Assembly (NCBI GenBank): GCA_947589285.1
Contig: CANPZV010000006.1
Span: forward strand, 1 to 47,856
Reading direction: 5' to 3'
Source: an uncultured Clostridia bacterium
Lineage (GTDB): Bacteria > Bacillota > Clostridia > Christensenellales > Borkfalkiaceae
Length of the DNA: 47,856 nt
This document shows positions 1 to 47,856 of this stretch, in pieces. Made by a program: the position numbers and the translations under genes. How positions within the stretch are numbered: position 1 is the stretch's first letter; the number at the start of each line of letters is the position of its first letter. The notes beneath the pieces are model-generated. The model was not told where the DNA came from. It did no database searches and saw only the letters and a list, made by a program, of their open reading frames with translations.

Positions 1-111
1 GTGGTCGATGTCTGGACAGGACACGTCAACCGTTCGGACATGACTACGGCCGTTTACATGCACTTTTCGGACGAATTTATGTTGAAAGAGATAGAAAAAC
101 TTGATTATTGA
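1..111 (+). CDS. Tyrosine recombinase/integrase, C-terminal end only (partial)
   Basis: The open frame enters from the left edge and ends at TGA 109-111, giving 36 residues. It contains WTGH at residues 5-8 and TTAVYMHFSDEF at 15-26. This matches the end of phage-type tyrosine recombinases, where a Gly-His box is followed about 10 residues later by TT..Y, with the Tyr as nucleophile. The lower GC of this stretch and its flank fits imported DNA. The gene ends 115 bp from the 3' end of a tRNA gene, the usual place for an integrase beside its attachment site. It is probably the boundary gene of an element lying left of the window. Most of the protein is not visible, so the family is a strong guess rather than proven. 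Confidence 0.7.
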   Translation: MVDVWTGHVNRSDMTTAVYMHFSDEFMLKEIEKLDY

Positions 112-172
112 TTCTGTTTTCTACCCAAATTCCTACCCAAAAAAATAACCTTTTGGAAAATTGTCAAAAAAT

Positions 173-225
173 AAATACCATATCTTGCGGTGACATCTCT
201 GTTATACACACAATATATGGTATTT
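173..225. other. Inverted repeat at tRNA 3' flank (terminator or attachment-region arm)
   Basis: AAATACCATAT (173-183) and ATATGGTATTT (215-225) are perfect 11-bp inverted copies separated by 31 nt. Read on the minus strand, the structure follows the tRNA and is trailed by a T-rich run, so it could end tRNA transcription. It also sits between the integrase end and the tRNA, where recombinase arm sites are expected. Two direct copies of TACCCAAA start at 122 and 133. The role is undecided. Confidence 0.4.
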
Positions 226-302
226 TGGTTGAGGTGACGTGACTTGAACACGCGACCTCTTGGTCCCTAACCAAGCGCGCTACCAAACTGCGCTACACCT
301 CA
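226..302 (-). tRNA. tRNA-Pro, anticodon AGG
   Basis: The minus strand folds as a complete 77-nt cloverleaf. The acceptor TGAGGTG pairs with CACCTCA, the D stem is GCGC/GCGC, the anticodon stem is CTTGG/CCAAG with loop TTAGGGA, and the T stem is GCGTG/CACGT with loop TTCAAGT. Discriminator A and an encoded CCA follow. The anticodon AGG is at 268-266 and G37 is present, as in proline tRNAs. An A at position 34 is rare in bacterial tRNAs other than tRNA-Arg(ACG). It implies deamination to inosine, so that CCU, CCC and CCA are read. A tadA gene lies at 42.0 kb. The 3' end faces an integrase remnant, so this gene is a likely integration target. Confidence 0.95.
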
Positions 303-317
303 GTAAAAGCATATCAT

Positions 318-346
318 ATTATATGCGAGATCGGCTCCGCTGTCAA
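318..346 (-). promoter_or_regulatory. Promoter of tRNA-Pro
   Basis: TTGACA (346-341), 17 bp, TATAAT (323-318) on the minus strand. Both hexamers are perfect consensus, and the predicted start is about 8 nt before the mature tRNA. Confidence 0.85.
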
Positions 347-401
347 GCGTTTTCTCCCGCTCATGACAAATATTTTTTGATTCTTTTCAGAACTCTTTCT
401 C

Positions 402-430
402 TTGACAAAACCTCCGCATTCAGTTACAAT
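402..430 (+). promoter_or_regulatory. Promoter of the CmpB-like membrane protein gene
   Basis: TTGACA (402-407), 17 bp, TACAAT (425-430). A Shine-Dalgarno AGAGGTG at 441-447 precedes ATG 453. Confidence 0.8.
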
Positions 431-452
431 TTCTCTGTAAAGAGGTGCGCTT

Positions 453-1190
453 ATGTCTTTTATCGACGGTTTTCTCGTCGCCTGCTTCCTGTTCTTTGTC
501 GGAAGCGTCCTCGGTTGGTGCCTTGAAGTCCTTTTCCGCCGCTTTTTCACCGCAAAACGGTGGATCAACCCCGGCTTCCTCACGGGTCCCTGCCTCCCGC
601 TCTATGGATTCGGCCTCGCGGGACTGTTCGGCATCTCCCTCATACCCATTCGGACGGGCATGCCGTGGCTCGACGCCGTCCTCATCATCCTCATCATGGG
701 CGTCACGATGACCCTCATCGAGTACATTGCGGGCCTCATCTTCATCAAGGGAATGAACATCAAACTTTGGGACTATTCCGACCGCTGGGGGAACATTCAG
801 GGCATCATCTGCCCGCTGTTTTCCCTCTTTTGGCTACTCGTGAGCGCGTTTTTCTACTTCGTTATCAATGAACCCGTCATCACTGCGGTGGCGTGGTTTG
901 TACACCATATCGAATTTGCCTTTGTCGTGGGCATCTTCTTCGGCGTTTTCTTCGTGGATCTCGGGCATTCGCTCCACCTCTCCGTCCGCATCAAAAAGTT
1001 TGCCGAGGAACACGACATCATCGTCCACTTCGAAAAACTCAAAGAGAGCGTGCTGGAGCGCAAGGAGGCGCGGAAGGAGAAGGCGAGCTTTGTATTTCCG
1101 TTCAAGTCGCTCTCCGAATTGAAGGAAGAGCTTGCCGAACGGTTGGAAAAATTCAGCTCTAAGAGGAACGGCGACCCGCCGAAATCTTAA
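453..1190 (+). CDS. Putative ABC-transporter type IV membrane protein (CmpB/PF06541-like)
   Basis: A 245-residue integral membrane protein. The N-terminal part carries GWCLEV (about residues 21-26), a WINPGFLTGPCLPLYGFG stretch (about 37-54) and LIEYIAG (about 86-92). These are the conserved signatures of the Firmicutes family named 'putative ABC-transporter type IV'. Five or so hydrophobic segments are followed by a charged helical C-terminal tail (from about 180) rich in Lys and Glu, presumably cytoplasmic. The biochemical function of this family is not established; despite the name, no ATPase is encoded nearby. The start is set by a consensus promoter and Shine-Dalgarno just upstream. The gene is monocistronic. 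Confidence 0.8.
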   Translation: MSFIDGFLVACFLFFVGSVLGWCLEVLFRRFFTAKRWINPGFLTGPCLPLYGFGLAGLFGISLIPIRTGMPWLDAVLIILIMGVTMTLIEYIAGLIFIKGMNIKLWDYSDRWGNIQGIICPLFSLFWLLVSAFFYFVINEPVITAVAWFVHHIEFAFVVGIFFGVFFVDLGHSLHLSVRIKKFAEEHDIIVHFEKLKESVLERKEARKEKASFVFPFKSLSELKEELAERLEKFSSKRNGDPPKS

Positions 1191-1260
1191 TACATATGCC
1201 AAAAACGGCCGCTGTTGGTCTTTGCTATTTTGATAATAATGAAATAACATTTTAATGGAT

Positions 1261-1288
1261 GCGCCCGCGCGGCAATGCCGCGCGGGCG
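1261..1288 (+). terminator. Strong GC hairpin after the CmpB-like gene
   Basis: CGCCCGCGCGGCA (1262-1274) pairs perfectly with TGCCGCGCGGGCG (1276-1288), 70 nt after the stop codon. There is no T-run behind it, so it may act as an RNA 3'-end or stability hairpin, or as a weak terminator. The stretch from 1290 to 1410 shows nothing recognisable. Confidence 0.5.
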
Positions 1289-1414
1289 AAGTAATTGTGT
1301 TTGAGATATGGTAATCACATAATTTTATATGATCACAGATTTTCAGAGGATATACTCCTTTTCCAATATTCCTTTCTCTTTCTTGTGTTTTTGCGTGTGT
1401 TGATATTGCGCCAT

Positions 1415-1933
1415 ACCTCTGTGGCCCCCCTACCTCCCTCCCACGGAGGGGGCAAGAACCTCGTCGCCCCTTATAGGGGAGATGTCACGAAGTGACAGAG
1501 GGTTTCTCTCGGCTCCCCCTTGAGGGGGAGCTGGCGCGAAAGAAGTGAGCGACTGAGGGGGTGTCATTCTGATTCTGTATGACACCCCTTCCGTCTCGCT
1601 TCGCTCGACACCCACCACTCAAGGGGTGGGCAAGAACCTTGTCGCCCTTTATAGTGGAGATGTCACGAAGTGACAGAGGGGGTTCAAACCCCTTTCCCCC
1701 TGCGGGGGACTTCCCCTGAAAGGGGCAGCGAGGGAATCGCGTCTTTCAGAGCGAAGCGATGAATCCCGAGGAGGAAAGTACGGACTTCGTTCTTCAGGAT
1801 CCTTCGGGCTTCGCCCTCAGGATGACGCGGAGAGCGGAGGGGCGCGAGAGAGGACCCCCATGGAGAGGGCGCGCGAGAGGACCTCCATGGAGGGGGATAG
1901 AGCGGCACTCCGCGGAGGGGGCGGAATGAGCGG
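1415..1933. repeat. Repeat island 1 (families E, B, C, D plus an A hairpin)
   Basis: The gene-free gap between the CmpB-like gene and the hydrogenase operon is built from dispersed hairpin repeats seen elsewhere in the window. There is an E fragment rich in CCCCCTACC (1425-1455) and a B unit with CCCC-TTATA-GGGG and TGTCAC-GAA-GTGACA (1467-1500). A C unit with CTCCCCCTTGAGGGGGAG starts near 1523, a D fragment (CACCCCTTCC...) lies at 1582-1640, and a second B unit covers 1644-1735. An A-type hairpin (ATCCT...AGGAT) is at 1798-1822, then E-type GGAGGGGG blocks to 1920. No coding sequence is supported. Confidence 0.85.
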
Positions 1934-1935
1934 CC

Positions 1936-1970
1936 AACAAAAAAACCGCGGAGACCGCGGTTTTTTTGTT
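1936..1970. terminator. Bidirectional intrinsic terminator of the hydrogenase operon
   Basis: AACAAAAAAACCGCGG (1936-1951) pairs perfectly with 1955-1970 around the loop AGA. On the minus strand the GC stem is followed by a run of seven T, 15 nt after the hndD stop codon. Confidence 0.9.
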
Positions 1971-1984
1971 GAAAGGAGGTGGCG

Positions 1985-3709
1985 TCAGATCCTCTTATCC
2001 TCGTGATAGTGCGTGTGGAGGACCTTGTGCGCTTTTTCGCTGTTCGGCGTGCCGAAGTACTCGTCGTAGATCATCTTGATGACGGGCGTCTCGCTGGAGC
2101 GGCGGTAGCCGTTCTTCTTGTCGCTCTTGTAGAGGGCCGCGGCACGGAGAGATTTGAGTTCGGTGCTGTTGCGGATACTGTCGGGCAAGGTGGGCTGTCC
2201 GCCGCCGTTGACGCAGCCGCCGGGGCACGCCATGATCTCTATGAAGTCATAGTGGCGGGTGCCGTTCTTGACGCCCTCGATGATCTCCTTCGCATTCGCA
2301 AGCCCGCTTGCGACGGCGACCCTGACCGTCTTGCCCGCGATCTTATAGGTGGCCTCCTTGATGGGCTGGGTGCCGCGGACTTCCTTGAAGTCCACGACCT
2401 CGAAGCTGCCATCGAGCATCTGTGCCGCCACGCGGAGCGCGGCCTCCATGACGCCGCCGCTCGCGCCGAAGATCGTGCCGCCGCCCGAGCAGGTGGCGAA
2501 CGGGTTATCGAACGCTTCCTCGGGCAGGGAGTTGAAGTCGATGCCCGCCGTCTTGATCATGCGGGCGAGTTCCCTCGTGGTGAGGGCCGTATCGACCTCG
2601 CCGCCCATTTCGGGACGGGACGCCTCGTACTTCTTCGCCGTGCAGGGAATGACGGAGACGACATAGAGATCCTTGGGATCGATGCCGTTCTTCTCGCAAT
2701 AATAGGTCTTGAGCAGCCCGCCGAACATCTCCTGCGGGGATTTGCAGGTGGACAGGTGGGGGATCATCTCGGGATATTTCTGCTCGACGAACTTGACCCA
2801 GCCGGGGCAGCAGCTCGTGAACATCGGCATGACGCCGCCCGTCTGGATGCGGTTGACGAGTTCCGCCGCCTCTTCCATGATGGTGAGGTCGGCCGTGACG
2901 TCCATGTTGAACACTTCAACGTTGCCGAGACGCCTGATCGCGGCGACCATCTTTCCCTCGACGTTGGTGCCGACGGGAAGCCCGAACGCTTCGCCGAGCG
3001 TCGCGCGGACGGAGGGAGCGGTGAAGAACACGACCTTCTTCTTGGGGTCGGCGATGGCGTCCCAAACGCAGTCCACGGTGGAGCGTTCTTTGAGGGCACC
3101 GACGGGGCAGGCGACGACGCACTGGCCGCAGCCGACGCAGACGGAGGACATGAGGTCCATCTCGAACGCGCTTCCGACGTGGGCGGCATAGCCCCTGTCG
3201 ATCGCGCCGATGGCACCGACGGCCTGTTTGTTGCAGGCGGCGACGCAGCGCATGCAGTTGATGCACTTATCCCTGTCGCGCACGACATAGGGAGCCGAAT
3301 CGTCGATGGGGTGGCGCGTCTCATCCCCCGCAAAGTAATTGGGATCGCACCCGTATTCGATGGAGAGCCGCTGGAGTTCGCAGTTGCCCGCTCTCTCGCA
3401 CGCGAGGCATTCCTTCTTGTGCTTGGAGAGGAGGAGTTCGAGGGTCATCTTGCGGCTCTTTCTCACCTTCTCGGTATTGGTCTGCACTTCCATGCCCTCG
3501 GAGACGGGGTAGACGCAGGCGGCGACGAGGCCTCTTGCGCCCGTGGCCTCGACGAGGCACATACGGCAGGAGCCGACGCAGTTGACGTCCTTGAGATAGC
3601 AGAGGGTGGGGATGACGACGCCCGCCTTCCTTGCAGCGTCGAGAACGGAGGAACCCTCGGGGACGGAAACGGGGATATTATTGATTTTCAGATTGATCAT
3701 TTTAGCCAT
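1985..3709 (-). CDS. hndD: [FeFe]-hydrogenase catalytic subunit (HndD/HydA type)
   Basis: Catalytic subunit of a cytosolic trimeric [FeFe]-hydrogenase that interconverts protons and H2, coupled to NAD(P)H and possibly ferredoxin. The protein has 574 residues. An N-terminal [2Fe-2S] domain has Cys37, 48, 51 and 65. A His/Cys [4Fe-4S] site (HKKECLACERAGNC) and two 4Fe-4S motifs (CINCMRCVAAC, CVGCGQCVVAC) follow. The H-cluster domain has TSCCPGW (298-304), IPCTAKKYE (from 354) and MACPGGCVNGGGQP. A C-terminal small-subunit-like domain ends in a YDEYFGTPNSEKAHKVLHTHY stretch. Residue 354 is Ile where the canonical motif has Met (MPC). I chose ATG 3709 because GAGGTG sits 6 nt upstream; an in-frame TTG at 3733 overlaps the previous gene and lacks support. 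Last gene of the operon. Confidence 0.95.
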   Translation of the reverse strand: MAKMINLKINNIPVSVPEGSSVLDAARKAGVVIPTLCYLKDVNCVGSCRMCLVEATGARGLVAACVYPVSEGMEVQTNTEKVRKSRKMTLELLLSKHKKECLACERAGNCELQRLSIEYGCDPNYFAGDETRHPIDDSAPYVVRDRDKCINCMRCVAACNKQAVGAIGAIDRGYAAHVGSAFEMDLMSSVCVGCGQCVVACPVGALKERSTVDCVWDAIADPKKKVVFFTAPSVRATLGEAFGLPVGTNVEGKMVAAIRRLGNVEVFNMDVTADLTIMEEAAELVNRIQTGGVMPMFTSCCPGWVKFVEQKYPEMIPHLSTCKSPQEMFGGLLKTYYCEKNGIDPKDLYVVSVIPCTAKKYEASRPEMGGEVDTALTTRELARMIKTAGIDFNSLPEEAFDNPFATCSGGGTIFGASGGVMEAALRVAAQMLDGSFEVVDFKEVRGTQPIKEATYKIAGKTVRVAVASGLANAKEIIEGVKNGTRHYDFIEIMACPGGCVNGGGQPTLPDSIRNSTELKSLRAAALYKSDKKNGYRRSSETPVIKMIYDEYFGTPNSEKAHKVLHTHYHEDKRI

Positions 3710-3719
3710 GGTTGTCACC

Positions 3720-5633
3720 TCACTTTCTTTCAACTGCCTTGAACTTGCAGTTGGTCATGCAGACGCCGCACTTGATGCACTTCGCAGGGTCGATCGCGAA
3801 GGAAGCAAGTTTGTGCCCGGGGGCGGTGTAATCGGTCCGCGTGATCGCCGAAACGGGGCAGTTCCGCGCACACAGGCCGCAGCCGATGCACTTCTCCTTG
3901 TCGATAGAGTAGCTCAGAAGTGCCTTGCAGACGCCCGCCGTGCAGTGGTGGTTCTTGATATGGTCCTCATATTCGTCCCTGAAGTGGTGCAGGGTGGAGA
4001 GGATGGGGTTGGGAGCCGACTGCCCGAGCGCGCATAGGGAGGAGGCCTTCATGTGTTCGGCGAGAGCTTCGATCTTCTCGATGTCGCCGTCCTCGCCCTT
4101 GCCCTCGGTGATCTTCGTGAGGAGGTCCAGAAGGCGTCTCGTGCCGATGCGGCAGGGAGTACACTTGCCGCACGATTCGTCGGCCGTGAATTCGAGGTAG
4201 AACTTGCTGATATCGACCATACAGCTGTCCTCATCGAGGACGATGAGGCCGCCCGAACCCATCATGGAGCCGATGGCGACGAGGTTGTCGAAGTCGATGG
4301 GGGTATCGATGAGGCTCGCGGGGATGCAACCGCCCGAAGGACCGCCCGTCTGGGCCGCCTTGAACTGCTTTCCGTTCGGGATGCCGCCGCCGATCTCATA
4401 GATGATGTCGCGGAGCGTCGTGCCCATGGGAACTTCCACGAGGCCGACGTTGGTGATCTTGCCGCCGAGCGCGAACACCTTGGTGCCCTTGCTCCTCTCC
4501 GTGCCGATGGAGGAATACCACTTCGCGCCCTTCATGATGATGGGGTTGATGTTTGCCCACGTTTCGACGTTGTTCAGAATGGTGGGTTTGCCGAAGAGGC
4601 CCTTGACGGCGGGGAAGGGGGGACGGGGACGGGGTTCGCCGCGGTGCCCCTCGATGGAGGTCATGAGCGCGGTCTCCTCGCCGCAGACGAACGCGCCCGC
4701 GCCGAGACGGATGTCGATATCGAAGTCGAAGCCGCTCCCGAGGATATTCTTGCCGAGGAGGCCGTATTTACGCGCCTGCCCGATGGCGATCTTGAGGCGT
4801 TCGACGGCGATGGGGTACTCCGCGCGGACGTAGATGTAGCCCTGATGTGCGCCGATCGCATAGCCCGCGATGGTCATGGCTTCAAGCACGCAGTGGGGAT
4901 CGCCCTCAAGCACGGAACGGTCCATGAACGCGCCGGGGTCGCCCTCGTCGGCGTTGCAGCAGACGTACTTGACGTCGCCCGCGGAGGCCTTCGCAAAGCT
5001 CCACTTCCTGCCCGTGGGGAAACCTGCGCCGCCCCTGCCGCGGAGGCCGGAGTCGAGGACTTCCTTGATAACGTCGTCGGGGGTCATGGAGGTGAGGACC
5101 TTTTCGATGGCGGCATAGTCGCCCGCGGCGATCGCCTCCTCGATGTCCTCCGCCGCGATCACGCCGCAGTTGCGGAGCGCGATGCGCATCTGCTTCTTAT
5201 AGAAGGGCGTCTCCGCGAAGGGAGTGATGGAGCCATCGGGGTGCAGAGTGTCCTTAAAGAGCAGTTCCTTGACGATGGAGCCGCCCTTGACGAGGTGCTG
5301 CCTGACGACCGTTTCCACATGTTCGGGGGTCATCTGCGCGTAGAACGCGCCCTCGGGATAGACGATCATGATGGGGCCGAGGGTGCAGAGACCGAAGCAG
5401 CCCGTCTTGACGACGAGGACGTCGTCGATGTTCATCTCTTTCAGCGTCTTTTCGAGGTGTTCGATGACCTGTTTGGAGTGGGAGGAGGTACAGCCCGTGC
5501 CGCCGCAGACGAGGACTTGCTTCCTGTACCCCGTGTGCTTTGCCATCTCTTCGGCCTGCTCTCTCACGAGGCGTCTCACGTCGATGAGCTGCTGTTTTTG
5601 CGCGCGGATCGCGTCCAATTCTTTCGTCGTCAT
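3720..5633 (-). CDS. hndC: NADH-dehydrogenase-like subunit of [FeFe]-hydrogenase (HndC/HydB, NuoF-like)
   Basis: Flavin subunit that passes electrons between NAD(P)H and the hydrogenase subunit; in related enzymes it is the site of electron bifurcation. The protein has 637 residues. An N-terminal thioredoxin-like [2Fe-2S] domain contains GGTGCTSS and KTGCFGLC. A NuoF-type FMN/NADH core contains GLRGRGGAGFPTG, the stretch beginning YVCCNADEGDPGAF, and GAGAFVCGEETALM. An SLBB domain precedes the N3-type cluster motif ESCGKCTPCR. Two C-terminal 4Fe-4S motifs, CIGCGLCARNCP and CIKCGVCMTNC, complete it. ATG 5633 overlaps the upstream stop codon as ATGA and has GGAGG 8 nt before it. The ferredoxin tail matches bifurcating HydB proteins, but cofactor use cannot be read from sequence alone. 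Confidence 0.95.
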   Translation of the reverse strand: MTTKELDAIRAQKQQLIDVRRLVREQAEEMAKHTGYRKQVLVCGGTGCTSSHSKQVIEHLEKTLKEMNIDDVLVVKTGCFGLCTLGPIMIVYPEGAFYAQMTPEHVETVVRQHLVKGGSIVKELLFKDTLHPDGSITPFAETPFYKKQMRIALRNCGVIAAEDIEEAIAAGDYAAIEKVLTSMTPDDVIKEVLDSGLRGRGGAGFPTGRKWSFAKASAGDVKYVCCNADEGDPGAFMDRSVLEGDPHCVLEAMTIAGYAIGAHQGYIYVRAEYPIAVERLKIAIGQARKYGLLGKNILGSGFDFDIDIRLGAGAFVCGEETALMTSIEGHRGEPRPRPPFPAVKGLFGKPTILNNVETWANINPIIMKGAKWYSSIGTERSKGTKVFALGGKITNVGLVEVPMGTTLRDIIYEIGGGIPNGKQFKAAQTGGPSGGCIPASLIDTPIDFDNLVAIGSMMGSGGLIVLDEDSCMVDISKFYLEFTADESCGKCTPCRIGTRRLLDLLTKITEGKGEDGDIEKIEALAEHMKASSLCALGQSAPNPILSTLHHFRDEYEDHIKNHHCTAGVCKALLSYSIDKEKCIGCGLCARNCPVSAITRTDYTAPGHKLASFAIDPAKCIKCGVCMTNCKFKAVERK

Positions 5634-6127
5634 TTGTTTGCCTCCTTGTAAGAGTCGAGGATCCCCTTGACCTTGTCGGGGGTGAGTTTGCCGTAGACCT
5701 CATCTCCGATCATCATGACGGGGGCAAGCCCGCACGCGCCGACGCAACGGCAGCTGTCGATGGAAAAGAGGCCGTCTGCGGTGCATTCGCCGCACTTGAT
5801 GCCGAGTTCCTTTTCGACCTCTTCGAGGATCTTGTCCGACCCCTTGACGTAGCACGCCGTGCCGAGGCACACGCTGATGCGGTTCTTCCCCTTGGGATTC
5901 AGGGAGAACTGCGAGTAGAAGGTGACGACGCCGTACACCTCCGAGAGGGAAATGCCCAAGCCTTCGGCGATCTTTTTCTGCACAGGCATAGGCAGATACC
6001 CGTAGATGCCCTGCGCTTCCTGAAGAATGTGCATCAGGCACCCGGGCGTTGAGCGGGATGCTTCGATGACGGCTTCAAGAGCTTTCTCCTGTTCCGCCGT
6101 TCCGCATTTCGCTTCACAGTGTTCCAT
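5630..6127 (-). CDS. hndA: NuoE-like [2Fe-2S] subunit of [FeFe]-hydrogenase (HndA/HydC)
   Basis: Small electron-transfer subunit of the trimeric hydrogenase, 165 residues. A helical N-terminal part, including GCLMHILQEAQGIYGYLP and SEVYGVVTFYSQF, is followed by a thioredoxin-fold [2Fe-2S] domain. Its ligand pattern is CLGTACY near residue 87 and SCRCVGACGLAP near 128, as in NuoE. First gene of the operon hndA-hndC-hndD. ATG 6127 is preferred because AAGGAGG lies 5 nt upstream; an earlier in-frame ATG at 6154 would place that site inside the coding region. The stop codon overlaps the start of hndC, implying translational coupling. Confidence 0.93.
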   Translation of the reverse strand: MEHCEAKCGTAEQEKALEAVIEASRSTPGCLMHILQEAQGIYGYLPMPVQKKIAEGLGISLSEVYGVVTFYSQFSLNPKGKNRISVCLGTACYVKGSDKILEEVEKELGIKCGECTADGLFSIDSCRCVGACGLAPVMMIGDEVYGKLTPDKVKGILDSYKEANK

Positions 6128-6201
6128 ACCAACCTCCTTAAAGTGATCATTCACGGCCCGTTTTCCGCAAAAAAACAGACCTGTAATTTTAATGTAAGTG
6201 T

Positions 6202-6259
6202 ATTATATCATAGACGATTTTATTTTTCAACCCGTTTTTGAAAATTGACATAAATTGTC
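6202..6259 (-). promoter_or_regulatory. Promoter of the hydrogenase operon with an upstream palindrome
   Basis: TTGAAA (6230-6225), 17 bp, TATAAT (6207-6202) on the minus strand, giving a leader of roughly 68 nt. Just upstream of the -35, GACATAAATTGTC (6247-6259) is an imperfect palindrome (GACA-N5-TGTC) that could bind a regulator. It does not match a clear Rex site. Confidence 0.75.
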
Positions 6260-6295
6260 GGAAAATTTATTCTCTGGAAAAAGAGGGGGGATTGA

Positions 6296-6323
6296 AAATT
6301 AAAAAATTGAGCGCGTCGCGCTC
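6296..6323 (-). terminator. Repeat-borne terminator-like hairpin at the end of the ilvA transcript
   Basis: On the minus strand GAGCGCG-A-CGCGCTC is followed by AATTTTTTAATTTTC. It caps the repeat island behind ilvA. The same arrangement occurs on the plus strand at 24752-24775. Confidence 0.45.
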
Positions 6324-6690
6324 ATCCTGCCCCGCCCGCATTCTTTTTGCTCCAAGGGCGGCACGAGCGGCACAGCCGCGAAGTAGGCGTAGCCGAAGGA
6401 TCTCATAAACCTGCGGAGCAGACCCGCGTCATTCTGAGAAACGGAGGTAGAACAAAGTCCGATAAGCGGAACCGAAGAATCTCGCGGGGCGTTTCCATAG
6501 TGCGGCGAGATGCTTCGGGTCATCTCTTCCTGACTTCGTAATGCTCTCCTTCTCAGCATGACGCCGCTACCACAGACTTCGTTTGAGGGGATTCTTCGAC
6601 ACGCCGCTTGCGGCGGCGGCTCAGAATGAGCGTTTACCCTTGTCGCCCTTTTTAGGGGAGATGTCACGAAGTGACAGAGGGATTTTGCTC
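6300..6690. repeat. Repeat island 2 (long A unit, A hairpins, B unit)
   Basis: From left to right: an A-type hairpin with an expanded tip (ATCCT at 6326, AGGAT at 6397); a full A unit in inverted orientation with CATTCTGAG...GAAGAATCTC and GATGCTTCG...CTCAGCATG (6429-6570); a short A hairpin with the tip GCCGC-TTGC-GGCGGC (6589-6631); and a B unit (TCGCCC...GGGGAG and TGTCAC-GAA-GTGACA, 6640-6685). No gene is seen. Confidence 0.85.
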
Positions 6691-7884
6691 CTACGAAATT
6701 TTATAGCCGTGGGCTTTGAGGGTGCGTTTGATCTCGGCGATGTGGTCGAAGTCGCGGGTCTCGAGGTCGATGCGGACGAAACAGCCGATGATGCCCGTCT
6801 CGCTCCCGTGTTCGTGGTGGACGCTCGTGATGTTCGCCCCGCAGTCCGCGATGAGGCCCGCCACCTTGACGAGCTGGCCGGGCTGGTCGAGGACTTCGAT
6901 GTTGAGCGTACACTTTCTGCCCGACATCAGAAGGCCCCTGTCGATGATGCGCGAGAGAATGGTGACGTCGATGTTGCCGCCCGAGACGACACAGCACACC
7001 CGCTTCCCCCTGAGTTCGGGGAACTTCCCCGCCAAAAGAGCGGCGACGGGGGCCGCGCCCGCTCCCTCGGCGACCATTTTCTCCTTTTCGAGGAGGGCGA
7101 GAATGGCGCGGGCGATCTCCTCGTCGGAGACGGCGACGACGGTATTCACATACTTTTTGCAGAGTTCATAGGTGAGATCCCCGGGCTGTTTCACCGCGAT
7201 GCCGTCGGCGATCGTGGAGACGGAGGAGAGCGATTCGACCCTGCCGTCCTTGAGGGAGTGGAGCATGGAGGGTGCGCCCGCGGCCTGTACGCCGAGGACC
7301 TTCACATGGGGGAGGAGGGATTTGATCGCGAAGGCGACGCCCGAGATCAGCCCGCCGCCGCCCACGGGGACGATGACCGCGTCCATGTCCTTCAACTGTT
7401 CGGCGAGTTCCAGCCCGACGGTGCCCTGCCCCGCGATGACGTCCTCGTCGTCAAAGGGGTGGATGAAGGTGTAGCCGTGTTCTCTTTGGAGTTCGAGGGC
7501 GCGGCGGTAGGCGTCGTCATAGACCCCGGGGACGAGGCGGACCTCCGCGCCGTACTTCTTTGTCGCCTCGACCTTGGAGATGGGCGCGCCCGCGGGCAGA
7601 CAGATGAGCGAGTTGATGCCGTTCTTCGCCGCCGCCATGGCGACGCCCTGCGCGTGGTTGCCCGCCGAACAGGCGATGACGCCGCGCGCCTTTTCCTCAT
7701 CGGAGAGGCGGGAGATCTTGTAGTACGCGCCCCTGATCTTGAAGGACCCCGTGATCTGCAGGTTTTCGGTCTTTAAGAACAGGTCGTATTCGTCGGTGAG
7801 TTTGGACGCGCGGATGACGTCGGTCTTGTGGGTCACTTCGGCGAGGACCCTCTCCGCATCCCGTATTTTTTCAAGTGTCAGCAT
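6691..7884 (-). CDS. ilvA: Threonine ammonia-lyase with C-terminal ACT-type domain
   Basis: PLP enzyme that converts L-threonine to 2-oxobutanoate and ammonia, either feeding isoleucine synthesis or degrading threonine. The protein has 397 residues. The PLP lysine is K49 in TGSFKIRGA. SAGNHAQG (around 74) and the glycine loop VPVGGGGLISG (around 172) bind substrate and cofactor phosphate. SGGN (around 313) precedes a C-terminal ACT-like domain (about 325-397, LNIEVLDQPGQLVKVAGLI). The length and single ACT domain match the short Firmicutes form rather than the 500-residue two-domain type. Monocistronic, with its own consensus promoter and RBS AAGGAGAT. No T-box or leader peptide fits the very short leader, so regulation is probably allosteric. 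Confidence 0.9.
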   Translation of the reverse strand: MLTLEKIRDAERVLAEVTHKTDVIRASKLTDEYDLFLKTENLQITGSFKIRGAYYKISRLSDEEKARGVIACSAGNHAQGVAMAAAKNGINSLICLPAGAPISKVEATKKYGAEVRLVPGVYDDAYRRALELQREHGYTFIHPFDDEDVIAGQGTVGLELAEQLKDMDAVIVPVGGGGLISGVAFAIKSLLPHVKVLGVQAAGAPSMLHSLKDGRVESLSSVSTIADGIAVKQPGDLTYELCKKYVNTVVAVSDEEIARAILALLEKEKMVAEGAGAAPVAALLAGKFPELRGKRVCCVVSGGNIDVTILSRIIDRGLLMSGRKCTLNIEVLDQPGQLVKVAGLIADCGANITSVHHEHGSETGIIGCFVRIDLETRDFDHIAEIKRTLKAHGYKIS

Positions 7885-7907
7885 GGAGATCTCCTTATCC
7901 TGTCATT

Positions 7908-7936
7908 ATTATAACTCCGCCCGGCGGGGATGTCAA
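7908..7936 (-). promoter_or_regulatory. Promoter of ilvA
   Basis: TTGACA (7936-7931), 17 bp, TATAAT (7913-7908) on the minus strand: both hexamers are perfect. The leader is under 20 nt. Confidence 0.85.
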
Positions 7937-7945
7937 ACGGAGAGA

Positions 7946-7976
7946 CAAAAAAAGAGGCGCGATATTTTCGCGCCCC
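7946..7976 (-). terminator. Intrinsic terminator of the glycerophosphodiesterase gene
   Basis: On the minus strand GGCGCGA pairs with TCGCGCC around a 5-nt loop (7974-7956), then TCTTTTTTT. It lies 18 nt after the stop codon and ends the transcript before the ilvA promoter. Confidence 0.9.
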
Positions 7977-7993
7977 GATTGGAAGAGCATAGG

Positions 7994-9778
7994 TCAGGTT
8001 TCGCGCTTCCGCACCAGAAGAAGGGCGGAGACGAGCAGGACGGAGAGGGAGATGAGGGACGCGCCGAGACCGATCGTTCCCGAACAGCCCTTTTTAACGA
8101 GGTCGCCCCCCTTGTTCACGCGGTAGGCGGGGGTATAATAGGTCATGTCTCCCTCCGAATATTGGGAGATGACGTCATAATAGTCTCCCCTGTCGGCGAG
8201 GTAGGCGATCTTGCCTTCGACCTGCGACTGTTCGCCGCCGTATTGCTCCGCCCAGAGGAGCTGTTCGCCGCCGACGGAGAGGGCGGTCTTGGTCAGGACG
8301 GTGTTCCCCCTGACGACGCGGTAGATGTGTTCCTTCGCGCCGAAATAAGCCCCGACGTTGTTGGTGAGACCCGTGAGGCCGCGCGTAAAGGCCGTGTCCA
8401 CGGCATTTTCGTCCGCCTGCGTCCAATACCAGCCGATGACGCCGCGGTCGCGGAGATATTTCTCGTTGAAGGTCTTTGAGGAGGAGCCGTTGGTGCTGAT
8501 CGCGCAGTTGTATTGCCCGAGCGTGGGGAGCTTTTGGGCGAAGTTGCTCTCGCTGTATGCGTTGAGGTCGGCGACGGGGACCTCGGGGAGTTCCCTCTGC
8601 ATCCGCGCAAGCCCCTCGTAGCCGAAGGCGATGACGACGATATGGTCGTAGAAGTTTGTCTCGTCGAGGATCTCTTTGAGGCGGGTGACGATGTCCGTGC
8701 CCTTGGATTTCAGCTCAAAGACGAGGACGGCGTCGGTGTCCTGAAAGAGGGGAATGATCTCCTTCAGCGTGGGGATCTCCTCCTTGGGGGCAAAGAGGTC
8801 GAGTTTGTGCGTCTTGGCCTCGGCGAGGGTCATGGATTCGATGTTCCCCGTGCCCTCCGCGGTGCGGCCGACGCTGTTGTCGTGCATCATCACGATCTCG
8901 TTGTCCGTCGTCAGCATGCCGTCGAGTTCGACGTGCGTCCCGCCCGCCGCTATGGCCGCCAAGGTCCCGCTCACCGAGTTCTCGTTGTGCGTCGCGGGAA
9001 GCCCGCGGTGGCAGACGTTGAAGGGCATCCGCGCGTAGACGGGGGAGGTGAAGGAGCAGATCGCGCGGTAGGCGAGGGAGAAGTCCTCCGTCACGACGCC
9101 ATAGGCACCGCTCGTGATCGCGGCGAACATGTCCGTCTCGTCCTCCGCCGTCGTCCAGACCGCCTTGAAGCGGGCTTGAAGGAAGGTGACCGTGTCGTAA
9201 TCTGCATCCGCGCGGCCGAGCATGACGACGCCCGCCTTGGAGAGGGAGGCCGTTTTGACGTACTCATAGGGCGTTTTCCCGCTCAGGCGCACGACGCCGC
9301 GGATGGAGGGACAGGCTTCGCGGACCCTCTTGACGAGGTCGGCGTTCTCGGAGAGGATCGCCGTGTCGATGAGGCCGCTTTCGTTGAGATAGGCGACGGC
9401 GGCGTCGGCCTCCTCCCGCGAGGAGACTGCGAGGATGGGAATGACCGCCGCGCGGATGGCCTGTACCGTCTCATCGAGCCTGCCGATGGCCCCTCCGCTC
9501 CCGTCCACGACGTCCCCTTGGGCGTTGATGTGCAGGATCGCGCTCGCGGGCCGCTCGCCCGTGAGGGAGTCCTTGATCTTTCCGAGCGTCCCCGAAGTTC
9601 TGACGTCGCACACCACCGTCGGCGGGTTGACGAGCGCGGTCTCCGCCTGATAGGTGTCGGAGAGGATCGGGGACGGCTCTGCCGCCGCGTCTGCCCGAAG
9701 GCCGTTGCCGCAAAAAAGCGCGCCGCAAAGGAGACAGCCGAGCAACGCGCCTATGATGATAAATTTTGAACGTTTCAT
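7994..9778 (-). CDS. Secreted, membrane-anchored glycerophosphodiester phosphodiesterase
   Basis: Predicted to hydrolyse glycerophosphodiesters outside the cell. The protein has 594 residues. A signal peptide (about 1-32) is followed by a region (about 50-240) that reads like the outer part of a second TIM barrel but lacks catalytic residues. A GDPD domain starts at NVCHRGLPATHNENS (about 250): HRG, the Glu-Asn pair, HVELDG and MMHD supply the usual His/Glu/Asp metal and catalytic residues. The C-terminus carries KKGCSGTIG, a 20-residue hydrophobic helix and RKRET, resembling a sorting or anchoring tail without LPXTG. Start ATG 9778 has GTGAGGA upstream. Between the GDPD domain and the anchor lies a region rich in Tyr and Gly. 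Confidence 0.85.
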   Translation of the reverse strand: MKRSKFIIIGALLGCLLCGALFCGNGLRADAAAEPSPILSDTYQAETALVNPPTVVCDVRTSGTLGKIKDSLTGERPASAILHINAQGDVVDGSGGAIGRLDETVQAIRAAVIPILAVSSREEADAAVAYLNESGLIDTAILSENADLVKRVREACPSIRGVVRLSGKTPYEYVKTASLSKAGVVMLGRADADYDTVTFLQARFKAVWTTAEDETDMFAAITSGAYGVVTEDFSLAYRAICSFTSPVYARMPFNVCHRGLPATHNENSVSGTLAAIAAGGTHVELDGMLTTDNEIVMMHDNSVGRTAEGTGNIESMTLAEAKTHKLDLFAPKEEIPTLKEIIPLFQDTDAVLVFELKSKGTDIVTRLKEILDETNFYDHIVVIAFGYEGLARMQRELPEVPVADLNAYSESNFAQKLPTLGQYNCAISTNGSSSKTFNEKYLRDRGVIGWYWTQADENAVDTAFTRGLTGLTNNVGAYFGAKEHIYRVVRGNTVLTKTALSVGGEQLLWAEQYGGEQSQVEGKIAYLADRGDYYDVISQYSEGDMTYYTPAYRVNKGGDLVKKGCSGTIGLGASLISLSVLLVSALLLVRKRET

Positions 9779-9805
9779 ACAATCCTCACATATGTATTTG
9801 TGAAT

Positions 9806-9834
9806 ATTGTACTATTCCTGATAAAACTTGTCAA
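9806..9834 (-). promoter_or_regulatory. Promoter of the glycerophosphodiesterase gene
   Basis: TTGACA (9834-9829), 17 bp, TACAAT (9811-9806) on the minus strand. The -35 overlaps the stop codon of the upstream EamA gene. Confidence 0.8.
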
Positions 9835-10724
9835 TGGTTTTTTGAAAATTGTGAAGTTTTTGTTTTGCGGAGCTGGTAGAGCCATTTCCCGACGGCGGCG
9901 GCGACGATGACGGCGTACCCGATGAGGCTCATGACCTTCGGCGTCTGCGAGAGGAAGAAGCCCAGGAGGGCGGCAAAGAGTACCTGGGAATAGTCGAACA
10001 CGGCGATCTCCCGCGCGGGAGACATGCGGTAGGCGGCGGTGATGAAGAACTGCCCCGCCGTCGCCGCGACGCCAGCAAGCAGGAGCCACAGCCACTGCAT
10101 CGCCGTCATCGGCACAAACCCGACGATAAAAAAGGGCAAGGAGACGGCGGTGGAGAAGGCCGAAAAGAAGAACACCGTCATGAGGCCGCGTTCCCCCTTT
10201 TCGGACAAGACCCGCACGCAGGTGTAGGCAAATCCCGCGCACACGCCGCCCAAAAAGCCCGAGAGGGCGGGGAGGACGGACATGTCGAAGCGAGGCTCTG
10301 CGACGCACACCGCCCCCGCAAAGGCGAGGAGGATGAAGATGACCTCGGGGATGGACGGCTTTTCTTTCAGGAGGAGGGCGGAGAAGAGAATGGCAAAGAA
10401 GGGGGAGAGTTTGTTGAGAATGGAGGCGTCGGAGATGGAATTCAGATTGTCGATGGCGTAGAAGTTGAAGATGATGCCGATGAATCCCGCCGCCGCGCGG
10501 AGAAAGAGCCAGAGGAGGCTCTCCTTGCTCTTGATCTTGAATTTTTCCCTGCTGAAGAGGAGGAGGAAGAACACGACGACAGCCGTGAGGGCGTTGCGGA
10601 AGAACACTTTCTGCATGACGGGGAGGTCCCCCGCGAGATTGACGAAGAGGTTCATGCAGGCAAAACTCGCCGCCGCACCCAAGATAAACAGGACCCCAAG
10701 TCCTCTTTTTGCCGCACTGTGCAT
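9831..10724 (-). CDS. EamA/DMT-family permease (leaderless)
   Basis: A 297-residue transporter of the drug/metabolite superfamily with about ten hydrophobic helices in two EamA repeats (about 8-130 and 145-285). The first repeat includes FRNALTAVVVF and LNKLSPFFAILFSALLLKEKPS; the second includes the equivalent SQVLFAALLGFFL. The substrate cannot be told from sequence; metabolite or amino-acid export is typical. An in-frame ATG at 10751 lies inside the promoter, so ATG 10724 is the start. It is exactly 6 nt after the -10 hexamer with no Shine-Dalgarno, so the mRNA should be leaderless. Its 3' end carries the promoter of the next gene. Confidence 0.85.
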   Translation of the reverse strand: MHSAAKRGLGVLFILGAAASFACMNLFVNLAGDLPVMQKVFFRNALTAVVVFFLLLFSREKFKIKSKESLLWLFLRAAAGFIGIIFNFYAIDNLNSISDASILNKLSPFFAILFSALLLKEKPSIPEVIFILLAFAGAVCVAEPRFDMSVLPALSGFLGGVCAGFAYTCVRVLSEKGERGLMTVFFFSAFSTAVSLPFFIVGFVPMTAMQWLWLLLAGVAATAGQFFITAAYRMSPAREIAVFDYSQVLFAALLGFFLSQTPKVMSLIGYAVIVAAAVGKWLYQLRKTKTSQFSKNH

Positions 10725-10730
10725 GGTATT

Positions 10731-10759
10731 ATTATATGCGCATCTGCGCAAAAAGTCAA
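10731..10759 (-). promoter_or_regulatory. Promoter of the EamA gene (leaderless start)
   Basis: TTGACT (10759-10754), 17 bp, TATAAT (10736-10731) on the minus strand, then AATACC and ATG. The spacer contains TGCGCAGATGCGCA, two TGCGCA palindromes 2 bp apart, which is a possible operator. Confidence 0.85.
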
Positions 10760-10774
10760 GTTTGGCATGGTGGA

Positions 10775-12240
10775 GAGTGCTTCTCGTCGCCCCTCATAGG
10801 GGAGATGTCACGAGCTTGCGAGTGACAGAGGAGTTTCAAAAACCCCTTTGGCCCTGCGGGCCACTTCCCCTGAAAGGGGCAGCGAGGAAAAAGGTGACCC
10901 ACCCCCCTACCCCCCTCCCATGGAGGGGGCATGCGCCGCGGCATCCCCATGGAGGGGGATGCGCCGCGGCACCCCCATGGAGGGGGTATCGCTCATCCTG
11001 AGGGCAAAGCCCGAAGGATCCCCTCAAACGAAGTCCGCAGGTCTATGAGATGCTTCGGCTACGCCTCAGCATGAGCGTGTGGGGCAACATGAGCGTGAGG
11101 GAGGCTTCGTTCATTCTGAGCGTAGCGAAGAATCCCCTCAAACGAAGTCCGCAGTTGCGGCGTCATGCTGAGAAGGAGAGCATTACGAAGTCAGAAAAAG
11201 ATGACCCGAAGCATCTCGCCGCTACCGTGCAAACACCCCGCGAGATTCTTCGGTTCCGCTTGTCAGACTACGTTTCGCCCCCGTTTCTCAGAATGACGCG
11301 GGGCTGCTCCGTGGGTCTATGAGATGCTTCGGCTACGCCTCAGCATGAGCGATTTTTCCGCTCATTCTGACCCTGAGCGTAGCCGAAGGGGAAGAATCCC
11401 CTCAAACGAAGTCCGTTGTAGCGGCGTCATGCTGAGAAAGAAAGACTTACGAAGTCAGAAAAAGATGATCCGAAGCATCTCGCCGCTACCGTGCAAACGC
11501 CCCGCGAGATTCTTCGGTACCGCTCGTCTGACTACGTTCCGTTCCCGTTTCTCAGAATGACGCGGGGCTGCTCCGTGGGTCTATGAGATCCTTCGCTACG
11601 CTCAGGATGAGCGTGAGGGAGGCTTCGCCTCAGCATGAGCCTCCCGCTCATTCTGAGCCGCCGCCGCAGGCGGCGTGTCGAAGAATCCCCTCAAACGAAG
11701 TCCGCGGTCGCGGCGTCATGCTGAGAACGGAAGCTGTACGAAGTCAGAAAGGGCCGACCCGAAGCATCTCGCCGCTACTATGGAAACGCCCCGCGAGATT
11801 CTTCGGTTCCGCTTGTCTGACTACGTTTCGTCCCCGTTTCTCAGAATGACGCGGGGCAGCTCCGCAGGTTTATGAGATGCTTCGGCTACGCCTCAGCATG
11901 AGCGTGTGGGGAGAGTGCTTCTCGTCGCCCCTTATAGGGGAGATGTCACGAGCAACGCGAGTGACAGAGGGGTTTTGAAACCCCTTTGCCCTCGCAAGCT
12001 CGGGGACTTCGCCTGAAAGGGGCAGCGAGAGAAGGCTTTCCTAAATCCCCCCGCCACAATTTTTAATTTTCAATTTTCAATTTTTAATTAAAATGCGGTG
12101 ACCCACCCCCCTACCCCCCTCTTCGGGAGGGGGTAAGAGCGGCACCCCCACGGGGCGGGGCATGCGCCGCGGCACCCCCACGAAGGAGGCGGCGGGGAGG
12201 CGGCGAGGGGGCACGGAGGGCGAATGGAAAAATATTTTAT
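10775..12240. repeat. Repeat island 3: the largest, with three tandem long A units
   Basis: This 1.5-kb gene-free stretch consists of repeats. There is a B unit (10783-10890) and an E unit of GGAGGGGG/CCATGG blocks (10897-10990). An A hairpin ATGCT...AGCAT spans 11050-11074. Three direct copies of the long A unit follow, starting at about 11110, 11361 and 11647. Each holds three hairpins in the order ATTCT, ATGCT, ATTCT, the last two clamped by GCGGCG/CGCCGC and CCCCGCG/CGCGGGG. A second B unit lies at 11921-12035, an AT-rich G element (ATTTTTAATTTTCAATTTT) at 12058-12092, and another E unit at 12097-12210. No open frame here resembles a protein. Confidence 0.9.
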
Positions 12241-12250
12241 CGTGAAACTC

Positions 12251-12279
12251 TTTACACGGACAAAAAAAAGTTATATAAT
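12251..12279 (+). promoter_or_regulatory. Promoter of the two-gene membrane protein operon
   Basis: TTTACA (12251-12256), 17 bp, TATAAT (12274-12279). A purine-rich Shine-Dalgarno AGAGGAAGAG lies at 12291-12300. Confidence 0.8.
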
Positions 12280-12304
12280 ATGAGAAAAACAGAGGAAGAG
12301 AACC

Positions 12305-13135
12305 ATGGGTGTGATGTTCGGGAACTGGAAATACATCTTCAAAAATCTCTGGTATGTTGCGCCGTTCGCACTGCTGCCTGCGGTTCTGCTCGGCTTTACC
12401 ATCGACCATGAGGCCATACAGTATGTGACGCATGCCTTTTTCGCGGGGGAACTGCATGACATCAGCTTCTTCTACCTCTTCCGCGCCTTCTCCGTCGTGC
12501 GGATCGACCATATCTGGAGCGCGCTCATCTCCGTCCTCACGCTCGCCGTGTCCTGCGTGATGTTCACGCTCATGCTCATCTTTGTGGAAAAGCACATGCG
12601 CATCGGCAAGCGGACGCTGAGCGGCCTCAAAAGCCAATTCGCATGGCTCATCCTGCCCGTCATCTGCATCGGGCTGTTCTATCTCGCCCTCTATGAGATC
12701 TACTCGGTGGTCGTCGCCGCCCTCCTGTATGCGGTCTGCCGTCTGCCCTCCACGCCCGTCCTGTACATTCTGTTTTTGGGGATCCTCGGCGTGTTCACGT
12801 TTTTACTCGTCTATGTCGTCTCTCTCCTGTATCTCTTTTTGCCCTGCAAGCAGGTCACGGGATTCAGGACGTATGACGCATTTCTGTACTCCTACGGCCT
12901 CATGACGGGGGTGCGGGGGAAGCTGCTTCTTTCGCTGTGCCTCTCGGTCACGGGGTGCTTTTTGGTCCTCACCGCCTCCTCGCTGCTTCCTCTCAGTGCG
13001 TTTGTCCCCATCACCTTTGTCCTCTGCATCTTCCTCTTTATGAGCTTCGGCGTGCGGATGGAGACCGTGTACTTCGCGACGGATAAATTGGACAGAGAGG
13101 ACCAACTCAAAAGTTATCGGGAGCTTTCGCTATGA
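12305..13135 (+). CDS. Integral membrane protein of unknown function, first of a pair
   Basis: A 276-residue protein with about six hydrophobic helices (roughly 15-35, 70-95, 105-130, 135-155, 160-180, 215-255) and short charged loops. It ends in a basic and acidic tail (DKLDREDQLKSYREL). I recognise no enzyme motif. The pattern of a short polar N-terminus (GNWKYIFKNLW) before helix 1 recurs in the next gene (ASENFPSVFKLLLY), so the two may be distant paralogues forming a heteromer. Start ATG 12305 follows AGAGGAAGAG and its own promoter. The stop codon overlaps the next start. A YciC/DUF975-like membrane family is possible but unproven. Confidence 0.75.
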   Translation: MGVMFGNWKYIFKNLWYVAPFALLPAVLLGFTIDHEAIQYVTHAFFAGELHDISFFYLFRAFSVVRIDHIWSALISVLTLAVSCVMFTLMLIFVEKHMRIGKRTLSGLKSQFAWLILPVICIGLFYLALYEIYSVVVAALLYAVCRLPSTPVLYILFLGILGVFTFLLVYVVSLLYLFLPCKQVTGFRTYDAFLYSYGLMTGVRGKLLLSLCLSVTGCFLVLTASSLLPLSAFVPITFVLCIFLFMSFGVRMETVYFATDKLDREDQLKSYRELSL

Positions 13136-14076
13136 GATTCCGCCATGCAGTTCACATCGCGTCGGAGAATTTTCCCTCCGTGTTCAAACTTCTGCTCTAC
13201 CGCCTGTTCACCACGGCGGTATTCGGGAGCCTTGCCTACCTCATTCTGAGCCTCGGGCTTTCCGCCATCACGGGGAGCAAGGAGGCCGCCGATCTCGTCC
13301 AGCTCGTCCACACCTTCCTCCACGCGCTCGTCACGGGGGAGGCGGGGATCCTTCAGGGGCTTCCGTTGCAGTTCAAAGAGGCCGCCTCTGCCCTCGTGAA
13401 ACTCATCGCCTTCAACACGCCCTCCATCATCGGGTGCGTGATCGGGCTTATCGTCATGTACCTTCTGTCCCGCTTCGTCAACGGCCTCGCGCTGTTCGCG
13501 GTCGCCAACGTCGTCAACGACAGAATGAGTACCTACTCCCGCACGGCCTTCTCGCAGTCCTACTTCAAGAGCATCGGAAAGGCCGCCCTCTATCAGGTCA
13601 TCTATGTGCCGCTCTGCTTTGTGTATGACGCACTGATGCTCGGCGCGTGCTGGTTTTTCTTCTTCTACGCGCCCTCGTTCCTGCCGTCGTGGGGGATCGT
13701 CACCGTCCTGATCGCCGTCTCCCTGACGCTCACGGCCATCGTCGCGCTGGAGGCACTCAAGATGACGCTCATCTCCGCGTGGATCCCCGCCGTTGTCGCC
13801 GACCATGACGGCATCGCGCACGCCTTCCGCGCAAGCGTCAGGGACGGGAAGAGCTTCGGGGCAAGGTATGCGGCCTTCCTCGCGGCGATCTATCTCGTCA
13901 TCGCGGTCAACGTACTCTTCGCGATCGCCACCGTGGGAAGCTCCCTGCTCCTCACCGTGCCGCTCAGCTATATCTTCCTTCTGGCGTTGCAGTTCGTCAA
14001 CTACTACCTCGGGAGCGGAAAGAAATATTTCGTCACCAAGGATACCATTGCGGACGCCGACGGACTTTTGCCCTGA
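13132..14076 (+). CDS. Integral membrane protein of unknown function, second of a pair
   Basis: A 314-residue protein with about six hydrophobic segments (roughly 20-48, 95-125, 150-185, 188-215, 242-265, 268-290). ATG 13132 overlaps the upstream stop codon (ATGA), so the two are translationally coupled. A loop after the fourth segment reads WIPAVVADHDGIAHAFRASV. That resembles the repeated 'P...D..G...A...S' element of several bacterial membrane families of unknown role (YciC-like), but I cannot place it firmly. No catalytic motif is seen. A terminator follows directly, so the phosphohexomutase gene downstream may depend on read-through or on a promoter I do not see. Confidence 0.75.
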   Translation: MRFRHAVHIASENFPSVFKLLLYRLFTTAVFGSLAYLILSLGLSAITGSKEAADLVQLVHTFLHALVTGEAGILQGLPLQFKEAASALVKLIAFNTPSIIGCVIGLIVMYLLSRFVNGLALFAVANVVNDRMSTYSRTAFSQSYFKSIGKAALYQVIYVPLCFVYDALMLGACWFFFFYAPSFLPSWGIVTVLIAVSLTLTAIVALEALKMTLISAWIPAVVADHDGIAHAFRASVRDGKSFGARYAAFLAAIYLVIAVNVLFAIATVGSSLLLTVPLSYIFLLALQFVNYYLGSGKKYFVTKDTIADADGLLP

Positions 14077-14085
14077 AACCAATGC

Positions 14086-14110
14086 GGACGCCCCGTCAGG
14101 CGTCCTTTTT
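14086..14110 (+). terminator. Intrinsic terminator abutting the pgcA ribosome binding site
   Basis: GGACGCC (14086-14092) pairs with GGCGTCC (14099-14105) around a 6-nt loop, followed by TTTTT (14106-14110). The Shine-Dalgarno of the next gene starts only 3 nt later, leaving no room for a promoter between them. Confidence 0.8.
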
Positions 14111-14124
14111 ATAAGGAGAGAACC

Positions 14125-15834
14125 ATGAACTATCAGCAGAATTACGAAAAATGGATCAACGATCCGCGCCTCCCCGAAGGCTGCAAAAGGGAACTTCTCG
14201 CCCTCAGCGAGAAGGAGAAGGAGTACCGCTTCGGCGGCGAACTCGAATTCGGCACGGCGGGCATGCGCGGCATCATCGGCTGCGGCATGAACATGATGAA
14301 CTGCTTCACCGTCATGCGGGCGACGCAGGGGCTGTCGATGTACATCAAGACGCTCCCCTTGAAGGATCAGAAGCGGGGGGTCGTCATCTCCTACGACACG
14401 CGCAGGAACAGCCGCAAGTTCGCCGAACGGGCGGCCTCGGTGCTGGCCAAAAACGGCATCAAGGCATACCTCTTCGACGACGTACACCCCGTCCCCATTC
14501 TCTCCTATGCGGTCAGGTACCTCCACACGATCGCGGGCATCATGATCACCGCCTCCCACAATCCCAAGGAGTACAACGGGTATAAAGTCTACGGCGAGGA
14601 CGGGGCGCAGATGTCCCCCGAGGCGACGGCGATCGTCGTCAAATTCATCAGCGGGATCGGCGACTATCTCTCCGTCGAGGGCGATGACGAAAGCCCGCTC
14701 ATCGTCCCCGTTCCCAAGGAGGTCGATGAGACGTACATCGAGGAGATCTCCAAACTCACTCTCTCCGCGGAGGCCGTGAAAAAGTGCGGGAAGGACCTCA
14801 AACTCGTCTATACGCCCGTGCATGGCTCGGGATATGTGCCCGTCATGACCATTCTGAAAAAGCTCGGCATCAACGTCACCGTCGTCAAGGAACAGGCCGT
14901 GAAGGACACCGAATTTTCCACCGTCAAGGTCCCCAATCCCGAATTCAAGGAGACGCTGGCGATGGGCATCGACCTCGCAAACAAGATCGACGCCGACGTC
15001 GTGTTCGGCACCGACCCCGACTCCGACCGTCTCGGCGTCGCCGTAAAAGACGGCAAGGGGGAGTTCACCGCGCTGTCGGGCAACGTCGTCGGCATCCTGC
15101 TCCTCGACTATATCCTGACCCGCCTCAAAGAGGAGGGGACCCTCCCCGCAAATGCGGCCGTCGTCAAATCGTTCGTCTCCACGGGCATGGCGCGGGCGAT
15201 CTGCGCGGACTTCGGCGTTACCCTCTTCGAGACGCCCGTCGGCTTCAAATTCATCGGCGAGAAGATCAAGCAGTGGGAAAAAGATGGCTCGCACACCTTC
15301 GTGTTCGGGTTCGAGGAATCGTGCGGGTATCTCCGCGGCACGCACGCAAGGGACAAGGACGCCGTCGTCGCTTCCATGCTCTGCGCCGAGATGGTCTGCT
15401 ACTACACCTACATCGGCAAGACGGTCTGGGGCAGGCTCCAGGAGATCTATCAGAAGTACGGCTATGTGCTTGACAAGAACATCTCCATCCAATACTCGGG
15501 GCTGAACGCGATGAAGGAGATGAACGCCGTCGTGGACGCGCTCAAGACGGTGAAGGTCTCCTCCTTCGGACCCTTCGCCGTGGACGCTGTGCGCGACTAT
15601 TCGAACGACGTCCGCACCGCCGCCGACGGGACGAGAAGCCCGCTCAACATTCCCCGCTGCAACTGCGTCTACTACGAACTCGAGGGGGGAAGTTTCGTGT
15701 GCGTCCGCCCGAGCGGCACCGAGCCGAAGCTCAAGATCTACTACTCCATCCGCGCCGAGGACGAGGCGGCCGCAGAGGGGAAGGTGGACGCGGTGAAAGC
15801 CGACGTCGAAAAACTCCTCGCGTCGGTGAAATAA
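14125..15834 (+). CDS. pgcA: Phosphohexomutase (alpha-phosphoglucomutase/phosphomannomutase family)
   Basis: Interconverts hexose 1- and 6-phosphates, linking glycolysis to wall and glycan precursors. The 569 residues match the long PgcA/PGM2 type rather than GlmM. The phosphoserine is S144 in TASHNPKEYNGYKVYGEDG. The metal loop is GTDPDSDRLGV (around 293), the sugar-binding loop is FGFEESCGYL (around 395) and the phosphate loop is RPSGTEPK (around 530). The start is set by TAAGGAGAGA 5 nt before ATG 14125. The usual substrate is glucose, but phosphomannomutase activity cannot be excluded. It lies directly behind a terminator that ends the membrane protein pair. Confidence 0.9.
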   Translation: MNYQQNYEKWINDPRLPEGCKRELLALSEKEKEYRFGGELEFGTAGMRGIIGCGMNMMNCFTVMRATQGLSMYIKTLPLKDQKRGVVISYDTRRNSRKFAERAASVLAKNGIKAYLFDDVHPVPILSYAVRYLHTIAGIMITASHNPKEYNGYKVYGEDGAQMSPEATAIVVKFISGIGDYLSVEGDDESPLIVPVPKEVDETYIEEISKLTLSAEAVKKCGKDLKLVYTPVHGSGYVPVMTILKKLGINVTVVKEQAVKDTEFSTVKVPNPEFKETLAMGIDLANKIDADVVFGTDPDSDRLGVAVKDGKGEFTALSGNVVGILLLDYILTRLKEEGTLPANAAVVKSFVSTGMARAICADFGVTLFETPVGFKFIGEKIKQWEKDGSHTFVFGFEESCGYLRGTHARDKDAVVASMLCAEMVCYYTYIGKTVWGRLQEIYQKYGYVLDKNISIQYSGLNAMKEMNAVVDALKTVKVSSFGPFAVDAVRDYSNDVRTAADGTRSPLNIPRCNCVYYELEGGSFVCVRPSGTEPKLKIYYSIRAEDEAAAEGKVDAVKADVEKLLASVK

Positions 15835-15848
15835 AACATAGGAAGTTC

Positions 15849-15879
15849 GCGCGGAGCCATGCGGCTCCGCGCAATTTTT
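15849..15879 (+). terminator. Intrinsic terminator of pgcA
   Basis: GCGCGGAGCC (15849-15858) pairs with GGCTCCGCGC (15863-15872) around ATGC, followed by AATTTTT. The stem overlaps nothing else; the tetR promoter starts at 15881. Confidence 0.92.
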
Positions 15880-15880
15880 C

Positions 15881-15935
15881 TTGACAATCCCTTCAAAAGA
15901 TGATACAATAACGATTGTTATATAACATTTGTTAT
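15881..15935 (+). promoter_or_regulatory. Promoter and tandem operator of tetR
   Basis: TTGACA (15881-15886), 17 bp, TACAAT (15904-15909). Two perfect inverted repeats ATAAC-N4-GTTAT follow head to tail at 15908-15921 and 15922-15935, covering the -10 edge and the start site. Such twin palindromes are typical of TetR-family self-repression. Confidence 0.85.
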
Positions 15936-15950
15936 TTGCGAGGTGGAGAA

Positions 15951-16517
15951 ATGCCGAAAAAGCGCAGGATCACGGAGGAAATGGCTCTCAGAGCGGCGGC
16001 GGAGATCGTGCGGCAGGGCGGGACGGAGGCACTCAACGTCCGCTCTCTTGCCCGCGCGCTCGGCTGTTCCACCCAGCCGATCTATTCCCTCTTCAACAAT
16101 ATGGAGGGGCTTTGGTACGCGCTCATGGGGGAGGCCAAGGCGGAGTACCGCAAGCACATCGACGCCTACCTGAGGGAGGGCGGCCGAAGCAATTACGAGG
16201 CGTACGGAATGGGCTTTGTCGGCTTTGCGCGGGAGGAGCAGGGGCTGTTCCGCTACCTCTTTTTGACGGGGAAGGGCACGCCCGATCCCTTCCTCGATGA
16301 CATCGAATCGGAGATGATGACGCTCTACCGCATGCCCGAGGAGACGGCCGCCGCCTTCCATGCGGACATGGCGGTGTTCTCCTTCGGCCTTGCGGTGCTT
16401 GTCAACAAGCAGGCCGACGCGCTCACGGACGAGCAGATCTCCGATGCCTTCAAGCGGGAGTTCTACGCCCTCTATGGCTACTACTTCCCCGAAAGGGAAA
16501 GATTTTGGGAGAAATAG
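15951..16517 (+). CDS. TetR/AcrR-family transcriptional regulator
   Basis: A 188-residue one-component regulator. The N-terminal helix-turn-helix (about 8-55) is ITEEMALRAAAEIVRQGGTE...VRSLARALGCSTQPIYSLFNNMEGL. It has the TetR recognition pattern, although PIYSLFNN replaces the common 'YyHF.sK'. The remaining helices (60-188) form the ligand and dimer domain; the trigger is unknown. ATG 15951 is chosen because GAGGTGG lies 5 nt upstream; an earlier in-frame ATG sits inside the operator. Self-repression is likely from the twin ATAAC-N4-GTTAT sites. A DrrAB-like ABC exporter starts 0.9 kb downstream beyond a repeat island, but no matching operator is visible there, so control of that exporter is only a guess. 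Confidence 0.88.
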   Translation: MPKKRRITEEMALRAAAEIVRQGGTEALNVRSLARALGCSTQPIYSLFNNMEGLWYALMGEAKAEYRKHIDAYLREGGRSNYEAYGMGFVGFAREEQGLFRYLFLTGKGTPDPFLDDIESEMMTLYRMPEETAAAFHADMAVFSFGLAVLVNKQADALTDEQISDAFKREFYALYGYYFPERERFWEK

Positions 16518-16527
16518 AAAAAGTTAT

Positions 16528-17395
16528 TTCGAACATTTCTTTGCTCGCCCACCCCTTGCCCACCCCTTGAGGGGTGGGTGGCTCGCCGCCTTGCGGCGAG
16601 ACGGAAGGGGTGTCCTTCGAAAAGAAAAGTTCGAGCGAACCTTCCTCGTGCATCAATCACTTTGGTCTCGGAAGCGTTATATGCAATGACATTGTGGTTC
16701 CCGTAGGGTACCAAATGGGGTCGCCCACGGCGGAAGTGAATTCCGCCTAAGGTAAGGAAATTGGAATGACACCCCCTCAGTCGCCTTTGGCGACAGCTCC
16801 CCCTCAAGGGGGAGCCGAGAGTGCTTCCCTTGCCCACCCCTTGAGGGGTGGGTGGCTCGCCGCTTTGCGGCGAGACGGAAGGGGTGTCCTTCGAAAAGAA
16901 AAGTTCGAGGGGACGGCGTTGTGCATTCCATTACTTAATTACCCCACGCACTTCCGTACCCTGAAAGTCATTGTGATTCCCGTAGGGTACGGCGTCGCGA
17001 CACTGCGCGGTTTGCGCGGTTTTGCGTGAACGCAAAACCGTCGCTTTGAACGCGGGTCGCTCCTTTTCCCAAAAAATCTTGCTTTGCAATATTTTTTGGG
17101 ACGGGGAGACCCCGCCACGCGCAGTGATTTAGGAACGAACCCCCACCCCTACCTGCCCCCTTGCCAAGGGGGCAGGCGGGAAAACGGAAGCCACCGCCTC
17201 CCCCCTTATACCTGAGGGGGGCGACAAGGGGACAACGCGTCATTCTGAGCAAAGCGAAGAATCCCGAAGAACAAAGTCCGTAGGTCTATGAGATGCTTCG
17301 CTAACGCTCAGCATGAGCGCGGGCCAACGGGATCCTTTTCTCTTCCCGCTCATTCTGAGCGCAGCGAAGGTCCTTGGTCGATGGTACTAAAAATT
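16528..17395. repeat. Repeat island 4 (D, C, D, hairpins, E, A)
   Basis: A D unit runs from TTCGAACATTTCTTT (16528) to a matching inverted end near 16620-16635. It contains CACCCCTTGAGGGGTGGGTG and CTCGCCGC-CTT-GCGGCGAG. Its second half holds GGCGGAA-GTGAA-TTCCGCC (16723-16750). A C unit with GTCGCC-TTT-GGCGAC starts at 16780. A second D unit covers 16828-17000. Then come hairpins CGGTTTTGCG-TGAA-CGCAAAACCG (17017-17041) and a CCCAAAAAAT/ATTTTTTGGG pair (17078-17100), an E-like block (17140-17230) and A hairpins ATTCT...AGAAT and ATGCT...AGCAT (17241-17320). No gene is supported. Confidence 0.85.
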
Positions 17396-17425
17396 TTTAT
17401 CGTAACATCATTTTTGGAGGCAACA

Positions 17426-18319
17426 ATGAAAGCGATCGAGATCGAACATCTGAAAAAATATTTCGGCACAGTCAAGGCCGTGGATGACGTCTCCTTCACC
17501 GTGGAGGAGGGGGAGTTCTTCGCCTTCCTCGGCGTGAACGGCGCGGGGAAGAGTACGACCATCTCCGTCCTCTGCGGCAAGGAACAGAGGACGGGAGGCG
17601 AGGTCTGGATCGAGGGCAGACCCGTTGACGCGGACACAAAGCGCGCCATCGGCGTCGTGTTTCAGGACAGCGTCCTCGACAGATCCCTCACCGTCGAAGA
17701 GAACCTTAGCTGCCGCGCCGCGCTCTACGGGATCGACGGCGACATGTTCCAGAGGCGGCTTGAAGAGCTGTCCAAACTTCTCTCCCTCGGGGAGCTGTTG
17801 CGCCGTCCCGTCGGGAAGCTCTCGGGCGGGCAGAGGAGACGGGCGGACATCGCCCGCGCACTCGTCCATTCCCCCCGCATTCTCATTCTCGACGAGCCGA
17901 CGACGGGTCTCGACCCGCAGACCCGCCAACAGGTCTGGGAGGTCGTCCACCTGCTCCGCAAAACCCGCCGCATCACCGTCTTTCTGACGACCCACTACAT
18001 GGAGGAGGCGGCCGACGCCGACCACGTCGTCATTCTCGACGGGGGGAAGGTCAAGGCGGACGACACCCCCCTTGCCCTGAAAAACCGTTACGCCTTCGAC
18101 GCGATCACCCTGTACCATGTCGGGGAGAGGGAGCTTCAAAATCTCTCTCTTCCCTATGAAAGGGCGGGGGAGGGCTTCCGCATCCGCGTGAAGAGTACGG
18201 CCGAGGCGACCGAACTCATCGTAAAGCATCCGCAACTCTTTATAGACTACGAAGTGACCAAAGGGGGCATGGACGAAGTGTTCCTCACCGTCACAGGAAA
18301 GAGGGGAGGGGACCGATGA
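17426..18319 (+). CDS. ABC exporter ATPase (DrrA-like), system 1
   Basis: ATP-binding subunit of an ABC-2 exporter, 297 residues. Walker A is GVNGAGKSTT (about 38-47), the Q-loop is VVFQDS, the signature is LSGGQRRRADIARAL, Walker B is ILILDEPTTGLDP and the switch His is in TTHYMEE. The C-terminal 70 residues form the small extra domain typical of DrrA/CcmA/NatA-type ATPases of drug, lipid or antibiotic exporters. The start is ATG 17426, with TTGGAGG 5 nt upstream; the open frame extends back into repeats but has no support there. Overlaps the permease gene by 4 nt. The substrate is unknown. Confidence 0.9.
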   Translation: MKAIEIEHLKKYFGTVKAVDDVSFTVEEGEFFAFLGVNGAGKSTTISVLCGKEQRTGGEVWIEGRPVDADTKRAIGVVFQDSVLDRSLTVEENLSCRAALYGIDGDMFQRRLEELSKLLSLGELLRRPVGKLSGGQRRRADIARALVHSPRILILDEPTTGLDPQTRQQVWEVVHLLRKTRRITVFLTTHYMEEAADADHVVILDGGKVKADDTPLALKNRYAFDAITLYHVGERELQNLSLPYERAGEGFRIRVKSTAEATELIVKHPQLFIDYEVTKGGMDEVFLTVTGKRGGDR

Positions 18320-19209
18320 AACAGCTTTTTGCCCTCGTCAAGAGGAACTGCAAGGTCTATTTCAAGGATAAGGGGGTCTTTCTGCCCTCCCTCATCTCCC
18401 CGCTCATTCTGCTCTTCCTCTTCATCGCCTTCCTCGGGAACATCTACCGCGACAGCATCCGCGATGTTGTGGCGGGATTCGAAATTTCTGACGGCCTCGT
18501 CGAGAGCATCGCGAGCGGCTGGCTCGTCTCTTCGCTCATCTCCGTCTGCGCCGTGACGATCGCTTTCACCGCAAATACGGTCATGGTACAGGACAGAGTG
18601 ACGGGTGCGAGGAACGATTTCCTCGTCGCGCCCGTCTCCGAGCGGATCTTGTCCCTCTCCTATTTCATCGCGACCTACATCGTCACCGCCGTCATGTGCT
18701 TTGTCGCGCTCGGCGCGGGCTTTATCTACATGGCCGCCGCGGGGTGGCACCTCTCTGCCGCCGACTTCTTCCTCACCGTCGCCGATACGCTCCTGCTCGT
18801 CCTCTTCGGCACGGCGTTCTCCTCCCTCGTCTGCAGTTTTCTGAAATCGCAGGGGGGAGTGGCCGCGATCGAGGCGACCGTCTCCGCCGCCTACGGATTT
18901 TTGTGCGGGGCGTATATGCCCCTTTCGAGCCTCACGGAGTGGCTTCGGGACGCCTTGATGTTCCTCCCCGGGACGTACGGCACGGGGCTGATGCACCTGC
19001 ACCTCATGGGCGGGGCGATCGACGCAATGACGGAGGAGGGCATTCCCCACGTCATGGCCGACGCGATGAAGCGGGGATTCGACTGCACGCTCGAATTCTT
19101 CGGCAGCACCGTCCCCGTGTGGACAAGCTATCTCGTCCTCGCCGCGGCGGGACTTCTTCTGCTCGGCGTCTGCCTCGTTTTGCACTTGGGGCGGAGGAGA
19201 AAAAGTTGA
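18316..19209 (+). CDS. ABC-2 type permease, system 1
   Basis: Membrane partner of the preceding ATPase, 297 residues, with six predicted helices: about 22-45, 72-95, 115-145, 150-178, 185-205 and 262-290. The N-terminal amphipathic stretch RNCKVYFKDKGVFLPSLI and the conserved GAYMPLSSL loop before helix 6 are typical of ABC-2 (DrrB-like) subunits. ATG 18316 overlaps the ATPase stop codon. The second exporter's permease at 23.3 kb shows the same loop (GAYMPLGML), so the two systems are paralogous. Direction is presumed export. Confidence 0.88.
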   Translation: MKQLFALVKRNCKVYFKDKGVFLPSLISPLILLFLFIAFLGNIYRDSIRDVVAGFEISDGLVESIASGWLVSSLISVCAVTIAFTANTVMVQDRVTGARNDFLVAPVSERILSLSYFIATYIVTAVMCFVALGAGFIYMAAAGWHLSAADFFLTVADTLLLVLFGTAFSSLVCSFLKSQGGVAAIEATVSAAYGFLCGAYMPLSSLTEWLRDALMFLPGTYGTGLMHLHLMGGAIDAMTEEGIPHVMADAMKRGFDCTLEFFGSTVPVWTSYLVLAAAGLLLLGVCLVLHLGRRRKS

Positions 19210-19217
19210 CTTTTCAC

Positions 19218-19246
19218 TTGACAAACTCGAAGATACATTGTATAGT
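19218..19246 (+). promoter_or_regulatory. Promoter of dut
   Basis: TTGACA (19218-19223), 17 bp, TATAGT (19241-19246). The predicted start near 19253 rules out the earlier in-frame ATG at 19238 as the dut start. Confidence 0.8.
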
Positions 19247-19261
19247 GAGCCTTGGACGGAA

Positions 19262-19696
19262 ATGAAGATGAAAGTCAGGGTAAAAAAATTGAATGCGGGG
19301 GCAAAACTTCCCTCGTACGCTTCGGAAGGGGCGGCGGGAGCGGATCTTTTCGCCTTGCTTGGCGTCACCATTCCCGCGGGGGAGACGTGCGCCGTACATA
19401 CGGGCGTCGCCATCGAATTGCCGCGCGGGACCGTCGGCCTCGTCTATGCGCGGAGCGGGCTGGCGACCAAACAGGACCTCGCCCCCGCGAATAAGGTCGG
19501 GGTCATTGACAGCGACTACCGCGGCGAGATCGTCGTCGCGTTGCACAACCACGGCAGGGAGAAGCGGATCGTGTATGCGGGCGACCGCATCGCCCAGCTC
19601 GTTATCGCGCCCTGCTATGTAGCGGCGTTTGAGGAGGTAGACGCGCTCTCCGACACCCCGCGCGGCACAGGCGGATTCGGCTCGACGGGAAAGTGA
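19262..19696 (+). CDS. dut: dUTP diphosphatase (trimeric dUTPase)
   Basis: Hydrolyses dUTP to dUMP and diphosphate, keeping uracil out of DNA and supplying dTMP synthesis. The 144 residues carry all five family motifs: SEGAAGADLFA (motif 1, about 20-30), YARSGLA (2), the GVIDSDYRGEI loop with its catalytic Asp (3), GDRIAQLVI (4) and the mobile C-terminal RGTGGFGSTG (5). ATG 19262 follows the promoter and a weak GGACGGA. The gene is compact and probably monocistronic, with a repeat island right after the stop codon. Confidence 0.95.
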   Translation: MKMKVRVKKLNAGAKLPSYASEGAAGADLFALLGVTIPAGETCAVHTGVAIELPRGTVGLVYARSGLATKQDLAPANKVGVIDSDYRGEIVVALHNHGREKRIVYAGDRIAQLVIAPCYVAAFEEVDALSDTPRGTGGFGSTGK

Positions 19697-19702
19697 AATT
19701 TT

Positions 19703-20240
19703 TTTCGAACATTTCTTTACTTGTCCACCCCTTGCCCACCCCTTGAGGGAAGAATTTTGCGTTCTGCCAAAGATTGATAATCTTTGGCGCAAAATTCTTA
19801 TAGCATTTGCCCATATGTTTCGGGCAAATGCCGCCCAAACGCGGGTTTCCACCCGCGTGCGAGGGTGGCTCGCCGCTTTGCGGCGAGACGGAAGGGGTGT
19901 CCTTCGAAAAGAAATGTTCGAGGGGTCGGCGGTGTGCATTCCATTACTTGATTACCCCACGAACTCCTGTACCTTGAAAGTCATTGTGGTTCCCGTAGGG
20001 TACCGAATGGGGTCGCCCACGGCGGAAGTGAATTCCGCCTAAGGCAAGGGAATGGGGAATGACACCCCCTCAGTCACTCACTGCGTTCGTGACAGCTCCC
20101 CCTCAAGGGGGAGCCGAGAGTACCTTCCTTGCCCACCCCTTGAGGGGTGGGTGCCCTGTAGGGGCAGAAGGGGTGTCGTTCTTAAATCGCCACCTCTGTC
20201 GCCCAAGGCGAAGGATAAGGGGAGCTTCCGATCAAAATGC
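19703..20240. repeat. Repeat island 5: D unit interrupted by an F element, then C
   Basis: A D unit begins with TTCGAACATTTCTTT (19703). It is cut after CTTGAGGG by an F element (about 19750-19862) and resumes with GGGTGGCTCGCCGC, reaching the inverted end AAAGAAATGTTCGA (19909-19922). Its distal half, ending in GGCGGAA-GTGAA-TTCCGCC, reaches 20045. A C unit (GTCAC...GTGAC; CTCCCCCTCAAGGGGGAG) spans 20065-20118, followed by another D fragment to about 20180. The stretch to the trmB start at 20262 shows nothing else. Confidence 0.85.
19750..19862. repeat. F element, copy 1 (nested in a D unit)
   Basis: The element holds AGAATTTTGC...GCAAAATTCT enclosing CCAAAGAT-TGAT-AATCTTTGG. Next come GCATTTGCCC...GGGCAAATGC and CGCGGG-TTTCCA-CCCGCG. 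A second copy at 45856-45968 is nearly identical over the first 85 nt. In that copy the last hairpin is GGCGGG-GAGCTA-CCCGCC, a compensatory change. Confidence 0.8.
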
Positions 20241-20261
20241 CCCAAGAAGGAGTACATCGCA

Positions 20262-20951
20262 ATGCGCATGCGGAGAAAACGAAATTTAGAGCCGAGAATG
20301 GAGGCATGTGCAGACGTCCTTCTTTGCCGCGGCAAGCCCTGTAAAAACCTCAAGGAGGCCGCCGAGACCTTCCGCGCGCTCCTCGATCTTCACCAAATTT
20401 TCGGCAATGATTTCCCCGTGGAACTCGAAGTGGGGTGCGGAAACGGGGGATTCCTCCTCGAAAAGGCGACGCGCGAACCGAATGTAAATTTCCTCGCCGT
20501 GGAGCTGTGTACGAACGTCATTCTGACGGCCATGGAGCGCGTGCGTGCGGCGGGTCTCAAAAATATCCGCTTCCTTAATATCCCCGCCGAGATCCTCGAA
20601 TGTTACATTCCCGAAAACAGCATTCGCACCATCTATCTGAACTTCTCGACCCCCCTGCCCGAAAAGAGCCGCGAAAAGCAGAGACTGACCTCCGCGCGGT
20701 TCCTCGCGATCTATCGGAAACTGCTCACGGAGGGCGGCACGATCGAGCAAAAGACGGACAGCGCGGAGTTTTTCGACTACTCCCTCGCAAGGTATGCGGA
20801 GGCGGGGTTTGCGGTGAACGCGATCACGCGCGACCTGCACAACAGCCCCTATGCGGAGGGGAATATCGTCACCGAATACGAGGCGAATTTTCTCTTGCAG
20901 GGCAAGCCCATCTGCATGGGAATTTTCGAAAAGACTTCGGGAATGGGTTGA
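20262..20951 (+). CDS. trmB: tRNA (guanine-N7-)-methyltransferase, diverged motif
   Basis: Predicted to methylate G46 in the tRNA variable loop using S-adenosylmethionine. The 229 residues have an AdoMet loop LEVGCGNGGFLLEKA (about 57-71), FLAVELCTNV, IYLNFSTPLPEKSREKQRLT (about 125-145) and the C-terminal NIVTEYEANFLLQGKPI box. The middle motif is unusual: families normally read NFSDPWPK.RH.KRRLT, but here the Asp is Thr, the Trp is Leu and the His is lost. Activity could be altered or this could be a lineage variant. ATG 20262 has AAGAAGGAG 9 nt upstream; an open frame back to 20052 runs through repeats. Confidence 0.85.
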   Translation: MRMRRKRNLEPRMEACADVLLCRGKPCKNLKEAAETFRALLDLHQIFGNDFPVELEVGCGNGGFLLEKATREPNVNFLAVELCTNVILTAMERVRAAGLKNIRFLNIPAEILECYIPENSIRTIYLNFSTPLPEKSREKQRLTSARFLAIYRKLLTEGGTIEQKTDSAEFFDYSLARYAEAGFAVNAITRDLHNSPYAEGNIVTEYEANFLLQGKPICMGIFEKTSGMG

Positions 20952-20977
20952 CAAGAACGAAACATATAGTATATAAT
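20948..20977 (+). promoter_or_regulatory. Promoter of the glycosyltransferase-exporter operon
   Basis: TTGACA (20948-20953) overlaps the trmB stop codon; an 18-bp spacer leads to TATAAT (20972-20977). The RBS is GAGGAGGAAAGG (20995-21006). Confidence 0.85.
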
Positions 20978-21008
20978 ACGCTTGCAATCAGAACTGAGGA
21001 GGAAAGGA

Positions 21009-22322
21009 ATGTCTTGGCATGTCACGCTGTACAATGTTCTCACGACAGTCAATAACGTGATCCTGATCGTGATCGGGATCCCGTTCATGCTACAGATGCT
21101 CTATATGCTCCTCTTTTGGCTGCCCAAGAAGGTCTTTCCGAAGAGTGAGACCAAAAACCGTATTTGCGTGATCATTCCTGCACATAATGAGGAGGACGTG
21201 ATCGGGGAGACGGTGCGTCTCCTGTTTGAAAAGCAGAACTATCCGAAGGAACTCTTCGACGTGTACGTCGTGGCGCACAACTGCACGGACAGGACGGCGG
21301 AGATCGCCGAACAGGCGGGCGCGAAGGTATTCCGCCTCGACGATCCCGACCCCTCGCGGCACATCGCCTCCTACGCGCTCAAATACGGATATGAACAGAT
21401 CCTTCAGACGGGGATCGACTATGCGTTCTCTATCCGTCTCGACGCCGACAACCATGTGAACGACGACTTCTTCTCCCTCATGAACGACGCATGGTGCGCG
21501 GGGGCGAAGATCGCACGTCCCTATGAGTCCGCACTCAACATGACGCAAAACCAGTTCACGCGCGCCTGCGGGCTGTATTACATATTCGATTCGCGCTTCT
21601 CCTCCCGCGTGCGCGAGCGGCTTCACATCGACGCCCACGTCAACGGCCCGGGGTCGCTCACGGATATGGAGATCATCCGCAAGATCGGCGGGTATGACAC
21701 GGTGAGCATCACCGAGGACACCGAATTCAACTTCAAGCGGATGATGGAGGGGTACCGCTGCCACTTTGTGGAGGACGCCGTGGTCTATGAGGACCTTCCC
21801 TCCTCTTTTAAGGACACGCTCAACCGCAACAAGCGCATCGCGGCGGGGAACATCCGCCTGCTCGGAAGGTACACTTTGCCCATGATGTGGAACGGCGTCA
21901 AACAGTTCCGTTTCTCCTTCTTCGAACAGCTCCTGACCTACTTCTTCATGGTGATCTGTCTGCTCCTGTGTACGTGGATCCCCGGGTATTACATCTACGC
22001 CTGTTCTTATCTCGGCGCAATGGGTGCGCTGACGAACGCGGAGGCGGCGGCGATCGGCATCGCAGGGCCGGGGCTATGGCAGCTGCTGATCATCATAGGC
22101 ATCTGTCTCACCGTCCTCTTCCTTGTGGCGGGCATTGCGCAGGGACTTCTCCTCGTGCTGCTCGATTACCGCAAGATGGGGGCGAAAAAGCGGAGCGAAC
22201 TCGTCTCGGGCGCGCTGCTCTTCCCCGCATTCACTGTGGTCTACTGCGTGACGATGGCGATCGGTCTGTTCTGTAAGCCCAAGTGGGAGAAGATCAAGCG
22301 GAATACGAAAGCAAGAGACTGA
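21009..22322 (+). CDS. Membrane-bound family 2 glycosyltransferase
   Basis: A 437-residue processive-type GT2 enzyme. It has one N-terminal helix (about 10-38), a cytoplasmic GT-A domain and a C-terminal block of about four helices (300-425). Motifs in order are VIIPAHNEEDVI (nucleotide binding), SIRLDADNHV (the DxD metal site), NGPGSLTDMEIIRKIGGYD, and TEDTEFNFKRMMEGY with the catalytic ED. NRNKRIAAGN stands in place of the Q..RW motif of synthases. Product unknown: a surface polysaccharide or glycolipid is plausible. The stop codon is 17 nt from the next start, so it is co-transcribed with an ABC exporter that could move a lipid or glycan product. Confidence 0.85.
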   Translation: MSWHVTLYNVLTTVNNVILIVIGIPFMLQMLYMLLFWLPKKVFPKSETKNRICVIIPAHNEEDVIGETVRLLFEKQNYPKELFDVYVVAHNCTDRTAEIAEQAGAKVFRLDDPDPSRHIASYALKYGYEQILQTGIDYAFSIRLDADNHVNDDFFSLMNDAWCAGAKIARPYESALNMTQNQFTRACGLYYIFDSRFSSRVRERLHIDAHVNGPGSLTDMEIIRKIGGYDTVSITEDTEFNFKRMMEGYRCHFVEDAVVYEDLPSSFKDTLNRNKRIAAGNIRLLGRYTLPMMWNGVKQFRFSFFEQLLTYFFMVICLLLCTWIPGYYIYACSYLGAMGALTNAEAAAIGIAGPGLWQLLIIIGICLTVLFLVAGIAQGLLLVLLDYRKMGAKKRSELVSGALLFPAFTVVYCVTMAIGLFCKPKWEKIKRNTKARD

Positions 22323-22339
22323 ATCGCGCGGAGGCGGAC

Positions 22340-23272
22340 TTGCAAGCGGAACCTGCACTCGAAGTTCAACATTTGTCAAAATCATACGGCGACACCAAGG
22401 CGGTGGATGACATTTCTTTCACCGTCGGGAAGGGGTCGCTTTTTGCATTTTTGGGAGTCAACGGCGCGGGAAAGAGTACGACCATCAACATGATCTGTTC
22501 CATCCTCGCAAAGGACGACGGGAGGATCACCGTCTGCGGGCACGACCTCGACGAGGAGCCGTTTTCCGTCAAACGGGACATCGGCGTCGTGTTCCAGACG
22601 AGCGTGCTTGACAGGGAACTCACGGTCAGGCAGAATCTCGAGATCAGGGCCTCCTTTTACTCCCTCCCGAAGCAGGAAAAGAGGGAGACGATCGGAAGGA
22701 TCGTCTCGCTTTTGGATCTTTCGCCCATTCTGAATAAGCCCATTAAGGATCTCTCGGGCGGGCAGATGCGGCGGGTGGACATCGCCCGCGCCATGGTGCA
22801 TAAGCCCCGCCTGCTCATTCTCGACGAGCCGACGACGGGCCTCGACCCCAAGACGAGGCTCGCTGTGTGGTCGCTCATCGACCGTCTCCGCTCCGAGACG
22901 GGCATGACGGTGTTTCTCACCACCCATTACCTCGAAGAGGCCGAAAAGGCGCAGGACGTCGTCATCATGGAGAAGGGGAGGATCATCGCCCACGGCACGC
23001 CCAACGAGCTGAAAAACAGCTATGCGGACGACAATCTCATCGTCTACCGTGCGCAGGCAGACGGGTTTGAGGCCGCCCTGCGGGAAAAAGGGGTCGCCTT
23101 TTCCTATGACGGCGAGCGCGGCGCGTACTTCATCCGCATCACGGACATCGGAATGGCCAAGACGCTTTTGAGGGAGTTCGACGGCGAGATCTCCGACGCC
23201 GAGATCCGCAAGGGTACGATGGACGACGTGTTCCTGCGCGTGACGGGCAGGGACATGAAGGGGGAGGCATGA
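22340..23272 (+). CDS. ABC exporter ATPase (DrrA-like), system 2
   Basis: A 310-residue ATPase with Walker A GVNGAGKSTT, Q-loop VVFQTS, signature LSGGQMRRVDIARAM, Walker B ILDEPTTGLDP and switch TTHYLEE, plus the DrrA-type C-terminal domain. It is a clear paralogue of the 17.4-kb ATPase. I chose TTG 22340 because GGAGG lies 5 nt upstream; the open frame extends to an ATG at 22283 inside the preceding gene, without a ribosome site. Four-nt overlap region with the permease gene. Co-transcribed with the GT2 glycosyltransferase. Confidence 0.88.
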   Translation: MQAEPALEVQHLSKSYGDTKAVDDISFTVGKGSLFAFLGVNGAGKSTTINMICSILAKDDGRITVCGHDLDEEPFSVKRDIGVVFQTSVLDRELTVRQNLEIRASFYSLPKQEKRETIGRIVSLLDLSPILNKPIKDLSGGQMRRVDIARAMVHKPRLLILDEPTTGLDPKTRLAVWSLIDRLRSETGMTVFLTTHYLEEAEKAQDVVIMEKGRIIAHGTPNELKNSYADDNLIVYRAQADGFEAALREKGVAFSYDGERGAYFIRITDIGMAKTLLREFDGEISDAEIRKGTMDDVFLRVTGRDMKGEA

Positions 23273-24288
23273 TGGAAAACAAGCCGAACTCTCTCGCCGT
23301 CTTTTTTGCACTCACAAAGCGGCACCTACTCGTCTTTTTCAAGAACAAGATCCGTTTGATGTACACTCTGCTCGTGCCCGTCATCATCTTCGTCGTCTAC
23401 CTGTTCTTTTTGCGCGACCTCGAGCTGAGCATGGTGGCAAATATTCTCTCCGACGAGGCCATCAACATCACGGCGGCGACGGTCGGGGCGGAAAATTTCG
23501 GCGAACTCAACCGCCTCATCGGCACGCTCGTCGATTCGTGGATGCTCTCGGGCATCATCGGGCTTTCCACGGTGACGGTCGCATTGCAGACGAACAACGT
23601 CATCGTCGAGGACAAACAGAACGGCGTCAACCGCGACTTCGTCTCCTCACCCATTCACAAGAATGTCCTCATCACGAGCTACTTTTTCTATAATTTTATC
23701 GTCTCCGCGCTCATCTGCTTTGTCTTTTACTGGATCTGCCTCATCTACCTTGCCTGTGCGGGCGAATTTGTACTCTCCTTCGGGAGCGTGATGCTGACGC
23801 TCGTCGTCATGTTCTTCGCGACGGTCGCCTCCACGCTCATGACCGTGTTCATCTGTTCCTTCGTCAAGACGGAGGGGACGATGACGTCCATCGTGGCCAT
23901 TTTCTCGACGGCGGTGGGCTTTCTCATCGGGGCATATATGCCCCTCGGCATGCTGCCGAGCTGGGTACAGTGGATCTGCGCCTTTATCCCCGGGACATAC
24001 GCCTGTTCCCTCCTGCGGTACGCCTTCATGGCGACGCCGATGAGCCAGATCACGGCGTTTGCGGGGACCCTCGGGCTGGATCCCGCGACGCTTGAGACGC
24101 TGACGGCGACGCTCTTCCGCGAATTCGGGTACGATCTGGAGTTTTTCGGGATCGTGGTGAATCCGCAATTCCAGTCGCTCGCGTTGACGGTATATATCCT
24201 GCTCTTTCTGTTCCTCAACATCGGCGTGGGGCAGAAGCTCGCCGAAGTCCTCGGGATCGGCAAAAAGAAAAAGAAGAAAAAAGAATGA
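23272..24288 (+). CDS. ABC-2 type permease, system 2
   Basis: Membrane subunit of the second exporter, 338 residues, six helices and a long extracytoplasmic loop after the first. Typical ABC-2 features are FFKNKIRLMYTLLVPVIIF at the N-terminus and GAYMPLGMLPSWVQ before the last helices. The C-terminus is a run of lysines (KKKKKKE). Two adjacent ATG codons are possible: 23269 overlaps the ATPase stop but is 1 nt from GGAGG, so ATG 23272, 4 nt from it, is preferred. A strong terminator follows. Confidence 0.86.
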   Translation: MENKPNSLAVFFALTKRHLLVFFKNKIRLMYTLLVPVIIFVVYLFFLRDLELSMVANILSDEAINITAATVGAENFGELNRLIGTLVDSWMLSGIIGLSTVTVALQTNNVIVEDKQNGVNRDFVSSPIHKNVLITSYFFYNFIVSALICFVFYWICLIYLACAGEFVLSFGSVMLTLVVMFFATVASTLMTVFICSFVKTEGTMTSIVAIFSTAVGFLIGAYMPLGMLPSWVQWICAFIPGTYACSLLRYAFMATPMSQITAFAGTLGLDPATLETLTATLFREFGYDLEFFGIVVNPQFQSLALTVYILLFLFLNIGVGQKLAEVLGIGKKKKKKKE

Positions 24289-24296
24289 GATACAGC

Positions 24297-24333
24297 AAAG
24301 GACGCCCTGCGGCACAGCCGCAGGGCGTCCTTT
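24297..24333 (+). terminator. Terminator of the exporter operon
   Basis: GGACGCCCTGCGGC (24300-24313) pairs perfectly with GCCGCAGGGCGTCC (24317-24330) around ACA, flanked by AAA and TTT. The stem is very stable with a short T-run. Confidence 0.85.
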
Positions 24334-24335
24334 GT

Positions 24336-24782
24336 CTGATGTGGAATTTATGCGTTTGTCGCGGGGGACATGGACTGCGTTCAGGGGATCCTTCGGGCTT
24401 TGCCTACTTCGCGGCTTTGCCGCTCGTGCCGCCCTTCGGCTTCATAAAGAACGTGCGGGCGAGGCAGGATGAGCGTAGTTTCCCCTTGTCGCCCCTTACA
24501 GGGGAGATGTCGAGGCGTAGCCGAGACAGAGGGGTTTATTCTGGTCGCGTCCCTTCGCCCCGCATCATTCTGAGAAACGGAGGTTGAACGAAGTCCGAGG
24601 TGTTGAACCGAAGAATCTCGCGGGGTATTGCAAAGTAGCGGCGAGATGCTTCGGGTCAGCTCTTCCTACCTTAGTACAACATTGCTTCTCAGCATGACGC
24701 CGCTACCTACGGACTGCGTTCAGGGGATCCTTCGGGCTTTGCCCTCAGGATGAGCGCGACGCGCTCAATTTTTAATTCTCAT
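24336..24782. repeat. Repeat island 6 (A with expanded tip, B, long A, A3, G)
   Basis: An A hairpin with an expanded tip (ATCCT at 24389, AGGAT at 24466) is followed by a B unit whose stem reads TGTC-GAGGCGTAGCCGA-GACA (24508-24528). An inverted long A unit (ATTCT...AGAAT; ATGCT...AGCAT) spans 24565-24706, and an ATCCT...AGGAT hairpin lies at 24727-24752. It ends in GAGCGCGACGCGCTC plus AATTTTTAATT, terminator-like on the plus strand. No gene is seen. Confidence 0.85.
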
Positions 24783-24783
24783 A

Positions 24784-26136
24784 TTAAAACAGTTCCCTGA
24801 TCATCTGCGTGACATAGGAGACGGGGACGAGTTCGATCTTATTTTTGAATTTTTCGCACAGTTTCATGTTTTTGGCGGGGAGGATGACCCGTTTGAAGCC
24901 CATTTTCAGGCATTCGTTGACCCGCTTGTCCGCAAAATTCACGCCGCGGACTTCGCCCGTGAGGCCGACCTCGCCAAAGACCGCCGTGAACTTTTCGACG
25001 GGAATGCCCTTCTCCGCCGAGGCGAGTGCGGCGCAGATGGCAAGTTCCGAACTCGGTTCGTTGAGCCTGATGCCGCCCATGGCGTTCAGGTACACGTCCT
25101 GATTGCCCAAGGGGACGCCGCACCTCTTTTCCAGCACGGCGATGAGGACGATGAGGCGGTTGAGGTCGATGCCGAGGGACATTCTGCGCGGAAGCCCGTA
25201 CTGCGTCTTGGCCATGAGGGTCTGGATCTCCACCATCATACAGCGGTTGCCCGTCTCGCTCGGCGTGACGACGGCCCCCGCGGCGATGCCCCTGCTGTCC
25301 GAGAGGAAGAGGGAGGAATAGTCGGTGACGCCGAAGATGCCCTCGCCCGTCATCTCGAACACGCCGACTTCCTGTACCGAGCCGAAGCGGTTCTTGACGG
25401 CGCGGAGGATCTTGAAACTCTCCGTCCGCTCCCCCTCGAAGTACAGAACGGCGTCCATGATGTGTTCGAGGACTTTCGGCCCCGCGAGCGTGCCCTCCTT
25501 CGTGACGTGCCCGATGATGAAGAAGGTGATGCCGCGCGACTTTGCGATGCGCATGAGCTTCGAGGCGCACTCCCGCACCTGCCCGACGGAGCCTGCGGAG
25601 GAACTCAAAGTCTCCGTGTAGACGGCCTGAATGGAGTCGATGACGACGTATTCGGCGTCATAGAAGCTCTCCTCGGCGTTCTCGATGCACGTCTCGTTGA
25701 GGAGCAGGAGGTTGTCCGAATCGAGGTGCAGACGCTCACAGCGGAGCTTGACCTGCGAACAGCTCTCCTCGGCGGAGAGGTAGAGGACCTTGTGTTCCTT
25801 TGCAAGGTGCGCCGCCACCTGCGTGAGGAGGGTGGATTTGCCGACCCCGGGGTCGCCGCCGACGAGGACGAGCGAGCCTTTGACGATGCCGCCGCCGAGG
25901 ACGACGTCGAGTTCGGAGATGCCCGAGGACACCCGCGCGTAGTGTTCCCGTTCGACTTTGGAGAGGGGGACGGGGCGGGAAAGGGCGGGGCGGGGTGCCT
26001 TATTCTTTGCGGGGAGCGCGGGCGTGACGGCCTCCTCCACCATGGTGTTGAAGGTGCCGCAGTCGGGGCACCGCCCGAGCCACTTGGGACTGGTGTATCC
26101 GCATTGGCTGCATACAAATTGTGTGGTAGATTTCAT
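24784..26136 (-). CDS. radA: DNA repair protein RadA (Sms)
   Basis: RecA-like motor that drives branch migration in recombinational repair. The 450 residues start with a C4 zinc finger (CSQCGYTSPKWLGRCPDCG, about 8-26). The ATPase follows with Walker A GDPGVGKST (about 93-101), Walker B VVIDSIQAV and the RadA-specific KNRFGS motif (about 248). The C-terminal third is the Lon-protease-like domain. ATG 26136 has CGGAG upstream; 19 further in-frame codons have no support. In Bacillus radA lies near disA and ispD-ispF. Here it follows a fused ispDF across a repeat-filled gap, and disA is absent from this window. No promoter is evident. Confidence 0.95.
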   Translation of the reverse strand: MKSTTQFVCSQCGYTSPKWLGRCPDCGTFNTMVEEAVTPALPAKNKAPRPALSRPVPLSKVEREHYARVSSGISELDVVLGGGIVKGSLVLVGGDPGVGKSTLLTQVAAHLAKEHKVLYLSAEESCSQVKLRCERLHLDSDNLLLLNETCIENAEESFYDAEYVVIDSIQAVYTETLSSSAGSVGQVRECASKLMRIAKSRGITFFIIGHVTKEGTLAGPKVLEHIMDAVLYFEGERTESFKILRAVKNRFGSVQEVGVFEMTGEGIFGVTDYSSLFLSDSRGIAAGAVVTPSETGNRCMMVEIQTLMAKTQYGLPRRMSLGIDLNRLIVLIAVLEKRCGVPLGNQDVYLNAMGGIRLNEPSSELAICAALASAEKGIPVEKFTAVFGEVGLTGEVRGVNFADKRVNECLKMGFKRVILPAKNMKLCEKFKNKIELVPVSYVTQMIRELF

Positions 26137-26191
26137 AAATACTCCGATCGTGTATTGAAGAGTTGATGTGGGGGGACTGTGAGGGAGGGTC

Positions 26192-26388
26192 ACCGTTCAT
26201 TCTGAGGGCGAAGCCCGAAGGATCCCCTCAAACGAAGTCCCCTTGTCGCCCCTTATAGGGGAGATGTCGAGGCGTAGCCGAGACAGAGGGTGCCGCGGCG
26301 CAGTTCACAGTGCGCCGCACTGTTGAGCAGAATTGCGCCGCGGCACCCCCATGGAGGGGGCGAGAACGGCACTCCCATGGAGGGCGGT
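26192..26388. repeat. Repeat island 7 (A, B, E with an inserted hairpin)
   Basis: An A hairpin in which ATTCT (26198) faces AGGAT (26218), a pairing that needs a G-U pair. A B unit (26240-26290) with TGTC-GAGGCGTAGCCGA-GACA follows. An E unit is interrupted by a compound hairpin: GCCGCGGCGCA (26294-26304) and TGCGCCGCGGC (26334-26344) enclose CAGTGCG-C-CGCACTG. Confidence 0.8.
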
Positions 26389-27530
26389 CATTGCGCAGAG
26401 AGCAGGACCATGGCGTAGCAGGTGATGCCGCGGCCTTCGCCGACGTAGCCGAGTTTTTCATTGGTGCCCGCCGCAATGCCGATATTGTCACAGCCGAGGG
26501 CGGCGGAGAGATTTTTCCGCATCTCCTCGATGTAGGGGGAGAGGCGGGGAAGTTCGCACAGAATGGAAATGCTAACATTCTGCACTTTCAGCATTTTTCC
26601 CCGCACCATGTCCATGACCCTGCCGAGCAGAATCATGCTCTTTATGCCCTTGTACTGCGGGTCGGCGTCGGGGAAGTGGTAGCCGATGTCCCGCTCTCCG
26701 ATCGCCGAGAGCAGGGCGTCCATGAGGGCGTGGACGGCCACGTCGCCGTCGCTGTGCGCCTCGAGCGCGCGGTTGGAGGGAATGACGACGCCGCAGAGGG
26801 TGATGTGATTCAGGTTCAACCGCGCGATGCCGCGGTCGATCTCGTCCTGATGCGCAAAGGCGTGCGTGTCAACGCCGAAGCCGACGCGCTCCGCGGGCAT
26901 AAGATCTTCGGGATAGGTGATCTTCCTGTTGCACCTGTCGCCCAAGAAGAGGTGGGGCGGCGCGACGTACTGCGCATAGACGCCGCTGTCGTCGGTGAAG
27001 GTGGCGAGCGTGCCGTCCTGCTCGGCCTTCAAATAGGCGGAGAGCAATTCTTCGCGCCTGAAACCCTGCGGGGTCTGCACGGTGAAGAGGAAATCGCGCG
27101 GGACGTACCCGCCGATCTTTCCCTCCGCCGCCAGCACGGCGGTGTCCGTCGCGGGGAGGGCGCAGACGCCGCTCCCGAAAGTTTCCACGCTCGAAATGCA
27201 GTCGGCGACGATCTTCCGCGTGACGAAGGGGCGGGCCGCGTCATGGATGAGGACGATGTCGCCCTTTGCAATTTTGAGCGCGTGAAAGACGCTCTCCGCG
27301 CGGGTCGCGCCGCCGCGGACGGGCCTTGTGTTCCCGTATTGCGAGAGGAGGGGGACGATCGTTTTTTCGTCCTCTTCCCTGCAGGGGACGAGGATCTCGT
27401 CGGCAGATCCGTCGAAGGCGGAGAGGGCATGGCAAAGCACGGGCATGCCGTTGAGGTCGTGCAGGATCTTGTTTTCGGGCGATCCCGCCCGTTTGCCGCT
27501 TCCCGCGGCACAGAGGATCAATGTCAACAT
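26388..27530 (-). CDS. ispDF: Bifunctional IspD-IspF enzyme of the MEP isoprenoid pathway
   Basis: A fusion of CDP-ME synthase (IspD, about 1-212) and MECDP synthase (IspF, about 220-380), two non-consecutive steps of isoprenoid precursor synthesis. IspD shows LILCAAGSGKRAG, NKILHDLNGMPV with its Lys, IHDAARPFV, TVQTPQGF and TDDSG. IspF shows RVGFGVDTHAF with its metal-binding Asp and His, AHSDGDV with the third ligand, YHFPDADPQYKG and the ATNEKLGYVG-like GTNEKLGYVGEG. Fusion is common in alphaproteobacteria and less so in Firmicutes. ATG 27530 has no Shine-Dalgarno and sits directly against an AT-rich G repeat; a leaderless or repeat-driven start is possible. Confidence 0.94.
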   Translation of the reverse strand: MLTLILCAAGSGKRAGSPENKILHDLNGMPVLCHALSAFDGSADEILVPCREEDEKTIVPLLSQYGNTRPVRGGATRAESVFHALKIAKGDIVLIHDAARPFVTRKIVADCISSVETFGSGVCALPATDTAVLAAEGKIGGYVPRDFLFTVQTPQGFRREELLSAYLKAEQDGTLATFTDDSGVYAQYVAPPHLFLGDRCNRKITYPEDLMPAERVGFGVDTHAFAHQDEIDRGIARLNLNHITLCGVVIPSNRALEAHSDGDVAVHALMDALLSAIGERDIGYHFPDADPQYKGIKSMILLGRVMDMVRGKMLKVQNVSISILCELPRLSPYIEEMRKNLSAALGCDNIGIAAGTNEKLGYVGEGRGITCYAMVLLSAQ

Positions 27531-28200
27531 AATTCAAAATTAAAAATTACGGGAGGGAATGCGGTGACCCACCCATGGAGGGGAAGGCCTACCCCCTTTG
27601 GGGGGAGGCTCCCGCGTAGCGGGTGGTGGGGGGGATGCTCATTCTGAGGGCGAAGCCCGAAGGATCCCCTGAACGAAGTCCGTGGGTTTATGAGATTCTT
27701 CGCTACGCTCAGAATGAGCGGGTTATTCTCTCGTCGCCCCTTATAGGGGAGATGTCACGAACAAAGTGAGTGACAGAGGGGTTTTGTACCCATTTCGTCA
27801 TGGTGAGCGTAGTCGAACCATCACATTATTTTTGCTGCGGTGACCCACCCCCCTACCCCCCTCCCATGGAGGGGGCATGTGCCGCGGCACCCCCATGGAG
27901 GGGGCAAAAGCCTACCCCTTGGGGGGGGAGGCTCCCGCGTAGCGGGTGGTGGGGGGGATTACCCTCTGCCTTGCCTTAGGCGGAATTCACTTCCGCCGTG
28001 GGCGACCCCATTCGGTACCCTACGGGAAACACAATGTCCTTGCATATAACGCTTCCGAGACCAAATCGATTGATGTCGATAGCACTTTCGCTCGAACATT
28101 TCTTTTCGAAGTCCCGCGAGATTCTTCGCTACGCTCTGAATGACGCGCGGGGAGGGCCTCCGCGCGTCCGCGGGGCGAGCAAAGAAATGTTCGAAATACT
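27531..28200. repeat. Repeat island 8 between ispDF and rqcP
   Basis: The 670-nt gap holds a short AT-rich G element (27531-27550) and an E unit with CCCGC-GTA-GCGGG (27565-27634). A hairpins follow: ATTCT...AGGAT with a G-U pair, then ATTCT...AGAAT (27638-27720). A B unit (27732-27782) and a second E unit (27838-27957) come next. Last is an inverted D unit (27960-28198), whose arms CGAACATTTCTTT and AAAGAAATGTTCG enclose an A hairpin. No gene or clear promoter is visible. Confidence 0.85.
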
Positions 28201-28202
28201 TT

Positions 28203-28445
28203 TCACCCGATCACTTCATACAACTTTGCGGCATCGTCCTTTTTGACGGTCTCGCGGAGTTCGAGGACGCGGAATTTGAGGACGCCCGCCGAAAATGCCA
28301 GCTCCACGACGTCGCCGACCTTCACGCGGTAGGCGGGCTTGACTTCCCGACCGTTGACGGAGATCTTTCCCGCCTCCGCCGCCTCCTGCGCCACCGTGCG
28401 GCGTTTCAGGATGCGGGACACCTTCAAAAATTTGTCGATGCGCAT
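28203..28445 (-). CDS. rqcP: S4-domain RNA-binding protein RqcP
   Basis: A short 80-residue protein made almost entirely of an S4 domain (MRIDKFLKVSRILKRRTVAQ...ISVNGREVKPAYRVKVGDVVEL), like Bacillus YabO/RqcP and E. coli Hsp15. RqcP binds stalled 50S subunits with RqcH and promotes alanine tailing in ribosome-associated quality control. ATG 28445 is preferred because GGGGAG lies just before it; a TTG four codons earlier overlaps that site. It has a strong promoter of its own, 195 nt upstream, that faces the rpoB promoter. Confidence 0.9.
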   Translation of the reverse strand: MRIDKFLKVSRILKRRTVAQEAAEAGKISVNGREVKPAYRVKVGDVVELAFSAGVLKFRVLELRETVKKDDAAKLYEVIG

Positions 28446-28523
28446 AATGCTCCCCAAAATTGCCGAAAAAAGTCACTTTTTTTGTCGAAACGGGAAAAAA
28501 GTTTTTTCGGCGCGTAAAAGCGA

Positions 28524-28552
28524 TTGACTTCCCCCGCGGAAATGCTTATAAT
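28524..28552 (+). promoter_or_regulatory. Promoter of rpoBC
   Basis: TTGACT (28524-28529), 17 bp, TATAAT (28547-28552). The -10 is flanked by ATGCT and AGCAT, an inverted repeat. The leader to rpoB is about 213 nt and overlaps the divergent rqcP transcript in antisense. Confidence 0.8.
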
Positions 28553-28639
28553 AGCATAATGTATCATTATGTTTAGAATGAGTTTTTCCGCGTTTTCGGA
28601 GATTTTCCGCCGCAGGAACGGCCCTTTCGCTTTCCCTAT

Positions 28640-28668
28640 ATTATAGCGCAAACATCTGCGCTTGTAAA
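28640..28668 (-). promoter_or_regulatory. Promoter of rqcP
   Basis: TTTACA (28668-28663), 17 bp, TATAAT (28645-28640) on the minus strand. The spacer contains GCGCA-N6-TGCGC, a possible operator. It lies inside the rpoB leader and points back toward the rpoB promoter. Confidence 0.75.
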
Positions 28669-28771
28669 GGGGGAGGGGGCAAAAAATTCGGACATTTCGA
28701 TTTTTATCGATGAAAAGATATACTCGGTAGATCGCCAAATGATAACAACATCAAAAGGAGTTATTTGACGG

Positions 28772-32851
<4,080 letters not shown>

Positions 32852-32871
32852 TCAGGGAGGGAAGTGAGAAA

Positions 32872-36693
<3,822 letters not shown>

Positions 36694-36704
36694 CCGACCC
36701 CGAA

Positions 36705-36736
36705 AGGATCCTCTCTTCGGAGAGGGTCCTACTTTT
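36705..36736 (+). terminator. Terminator of rpoBC
   Basis: AGGATCCTCTC (36705-36715) pairs with GAGAGGGTCCT (36720-36730; one G-T pair) around a TTCG tetraloop, then ACTTTTAC. Confidence 0.8.
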
Positions 36737-36824
36737 ACAGACATGCGGAGGCCTTCGGCCGTTTCCGCAAAAAATAATTTCGGAACTTCTCCGCAAGCTA
36801 TGGGAGAAGAGGGAGGAGATCACC

Positions 36825-37901
36825 ATGAAGAAACTTTTTTCGGCTCTCATTGTCTGCGCACTTGCGGCAACGGTCGGAGCGGCCGCGGCGGGCTGTACCC
36901 CCGCGGGAGGGAACAATGCGGCGATCGCGGACGCCGAATCTCTGTACGGCGTCGGCGCGGTGACGGCGGCGCGGCTCCTCAGCGAGACGGAGGCAGAGGC
37001 AAAGCCCCTTGCCGTTCTCCTTGCGGACGAAACGCCCGATGACGGGGCCGCACAGCCCGACTATCAGCTCCCCGCGACGCCCTCCGCCTCCATCGGGAAG
37101 GCGCAGAGCGAGGCGGAGACCTTCAACAAGTATTTTTCGATGCTCGAGGGCTTCCTCGAAAAGGGCGCGACGTCCGCCTCCGCGAGCGCGAACGACGCCT
37201 CCGACCCCGCCCTTGCCGCATATACGACGAAGCTCGTCATCAAGGGCAAAAATGAACTCGGCGAGGAAAATGTCCATACCATGTACTATACCGAGACCAA
37301 GCTCTCCTCCTTTGACGACCGCGACCTCGACGACGAATACGACGACGATGACGACGGGGAGTTCAAGACCGTGGAGGCATGGTCCCTCGAGGGCGTGCTT
37401 GAGATGGGGGAGGACGGGAACGGCGTTCCGCTCTACTACTTCATGACGGGTTCCCGCCGCAACGAGACGGAGACCGAGGGGTGGGAGACGGAGACGAAGA
37501 GCGAACTCGTCATCCGCGCCTTTGCCGACAGGACGGACAGGAGCAATTTCGTCATGATGAAGCACGAGGCGGAGACCGAGAACGAGGGCAACAAGAGCGA
37601 ATCGGGGACGGAGTATGTCTATTCGGTCTATCGTGCGGGAAGGCTCGTCGAATCGACCTCCGTCGAATTTGAGACGGAGAATAACGAGGCGGAGTACGAG
37701 CTGGAATACATGAAGGACGGCGTGCGGAGCCGCTATGAGATCGAGCGCGCCGAGCGCGGCGGCAACGTCTGGATCGAGGTAGAATACTCGATCGGCGGGG
37801 ACAGGGGCAGGTTTGTCATCGTCCGCGACGCGGAGGGCAACTTCGACTATAAATTCACGCAGAACAGCTCGGACGACAGGCACTTTTCCCGCCTCGGCTA
37901 A
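36825..37901 (+). CDS. Predicted lipoprotein, acidic, unknown function
   Basis: A 358-residue exported protein. A signal peptide (MKKLFSALIVCALAATVG...) ends in the lipobox-like AAGC with Cys near residue 23. The mature part begins with an Ala/Glu/Pro-rich linker (about 40-100). The rest appears to be beta-strand-rich, with alternating polar and hydrophobic residues and an acidic cluster FDDRDLDDEYDDDDDGEF (about 165-182). Glu-Thr-Glu repeats (ETETEGWETETK) follow. I recognise no family. GGGAGGAGAT precedes ATG 36825. It stands alone behind the rpoC terminator, and no clear promoter is seen in the 90-nt gap, which contains a GGCC-TTC-GGCC hairpin. The lipid would be added by Lgt, which is encoded at 44.5 kb. 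Confidence 0.75.
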   Translation: MKKLFSALIVCALAATVGAAAAGCTPAGGNNAAIADAESLYGVGAVTAARLLSETEAEAKPLAVLLADETPDDGAAQPDYQLPATPSASIGKAQSEAETFNKYFSMLEGFLEKGATSASASANDASDPALAAYTTKLVIKGKNELGEENVHTMYYTETKLSSFDDRDLDDEYDDDDDGEFKTVEAWSLEGVLEMGEDGNGVPLYYFMTGSRRNETETEGWETETKSELVIRAFADRTDRSNFVMMKHEAETENEGNKSESGTEYVYSVYRAGRLVESTSVEFETENNEAEYELEYMKDGVRSRYEIERAERGGNVWIEVEYSIGGDRGRFVIVRDAEGNFDYKFTQNSSDDRHFSRLG

Positions 37902-37904
37902 TGT

Positions 37905-38330
37905 TCTGAATGAGCGATTTCTCTCCGCTCATTCTGACCCTGAGCTTGTCGAAGGGGAAGAATCCCCTTGGTTAATTTTCCCCCCCACCACCCGCTACGC
38001 GGGAGCCGTCTCATGCGGGTAGAGACCCGCATTCGGTCACCGTTCGCGCAGGATAATGCGCTCACTCACCGCAAAACGCAGCGCACAGCACACTGTGCTG
38101 ATGCGCAAGAATTGCGTTTTGCGACCCCAAAGGGGGTAGGCCTTGCCCCCTCCGTGGGAGGGGGGTAGGGGGGTGGGTCACCGCATTTTTCCCTCGCTGC
38201 CCTTACAGGGGAAAGGGGTTTGAAACCCCTCTGTCTCGGCTACGCCTCGACATCTCCCCTAAGAGGGGCGACAAGTATAAGGTTCCTTCACCACAATTTT
38301 TAATTTTTAATTTTCAATTTTTAATTAAAA
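37905..38330. repeat. Repeat island 9 (A, E with inserted hairpins, B, G)
   Basis: An A hairpin ATTCT...AGAAT (37930-37962) leads to an inverted E unit with CCCGC-TAC-GCGGG. That unit is interrupted (about 38009-38122) by TGCGGGT-AGAG-ACCCGCA and a compound hairpin with outer arms CGCAAAACGCA and TGCGTTTTGCG. The E unit resumes with CCCCAAAGGGGGTAGG to 38182. An inverted B unit (38190-38275) and an AT-rich G element (38292-38330) follow. Confidence 0.85.
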
Positions 38331-38367
38331 AGCGATTTCTTTCCGCACATTCTTCATGACGTTGAAA

Positions 38368-38404
38368 GGCGGCGGGTAGCACCTAAGTGCTACCCGCCGC
38401 CTTT
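38368..38404. terminator. Bidirectional terminator after the fumarase operon
   Basis: GGCGGCGGGTAGCAC (38368-38382) pairs perfectly with GTGCTACCCGCCGCC (38387-38401) around CTAA. AAA lies on the left and TTT on the right. It is placed 24 nt after the fumarase beta stop codon on the minus strand. Confidence 0.85.
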
Positions 38405-38427
38405 ATCTTATTCCGCATGATAAAAAG

Positions 38428-38946
38428 TCAATAGATCGTCCGTCCATGGGCGTCGTGGGCGACGACAAGGGGGAAGCGTTCGATCTCCAGCCTGTACACC
38501 GCCTCGCTCAAGAGGTCGGGGAAGGCCACGATCTCCGCACGTTTTACCGCGTTCCCGTAGACCGCTCCCGCACCGCCGATCGCGGCAAAGTACACCGCGC
38601 CGCACTCCTTGAGGGTGCGCCGCGTCTCTTCGCTCATTTCGCCCTTTCCGATGAAGCCGCCGAGGCCTTCTCTCAGCATTCTCGGTGCAAATCCGTTCAT
38701 CCGTGCCGAGGTCGTCGGGCCGCAGCTCCCGCACGCCTTCCCCTCGGGGGCGGGGCAGGGACCCGCAAAGTAGATGAACGCGCCCTTCGGGTCAAAGGGG
38801 AGCGTTTCGCCGCGGCCGAGCAGTTCCATGAACCGCCTGTGTGCGCAGTCCCGCGCGGTGTAGATGACGCCCGAAAGCTCCACGCAGTCGCCCGCATTGA
38901 GGGATAAAATTTCCTCCTTGGAGAGGGGAAGGGTGAGCTGTCTCAT
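38428..38946 (-). CDS. fumB: Fumarate hydratase class I, beta subunit
   Basis: C-terminal half of the two-subunit, oxygen-sensitive [4Fe-4S] fumarase that interconverts fumarate and malate. The 172 residues include LSGVIYTARDCAHRR (about 25-39), YFAGPCPAPEGKACGSCGP and GPTTSARMNGF (about 75-87). The end reads AIGGAGAVYG...EAVYRLEIERFPLVVAHDAHG. Overlaps the alpha gene by 4 nt (ATGA). The tartrate dehydratase beta subunit is related and cannot be fully excluded. Gene symbol given for the two-subunit type. Confidence 0.9.
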   Translation of the reverse strand: MRQLTLPLSKEEILSLNAGDCVELSGVIYTARDCAHRRFMELLGRGETLPFDPKGAFIYFAGPCPAPEGKACGSCGPTTSARMNGFAPRMLREGLGGFIGKGEMSEETRRTLKECGAVYFAAIGGAGAVYGNAVKRAEIVAFPDLLSEAVYRLEIERFPLVVAHDAHGRTIY

Positions 38947-39779
38947 AGGACCTCCTTTTCACAGCGGACGCAGTGGCACTGGATGTTGACGGCTACGGGA
39001 AGCCCCGCGATGTGGGTGGGGGCGACTTCACAGCTCACGCCGAGCGCGGTCGTCCTCCCGCGGAAGCCCTGCGGGCCGATCCCGAGGGCGTTGATCTTTT
39101 CAAGGGCCTCCCGCTCGATCTCGGCGACGTCCGCGCGTGGATTATGGGAGCCGACGTCGCGCAGGAGGGCCTTTTTCGCAAGAAGAGCGCAACCGTCGAA
39201 GGAGCCGCCGACGCCGACGCCCACATATACGGGCGGGCAGGGGCGGGAACCCGCCTCCTTCACCGTTCCGACGATGGCGTTAATGACGCCCTCCCGTCCC
39301 TCCGCAGGGGTGAGCATGAAGAGTTTGCTCATATTTTCGCTCCCGAATCCCTTGGGGAGGAAGGAGATGCGGACTTTGTCGCCCGCGACGATCTCCACAT
39401 GCAGTTGCGCGGGGGTGTTGTCGCCCGTGTTGACGCGGGTGAGTGGGTCGCAGATGCTCTTGCGGAAGAAGCCTTCCGCATAGGCCCGCCTGACGCCGTC
39501 GTCCACGGCTTCGCGCAGGGGGGAGCCTGTGAGGAGGACGTCCTGCCCGAGGTCGATGAGGACGACCGCCATGCCCGTGTCCTGGCAGATCGGCATCCTC
39601 TCGCGCTGTGCGATCTTTTCGTTCTCCAAGGCAGTGCGGAGGGCGAACCCTGCGGCCCCCGTCTCTTGCTCCGCGGCGCGCGCGAGGGCGTCCCTGCAAC
39701 TTTTTGTGAGCGTCCGTCCCGCCTTCAGAGCAAGGCGGCAGACGGCGTTTGAAATTTCTGCGGTGTCGATCGTTCTCAT
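38943..39779 (-). CDS. fumA: Fumarate hydratase class I, alpha subunit (leaderless)
   Basis: Iron-sulfur half of the class I fumarase, 278 residues. PICQDTGMAVV (around 63-73) holds the first cluster Cys. GDNTPAQLHVE, LPKGFGSENMSKL and GVGVGGSFDGCALLAKKALL form the active site, with later cluster Cys in the Cys-rich C-terminal QCHCVRCEKE. The promoter -10 ends 6 nt before ATG 39779 and there is no Shine-Dalgarno, so translation is probably leaderless. It diverges from the CPBP protease gene across only 79 nt. Confidence 0.92.
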   Translation of the reverse strand: MRTIDTAEISNAVCRLALKAGRTLTKSCRDALARAAEQETGAAGFALRTALENEKIAQRERMPICQDTGMAVVLIDLGQDVLLTGSPLREAVDDGVRRAYAEGFFRKSICDPLTRVNTGDNTPAQLHVEIVAGDKVRISFLPKGFGSENMSKLFMLTPAEGREGVINAIVGTVKEAGSRPCPPVYVGVGVGGSFDGCALLAKKALLRDVGSHNPRADVAEIEREALEKINALGIGPQGFRGRTTALGVSCEVAPTHIAGLPVAVNIQCHCVRCEKEVL

Positions 39780-39785
39780 AGCTCT

Positions 39786-39814
39786 ATTATAGAAAGAATT
39801 TTGCGAAATTGCAA
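39786..39814 (-). promoter_or_regulatory. Promoter of fumAB (leaderless)
   Basis: TTGCAA (39814-39809), 17 bp, TATAAT (39791-39786) on the minus strand, then AGAGCT and ATG. Confidence 0.8.
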
Positions 39815-39822
39815 GGTATTCC

Positions 39823-39852
39823 TTGGACTTTTCGGCGATTTCCTGCTATAAT
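39823..39852 (+). promoter_or_regulatory. Promoter of the CPBP-rlmH-M14-tadA-exo operon (leaderless)
   Basis: TTGGAC (39823-39828), 18 bp, TATAAT (39847-39852), then GACGGC and ATG 39859. Back to back with the fumAB promoter, the -35 hexamers being 8 bp apart. Confidence 0.8.
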
Positions 39853-39858
39853 GACGGC

Positions 39859-40773
39859 ATGGAAGCGCAGGAAAACACATTGCGGCGGCCGCCCGTATGG
39901 GAGGGAGGGATCGCCTTCTCGCTGGCCGCGCTCCTCTCCGTCCTGTTCGCGCTCCTCGTCTCGGTCATTCTCGGCCTCGCGGGGGCGGGCGCGCAGGCAC
40001 AGGGGACAGATTGGTTCAAATACCTCTCCTTTCTGTTGCCGCAACTCGCATTTGCGGCGGCATGTATCGTGTTTTTCCGTCGGTCGAAGGAGCCTGTGCA
40101 GAGCATCTACCGCCCGTGCAAGTGGCAGTATTTTCCCGTCGCCCTGCTGTTGCAGTTCGGCCTTCTGTTTTCGCTGAACTTCCTCAACGGGTACTTCGTG
40201 GACCTTTTGGAGCTGTTCGGCTATCGGCCGACGATGGAGGAGTCCGTTCCGACGCTCACGGGCTGGAACCTCTTGCCCGCGCTTCTCATCATCGCATTTC
40301 TTCCCGCCGTCTTTGAGGAGACCCTCTTCCGCGGCGCGGTGCTTGGCAGTATGGGGAAGAGCGGGTGGGGGACCCTCCCCGCCGTCCTCATCTCGGGCTT
40401 GCTCTTTTCGCTCTTCCACGGCAACCCCGAACAGACGGTCTACCAATTCCTCTGCGGGGCGGCCTTTGCCCTGCTCGCCGAGCGGGCGGGGAGCATCCTC
40501 CCCGGGATGCTCGCACATTTTGCAAATAACGCCGCCATTTTGGTCATGGCGGCCTGCGGCGCGGACCTCGCGGCATTGGGCGTGGGCGCGTCCGTCGCCC
40601 TCTACGCCGTCTCGGGGGCGTGCCTTTTGGGCAGTCTGCTCTTCCTCCTCTTGGGCAAGCACAGGAAGGGGGGCGTGAAGGAGGGCAAGCAGTTCTTTCT
40701 TTCGGCCTCCGTCGGCATTCTCGTCTGCGCCGTCGAGTGGATCGTCGCGCTCATCGGAGGGTTCACGGCATGA
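39859..40773 (+). CDS. CPBP-family intramembrane metalloprotease (leaderless)
   Basis: A 304-residue membrane protein with about eight helices and the three CPBP/ABI motifs: FEETLFRG (about 154-161, the EExxxR motif), FSLFHGNPEQ (about 187-196) and HFANN (about 224-228). These form the Rce1-like glutamate protease site in the membrane. Bacterial members process or protect against small peptides; the substrate here is unknown. ATG 39859 lies 6 nt after the -10 hexamer, with no Shine-Dalgarno. An earlier in-frame ATG at 39823 is inside the promoter. First gene of a tightly packed operon. Confidence 0.88.
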   Translation: MEAQENTLRRPPVWEGGIAFSLAALLSVLFALLVSVILGLAGAGAQAQGTDWFKYLSFLLPQLAFAAACIVFFRRSKEPVQSIYRPCKWQYFPVALLLQFGLLFSLNFLNGYFVDLLELFGYRPTMEESVPTLTGWNLLPALLIIAFLPAVFEETLFRGAVLGSMGKSGWGTLPAVLISGLLFSLFHGNPEQTVYQFLCGAAFALLAERAGSILPGMLAHFANNAAILVMAACGADLAALGVGASVALYAVSGACLLGSLLFLLLGKHRKGGVKEGKQFFLSASVGILVCAVEWIVALIGGFTA

Positions 40774-41207
40774 TGAAGATCACCCTCGTCTGCGTCGGGA
40801 AGCTCAAGGAGCAGTTTTGGCGGGATGCCTGTGCGGAATACGAAAAGCGGCTCTCCCGCTTCTGCAAATTGGAGATACGGGAACTCCCCGAACGCGCCTC
40901 TTTGAACGAGGAGGGGGCGGAGATCCTCAAAACTATGCGCGGGTTTGCCGTCGTCTCTGCGATCGAGGGCAAGAGGATGCGCTCGGAGGACTTTGCCGCC
41001 CTTGTGAAGCGGTTGCAGGACGAGGGGCGGGAGACGACGTTCGTGATCGGCTCCTCCCGCGGCCTCTGCGACGGGGTGAAGGGGGCGGCGGACGAGAAGA
41101 TCTCCTTCTCGGACATGACCTTTCCCCACCAGATGTTCCGCGTCGTCCTTTTGGAACAGCTCTACCGCGCCTTCATGATCAACAGCGGCGCGGAGTACCA
41201 CAAGTAG
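40770..41207 (+). CDS. rlmH: 23S rRNA (pseudouridine1915-N3)-methyltransferase
   Basis: SPOUT methyltransferase that modifies pseudouridine 1915 in helix 69 of 23S rRNA on assembled ribosomes. The 145 residues begin MMKITLVCVGKLKEQFW and end with the highly conserved FVIGSSRGLCDGV...ADEKISFSDMTFPHQMFRV and LLEQLYRAFMINSGAEYHK stretches. ATG 40770 overlaps the CPBP stop codon, with GGAGG 9 nt upstream. It is a little shorter than the usual 156-159 residues, the difference lying in the central region. Confidence 0.95.
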   Translation: MMKITLVCVGKLKEQFWRDACAEYEKRLSRFCKLEIRELPERASLNEEGAEILKTMRGFAVVSAIEGKRMRSEDFAALVKRLQDEGRETTFVIGSSRGLCDGVKGAADEKISFSDMTFPHQMFRVVLLEQLYRAFMINSGAEYHK

Positions 41208-41220
41208 CATATAATGCGGC

Positions 41221-42039
41221 GTGAGCATCTTTGAGGAAGTTTCATCTTTTTTTGAGAGCTACCGCGGCGACAAGTACATCTATGGGACCAGCGAGGAGGG
41301 GCGGCCGCTCTATGCCGTCCGCGTGGGACGGGGAGAGGCCGTGGGCGTCTCGCAGTACGCGATCCACGCGCGGGAGGGCGTCACCGCGCTCTTGGGCCTC
41401 GAACAAATCCGCCGCGGCGTAAAGAGGGGGAGCGTTTGGTTCCTCCCCTGCACCAATCCCGACGGCGTGATGCTCTCCGAGGAGGGCATCGGGACGGTCT
41501 CAGAGGCAAACCGCGCCGCGCTGATAGACATCAACGGCGGGAGCGGCTTTTCGCTCTGGAAGGCCAACGCGCGGGGCGTCGATCTCAACGTCAATTTTCC
41601 CGCAAAATGGGGGACAGGTGTGCAAAACCGCACCTCTCCTGCCCCCGAGAGCTACATCGGAACGGCCCCCCTTTGCGCCAAGGAGAGCATGGCGTTGTAC
41701 GAGTTCACCCTCAAAGTACAGCCCCGCTTCACCGTCTCGTGGCACACCAAGGGAGAGGAGATCTATTGGCATTTTCACCAGCCCCCGATCAGAAAAATGC
41801 GGGACAGGAAGCTCGCGCTCGCTCTCTCCGAGGCGACGGGGTACCCTCTGCGGGAGGCGGCGGGTTCCGTCGGCGGCTACAAGGATTGGTGCATCGAGAC
41901 GCTGAAGATTCCCGCCTTCACGGTGGAGGTCGGCGCGGACGCGCTCAGACATCCCCTCGGCAGGGACGCCTTGCCGATGCTCATTCAAAAAAATCTCGAC
42001 GCCGTGGCGCGTCTTACGGAAGTGATCTCGTGGAAATAA
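41221..42039 (+). CDS. M14-family zinc carboxypeptidase
   Basis: A 272-residue cytoplasmic-looking protein (no signal peptide) of the carboxypeptidase A/gamma-D-glutamyl-peptidase type. The zinc ligands are His49 and Glu52 in HAREG and His175 in SWHTKGEEIYW. Catalytic Glu236 is in FTVEVGAD. NPDGV (around 80) and NARGVDLNVNFP (around 115-127) are standard family loops. A role in recycling wall peptides (gamma-D-Glu-DAP) is plausible but inferred. GTG 41221 has no Shine-Dalgarno, and a TATAAT ends 5 nt before it, so it may also be leaderless. The stop codon overlaps tadA. Confidence 0.85.
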   Translation: MSIFEEVSSFFESYRGDKYIYGTSEEGRPLYAVRVGRGEAVGVSQYAIHAREGVTALLGLEQIRRGVKRGSVWFLPCTNPDGVMLSEEGIGTVSEANRAALIDINGGSGFSLWKANARGVDLNVNFPAKWGTGVQNRTSPAPESYIGTAPLCAKESMALYEFTLKVQPRFTVSWHTKGEEIYWHFHQPPIRKMRDRKLALALSEATGYPLREAAGSVGGYKDWCIETLKIPAFTVEVGADALRHPLGRDALPMLIQKNLDAVARLTEVISWK

Positions 42040-42497
42040 AGTTCATGCGGGAGGCGTTGCGCCTCGCAAAGAAGGCAAGTTCGCTCGGGGAAGTGCCCAT
42101 TGGCGCGGTCGTCGTCCTCGACGGAAAGATCATCGGGCGGGGGTACAATCTCCGCACAAAGCTGCAGATGGCGACGGCCCACGCCGAGATCCGCGCCATC
42201 GACAGGGCATGCAAAAAGCTCGGCTCCTGGCGGCTCGAAGGGGCGGAGATCTATGTGACGCTCGAACCCTGCCCCATGTGCATGGGGGCAATTCTCAACA
42301 GCAGGATCGGGAGGGTGTACTTCGGCGCATATGAACAGAAGGGCAGGAGCCTGACGCGCGAACTTGCGGCGGCGAACCTGCTCAACCACACCGCCGAGGT
42401 CACGGGCGGGATCATGGAGCAGGAGTGTTCCGCCGTCTTGACCGAATTTTTCTCCGAAATGCGCGAGCGGGAAAGGAGATCAAAGAACGGAGAGTGA
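42030..42497 (+). CDS. tadA: tRNA adenosine(34) deaminase
   Basis: Converts A34 to inosine in the tRNA wobble position. The 155 residues show the cytidine-deaminase-fold zinc site: His51 and Glu53 in TAHAEIRA, and Cys81 and Cys84 in EPCPMCMGAI. The N-terminus (KFMREALRLAKKA) matches TadA. GTG 42030 overlaps the M14 stop codon and has GGAAG 7 nt upstream; the ATG at 42045 would remove part of the first helix. Bacteria normally edit only tRNA-Arg(ACG). In this genome tRNA-Pro(AGG) at 226-302 is a second candidate substrate. Confidence 0.93.
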   Translation: MEIKFMREALRLAKKASSLGEVPIGAVVVLDGKIIGRGYNLRTKLQMATAHAEIRAIDRACKKLGSWRLEGAEIYVTLEPCPMCMGAILNSRIGRVYFGAYEQKGRSLTRELAAANLLNHTAEVTGGIMEQECSAVLTEFFSEMRERERRSKNGE

Positions 42498-42553
42498 ATT
42501 TTCCCTATACGCATGGCCGTGTTGAATTTTTTACAGACGAGGAGGGGAGGCGA

Positions 42554-43399
42554 GTGGAAAAACTGCTGCTCGTTGACGGGAGCAACCTACTCTTTCAAAT
42601 GTTTTTCGGAATGCCGTCGCGCATTTTGAACGGGAGCGGCAGAGCCATTCACGGGACGATGGGCTTTGTCGGCGCGCTTCTCAAAATTGTCCGCCTGACC
42701 GAACCGACCCATCTTGCCGTGCTGTTCGACGGCGAACATGAGAACGCCCGTGCGGCTCTCGACCCCGCTTACAAGGCCAACCGTCCCGATTACAGCCAGG
42801 TTGCGGCGGAAGAGGACCCCTTTTCCCAGCTTCCCGACGTCTATGCCGCCCTCGATTTTCTCGCCGTCCGCCATGCGGAGACCGTGGATTGCGAGACGGA
42901 CGATTGGATCGCGGGATACGCATATGCCCATGGGGAACGGGCGAAGGTCGTCATCTCTTCCTTTGACAGCGACTACTTCCAGCTTTTGAGCCGAAATGTC
43001 TCCGTGCTTCGCTACCGCGGGAGGAATACCGTCGTCTGTACGCCCGAATTTTTGGAGGAAAGATATGGCGTCTTGCCGAGCCGCTATGCCGACTTCAAGG
43101 CACTCACGGGAGATTCGGCCGACAACATCAAGGGCGCGGATAAGGTCGGACCAAAGACGGCGGCGCAGTTGTTGGAGAGATTCGGTTCGCTTGAAAACCT
43201 GTTGGAGCATGCGGACGAGATCGAGCGTCCGATCGTGCGGGAAGCGATCTGCACGGCCACAGAGCGGCTGAGGAGGAACTATCGGCTGATCAAATTGGCC
43301 CCGTGGCCGCAGTTGCCCTTTGATTGGGACGAAATGACGCGTCCCGCATCTTTTCCGTCCACGACGGAGACCTTGCGCGGGATCGGCCTTCTCCCCTAA
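42554..43399 (+). CDS. Stand-alone 5'-3' exonuclease (Pol I N-terminal domain type)
   Basis: A 281-residue flap-type nuclease like Bacillus YpcP. Metal ligands appear in LLLVDGSNLLFQMFFG (N-terminus), VLFDGEHENARAALDPAYKANR, CETDDWIAGYA and ISSFDSDYFQLL. The helix-3-turn-helix DNA site is LTGDSADNIKGADKVGPKTAAQLLERFGS. It should remove RNA primers and flaps. GTG 42554 is preceded by GGAGGGGAGG. Earlier in-frame starts (GTG 42494, or an ATG within tadA) lack a ribosome site. Last gene of the operon. Confidence 0.88.
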   Translation: MEKLLLVDGSNLLFQMFFGMPSRILNGSGRAIHGTMGFVGALLKIVRLTEPTHLAVLFDGEHENARAALDPAYKANRPDYSQVAAEEDPFSQLPDVYAALDFLAVRHAETVDCETDDWIAGYAYAHGERAKVVISSFDSDYFQLLSRNVSVLRYRGRNTVVCTPEFLEERYGVLPSRYADFKALTGDSADNIKGADKVGPKTAAQLLERFGSLENLLEHADEIERPIVREAICTATERLRRNYRLIKLAPWPQLPFDWDEMTRPASFPSTTETLRGIGLLP

Positions 43400-43419
43400 G
43401 TATTTTCGTCCATTCCGAA

Positions 43420-43796
43420 GTCTTGCCCCCTCCATGGGGGCGTTTTTTACCCCTCCATGGAGGTACCGCGGCGCAAGCCCCCTCCATGGGAGGGGGGTAG
43501 GGGGGCAACGGCAAGTCATGCCCACCTCAGTCACCTGCGGTGACAGCTCCTCCTCAGGAGGAGCCTTCTCGTTGCTCCCGCGTCATTCTGAGAAACGGGA
43601 GCCGAACGAAATCCGACGAACTAAACCGAAGAATCTCGCGGGGCAATGCACAGTAGCGGCGAGATGCTTCGGGTCAGTCTCTTTTGACTTCATACAACTT
43701 CCCTTCTCAGCATGACGCCGCGACTTAGGACTTTGTTTGAGGGGATTCTTCCCCTTCGGCAAGCTCAGGGTCAGAATGAGAGGGGACGCATTATAC
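43420..43796. repeat. Repeat island 10 (E, C, inverted long A, A)
   Basis: An E unit of CCCCCTCCATGG blocks (43426-43505) is followed by a C unit with GTCACC-TGC-GGTGAC (43527-43560). An inverted long A unit (ATTCT...AGAAT at 43584-43634; ATGCT...AGCAT at 43661-43712) and an A hairpin with the tip CCCTTCGG...CTCAGGG (43745-43777) follow. No gene is supported. Confidence 0.85.
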
Positions 43797-43834
43797 AAAA
43801 GTCGGGCCATCACAAACGTGATGGCCCGACTTTT
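43797..43834. terminator. Bidirectional terminator at the xre gene end
   Basis: GTCGGGCCATCAC (43801-43813) pairs perfectly with GTGATGGCCCGAC (43818-43830), flanked by AAAA and TTTT. It overlaps the regulator's stop codon. Confidence 0.9.
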
Positions 43835-44057
43835 ACCAATCGTTTTTTAAGCCGATCAAATAGTCGGCGGAGACATTGAAGTATCTCGCGATCTTGAAGA
43901 TCGCATCGGCCGTGGGACTCTGTTTGCCCGTCTCCCAATAACTGATCGAGGCATTGCTCAAATTCAAAGTCTTTGCAAGCTCATTCTGCCCGATGTTCTT
44001 TTCCGCGCGGAGCGTTTTCAGCCGCTCTCCGAATACTTTTCGGTCAAATTCTTCCAT
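43833..44057 (-). CDS. Xre-family helix-turn-helix regulator
   Basis: A 74-residue, single-domain Cro/CI-type repressor: FGERLKTLRAEKNIGQNELAKTLNLSNASISYWETGKQSPTADAIFKIARYFNVSADYLIGL. Helices 2 and 3 (about 22-42) form the DNA-reading unit. It is divergent from a small membrane protein gene, with a perfect 16-bp palindrome in the promoter of that gene and an imperfect one over its own -10. Control of both by this protein is the simplest reading. ATG 44057 has no Shine-Dalgarno and lies 6 nt after a -10-like TAGATT, so it may be leaderless. Confidence 0.9.
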   Translation of the reverse strand: MEEFDRKVFGERLKTLRAEKNIGQNELAKTLNLSNASISYWETGKQSPTADAIFKIARYFNVSADYLIGLKNDW

Positions 44058-44063
44058 AAAAAT

Positions 44064-44119
44064 AATCTAACAAAAATTAGTGCAAAACACTTGACTTCTA
44101 ATTATAATTAGATTATAAT
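44064..44119 (+). promoter_or_regulatory. Divergent control region of xre and the small membrane protein gene
   Basis: The rightward promoter is TTGACT (44091-44096), 17 bp, TATAAT (44114-44119). The spacer holds the perfect palindrome TCTAATTATAATTAGA (44097-44112). A weaker site CTAA-N6-TTAG (44067-44080) covers the leftward -10 TAGATT (44069-44064). Confidence 0.8.
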
Positions 44120-44148
44120 GGAAGAAAAATACGAAGGAGGTAGTTATA

Positions 44149-44415
44149 ATGGCTGTTGCGGGTCTGATTTTTGCGATCCTCGGGCTTATTTCGGGACTGA
44201 TCGGCTTTGCCGTTCCGATCTTGAGCATTCTCGGGCTTCCCATCGCGCTCATCGGCTTGATTTTGAGCTGTGTCGCGATGAAGAAGGAAAAGACGGGCAT
44301 GACGACGGCGGGTCTCGTGATCGGGATCATCGCCACCGTATTCACTGCGATCACGTTCTTTACCTGCGGTATTTGCGTGATTTGCGCCGCCGGGACTGCC
44401 GGCGCACTCATGTGA
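44149..44415 (+). CDS. Small membrane protein (DUF4190-like)
   Basis: An 88-residue, very hydrophobic protein with two or three helices (about 4-22, 24-43, 52-85) and a short charged turn MKKEKTGM. The pattern, helix hairpin followed by KTGMTTAGLVIGIIA, resembles DUF4190 domains found in small Firmicutes membrane proteins of unknown role. AAGGAGG lies 8 nt before ATG 44149. Expression appears to be repressed by the divergent Xre protein. A terminator follows 9 nt after the stop codon. Confidence 0.8.
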   Translation: MAVAGLIFAILGLISGLIGFAVPILSILGLPIALIGLILSCVAMKKEKTGMTTAGLVIGIIATVFTAITFFTCGICVICAAGTAGALM

Positions 44416-44423
44416 GCGGCAAC

Positions 44424-44454
44424 AGGGGGAGTGTCACGCTCCCCCTAAATTTTT
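44424..44454 (+). terminator. Terminator between the small membrane protein gene and lgt
   Basis: AGGGGGAG (44424-44431) pairs with CTCCCCCT (44439-44446), extended by TG/CG pairs, then AAATTTTT. It ends 10 nt before the lgt start, so lgt needs read-through or an unseen promoter. Confidence 0.8.
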
Positions 44455-44464
44455 CGGATCACTT

Positions 44465-45250
44465 ATGGAAATCAAGGTCAATGGGTTCAACATATTCGGT
44501 CGCGAAATCCCCTTTTACGGCCTCTTGTTTGTGCTGGGATTTGCGGTCGCGGTCCTGACGGCGATCCCGAAAGCGCGCCGCATGGGACTTCCGTTCACGG
44601 AGATCGCGTGTTCGGCTGTGTTTGCGGGCGTAGGGGGGATCCTCGGAGCAAAATTGCTCTCCGTTCTCACTTCCATTCACTATATTATCGAATATCATAT
44701 CTCCTTCCTCGACATCATTCGGAACGGCTTTGTCTTTTACGGAGGCTTGATCGGCGGCACACTCGGGCTTTTGATCTATGCCAAGGCATTCCGTGAGCCG
44801 ATCCTGCGCTATTTTGATCTCTATGCGGCGGGAACTGCGCTCGGACACGCGTTCGGGCGGGTCGGGTGCCTCTTTTCGGGCTGTTGCTATGGACTTCCGA
44901 CGGCAGGAGGATTTTTTGTCGTGTATCAGAGCGCGATCGATCCGAATACGCCGCTCGGGATCCCGCTCCTGCCTATTCAGTTGATTGAAAGTTTCTGCCT
45001 TGTCGTGATCTACGCGGTGTGTGAGATCGTCTTTTATTGCGGAAAACGGCGGGGCGTAAGTGCCGCGGCCTATGCTTTCTTGTACGCGACGACAAGATTT
45101 GTGCTTGAATTTTTCCGAGGCGATCCCGTCCGCGGGCTGTTGGGCGGGTTATCGACTTCGCAGTATATCTCGCTGGCCATCATTGCCGTGAGTTCCGTCG
45201 TCGTTGTCTGCGCCGCGCTTCGCCGCCGCGGCGCGATAAAAGTGAAATGA
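44465..45250 (+). CDS. lgt: Prolipoprotein diacylglyceryl transferase
   Basis: Transfers diacylglycerol from phosphatidylglycerol to the lipobox Cys of prelipoproteins. A 261-residue membrane enzyme with seven helices. It has the Lgt signature GHAFGRVGCLFSGCCYG (about 126-142), with the essential Arg and Gly residues. IPFYGLLFVLGF near the N-terminus and RFVLEFFRGD near 217 are also conserved. Only a weak GGATCA precedes ATG 44465, directly behind a terminator. The lipoprotein at 36.8 kb is one expected substrate. Confidence 0.93.
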   Translation: MEIKVNGFNIFGREIPFYGLLFVLGFAVAVLTAIPKARRMGLPFTEIACSAVFAGVGGILGAKLLSVLTSIHYIIEYHISFLDIIRNGFVFYGGLIGGTLGLLIYAKAFREPILRYFDLYAAGTALGHAFGRVGCLFSGCCYGLPTAGGFFVVYQSAIDPNTPLGIPLLPIQLIESFCLVVIYAVCEIVFYCGKRRGVSAAAYAFLYATTRFVLEFFRGDPVRGLLGGLSTSQYISLAIIAVSSVVVVCAALRRRGAIKVK

Positions 45251-45282
45251 TTTGAGAGAGGGCAAGGAGGACTTCTTTCTTC

Positions 45283-46055
45283 GGGATTCTAACTTCGCGC
45301 TTTGCGCTCGTGCCGCCCTTAGAGCAACAAGAATGCGGGCGGGGCGGTCGCTCCGCTCCCTCAGAATGACGCAGTATTCCCCCCCACCACCGCCTTCGGC
45401 GGAGCCTCCCCCCCCAAGGGGTAGGCTTTACCCCCTCCCGAGGAGGGGGGGTAGGGGGGTGGGCAACGGCCGATCATGCCCACCTCAGTCACCTGCGGTG
45501 ACAGCTCCTCCTCAGGAGGAGCTTCCTCGCTGCCCCCGCGTCATTCTGAGCCGAAGGCGAAGAATCCCGTGAACGTAGTCCCTACTTTCCTCCACGGGAT
45601 TCTAACTTCGCGCTTTGCGCTCGTGCCGCCCTTAGAGCAACAAGAATGCGGGCGGGGCGGTCGCTACGCTCCCTCTGAATGACGCGGTGTTCCCCCCCAC
45701 CACCGCCTTCGGCGGAGCCTCCCCCCCAAGGGGTAGGCTTTACCCCCTCCCGAGGAGGGGGGTAAGGGGGTGGGCAACGGCCGATCATGCCCACCTCAGT
45801 CACCTGCGGTGACAGCTCCTCCTTGGGAGGAGCCTCCTCGCTGCCCCTGTAGGGGAGAATTTTGCACTTCTGCCAAAGATTGATAATCTTTGGCGCAAAA
45901 TTCTCTTAGCATTTGCCCATATGTCTCGGGCAAATGCTGACCAAGGGCGGGGAGCTACCCGCCCGAGACAGTGGCGAACGGAGTGAGCCAAAGGGGTTTT
46001 GAAACCCCTCTGTCACTTCGTGATATCTCCCCTATAAGGGGCGACGAGAGAGGAA
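45283..46055. repeat. Repeat island 11: about 310-bp tandem duplication plus F and B
   Basis: The block starting GGGATTCTAACTTCGCG (45283) recurs at 45596 with few differences. Each block contains an A hairpin with expanded tip (ATTCT...AGAAT, the second copy with CTGAAT), an inverted E unit with CCGCC-TTC-GGCGG, and a C unit with GTCACC-TGC-GGTGAC. An F element (45856-45968) and an inverted B unit (45985-46050) follow. No gene is seen between lgt and gpmI. Confidence 0.88.
45856..45968. repeat. F element, copy 2
   Basis: AGAATTTTGC...GCAAAATTCT encloses CCAAAGAT-TGAT-AATCTTTGG, followed by GCATTTGCCC...GGGCAAATGC and GGCGGG-GAGCTA-CCCGCC. It is inserted behind CTGTAGGGG of a C/B-type repeat, whereas copy 1 (19750) sits behind CTTGAGGG of a D unit. 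Confidence 0.8.
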
Positions 46056-46063
46056 TATACATC

Positions 46064-46098
46064 AAAAAAACAGGCCGTCGCGGGGGGCGACGGCCTGT
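46064..46098 (-). terminator. Terminator of gpmI
   Basis: On the minus strand ACAGGCCGTCGC (46098-46087) pairs with GCGACGGCCTGT (46081-46070) around CCCCC, then a run of T. Confidence 0.9.
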
Positions 46099-46104
46099 CA
46101 AATT

Positions 46105-47658
46105 TTACTTTTCTATCAGGCTCTTTCCCGTCATTTCCTTGGGAATGGGCAGGCCCATCACCTCGAGGAGGGTGGGGGCGAGGTCGGCCAAAATGCCGTC
46201 CTTGCGGAGTTTCACCCCCTTGAGTTTTTCCGAGATCAGCACGACGGGCACGGGATTGGTCGTGTGCGCCGTGAAGGGGGAACCGTCAACATCGAGCATC
46301 TTATCCGCATTTCCGTGGTCGGCGGTGAGAAGGACGGCCCCGCCCATCGACAGGACCTGATCGACGACCTTCTTCACGCATTCGTCCACGGTGTGGACGG
46401 CCTTGACCGCCGCGGGAATGACGCCCGTGTGGCCGACCATGTCGCAGTTGGCAAAGTTCAGGATCATCGCGTCGTATTCGCCCGTCGCAAGCTCCGCGAT
46501 CGCCTTTTCTGTGACCTCGGGGGCAGACATCTCGGGCTGGAGGTCGTAAGTGGCGACCTTGGGGGAGTTGATGAGGACGCGGACCTCGTTCTCATTGGGC
46601 TTTTCCACGCCGCCGTTGAAGAAGAACGTCACATGCGCGTACTTCTCCGTCTCGGCGATGCGGAGCTGTTTTTTGCCCATCTTCGCGAGATATTCGCCCA
46701 AAGTGTTTTCAAGGCTCTGCTTGGGGAAGGCGATCTCCACGCCCTCGAACGCCGCGTCATAGACGGTGAAACAGACATACACGGGGTGCAAAAAGCCCGT
46801 CTTTCTCTCAAACGCTGTGCCCTTGGGAACGACGAATTCTCTCTGCGAGAAGGCGCGGGTGATCTCTCTGGCGCGGTCGGGACGGAAGTTGAAGAAGATG
46901 ATGGAGTCGCCCTCCTCCACGAGCGCGACGGGCTTTCCGTCCCTGCAGATGTTGGTGGGAATCACAAATTCGTCGGTCACGCCGCCCGCATAGCTCTCTT
47001 CAAGCGCGGCGACGGGATCCTCCGCGTGGAGACCTGTGCCCAAAGTCAGCATGTCATACGACTTTTCCTCGCGGTCCCAATTGTTGTCGCGGTCCATGGA
47101 GTAATATCTGCCCGAGAGGGAGGCAAGTTCGCCGTAGCCGAGCTTTTTCATGAAGGCGAGAAGTTCCTTCACATACTCCACGCCCGAGGTGGGGGAGACG
47201 TCGCGCCCGTCCATGAATCCATGCACATAGCATTCGGGCACGCCCCGCCTTTTCGCCATTTCGAGCAGGGCAAACAGGTGGGTGATGTGGCTGTGGACGC
47301 CGCCGTCGGAGAGAAGGCCCCAGAGGTGGAGCTTTTTCCCATTGTCGCGCGCGCTGTCCATCGCCTTGATGAGGGCGGGATTTTCAAAGAAGTCGCCGTC
47401 CTGAATGGCCTTGGTGATCTTGGTCAGATCCTGATAGACGATGCGGCCCGCGCCCATGTTGAGGTGGCCGACCTCGGAGTTGCCCATCTGCCCGTCGGGA
47501 AGGCCCACGGAGAGGCCGCTCGCGCCGAGGGTGGCGGAGGGATAGTTTTCTCTGTAAAAAGTCACATTTTTGCTGCCGTCCATGAAGATGGCGTTGCCGT
47601 TGTGGTCGGGATTCAGCCCGTAACCGTCCATGATGATGATCGCATAGGGTGTTTTCAT
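46105..47658 (-). CDS. gpmI: 2,3-bisphosphoglycerate-independent phosphoglycerate mutase
   Basis: Interconverts 3- and 2-phosphoglycerate in glycolysis, using two Mn ions. The protein has 517 residues of the alkaline-phosphatase superfamily. Asp11 is in IIIMDGYG. The phosphorylated Ser61 is in QMGNSEVGHLNMGAG. Substrate loops are LLSDGGVHSH, HGFMDGRDVSP and FFNFRPDRAREI. The second metal set is in NFANCDMVGHTG and LLTADHGNADKM. ATG 47658 has AGAGGT upstream and a good promoter. Length and motifs are normal. Monocistronic here. Confidence 0.96.
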   Translation of the reverse strand: MKTPYAIIIMDGYGLNPDHNGNAIFMDGSKNVTFYRENYPSATLGASGLSVGLPDGQMGNSEVGHLNMGAGRIVYQDLTKITKAIQDGDFFENPALIKAMDSARDNGKKLHLWGLLSDGGVHSHITHLFALLEMAKRRGVPECYVHGFMDGRDVSPTSGVEYVKELLAFMKKLGYGELASLSGRYYSMDRDNNWDREEKSYDMLTLGTGLHAEDPVAALEESYAGGVTDEFVIPTNICRDGKPVALVEEGDSIIFFNFRPDRAREITRAFSQREFVVPKGTAFERKTGFLHPVYVCFTVYDAAFEGVEIAFPKQSLENTLGEYLAKMGKKQLRIAETEKYAHVTFFFNGGVEKPNENEVRVLINSPKVATYDLQPEMSAPEVTEKAIAELATGEYDAMILNFANCDMVGHTGVIPAAVKAVHTVDECVKKVVDQVLSMGGAVLLTADHGNADKMLDVDGSPFTAHTTNPVPVVLISEKLKGVKLRKDGILADLAPTLLEVMGLPIPKEMTGKSLIEK

Positions 47659-47686
47659 GCTTTTTACCTCTTTTTGATTCCAAATT

Positions 47687-47715
47687 ATTATACATTACTT
47701 TCCATAAATTGGCAA
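47687..47715 (-). promoter_or_regulatory. Promoter of gpmI
   Basis: TTGCCA (47715-47710), 17 bp, TATAAT (47692-47687) on the minus strand. Confidence 0.8.
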
Positions 47716-47754
47716 GTGATTTGAGAAATATTCTCGCGTAAGCCGTTCACCTGC

Positions 47755-47856
47755 CCTGCGCTCATTCTGCCCCGCGCTTTGCGCTCATCCTGAGGTCCCA
47801 ACGGGGCCGAAGGATCTCATAAACCTACGGACTTCGTTTGAGGGGATTCTTCGGCT
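47755..47856. repeat. Repeat island 12, A family, running off the window
   Basis: An A hairpin with ATCCT (47788) and AGGAT (47812) is followed by CATAAACCTACGGACTTCGTTTGAGGGG and the start of the next A hairpin (GATTCTTCGGCT) at the right edge. Confidence 0.8.

Follow-up and report, generated by a model that had tools for sequence, protein, structure and literature searches.

Repeats of the CGTC-tagged REP superfamily were described by Di Nocera, De Gregorio and Rocco (2013) as hairpins with a CGTC, TGTC or CCTC tag, an AT stem base and a CCA-like tail, arranged mostly as head-to-head dimers that are often heterodimers, and not accompanied by a transposase (PMC3733652). According to the text of that study, they include Neisseria dRS3 and Rickettsia RPE-4 and RPE-6, have 8-9 bp stems with 4-5 nt loops, and occur in five listed phyla. 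Repeats with more than one stem mismatch were discarded in 2013 unless they were dimer partners. The authors suggested that the CGTC families may be "going toward extinction" or may be moved by several transposases, and left open both whether such repeats still form and what moves them (PMC3733652). Three further systems are relevant here. The hairpin of E. coli TnpA-REP is described as single-strand-specific, with irregularity of the stem being important (PMC8266576). Class 3 repeats of Y1 transposases are described as having a CnGA foot, with Acidobacteria among their carriers (Corneloup et al. 2018, PMC6006769). Finally, DNA mini-hairpins with GNA or GNNA loops are reported to be extraordinarily stable (PMC4686876).

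We analyzed a 47,856-nucleotide stretch of DNA from an uncultured Clostridia bacterium (GCA_947589285.1, contig CANPZV010000006.1), hereafter the window, together with its draft genome. Throughout the window recurs a hairpin that we call the A family. Read 5' to 3' on the strand bearing GA in both arms, each unit consists of a tag, AT N CT, GA, a tip hairpin, GA, AG N' AT and a tail, with N pairing to N'. In window copies, the tag is GCTC or CGTC and the tail is CCC or CTC. Tips are mostly small hairpins themselves (e.g., GCGTAGC, GGCGTAGCC and GGGCGAAGCCC), and some contain a second hairpin of the same design, such as CCCT-GA-G...C-GA-AGGG at 11364-11397. A first-pass annotation, made from the letters of the window, had described a frame recurring on both strands, and all eleven copies that it listed are present, offset by 0 to 4 bases. 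The frame recurs as described but was incomplete, in that conservation extends to a tandem GA facing GA, located between the stem and the tip, and to the outer tag and tail. Its three stem states are found, for example, at 11113-11133 (ATTCT/AGAAT, + strand), 11050-11072 (ATGCT/AGCAT, - strand) and 1799-1823 (ATCCT/AGGAT, - strand), and ATTCT indeed faces AGGAT at 26199-26223 and 27641-27665. By our own count from 37 pattern rows, the window holds 32 A-family hairpins, 16 per strand. The five rows left out were 6340 (both strands), 22727-22750, which lies within a gene and lacks a second GA, and two long matches overlapping members (11588-11636 and 47764-47815).

Single hairpins are located at 1799-1823 (- strand, C-G stem state), 26199-26223 (+, T.G wobble stem), 37931-37963 (+, with a hairpin of the same kind, CCCT-GA-...-GA-AGGG, nested in its tip), 45543-45565 (+, T-A stem state) and 47787-47815 (+, C-G stem state and GC-rich tip). 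Short inverted dimers, each with a + hairpin, a linker and a - hairpin, span 10995-11072 (hairpins 10995-11019 and 11050-11072, linker CCCCTCAAACGAAGTCCGCAGGTCTATGAG), 17242-17314 (17242-17262 and 17293-17314) and 27641-27715 (27641-27665, with the T.G wobble stem, and 27695-27715). Long units had been thought to carry three hairpins each. Instead, 11105-11910 consists of three tandem copies of a composite, each copy having four hairpins in the order small (+), medium (+), medium (-) and small (-). The first composite (11113-11346) comprises 11113-11133, 11165-11214 with a GCGGCG clamp, 11245-11294 with a CCCCGCG clamp, and 11324-11346. The second (11364-11608) begins with the nested-tip hairpin at 11364-11397, followed by 11429-11478, 11509-11558 and 11588-11608, and the third (11650-11899) begins with a small hairpin having a GC-rich tip at 11650-11686, followed by 11718-11767, 11798-11847 and 11877-11899. 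Partial long units, composed of a medium (+), a medium (-) and a final (-) hairpin, occur at 6431-6627 (6431-6480, 6510-6559 and small 6591-6627), 24567-24751 (24567-24616, 24646-24695 and small 24727-24751) and 43585-43777 (43585-43634, 43664-43713 and nested-tip 43745-43777).

Two additional repeat families were observed in the window. One, resembling CTCGTCGCCCCTTATAGGGGAGATGTCACGAAGTGACAGAGGG and apparently made of two side-by-side hairpins, shares islands with the A family (1456-1508, 1634-1686, 6635-6687, 11917-11969, 24481-24533, 26238-26290 and 27726-27778). The other, beginning GCTCGCCGCTTTGCGGCGAGACGGAAGGGGTGTCCTTCGAAAAGAAA, occurs at 16553-16640, 16827-16914 and 19840-19927 in copies that are 77-97% alike.

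Across the 1.29-Mb draft genome, the pattern CATNCTGAGN{1,25}GAAGNATC had 208 forward and 224 reverse matches (432 in total) versus none for the same pattern read backwards, so the A-family repeats are not a product of chance. A search with the stem frame returned 261 matches in 809 kb (22 contigs, window included), a few of which overlap other matches or fall within genes by chance. Although 83% of this sequence is coding, 252 of the 261 matches were intergenic according to a rough gene caller of our own, which missed rplL and whose miscalls account for some of the nine in-gene hairpins. Among 249 hairpins in this genome, the tag was GCTC in 169, CGTC in 65 and GTTC in 8, and the tail was CCC in 141 and CTC in 102; tails in the other sets were CTC, CTT, CTA, CCC, CTG and CCA. 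No Rfam family reached its gathering score at the island, and only a tRNA did so in the window.

In the commonest arrangement of neighbors, a + hairpin is followed by a - hairpin and both tags face outward; the 30-39 nt class held 52 such pairs. A linker motif related to CCCCTCAAACGAAGTCCGTRGGTYTATGAG was common to 31 of 38 short-tip dimers, and the dimers with this linker carry many different tips and stem states. Dimers with the same stem on both sides were rarer than under random pairing (5 of 31 distinct dimers versus 11.6, p = 0.003), and none with two equal tips was found. Differing partners may keep a long perfect palindrome from arising, or they may simply descend from an old heterodimer. 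All 16 medium-hairpin dimers are preceded by the left half of a small-dimer linker and most also have the right half, so that they probably trace to one event.

These units, at 75-260 bp, could be regarded as ordinary inverted-repeat miniature elements (MITEs) of a DDE transposase. Such an origin would account for the inverted ends, the single linker context of the medium dimers and the presence of TCCG on both sides of several medium-dimer copies. However, the shared context looks like one ancestral event, in which case TCCG is not an independent target duplication, and single hairpins and short dimers exist as well. Moreover, none of the eight genes found with hairpins within 400 bp on both sides had a transposase hit; seven had housekeeping or metabolic domains and one had no Pfam hit. 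The single-strand features considered below would also stay unexplained, and we consider a MITE origin quite improbable.

The variable stem pair was TA in 125 of the 261 matches, CG in 66, GC in 59, TG in 4, GG in 3, CA in 2, and GT and AC in 1 each; the fourth Watson-Crick state, A-T, was found in the relatives G024 and G067. We aligned, without gaps, 23 distinct hairpins with 9-nt tips from three genomes. Pairing was seen in 98.4% of cells versus 86.3% after shuffling, 21 cells were changed on both sides versus 7.1, and the covariation score was 0.284 versus 0.065, with 0 of 500 shuffles reaching the observed value in each case. Sliding the partners abolished the covariation signal. Neither pairs changed on both sides (2 versus 2.0) nor further pair types (4 versus 3.8) were more numerous than in shuffles. 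Two-sided change was confined to two of eight pairs, five being invariant and one departing by mispairs only. Hence, the covariation proposed in the first-pass annotation, and with it a folded strand, is borne out by pairing, double-changed cells and score, but not by the number of double-changed pairs or pair types. Five of the six combinations of outer (N) and inner (tip) states occur, implying that the two are not one inherited block. Tips and stems have been reshuffled among copies, so paired changes cannot be counted as independent events.

The one-sidedness of the wobble pairs suggests that folding takes place in the CTGAG strand. In the relative G052, 14 stems had T.G (with 12 distinct tips) and none had C.A. 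The bias was not significant in the other four sets (10 versus 3), and the pooled excess of T.G and G.T over C.A and A.C (24 versus 3) includes the 14:0 contributed by G052.

At the step between stem and tip, GA/GA was present in 402 of 507 stem-matched hits, as compared to eight hits together for the fully paired forms CC/GG, TC/GA and GT/AC among the 25 commonest classes. The reversed-sequence control gave 26 hits in all versus 507, where the stem-matched pattern is its own reverse complement and each site is thus counted on both strands. GA/GA is therefore conserved without Watson-Crick pairing, a mismatch that mere palindrome repair would erase. This bears on the proposal that nothing recognizes the hairpins, with template switching during replication matching the palindrome arms, and duplication and recombination spreading the copies. 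Local tandem duplications do exist (C3:37759-38686, C4:9252 and C9:24352) and tips have been exchanged between otherwise similar dimers, as this proposal would predict. Yet template switching would also repair GA/GA, which remains mismatched, and it leaves unexplained both the empty sites at many separate gaps and the same core in many phyla that are described below. We judge it very improbable.

Each GA dinucleotide is flanked by a pyrimidine and a purine, a context that allows stable tandem sheared G.A pairs in DNA. Loops were counted in the 208 matches (of 261) whose tips do not exceed 24 nt. C(GNA)G was the loop in 112 of 128 triloop copies, or in 12 of the 19 tips when each distinct tip is counted once, as compared to 173 of 1974 (8.8%) comparable hairpins elsewhere in the sequence. 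Of 27 triloops in other phyla that lie outside the 24-mer used for searching, 15 were GNA. These loops may in part be inherited. Together, the conserved GA/GA and C(GNA)G loops suit folded single-stranded DNA, and recognition in that form is likely. Of four hairpins folded, three had unremarkable energies (z from 0.67 to -1.11 across both strands, as RNA and DNA), and we therefore do not count folding energy in favor of this view. Only the copy with a GC-rich tip was stable (z from -2.07 to -3.20), and this copy and others favored a different fold under standard parameters. Separately, the GCTC tag and 5' half can form a competing hairpin, GCTCA-TNC-TGAGC (e.g., 11646-11658 in the window), which is the preferred fold in some copies and possibly constitutes a switch between two folds.

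Comparison with relatives revealed turnover. Across 73 genomes of one genus (63-99% complete), the number of matches per genome ranged from 0 to 437. In 1.16 Mb of the relative G045, 28 of 87 islands had flanks in the same order, one of which (C8:28521) is a chance match in a gene. The G045 gap was only 18-127 bp at 16 of the 28, shorter than ours at 21 and longer at 7, once by a single base. No family hairpin was present in the 11 short gaps inspected among the 16. The islands also contain other repeat families, rendering junctions of single-unit insertions unreadable, and none of the sites showed a clean single insertion flanked by a defined target duplication. The closest relative by rpoB-region DNA among 80 others was G052 (88%), of which 400 kb provided 17 islands with matching flanks. 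Eight of the 17 gaps lacked a strict match, and no hairpin identical to ours was found at the nine gaps where G052 also has hairpins. At C3:19856, the G052 hairpin is nested and similar, with the same stem state and orientation, and this pair may be inherited. The range in copy number, the empty sites and the different hairpins at the same gaps argue that A-family copies have spread recently in the genus and make it a test bed for such repeats. This turnover speaks against the extinction of CGTC-type repeats in this lineage. As a side observation, rplL and rpoB matches were 1.1-1.8 kb apart in three relatives (G019:C3:53383-54494, G047:C5:76914-78010 and G008:C158:3937-5695), much wider than in the nearest relatives of the window, of which part may be an unaligned rpoB start.

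The first-pass annotation attributed the covariation to a folded molecule that was probably RNA, and offered transcript stability, termination or mobile REP-like DNA as functions. As an RNA element, the hairpins would be transcript stabilizers, processing sites or terminators, and covariation would result from selection on RNA. Di Nocera et al. argue alike for REPs (PMC3733652), and the one-sided G-T wobble in G052 would fit as well. Convergent gaps were also the most often occupied (13 of 50, versus 5 of 51 divergent and 43 of 348 co-directional gaps). However, orientation was even among those intergenic matches (163 of 252) that have called genes on both flanks: 57 sense and 49 antisense in co-directional gaps, and 17/19 and 10/11 in convergent and divergent gaps, respectively. 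TTTT followed within 12 nt downstream of only 2 of 261 matches, versus 11 on the other strand, and GNRA accounted for one of six distinct tetraloops. Inverted dimers would place both orientations in any transcript, and a regulatory RNA tied to a gene would be expected to last longer than the absence of identical hairpins at gaps shared with G052 allows. Together with the predominance of C(GNA)G loops, these results leave the RNA assignment unsupported, and of the functions offered the evidence favors mobile REP-like DNA. We regard an RNA element as improbable overall, and some copies may have a role in transcripts. More generally, covariation in a repeat need not mean RNA, and folded DNA can be told apart from folded RNA by its loop type, its orientation and a comparison of orthologous sites.

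Classical REPINs are mobilized by a RAYT. Y1 transposase hits were detected in 28 of 121 relatives. There were none in the high-copy genomes G032 (437 matches), G052 (266), G031 (175), G061 (98) and G030 (95), one each in G043 (235) and G063 (76), and some low-copy relatives carry Y1 hits. With a RAYT profile, none of the 121 genomes exceeded the cut-off and 24 had a weak hit at E ≤ 0.01. Even at this threshold, no hit was obtained in the genome studied here (85.6% complete) or in G030, G031, G032, G043, G052 and G061. At 30 Y1 loci of the genus, four hairpin-like matches were found versus 4.2 in shuffled sequence, with no hairpins under a stricter pattern. As five of the richest genomes lack Y1, the 30 loci show no flanking excess and no RAYT exceeds the cut-off, we rejected RAYT/IS200 as the mobilizer in this genus.

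In other phyla, Y1 hits occurred in 39 of 50 hairpin-bearing genomes and none at E ≤ 0.001 in the remaining 11; Helicobacter marmotae had 377 pattern matches and no Y1 hit. At 30 Y1 loci, seven hairpin-like matches were found versus 4.8 in shuffled sequence, which is a weak control given that the hairpins are intergenic anyway. At 40 weaker-scoring loci, there were 27 versus 6.9 shuffled, with 15 loci having any hairpin and three having hairpins on both sides. Hairpins adjacent to the gene were clear in only two genomes among these 70 loci. In an Omnitrophota genome (G132), tandem-GA hairpins lie approximately 7 bp (L316), 43 bp (L302) and 183 bp (L315) from RAYT-like genes, and the RAYT cut-off is strict enough that L302 and L315 score below it. 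In an Anaerolineae genome (G167, L329), a RAYT gene over the cut-off (NF047646, 96.2 bits) is bracketed by a pair of identical direct repeats of 78 bp (1773-1850 and 2553-2630, spanning 1773-2630) that contain the hairpin CTGAGCATTGCCGAAG, without the AT stem base. This differs from CGTC repeats, for which no association with a transposase has been reported. These four Y1 genes with hairpins within 200 bp, three in G132 and one in G167, are leads rather than a rule.

The A family might be a classical RAYT-mobilized REPIN whose RAYT was missed or lies in unsequenced parts. Its architecture is that of REPINs (PMC3116915), and the genes in G132 and G167, the excess at weaker Y1 loci and the strict cut-off are consistent with this explanation. 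Against it stand the five high-copy relatives without Y1, the lack of any RAYT over the cut-off in 121 genomes, the Y1 loci of the genus at shuffled level and the many copies in H. marmotae without Y1. We regard a RAYT-mobilized element as improbable. With the known transposase missing, the mobilizer can be sought by comparing gene content between high- and low-copy species.

The core extends well beyond the genus. At least 119 stretches, belonging to named genomes of many phyla, contain the exact 24-mer TCATNCTGAGCGNAGCGAAGNATC, with Acidobacteria, Nitrospirae, Chloroflexi, Planctomycetes, Verrucomicrobia, Omnitrophota, Lachnospiraceae and Clostridia among the matches listed. A looser pattern had 8 to 479 matches in each of 50 such genomes; most of these greatly exceeded the backward control, and a few exceeded it only weakly. 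In a sample of 299 genomes from the phylum of the window, 47 had at least one match, mostly few each. One of these genomes (G273:C1:920779-922299) has same-strand copies spaced by approximately 330-430 bp, which suggests tandem arrays of a longer unit. Excluding the search 24-mer itself, 68 of 86 hairpins in other phyla were preceded by [CT]GTC (TGTC in 58 and CGTC in 10). The AT stem base was present in 208 of 246 other-phyla hairpins found by core and stem, in loci fetched with an AT pattern; AT is part of most of the search patterns and hence was not free to vary. The 24-mer also occurs in at least 120 stretches of viral contigs, some of which may be host DNA, and phages may be vehicles. 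It is conceivable, and we propose it only tentatively, that tandem-GA CTGA...GAAG hairpins form one superfamily spanning many phyla, recognized through a DNA-only fold of sheared GA and GNA, still multiplying, and moved by an enzyme other than RAYT.

Our preferred reading, to which we assign a probability of roughly 0.75, is that the A family is REP-like mobile DNA, non-autonomous and working like REP/REPIN elements. We base it on copy number, intergenic location, dimers, covariation, GA/GA, loop type, empty sites and turnover among species; from these we infer single-strand recognition, an enzyme, a transposition route and a lack of host benefit. The spreading unit is probably the inverted heterodimer, whose tags face outward and whose linker mostly measures 28-34 nt, and long units would be one inverted dimer nested in the linker of another. 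The hairpin would fold while the CTGAG strand is single-stranded, either on the lagging-strand template or in a nicked intermediate. This fold would comprise the AT-N-CT stem, tandem GA/GA in what are probably sheared G.A pairs, and a tip that is either a C(GNA)G mini-hairpin or of some other, mostly GC-rich, kind. An enzyme acting in trans on single-stranded DNA probably reads the fold and the tag. Selection on this recognition would maintain GA/GA and force paired changes in the stem, with tips being exchanged.

How does the A family compare to known systems? It has several properties of REPINs (PMC3116915), as described there, in that the inverted doublet is the unit, copy number is high and placement is intergenic. 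Unlike REPINs, it is not accompanied by a RAYT hit in the genome studied here, and no hit in the relatives exceeds the cut-off. It also differs from the GTAG REPs associated with RAYT, as described in PMC6006769, since its tags are GCTC, CGTC and TGTC, with no GTAG or GTRG. The stem irregularity created by GA/GA recalls the E. coli TnpA-REP hairpin (PMC8266576). By description, the CnGA foot of Y1 class 3 repeats would read CTGA here (PMC6006769). Many tips resemble the d(GCGNAGC) mini-hairpins in having a GNA loop closed by at least two G-C pairs; that work, as far as described in PMC4686876, concerned oligonucleotides and aptamers, whereas the A family consists of genomic repeats. Sequence and topic searches of one open-access library, including the text of PMC3733652, returned no description of the exact A-family core.

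The A family is closest to the CGTC-tagged REP superfamily. Resemblances include a CGTC or TGTC tag just outside the stem in members from other phyla (mostly GCTC here), complementary A and T as the first stem bases (with AT mostly fixed by our search pattern) and an unpaired CC- or CT-type tail that is similar but not identical to CCA. In both, inverted dimers with tags outside predominate, heterodimers are common and spacers are conserved, and both have intergenic placement, a patchy distribution and no associated transposase gene, at least within the genus studied here (L302, L315, L316 and L329 being exceptions outside it). The A-family stem is distinct in having 5 bp followed by GA/GA and a tip with its own stem, often with a 3-nt loop; it would conform to 8-9 bp stems and 4-5 nt loops only if G.A were counted as stem and the C-G of the tip as loop. 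Further differences are tips of very variable length with nested copies, and a core found in phyla beyond the five listed, although that list records where such repeats occur and does not strictly define them. Judging from its description in the text, the CGTC-2 family (stem 8, loop 5) may include the A-family core, and the mismatch filter applied in 2013 could have hidden a tandem-GA class. In view of the interrupted stem, modular tips and host range, we regard the A family as a variant of CGTC REPs rather than a plain member.
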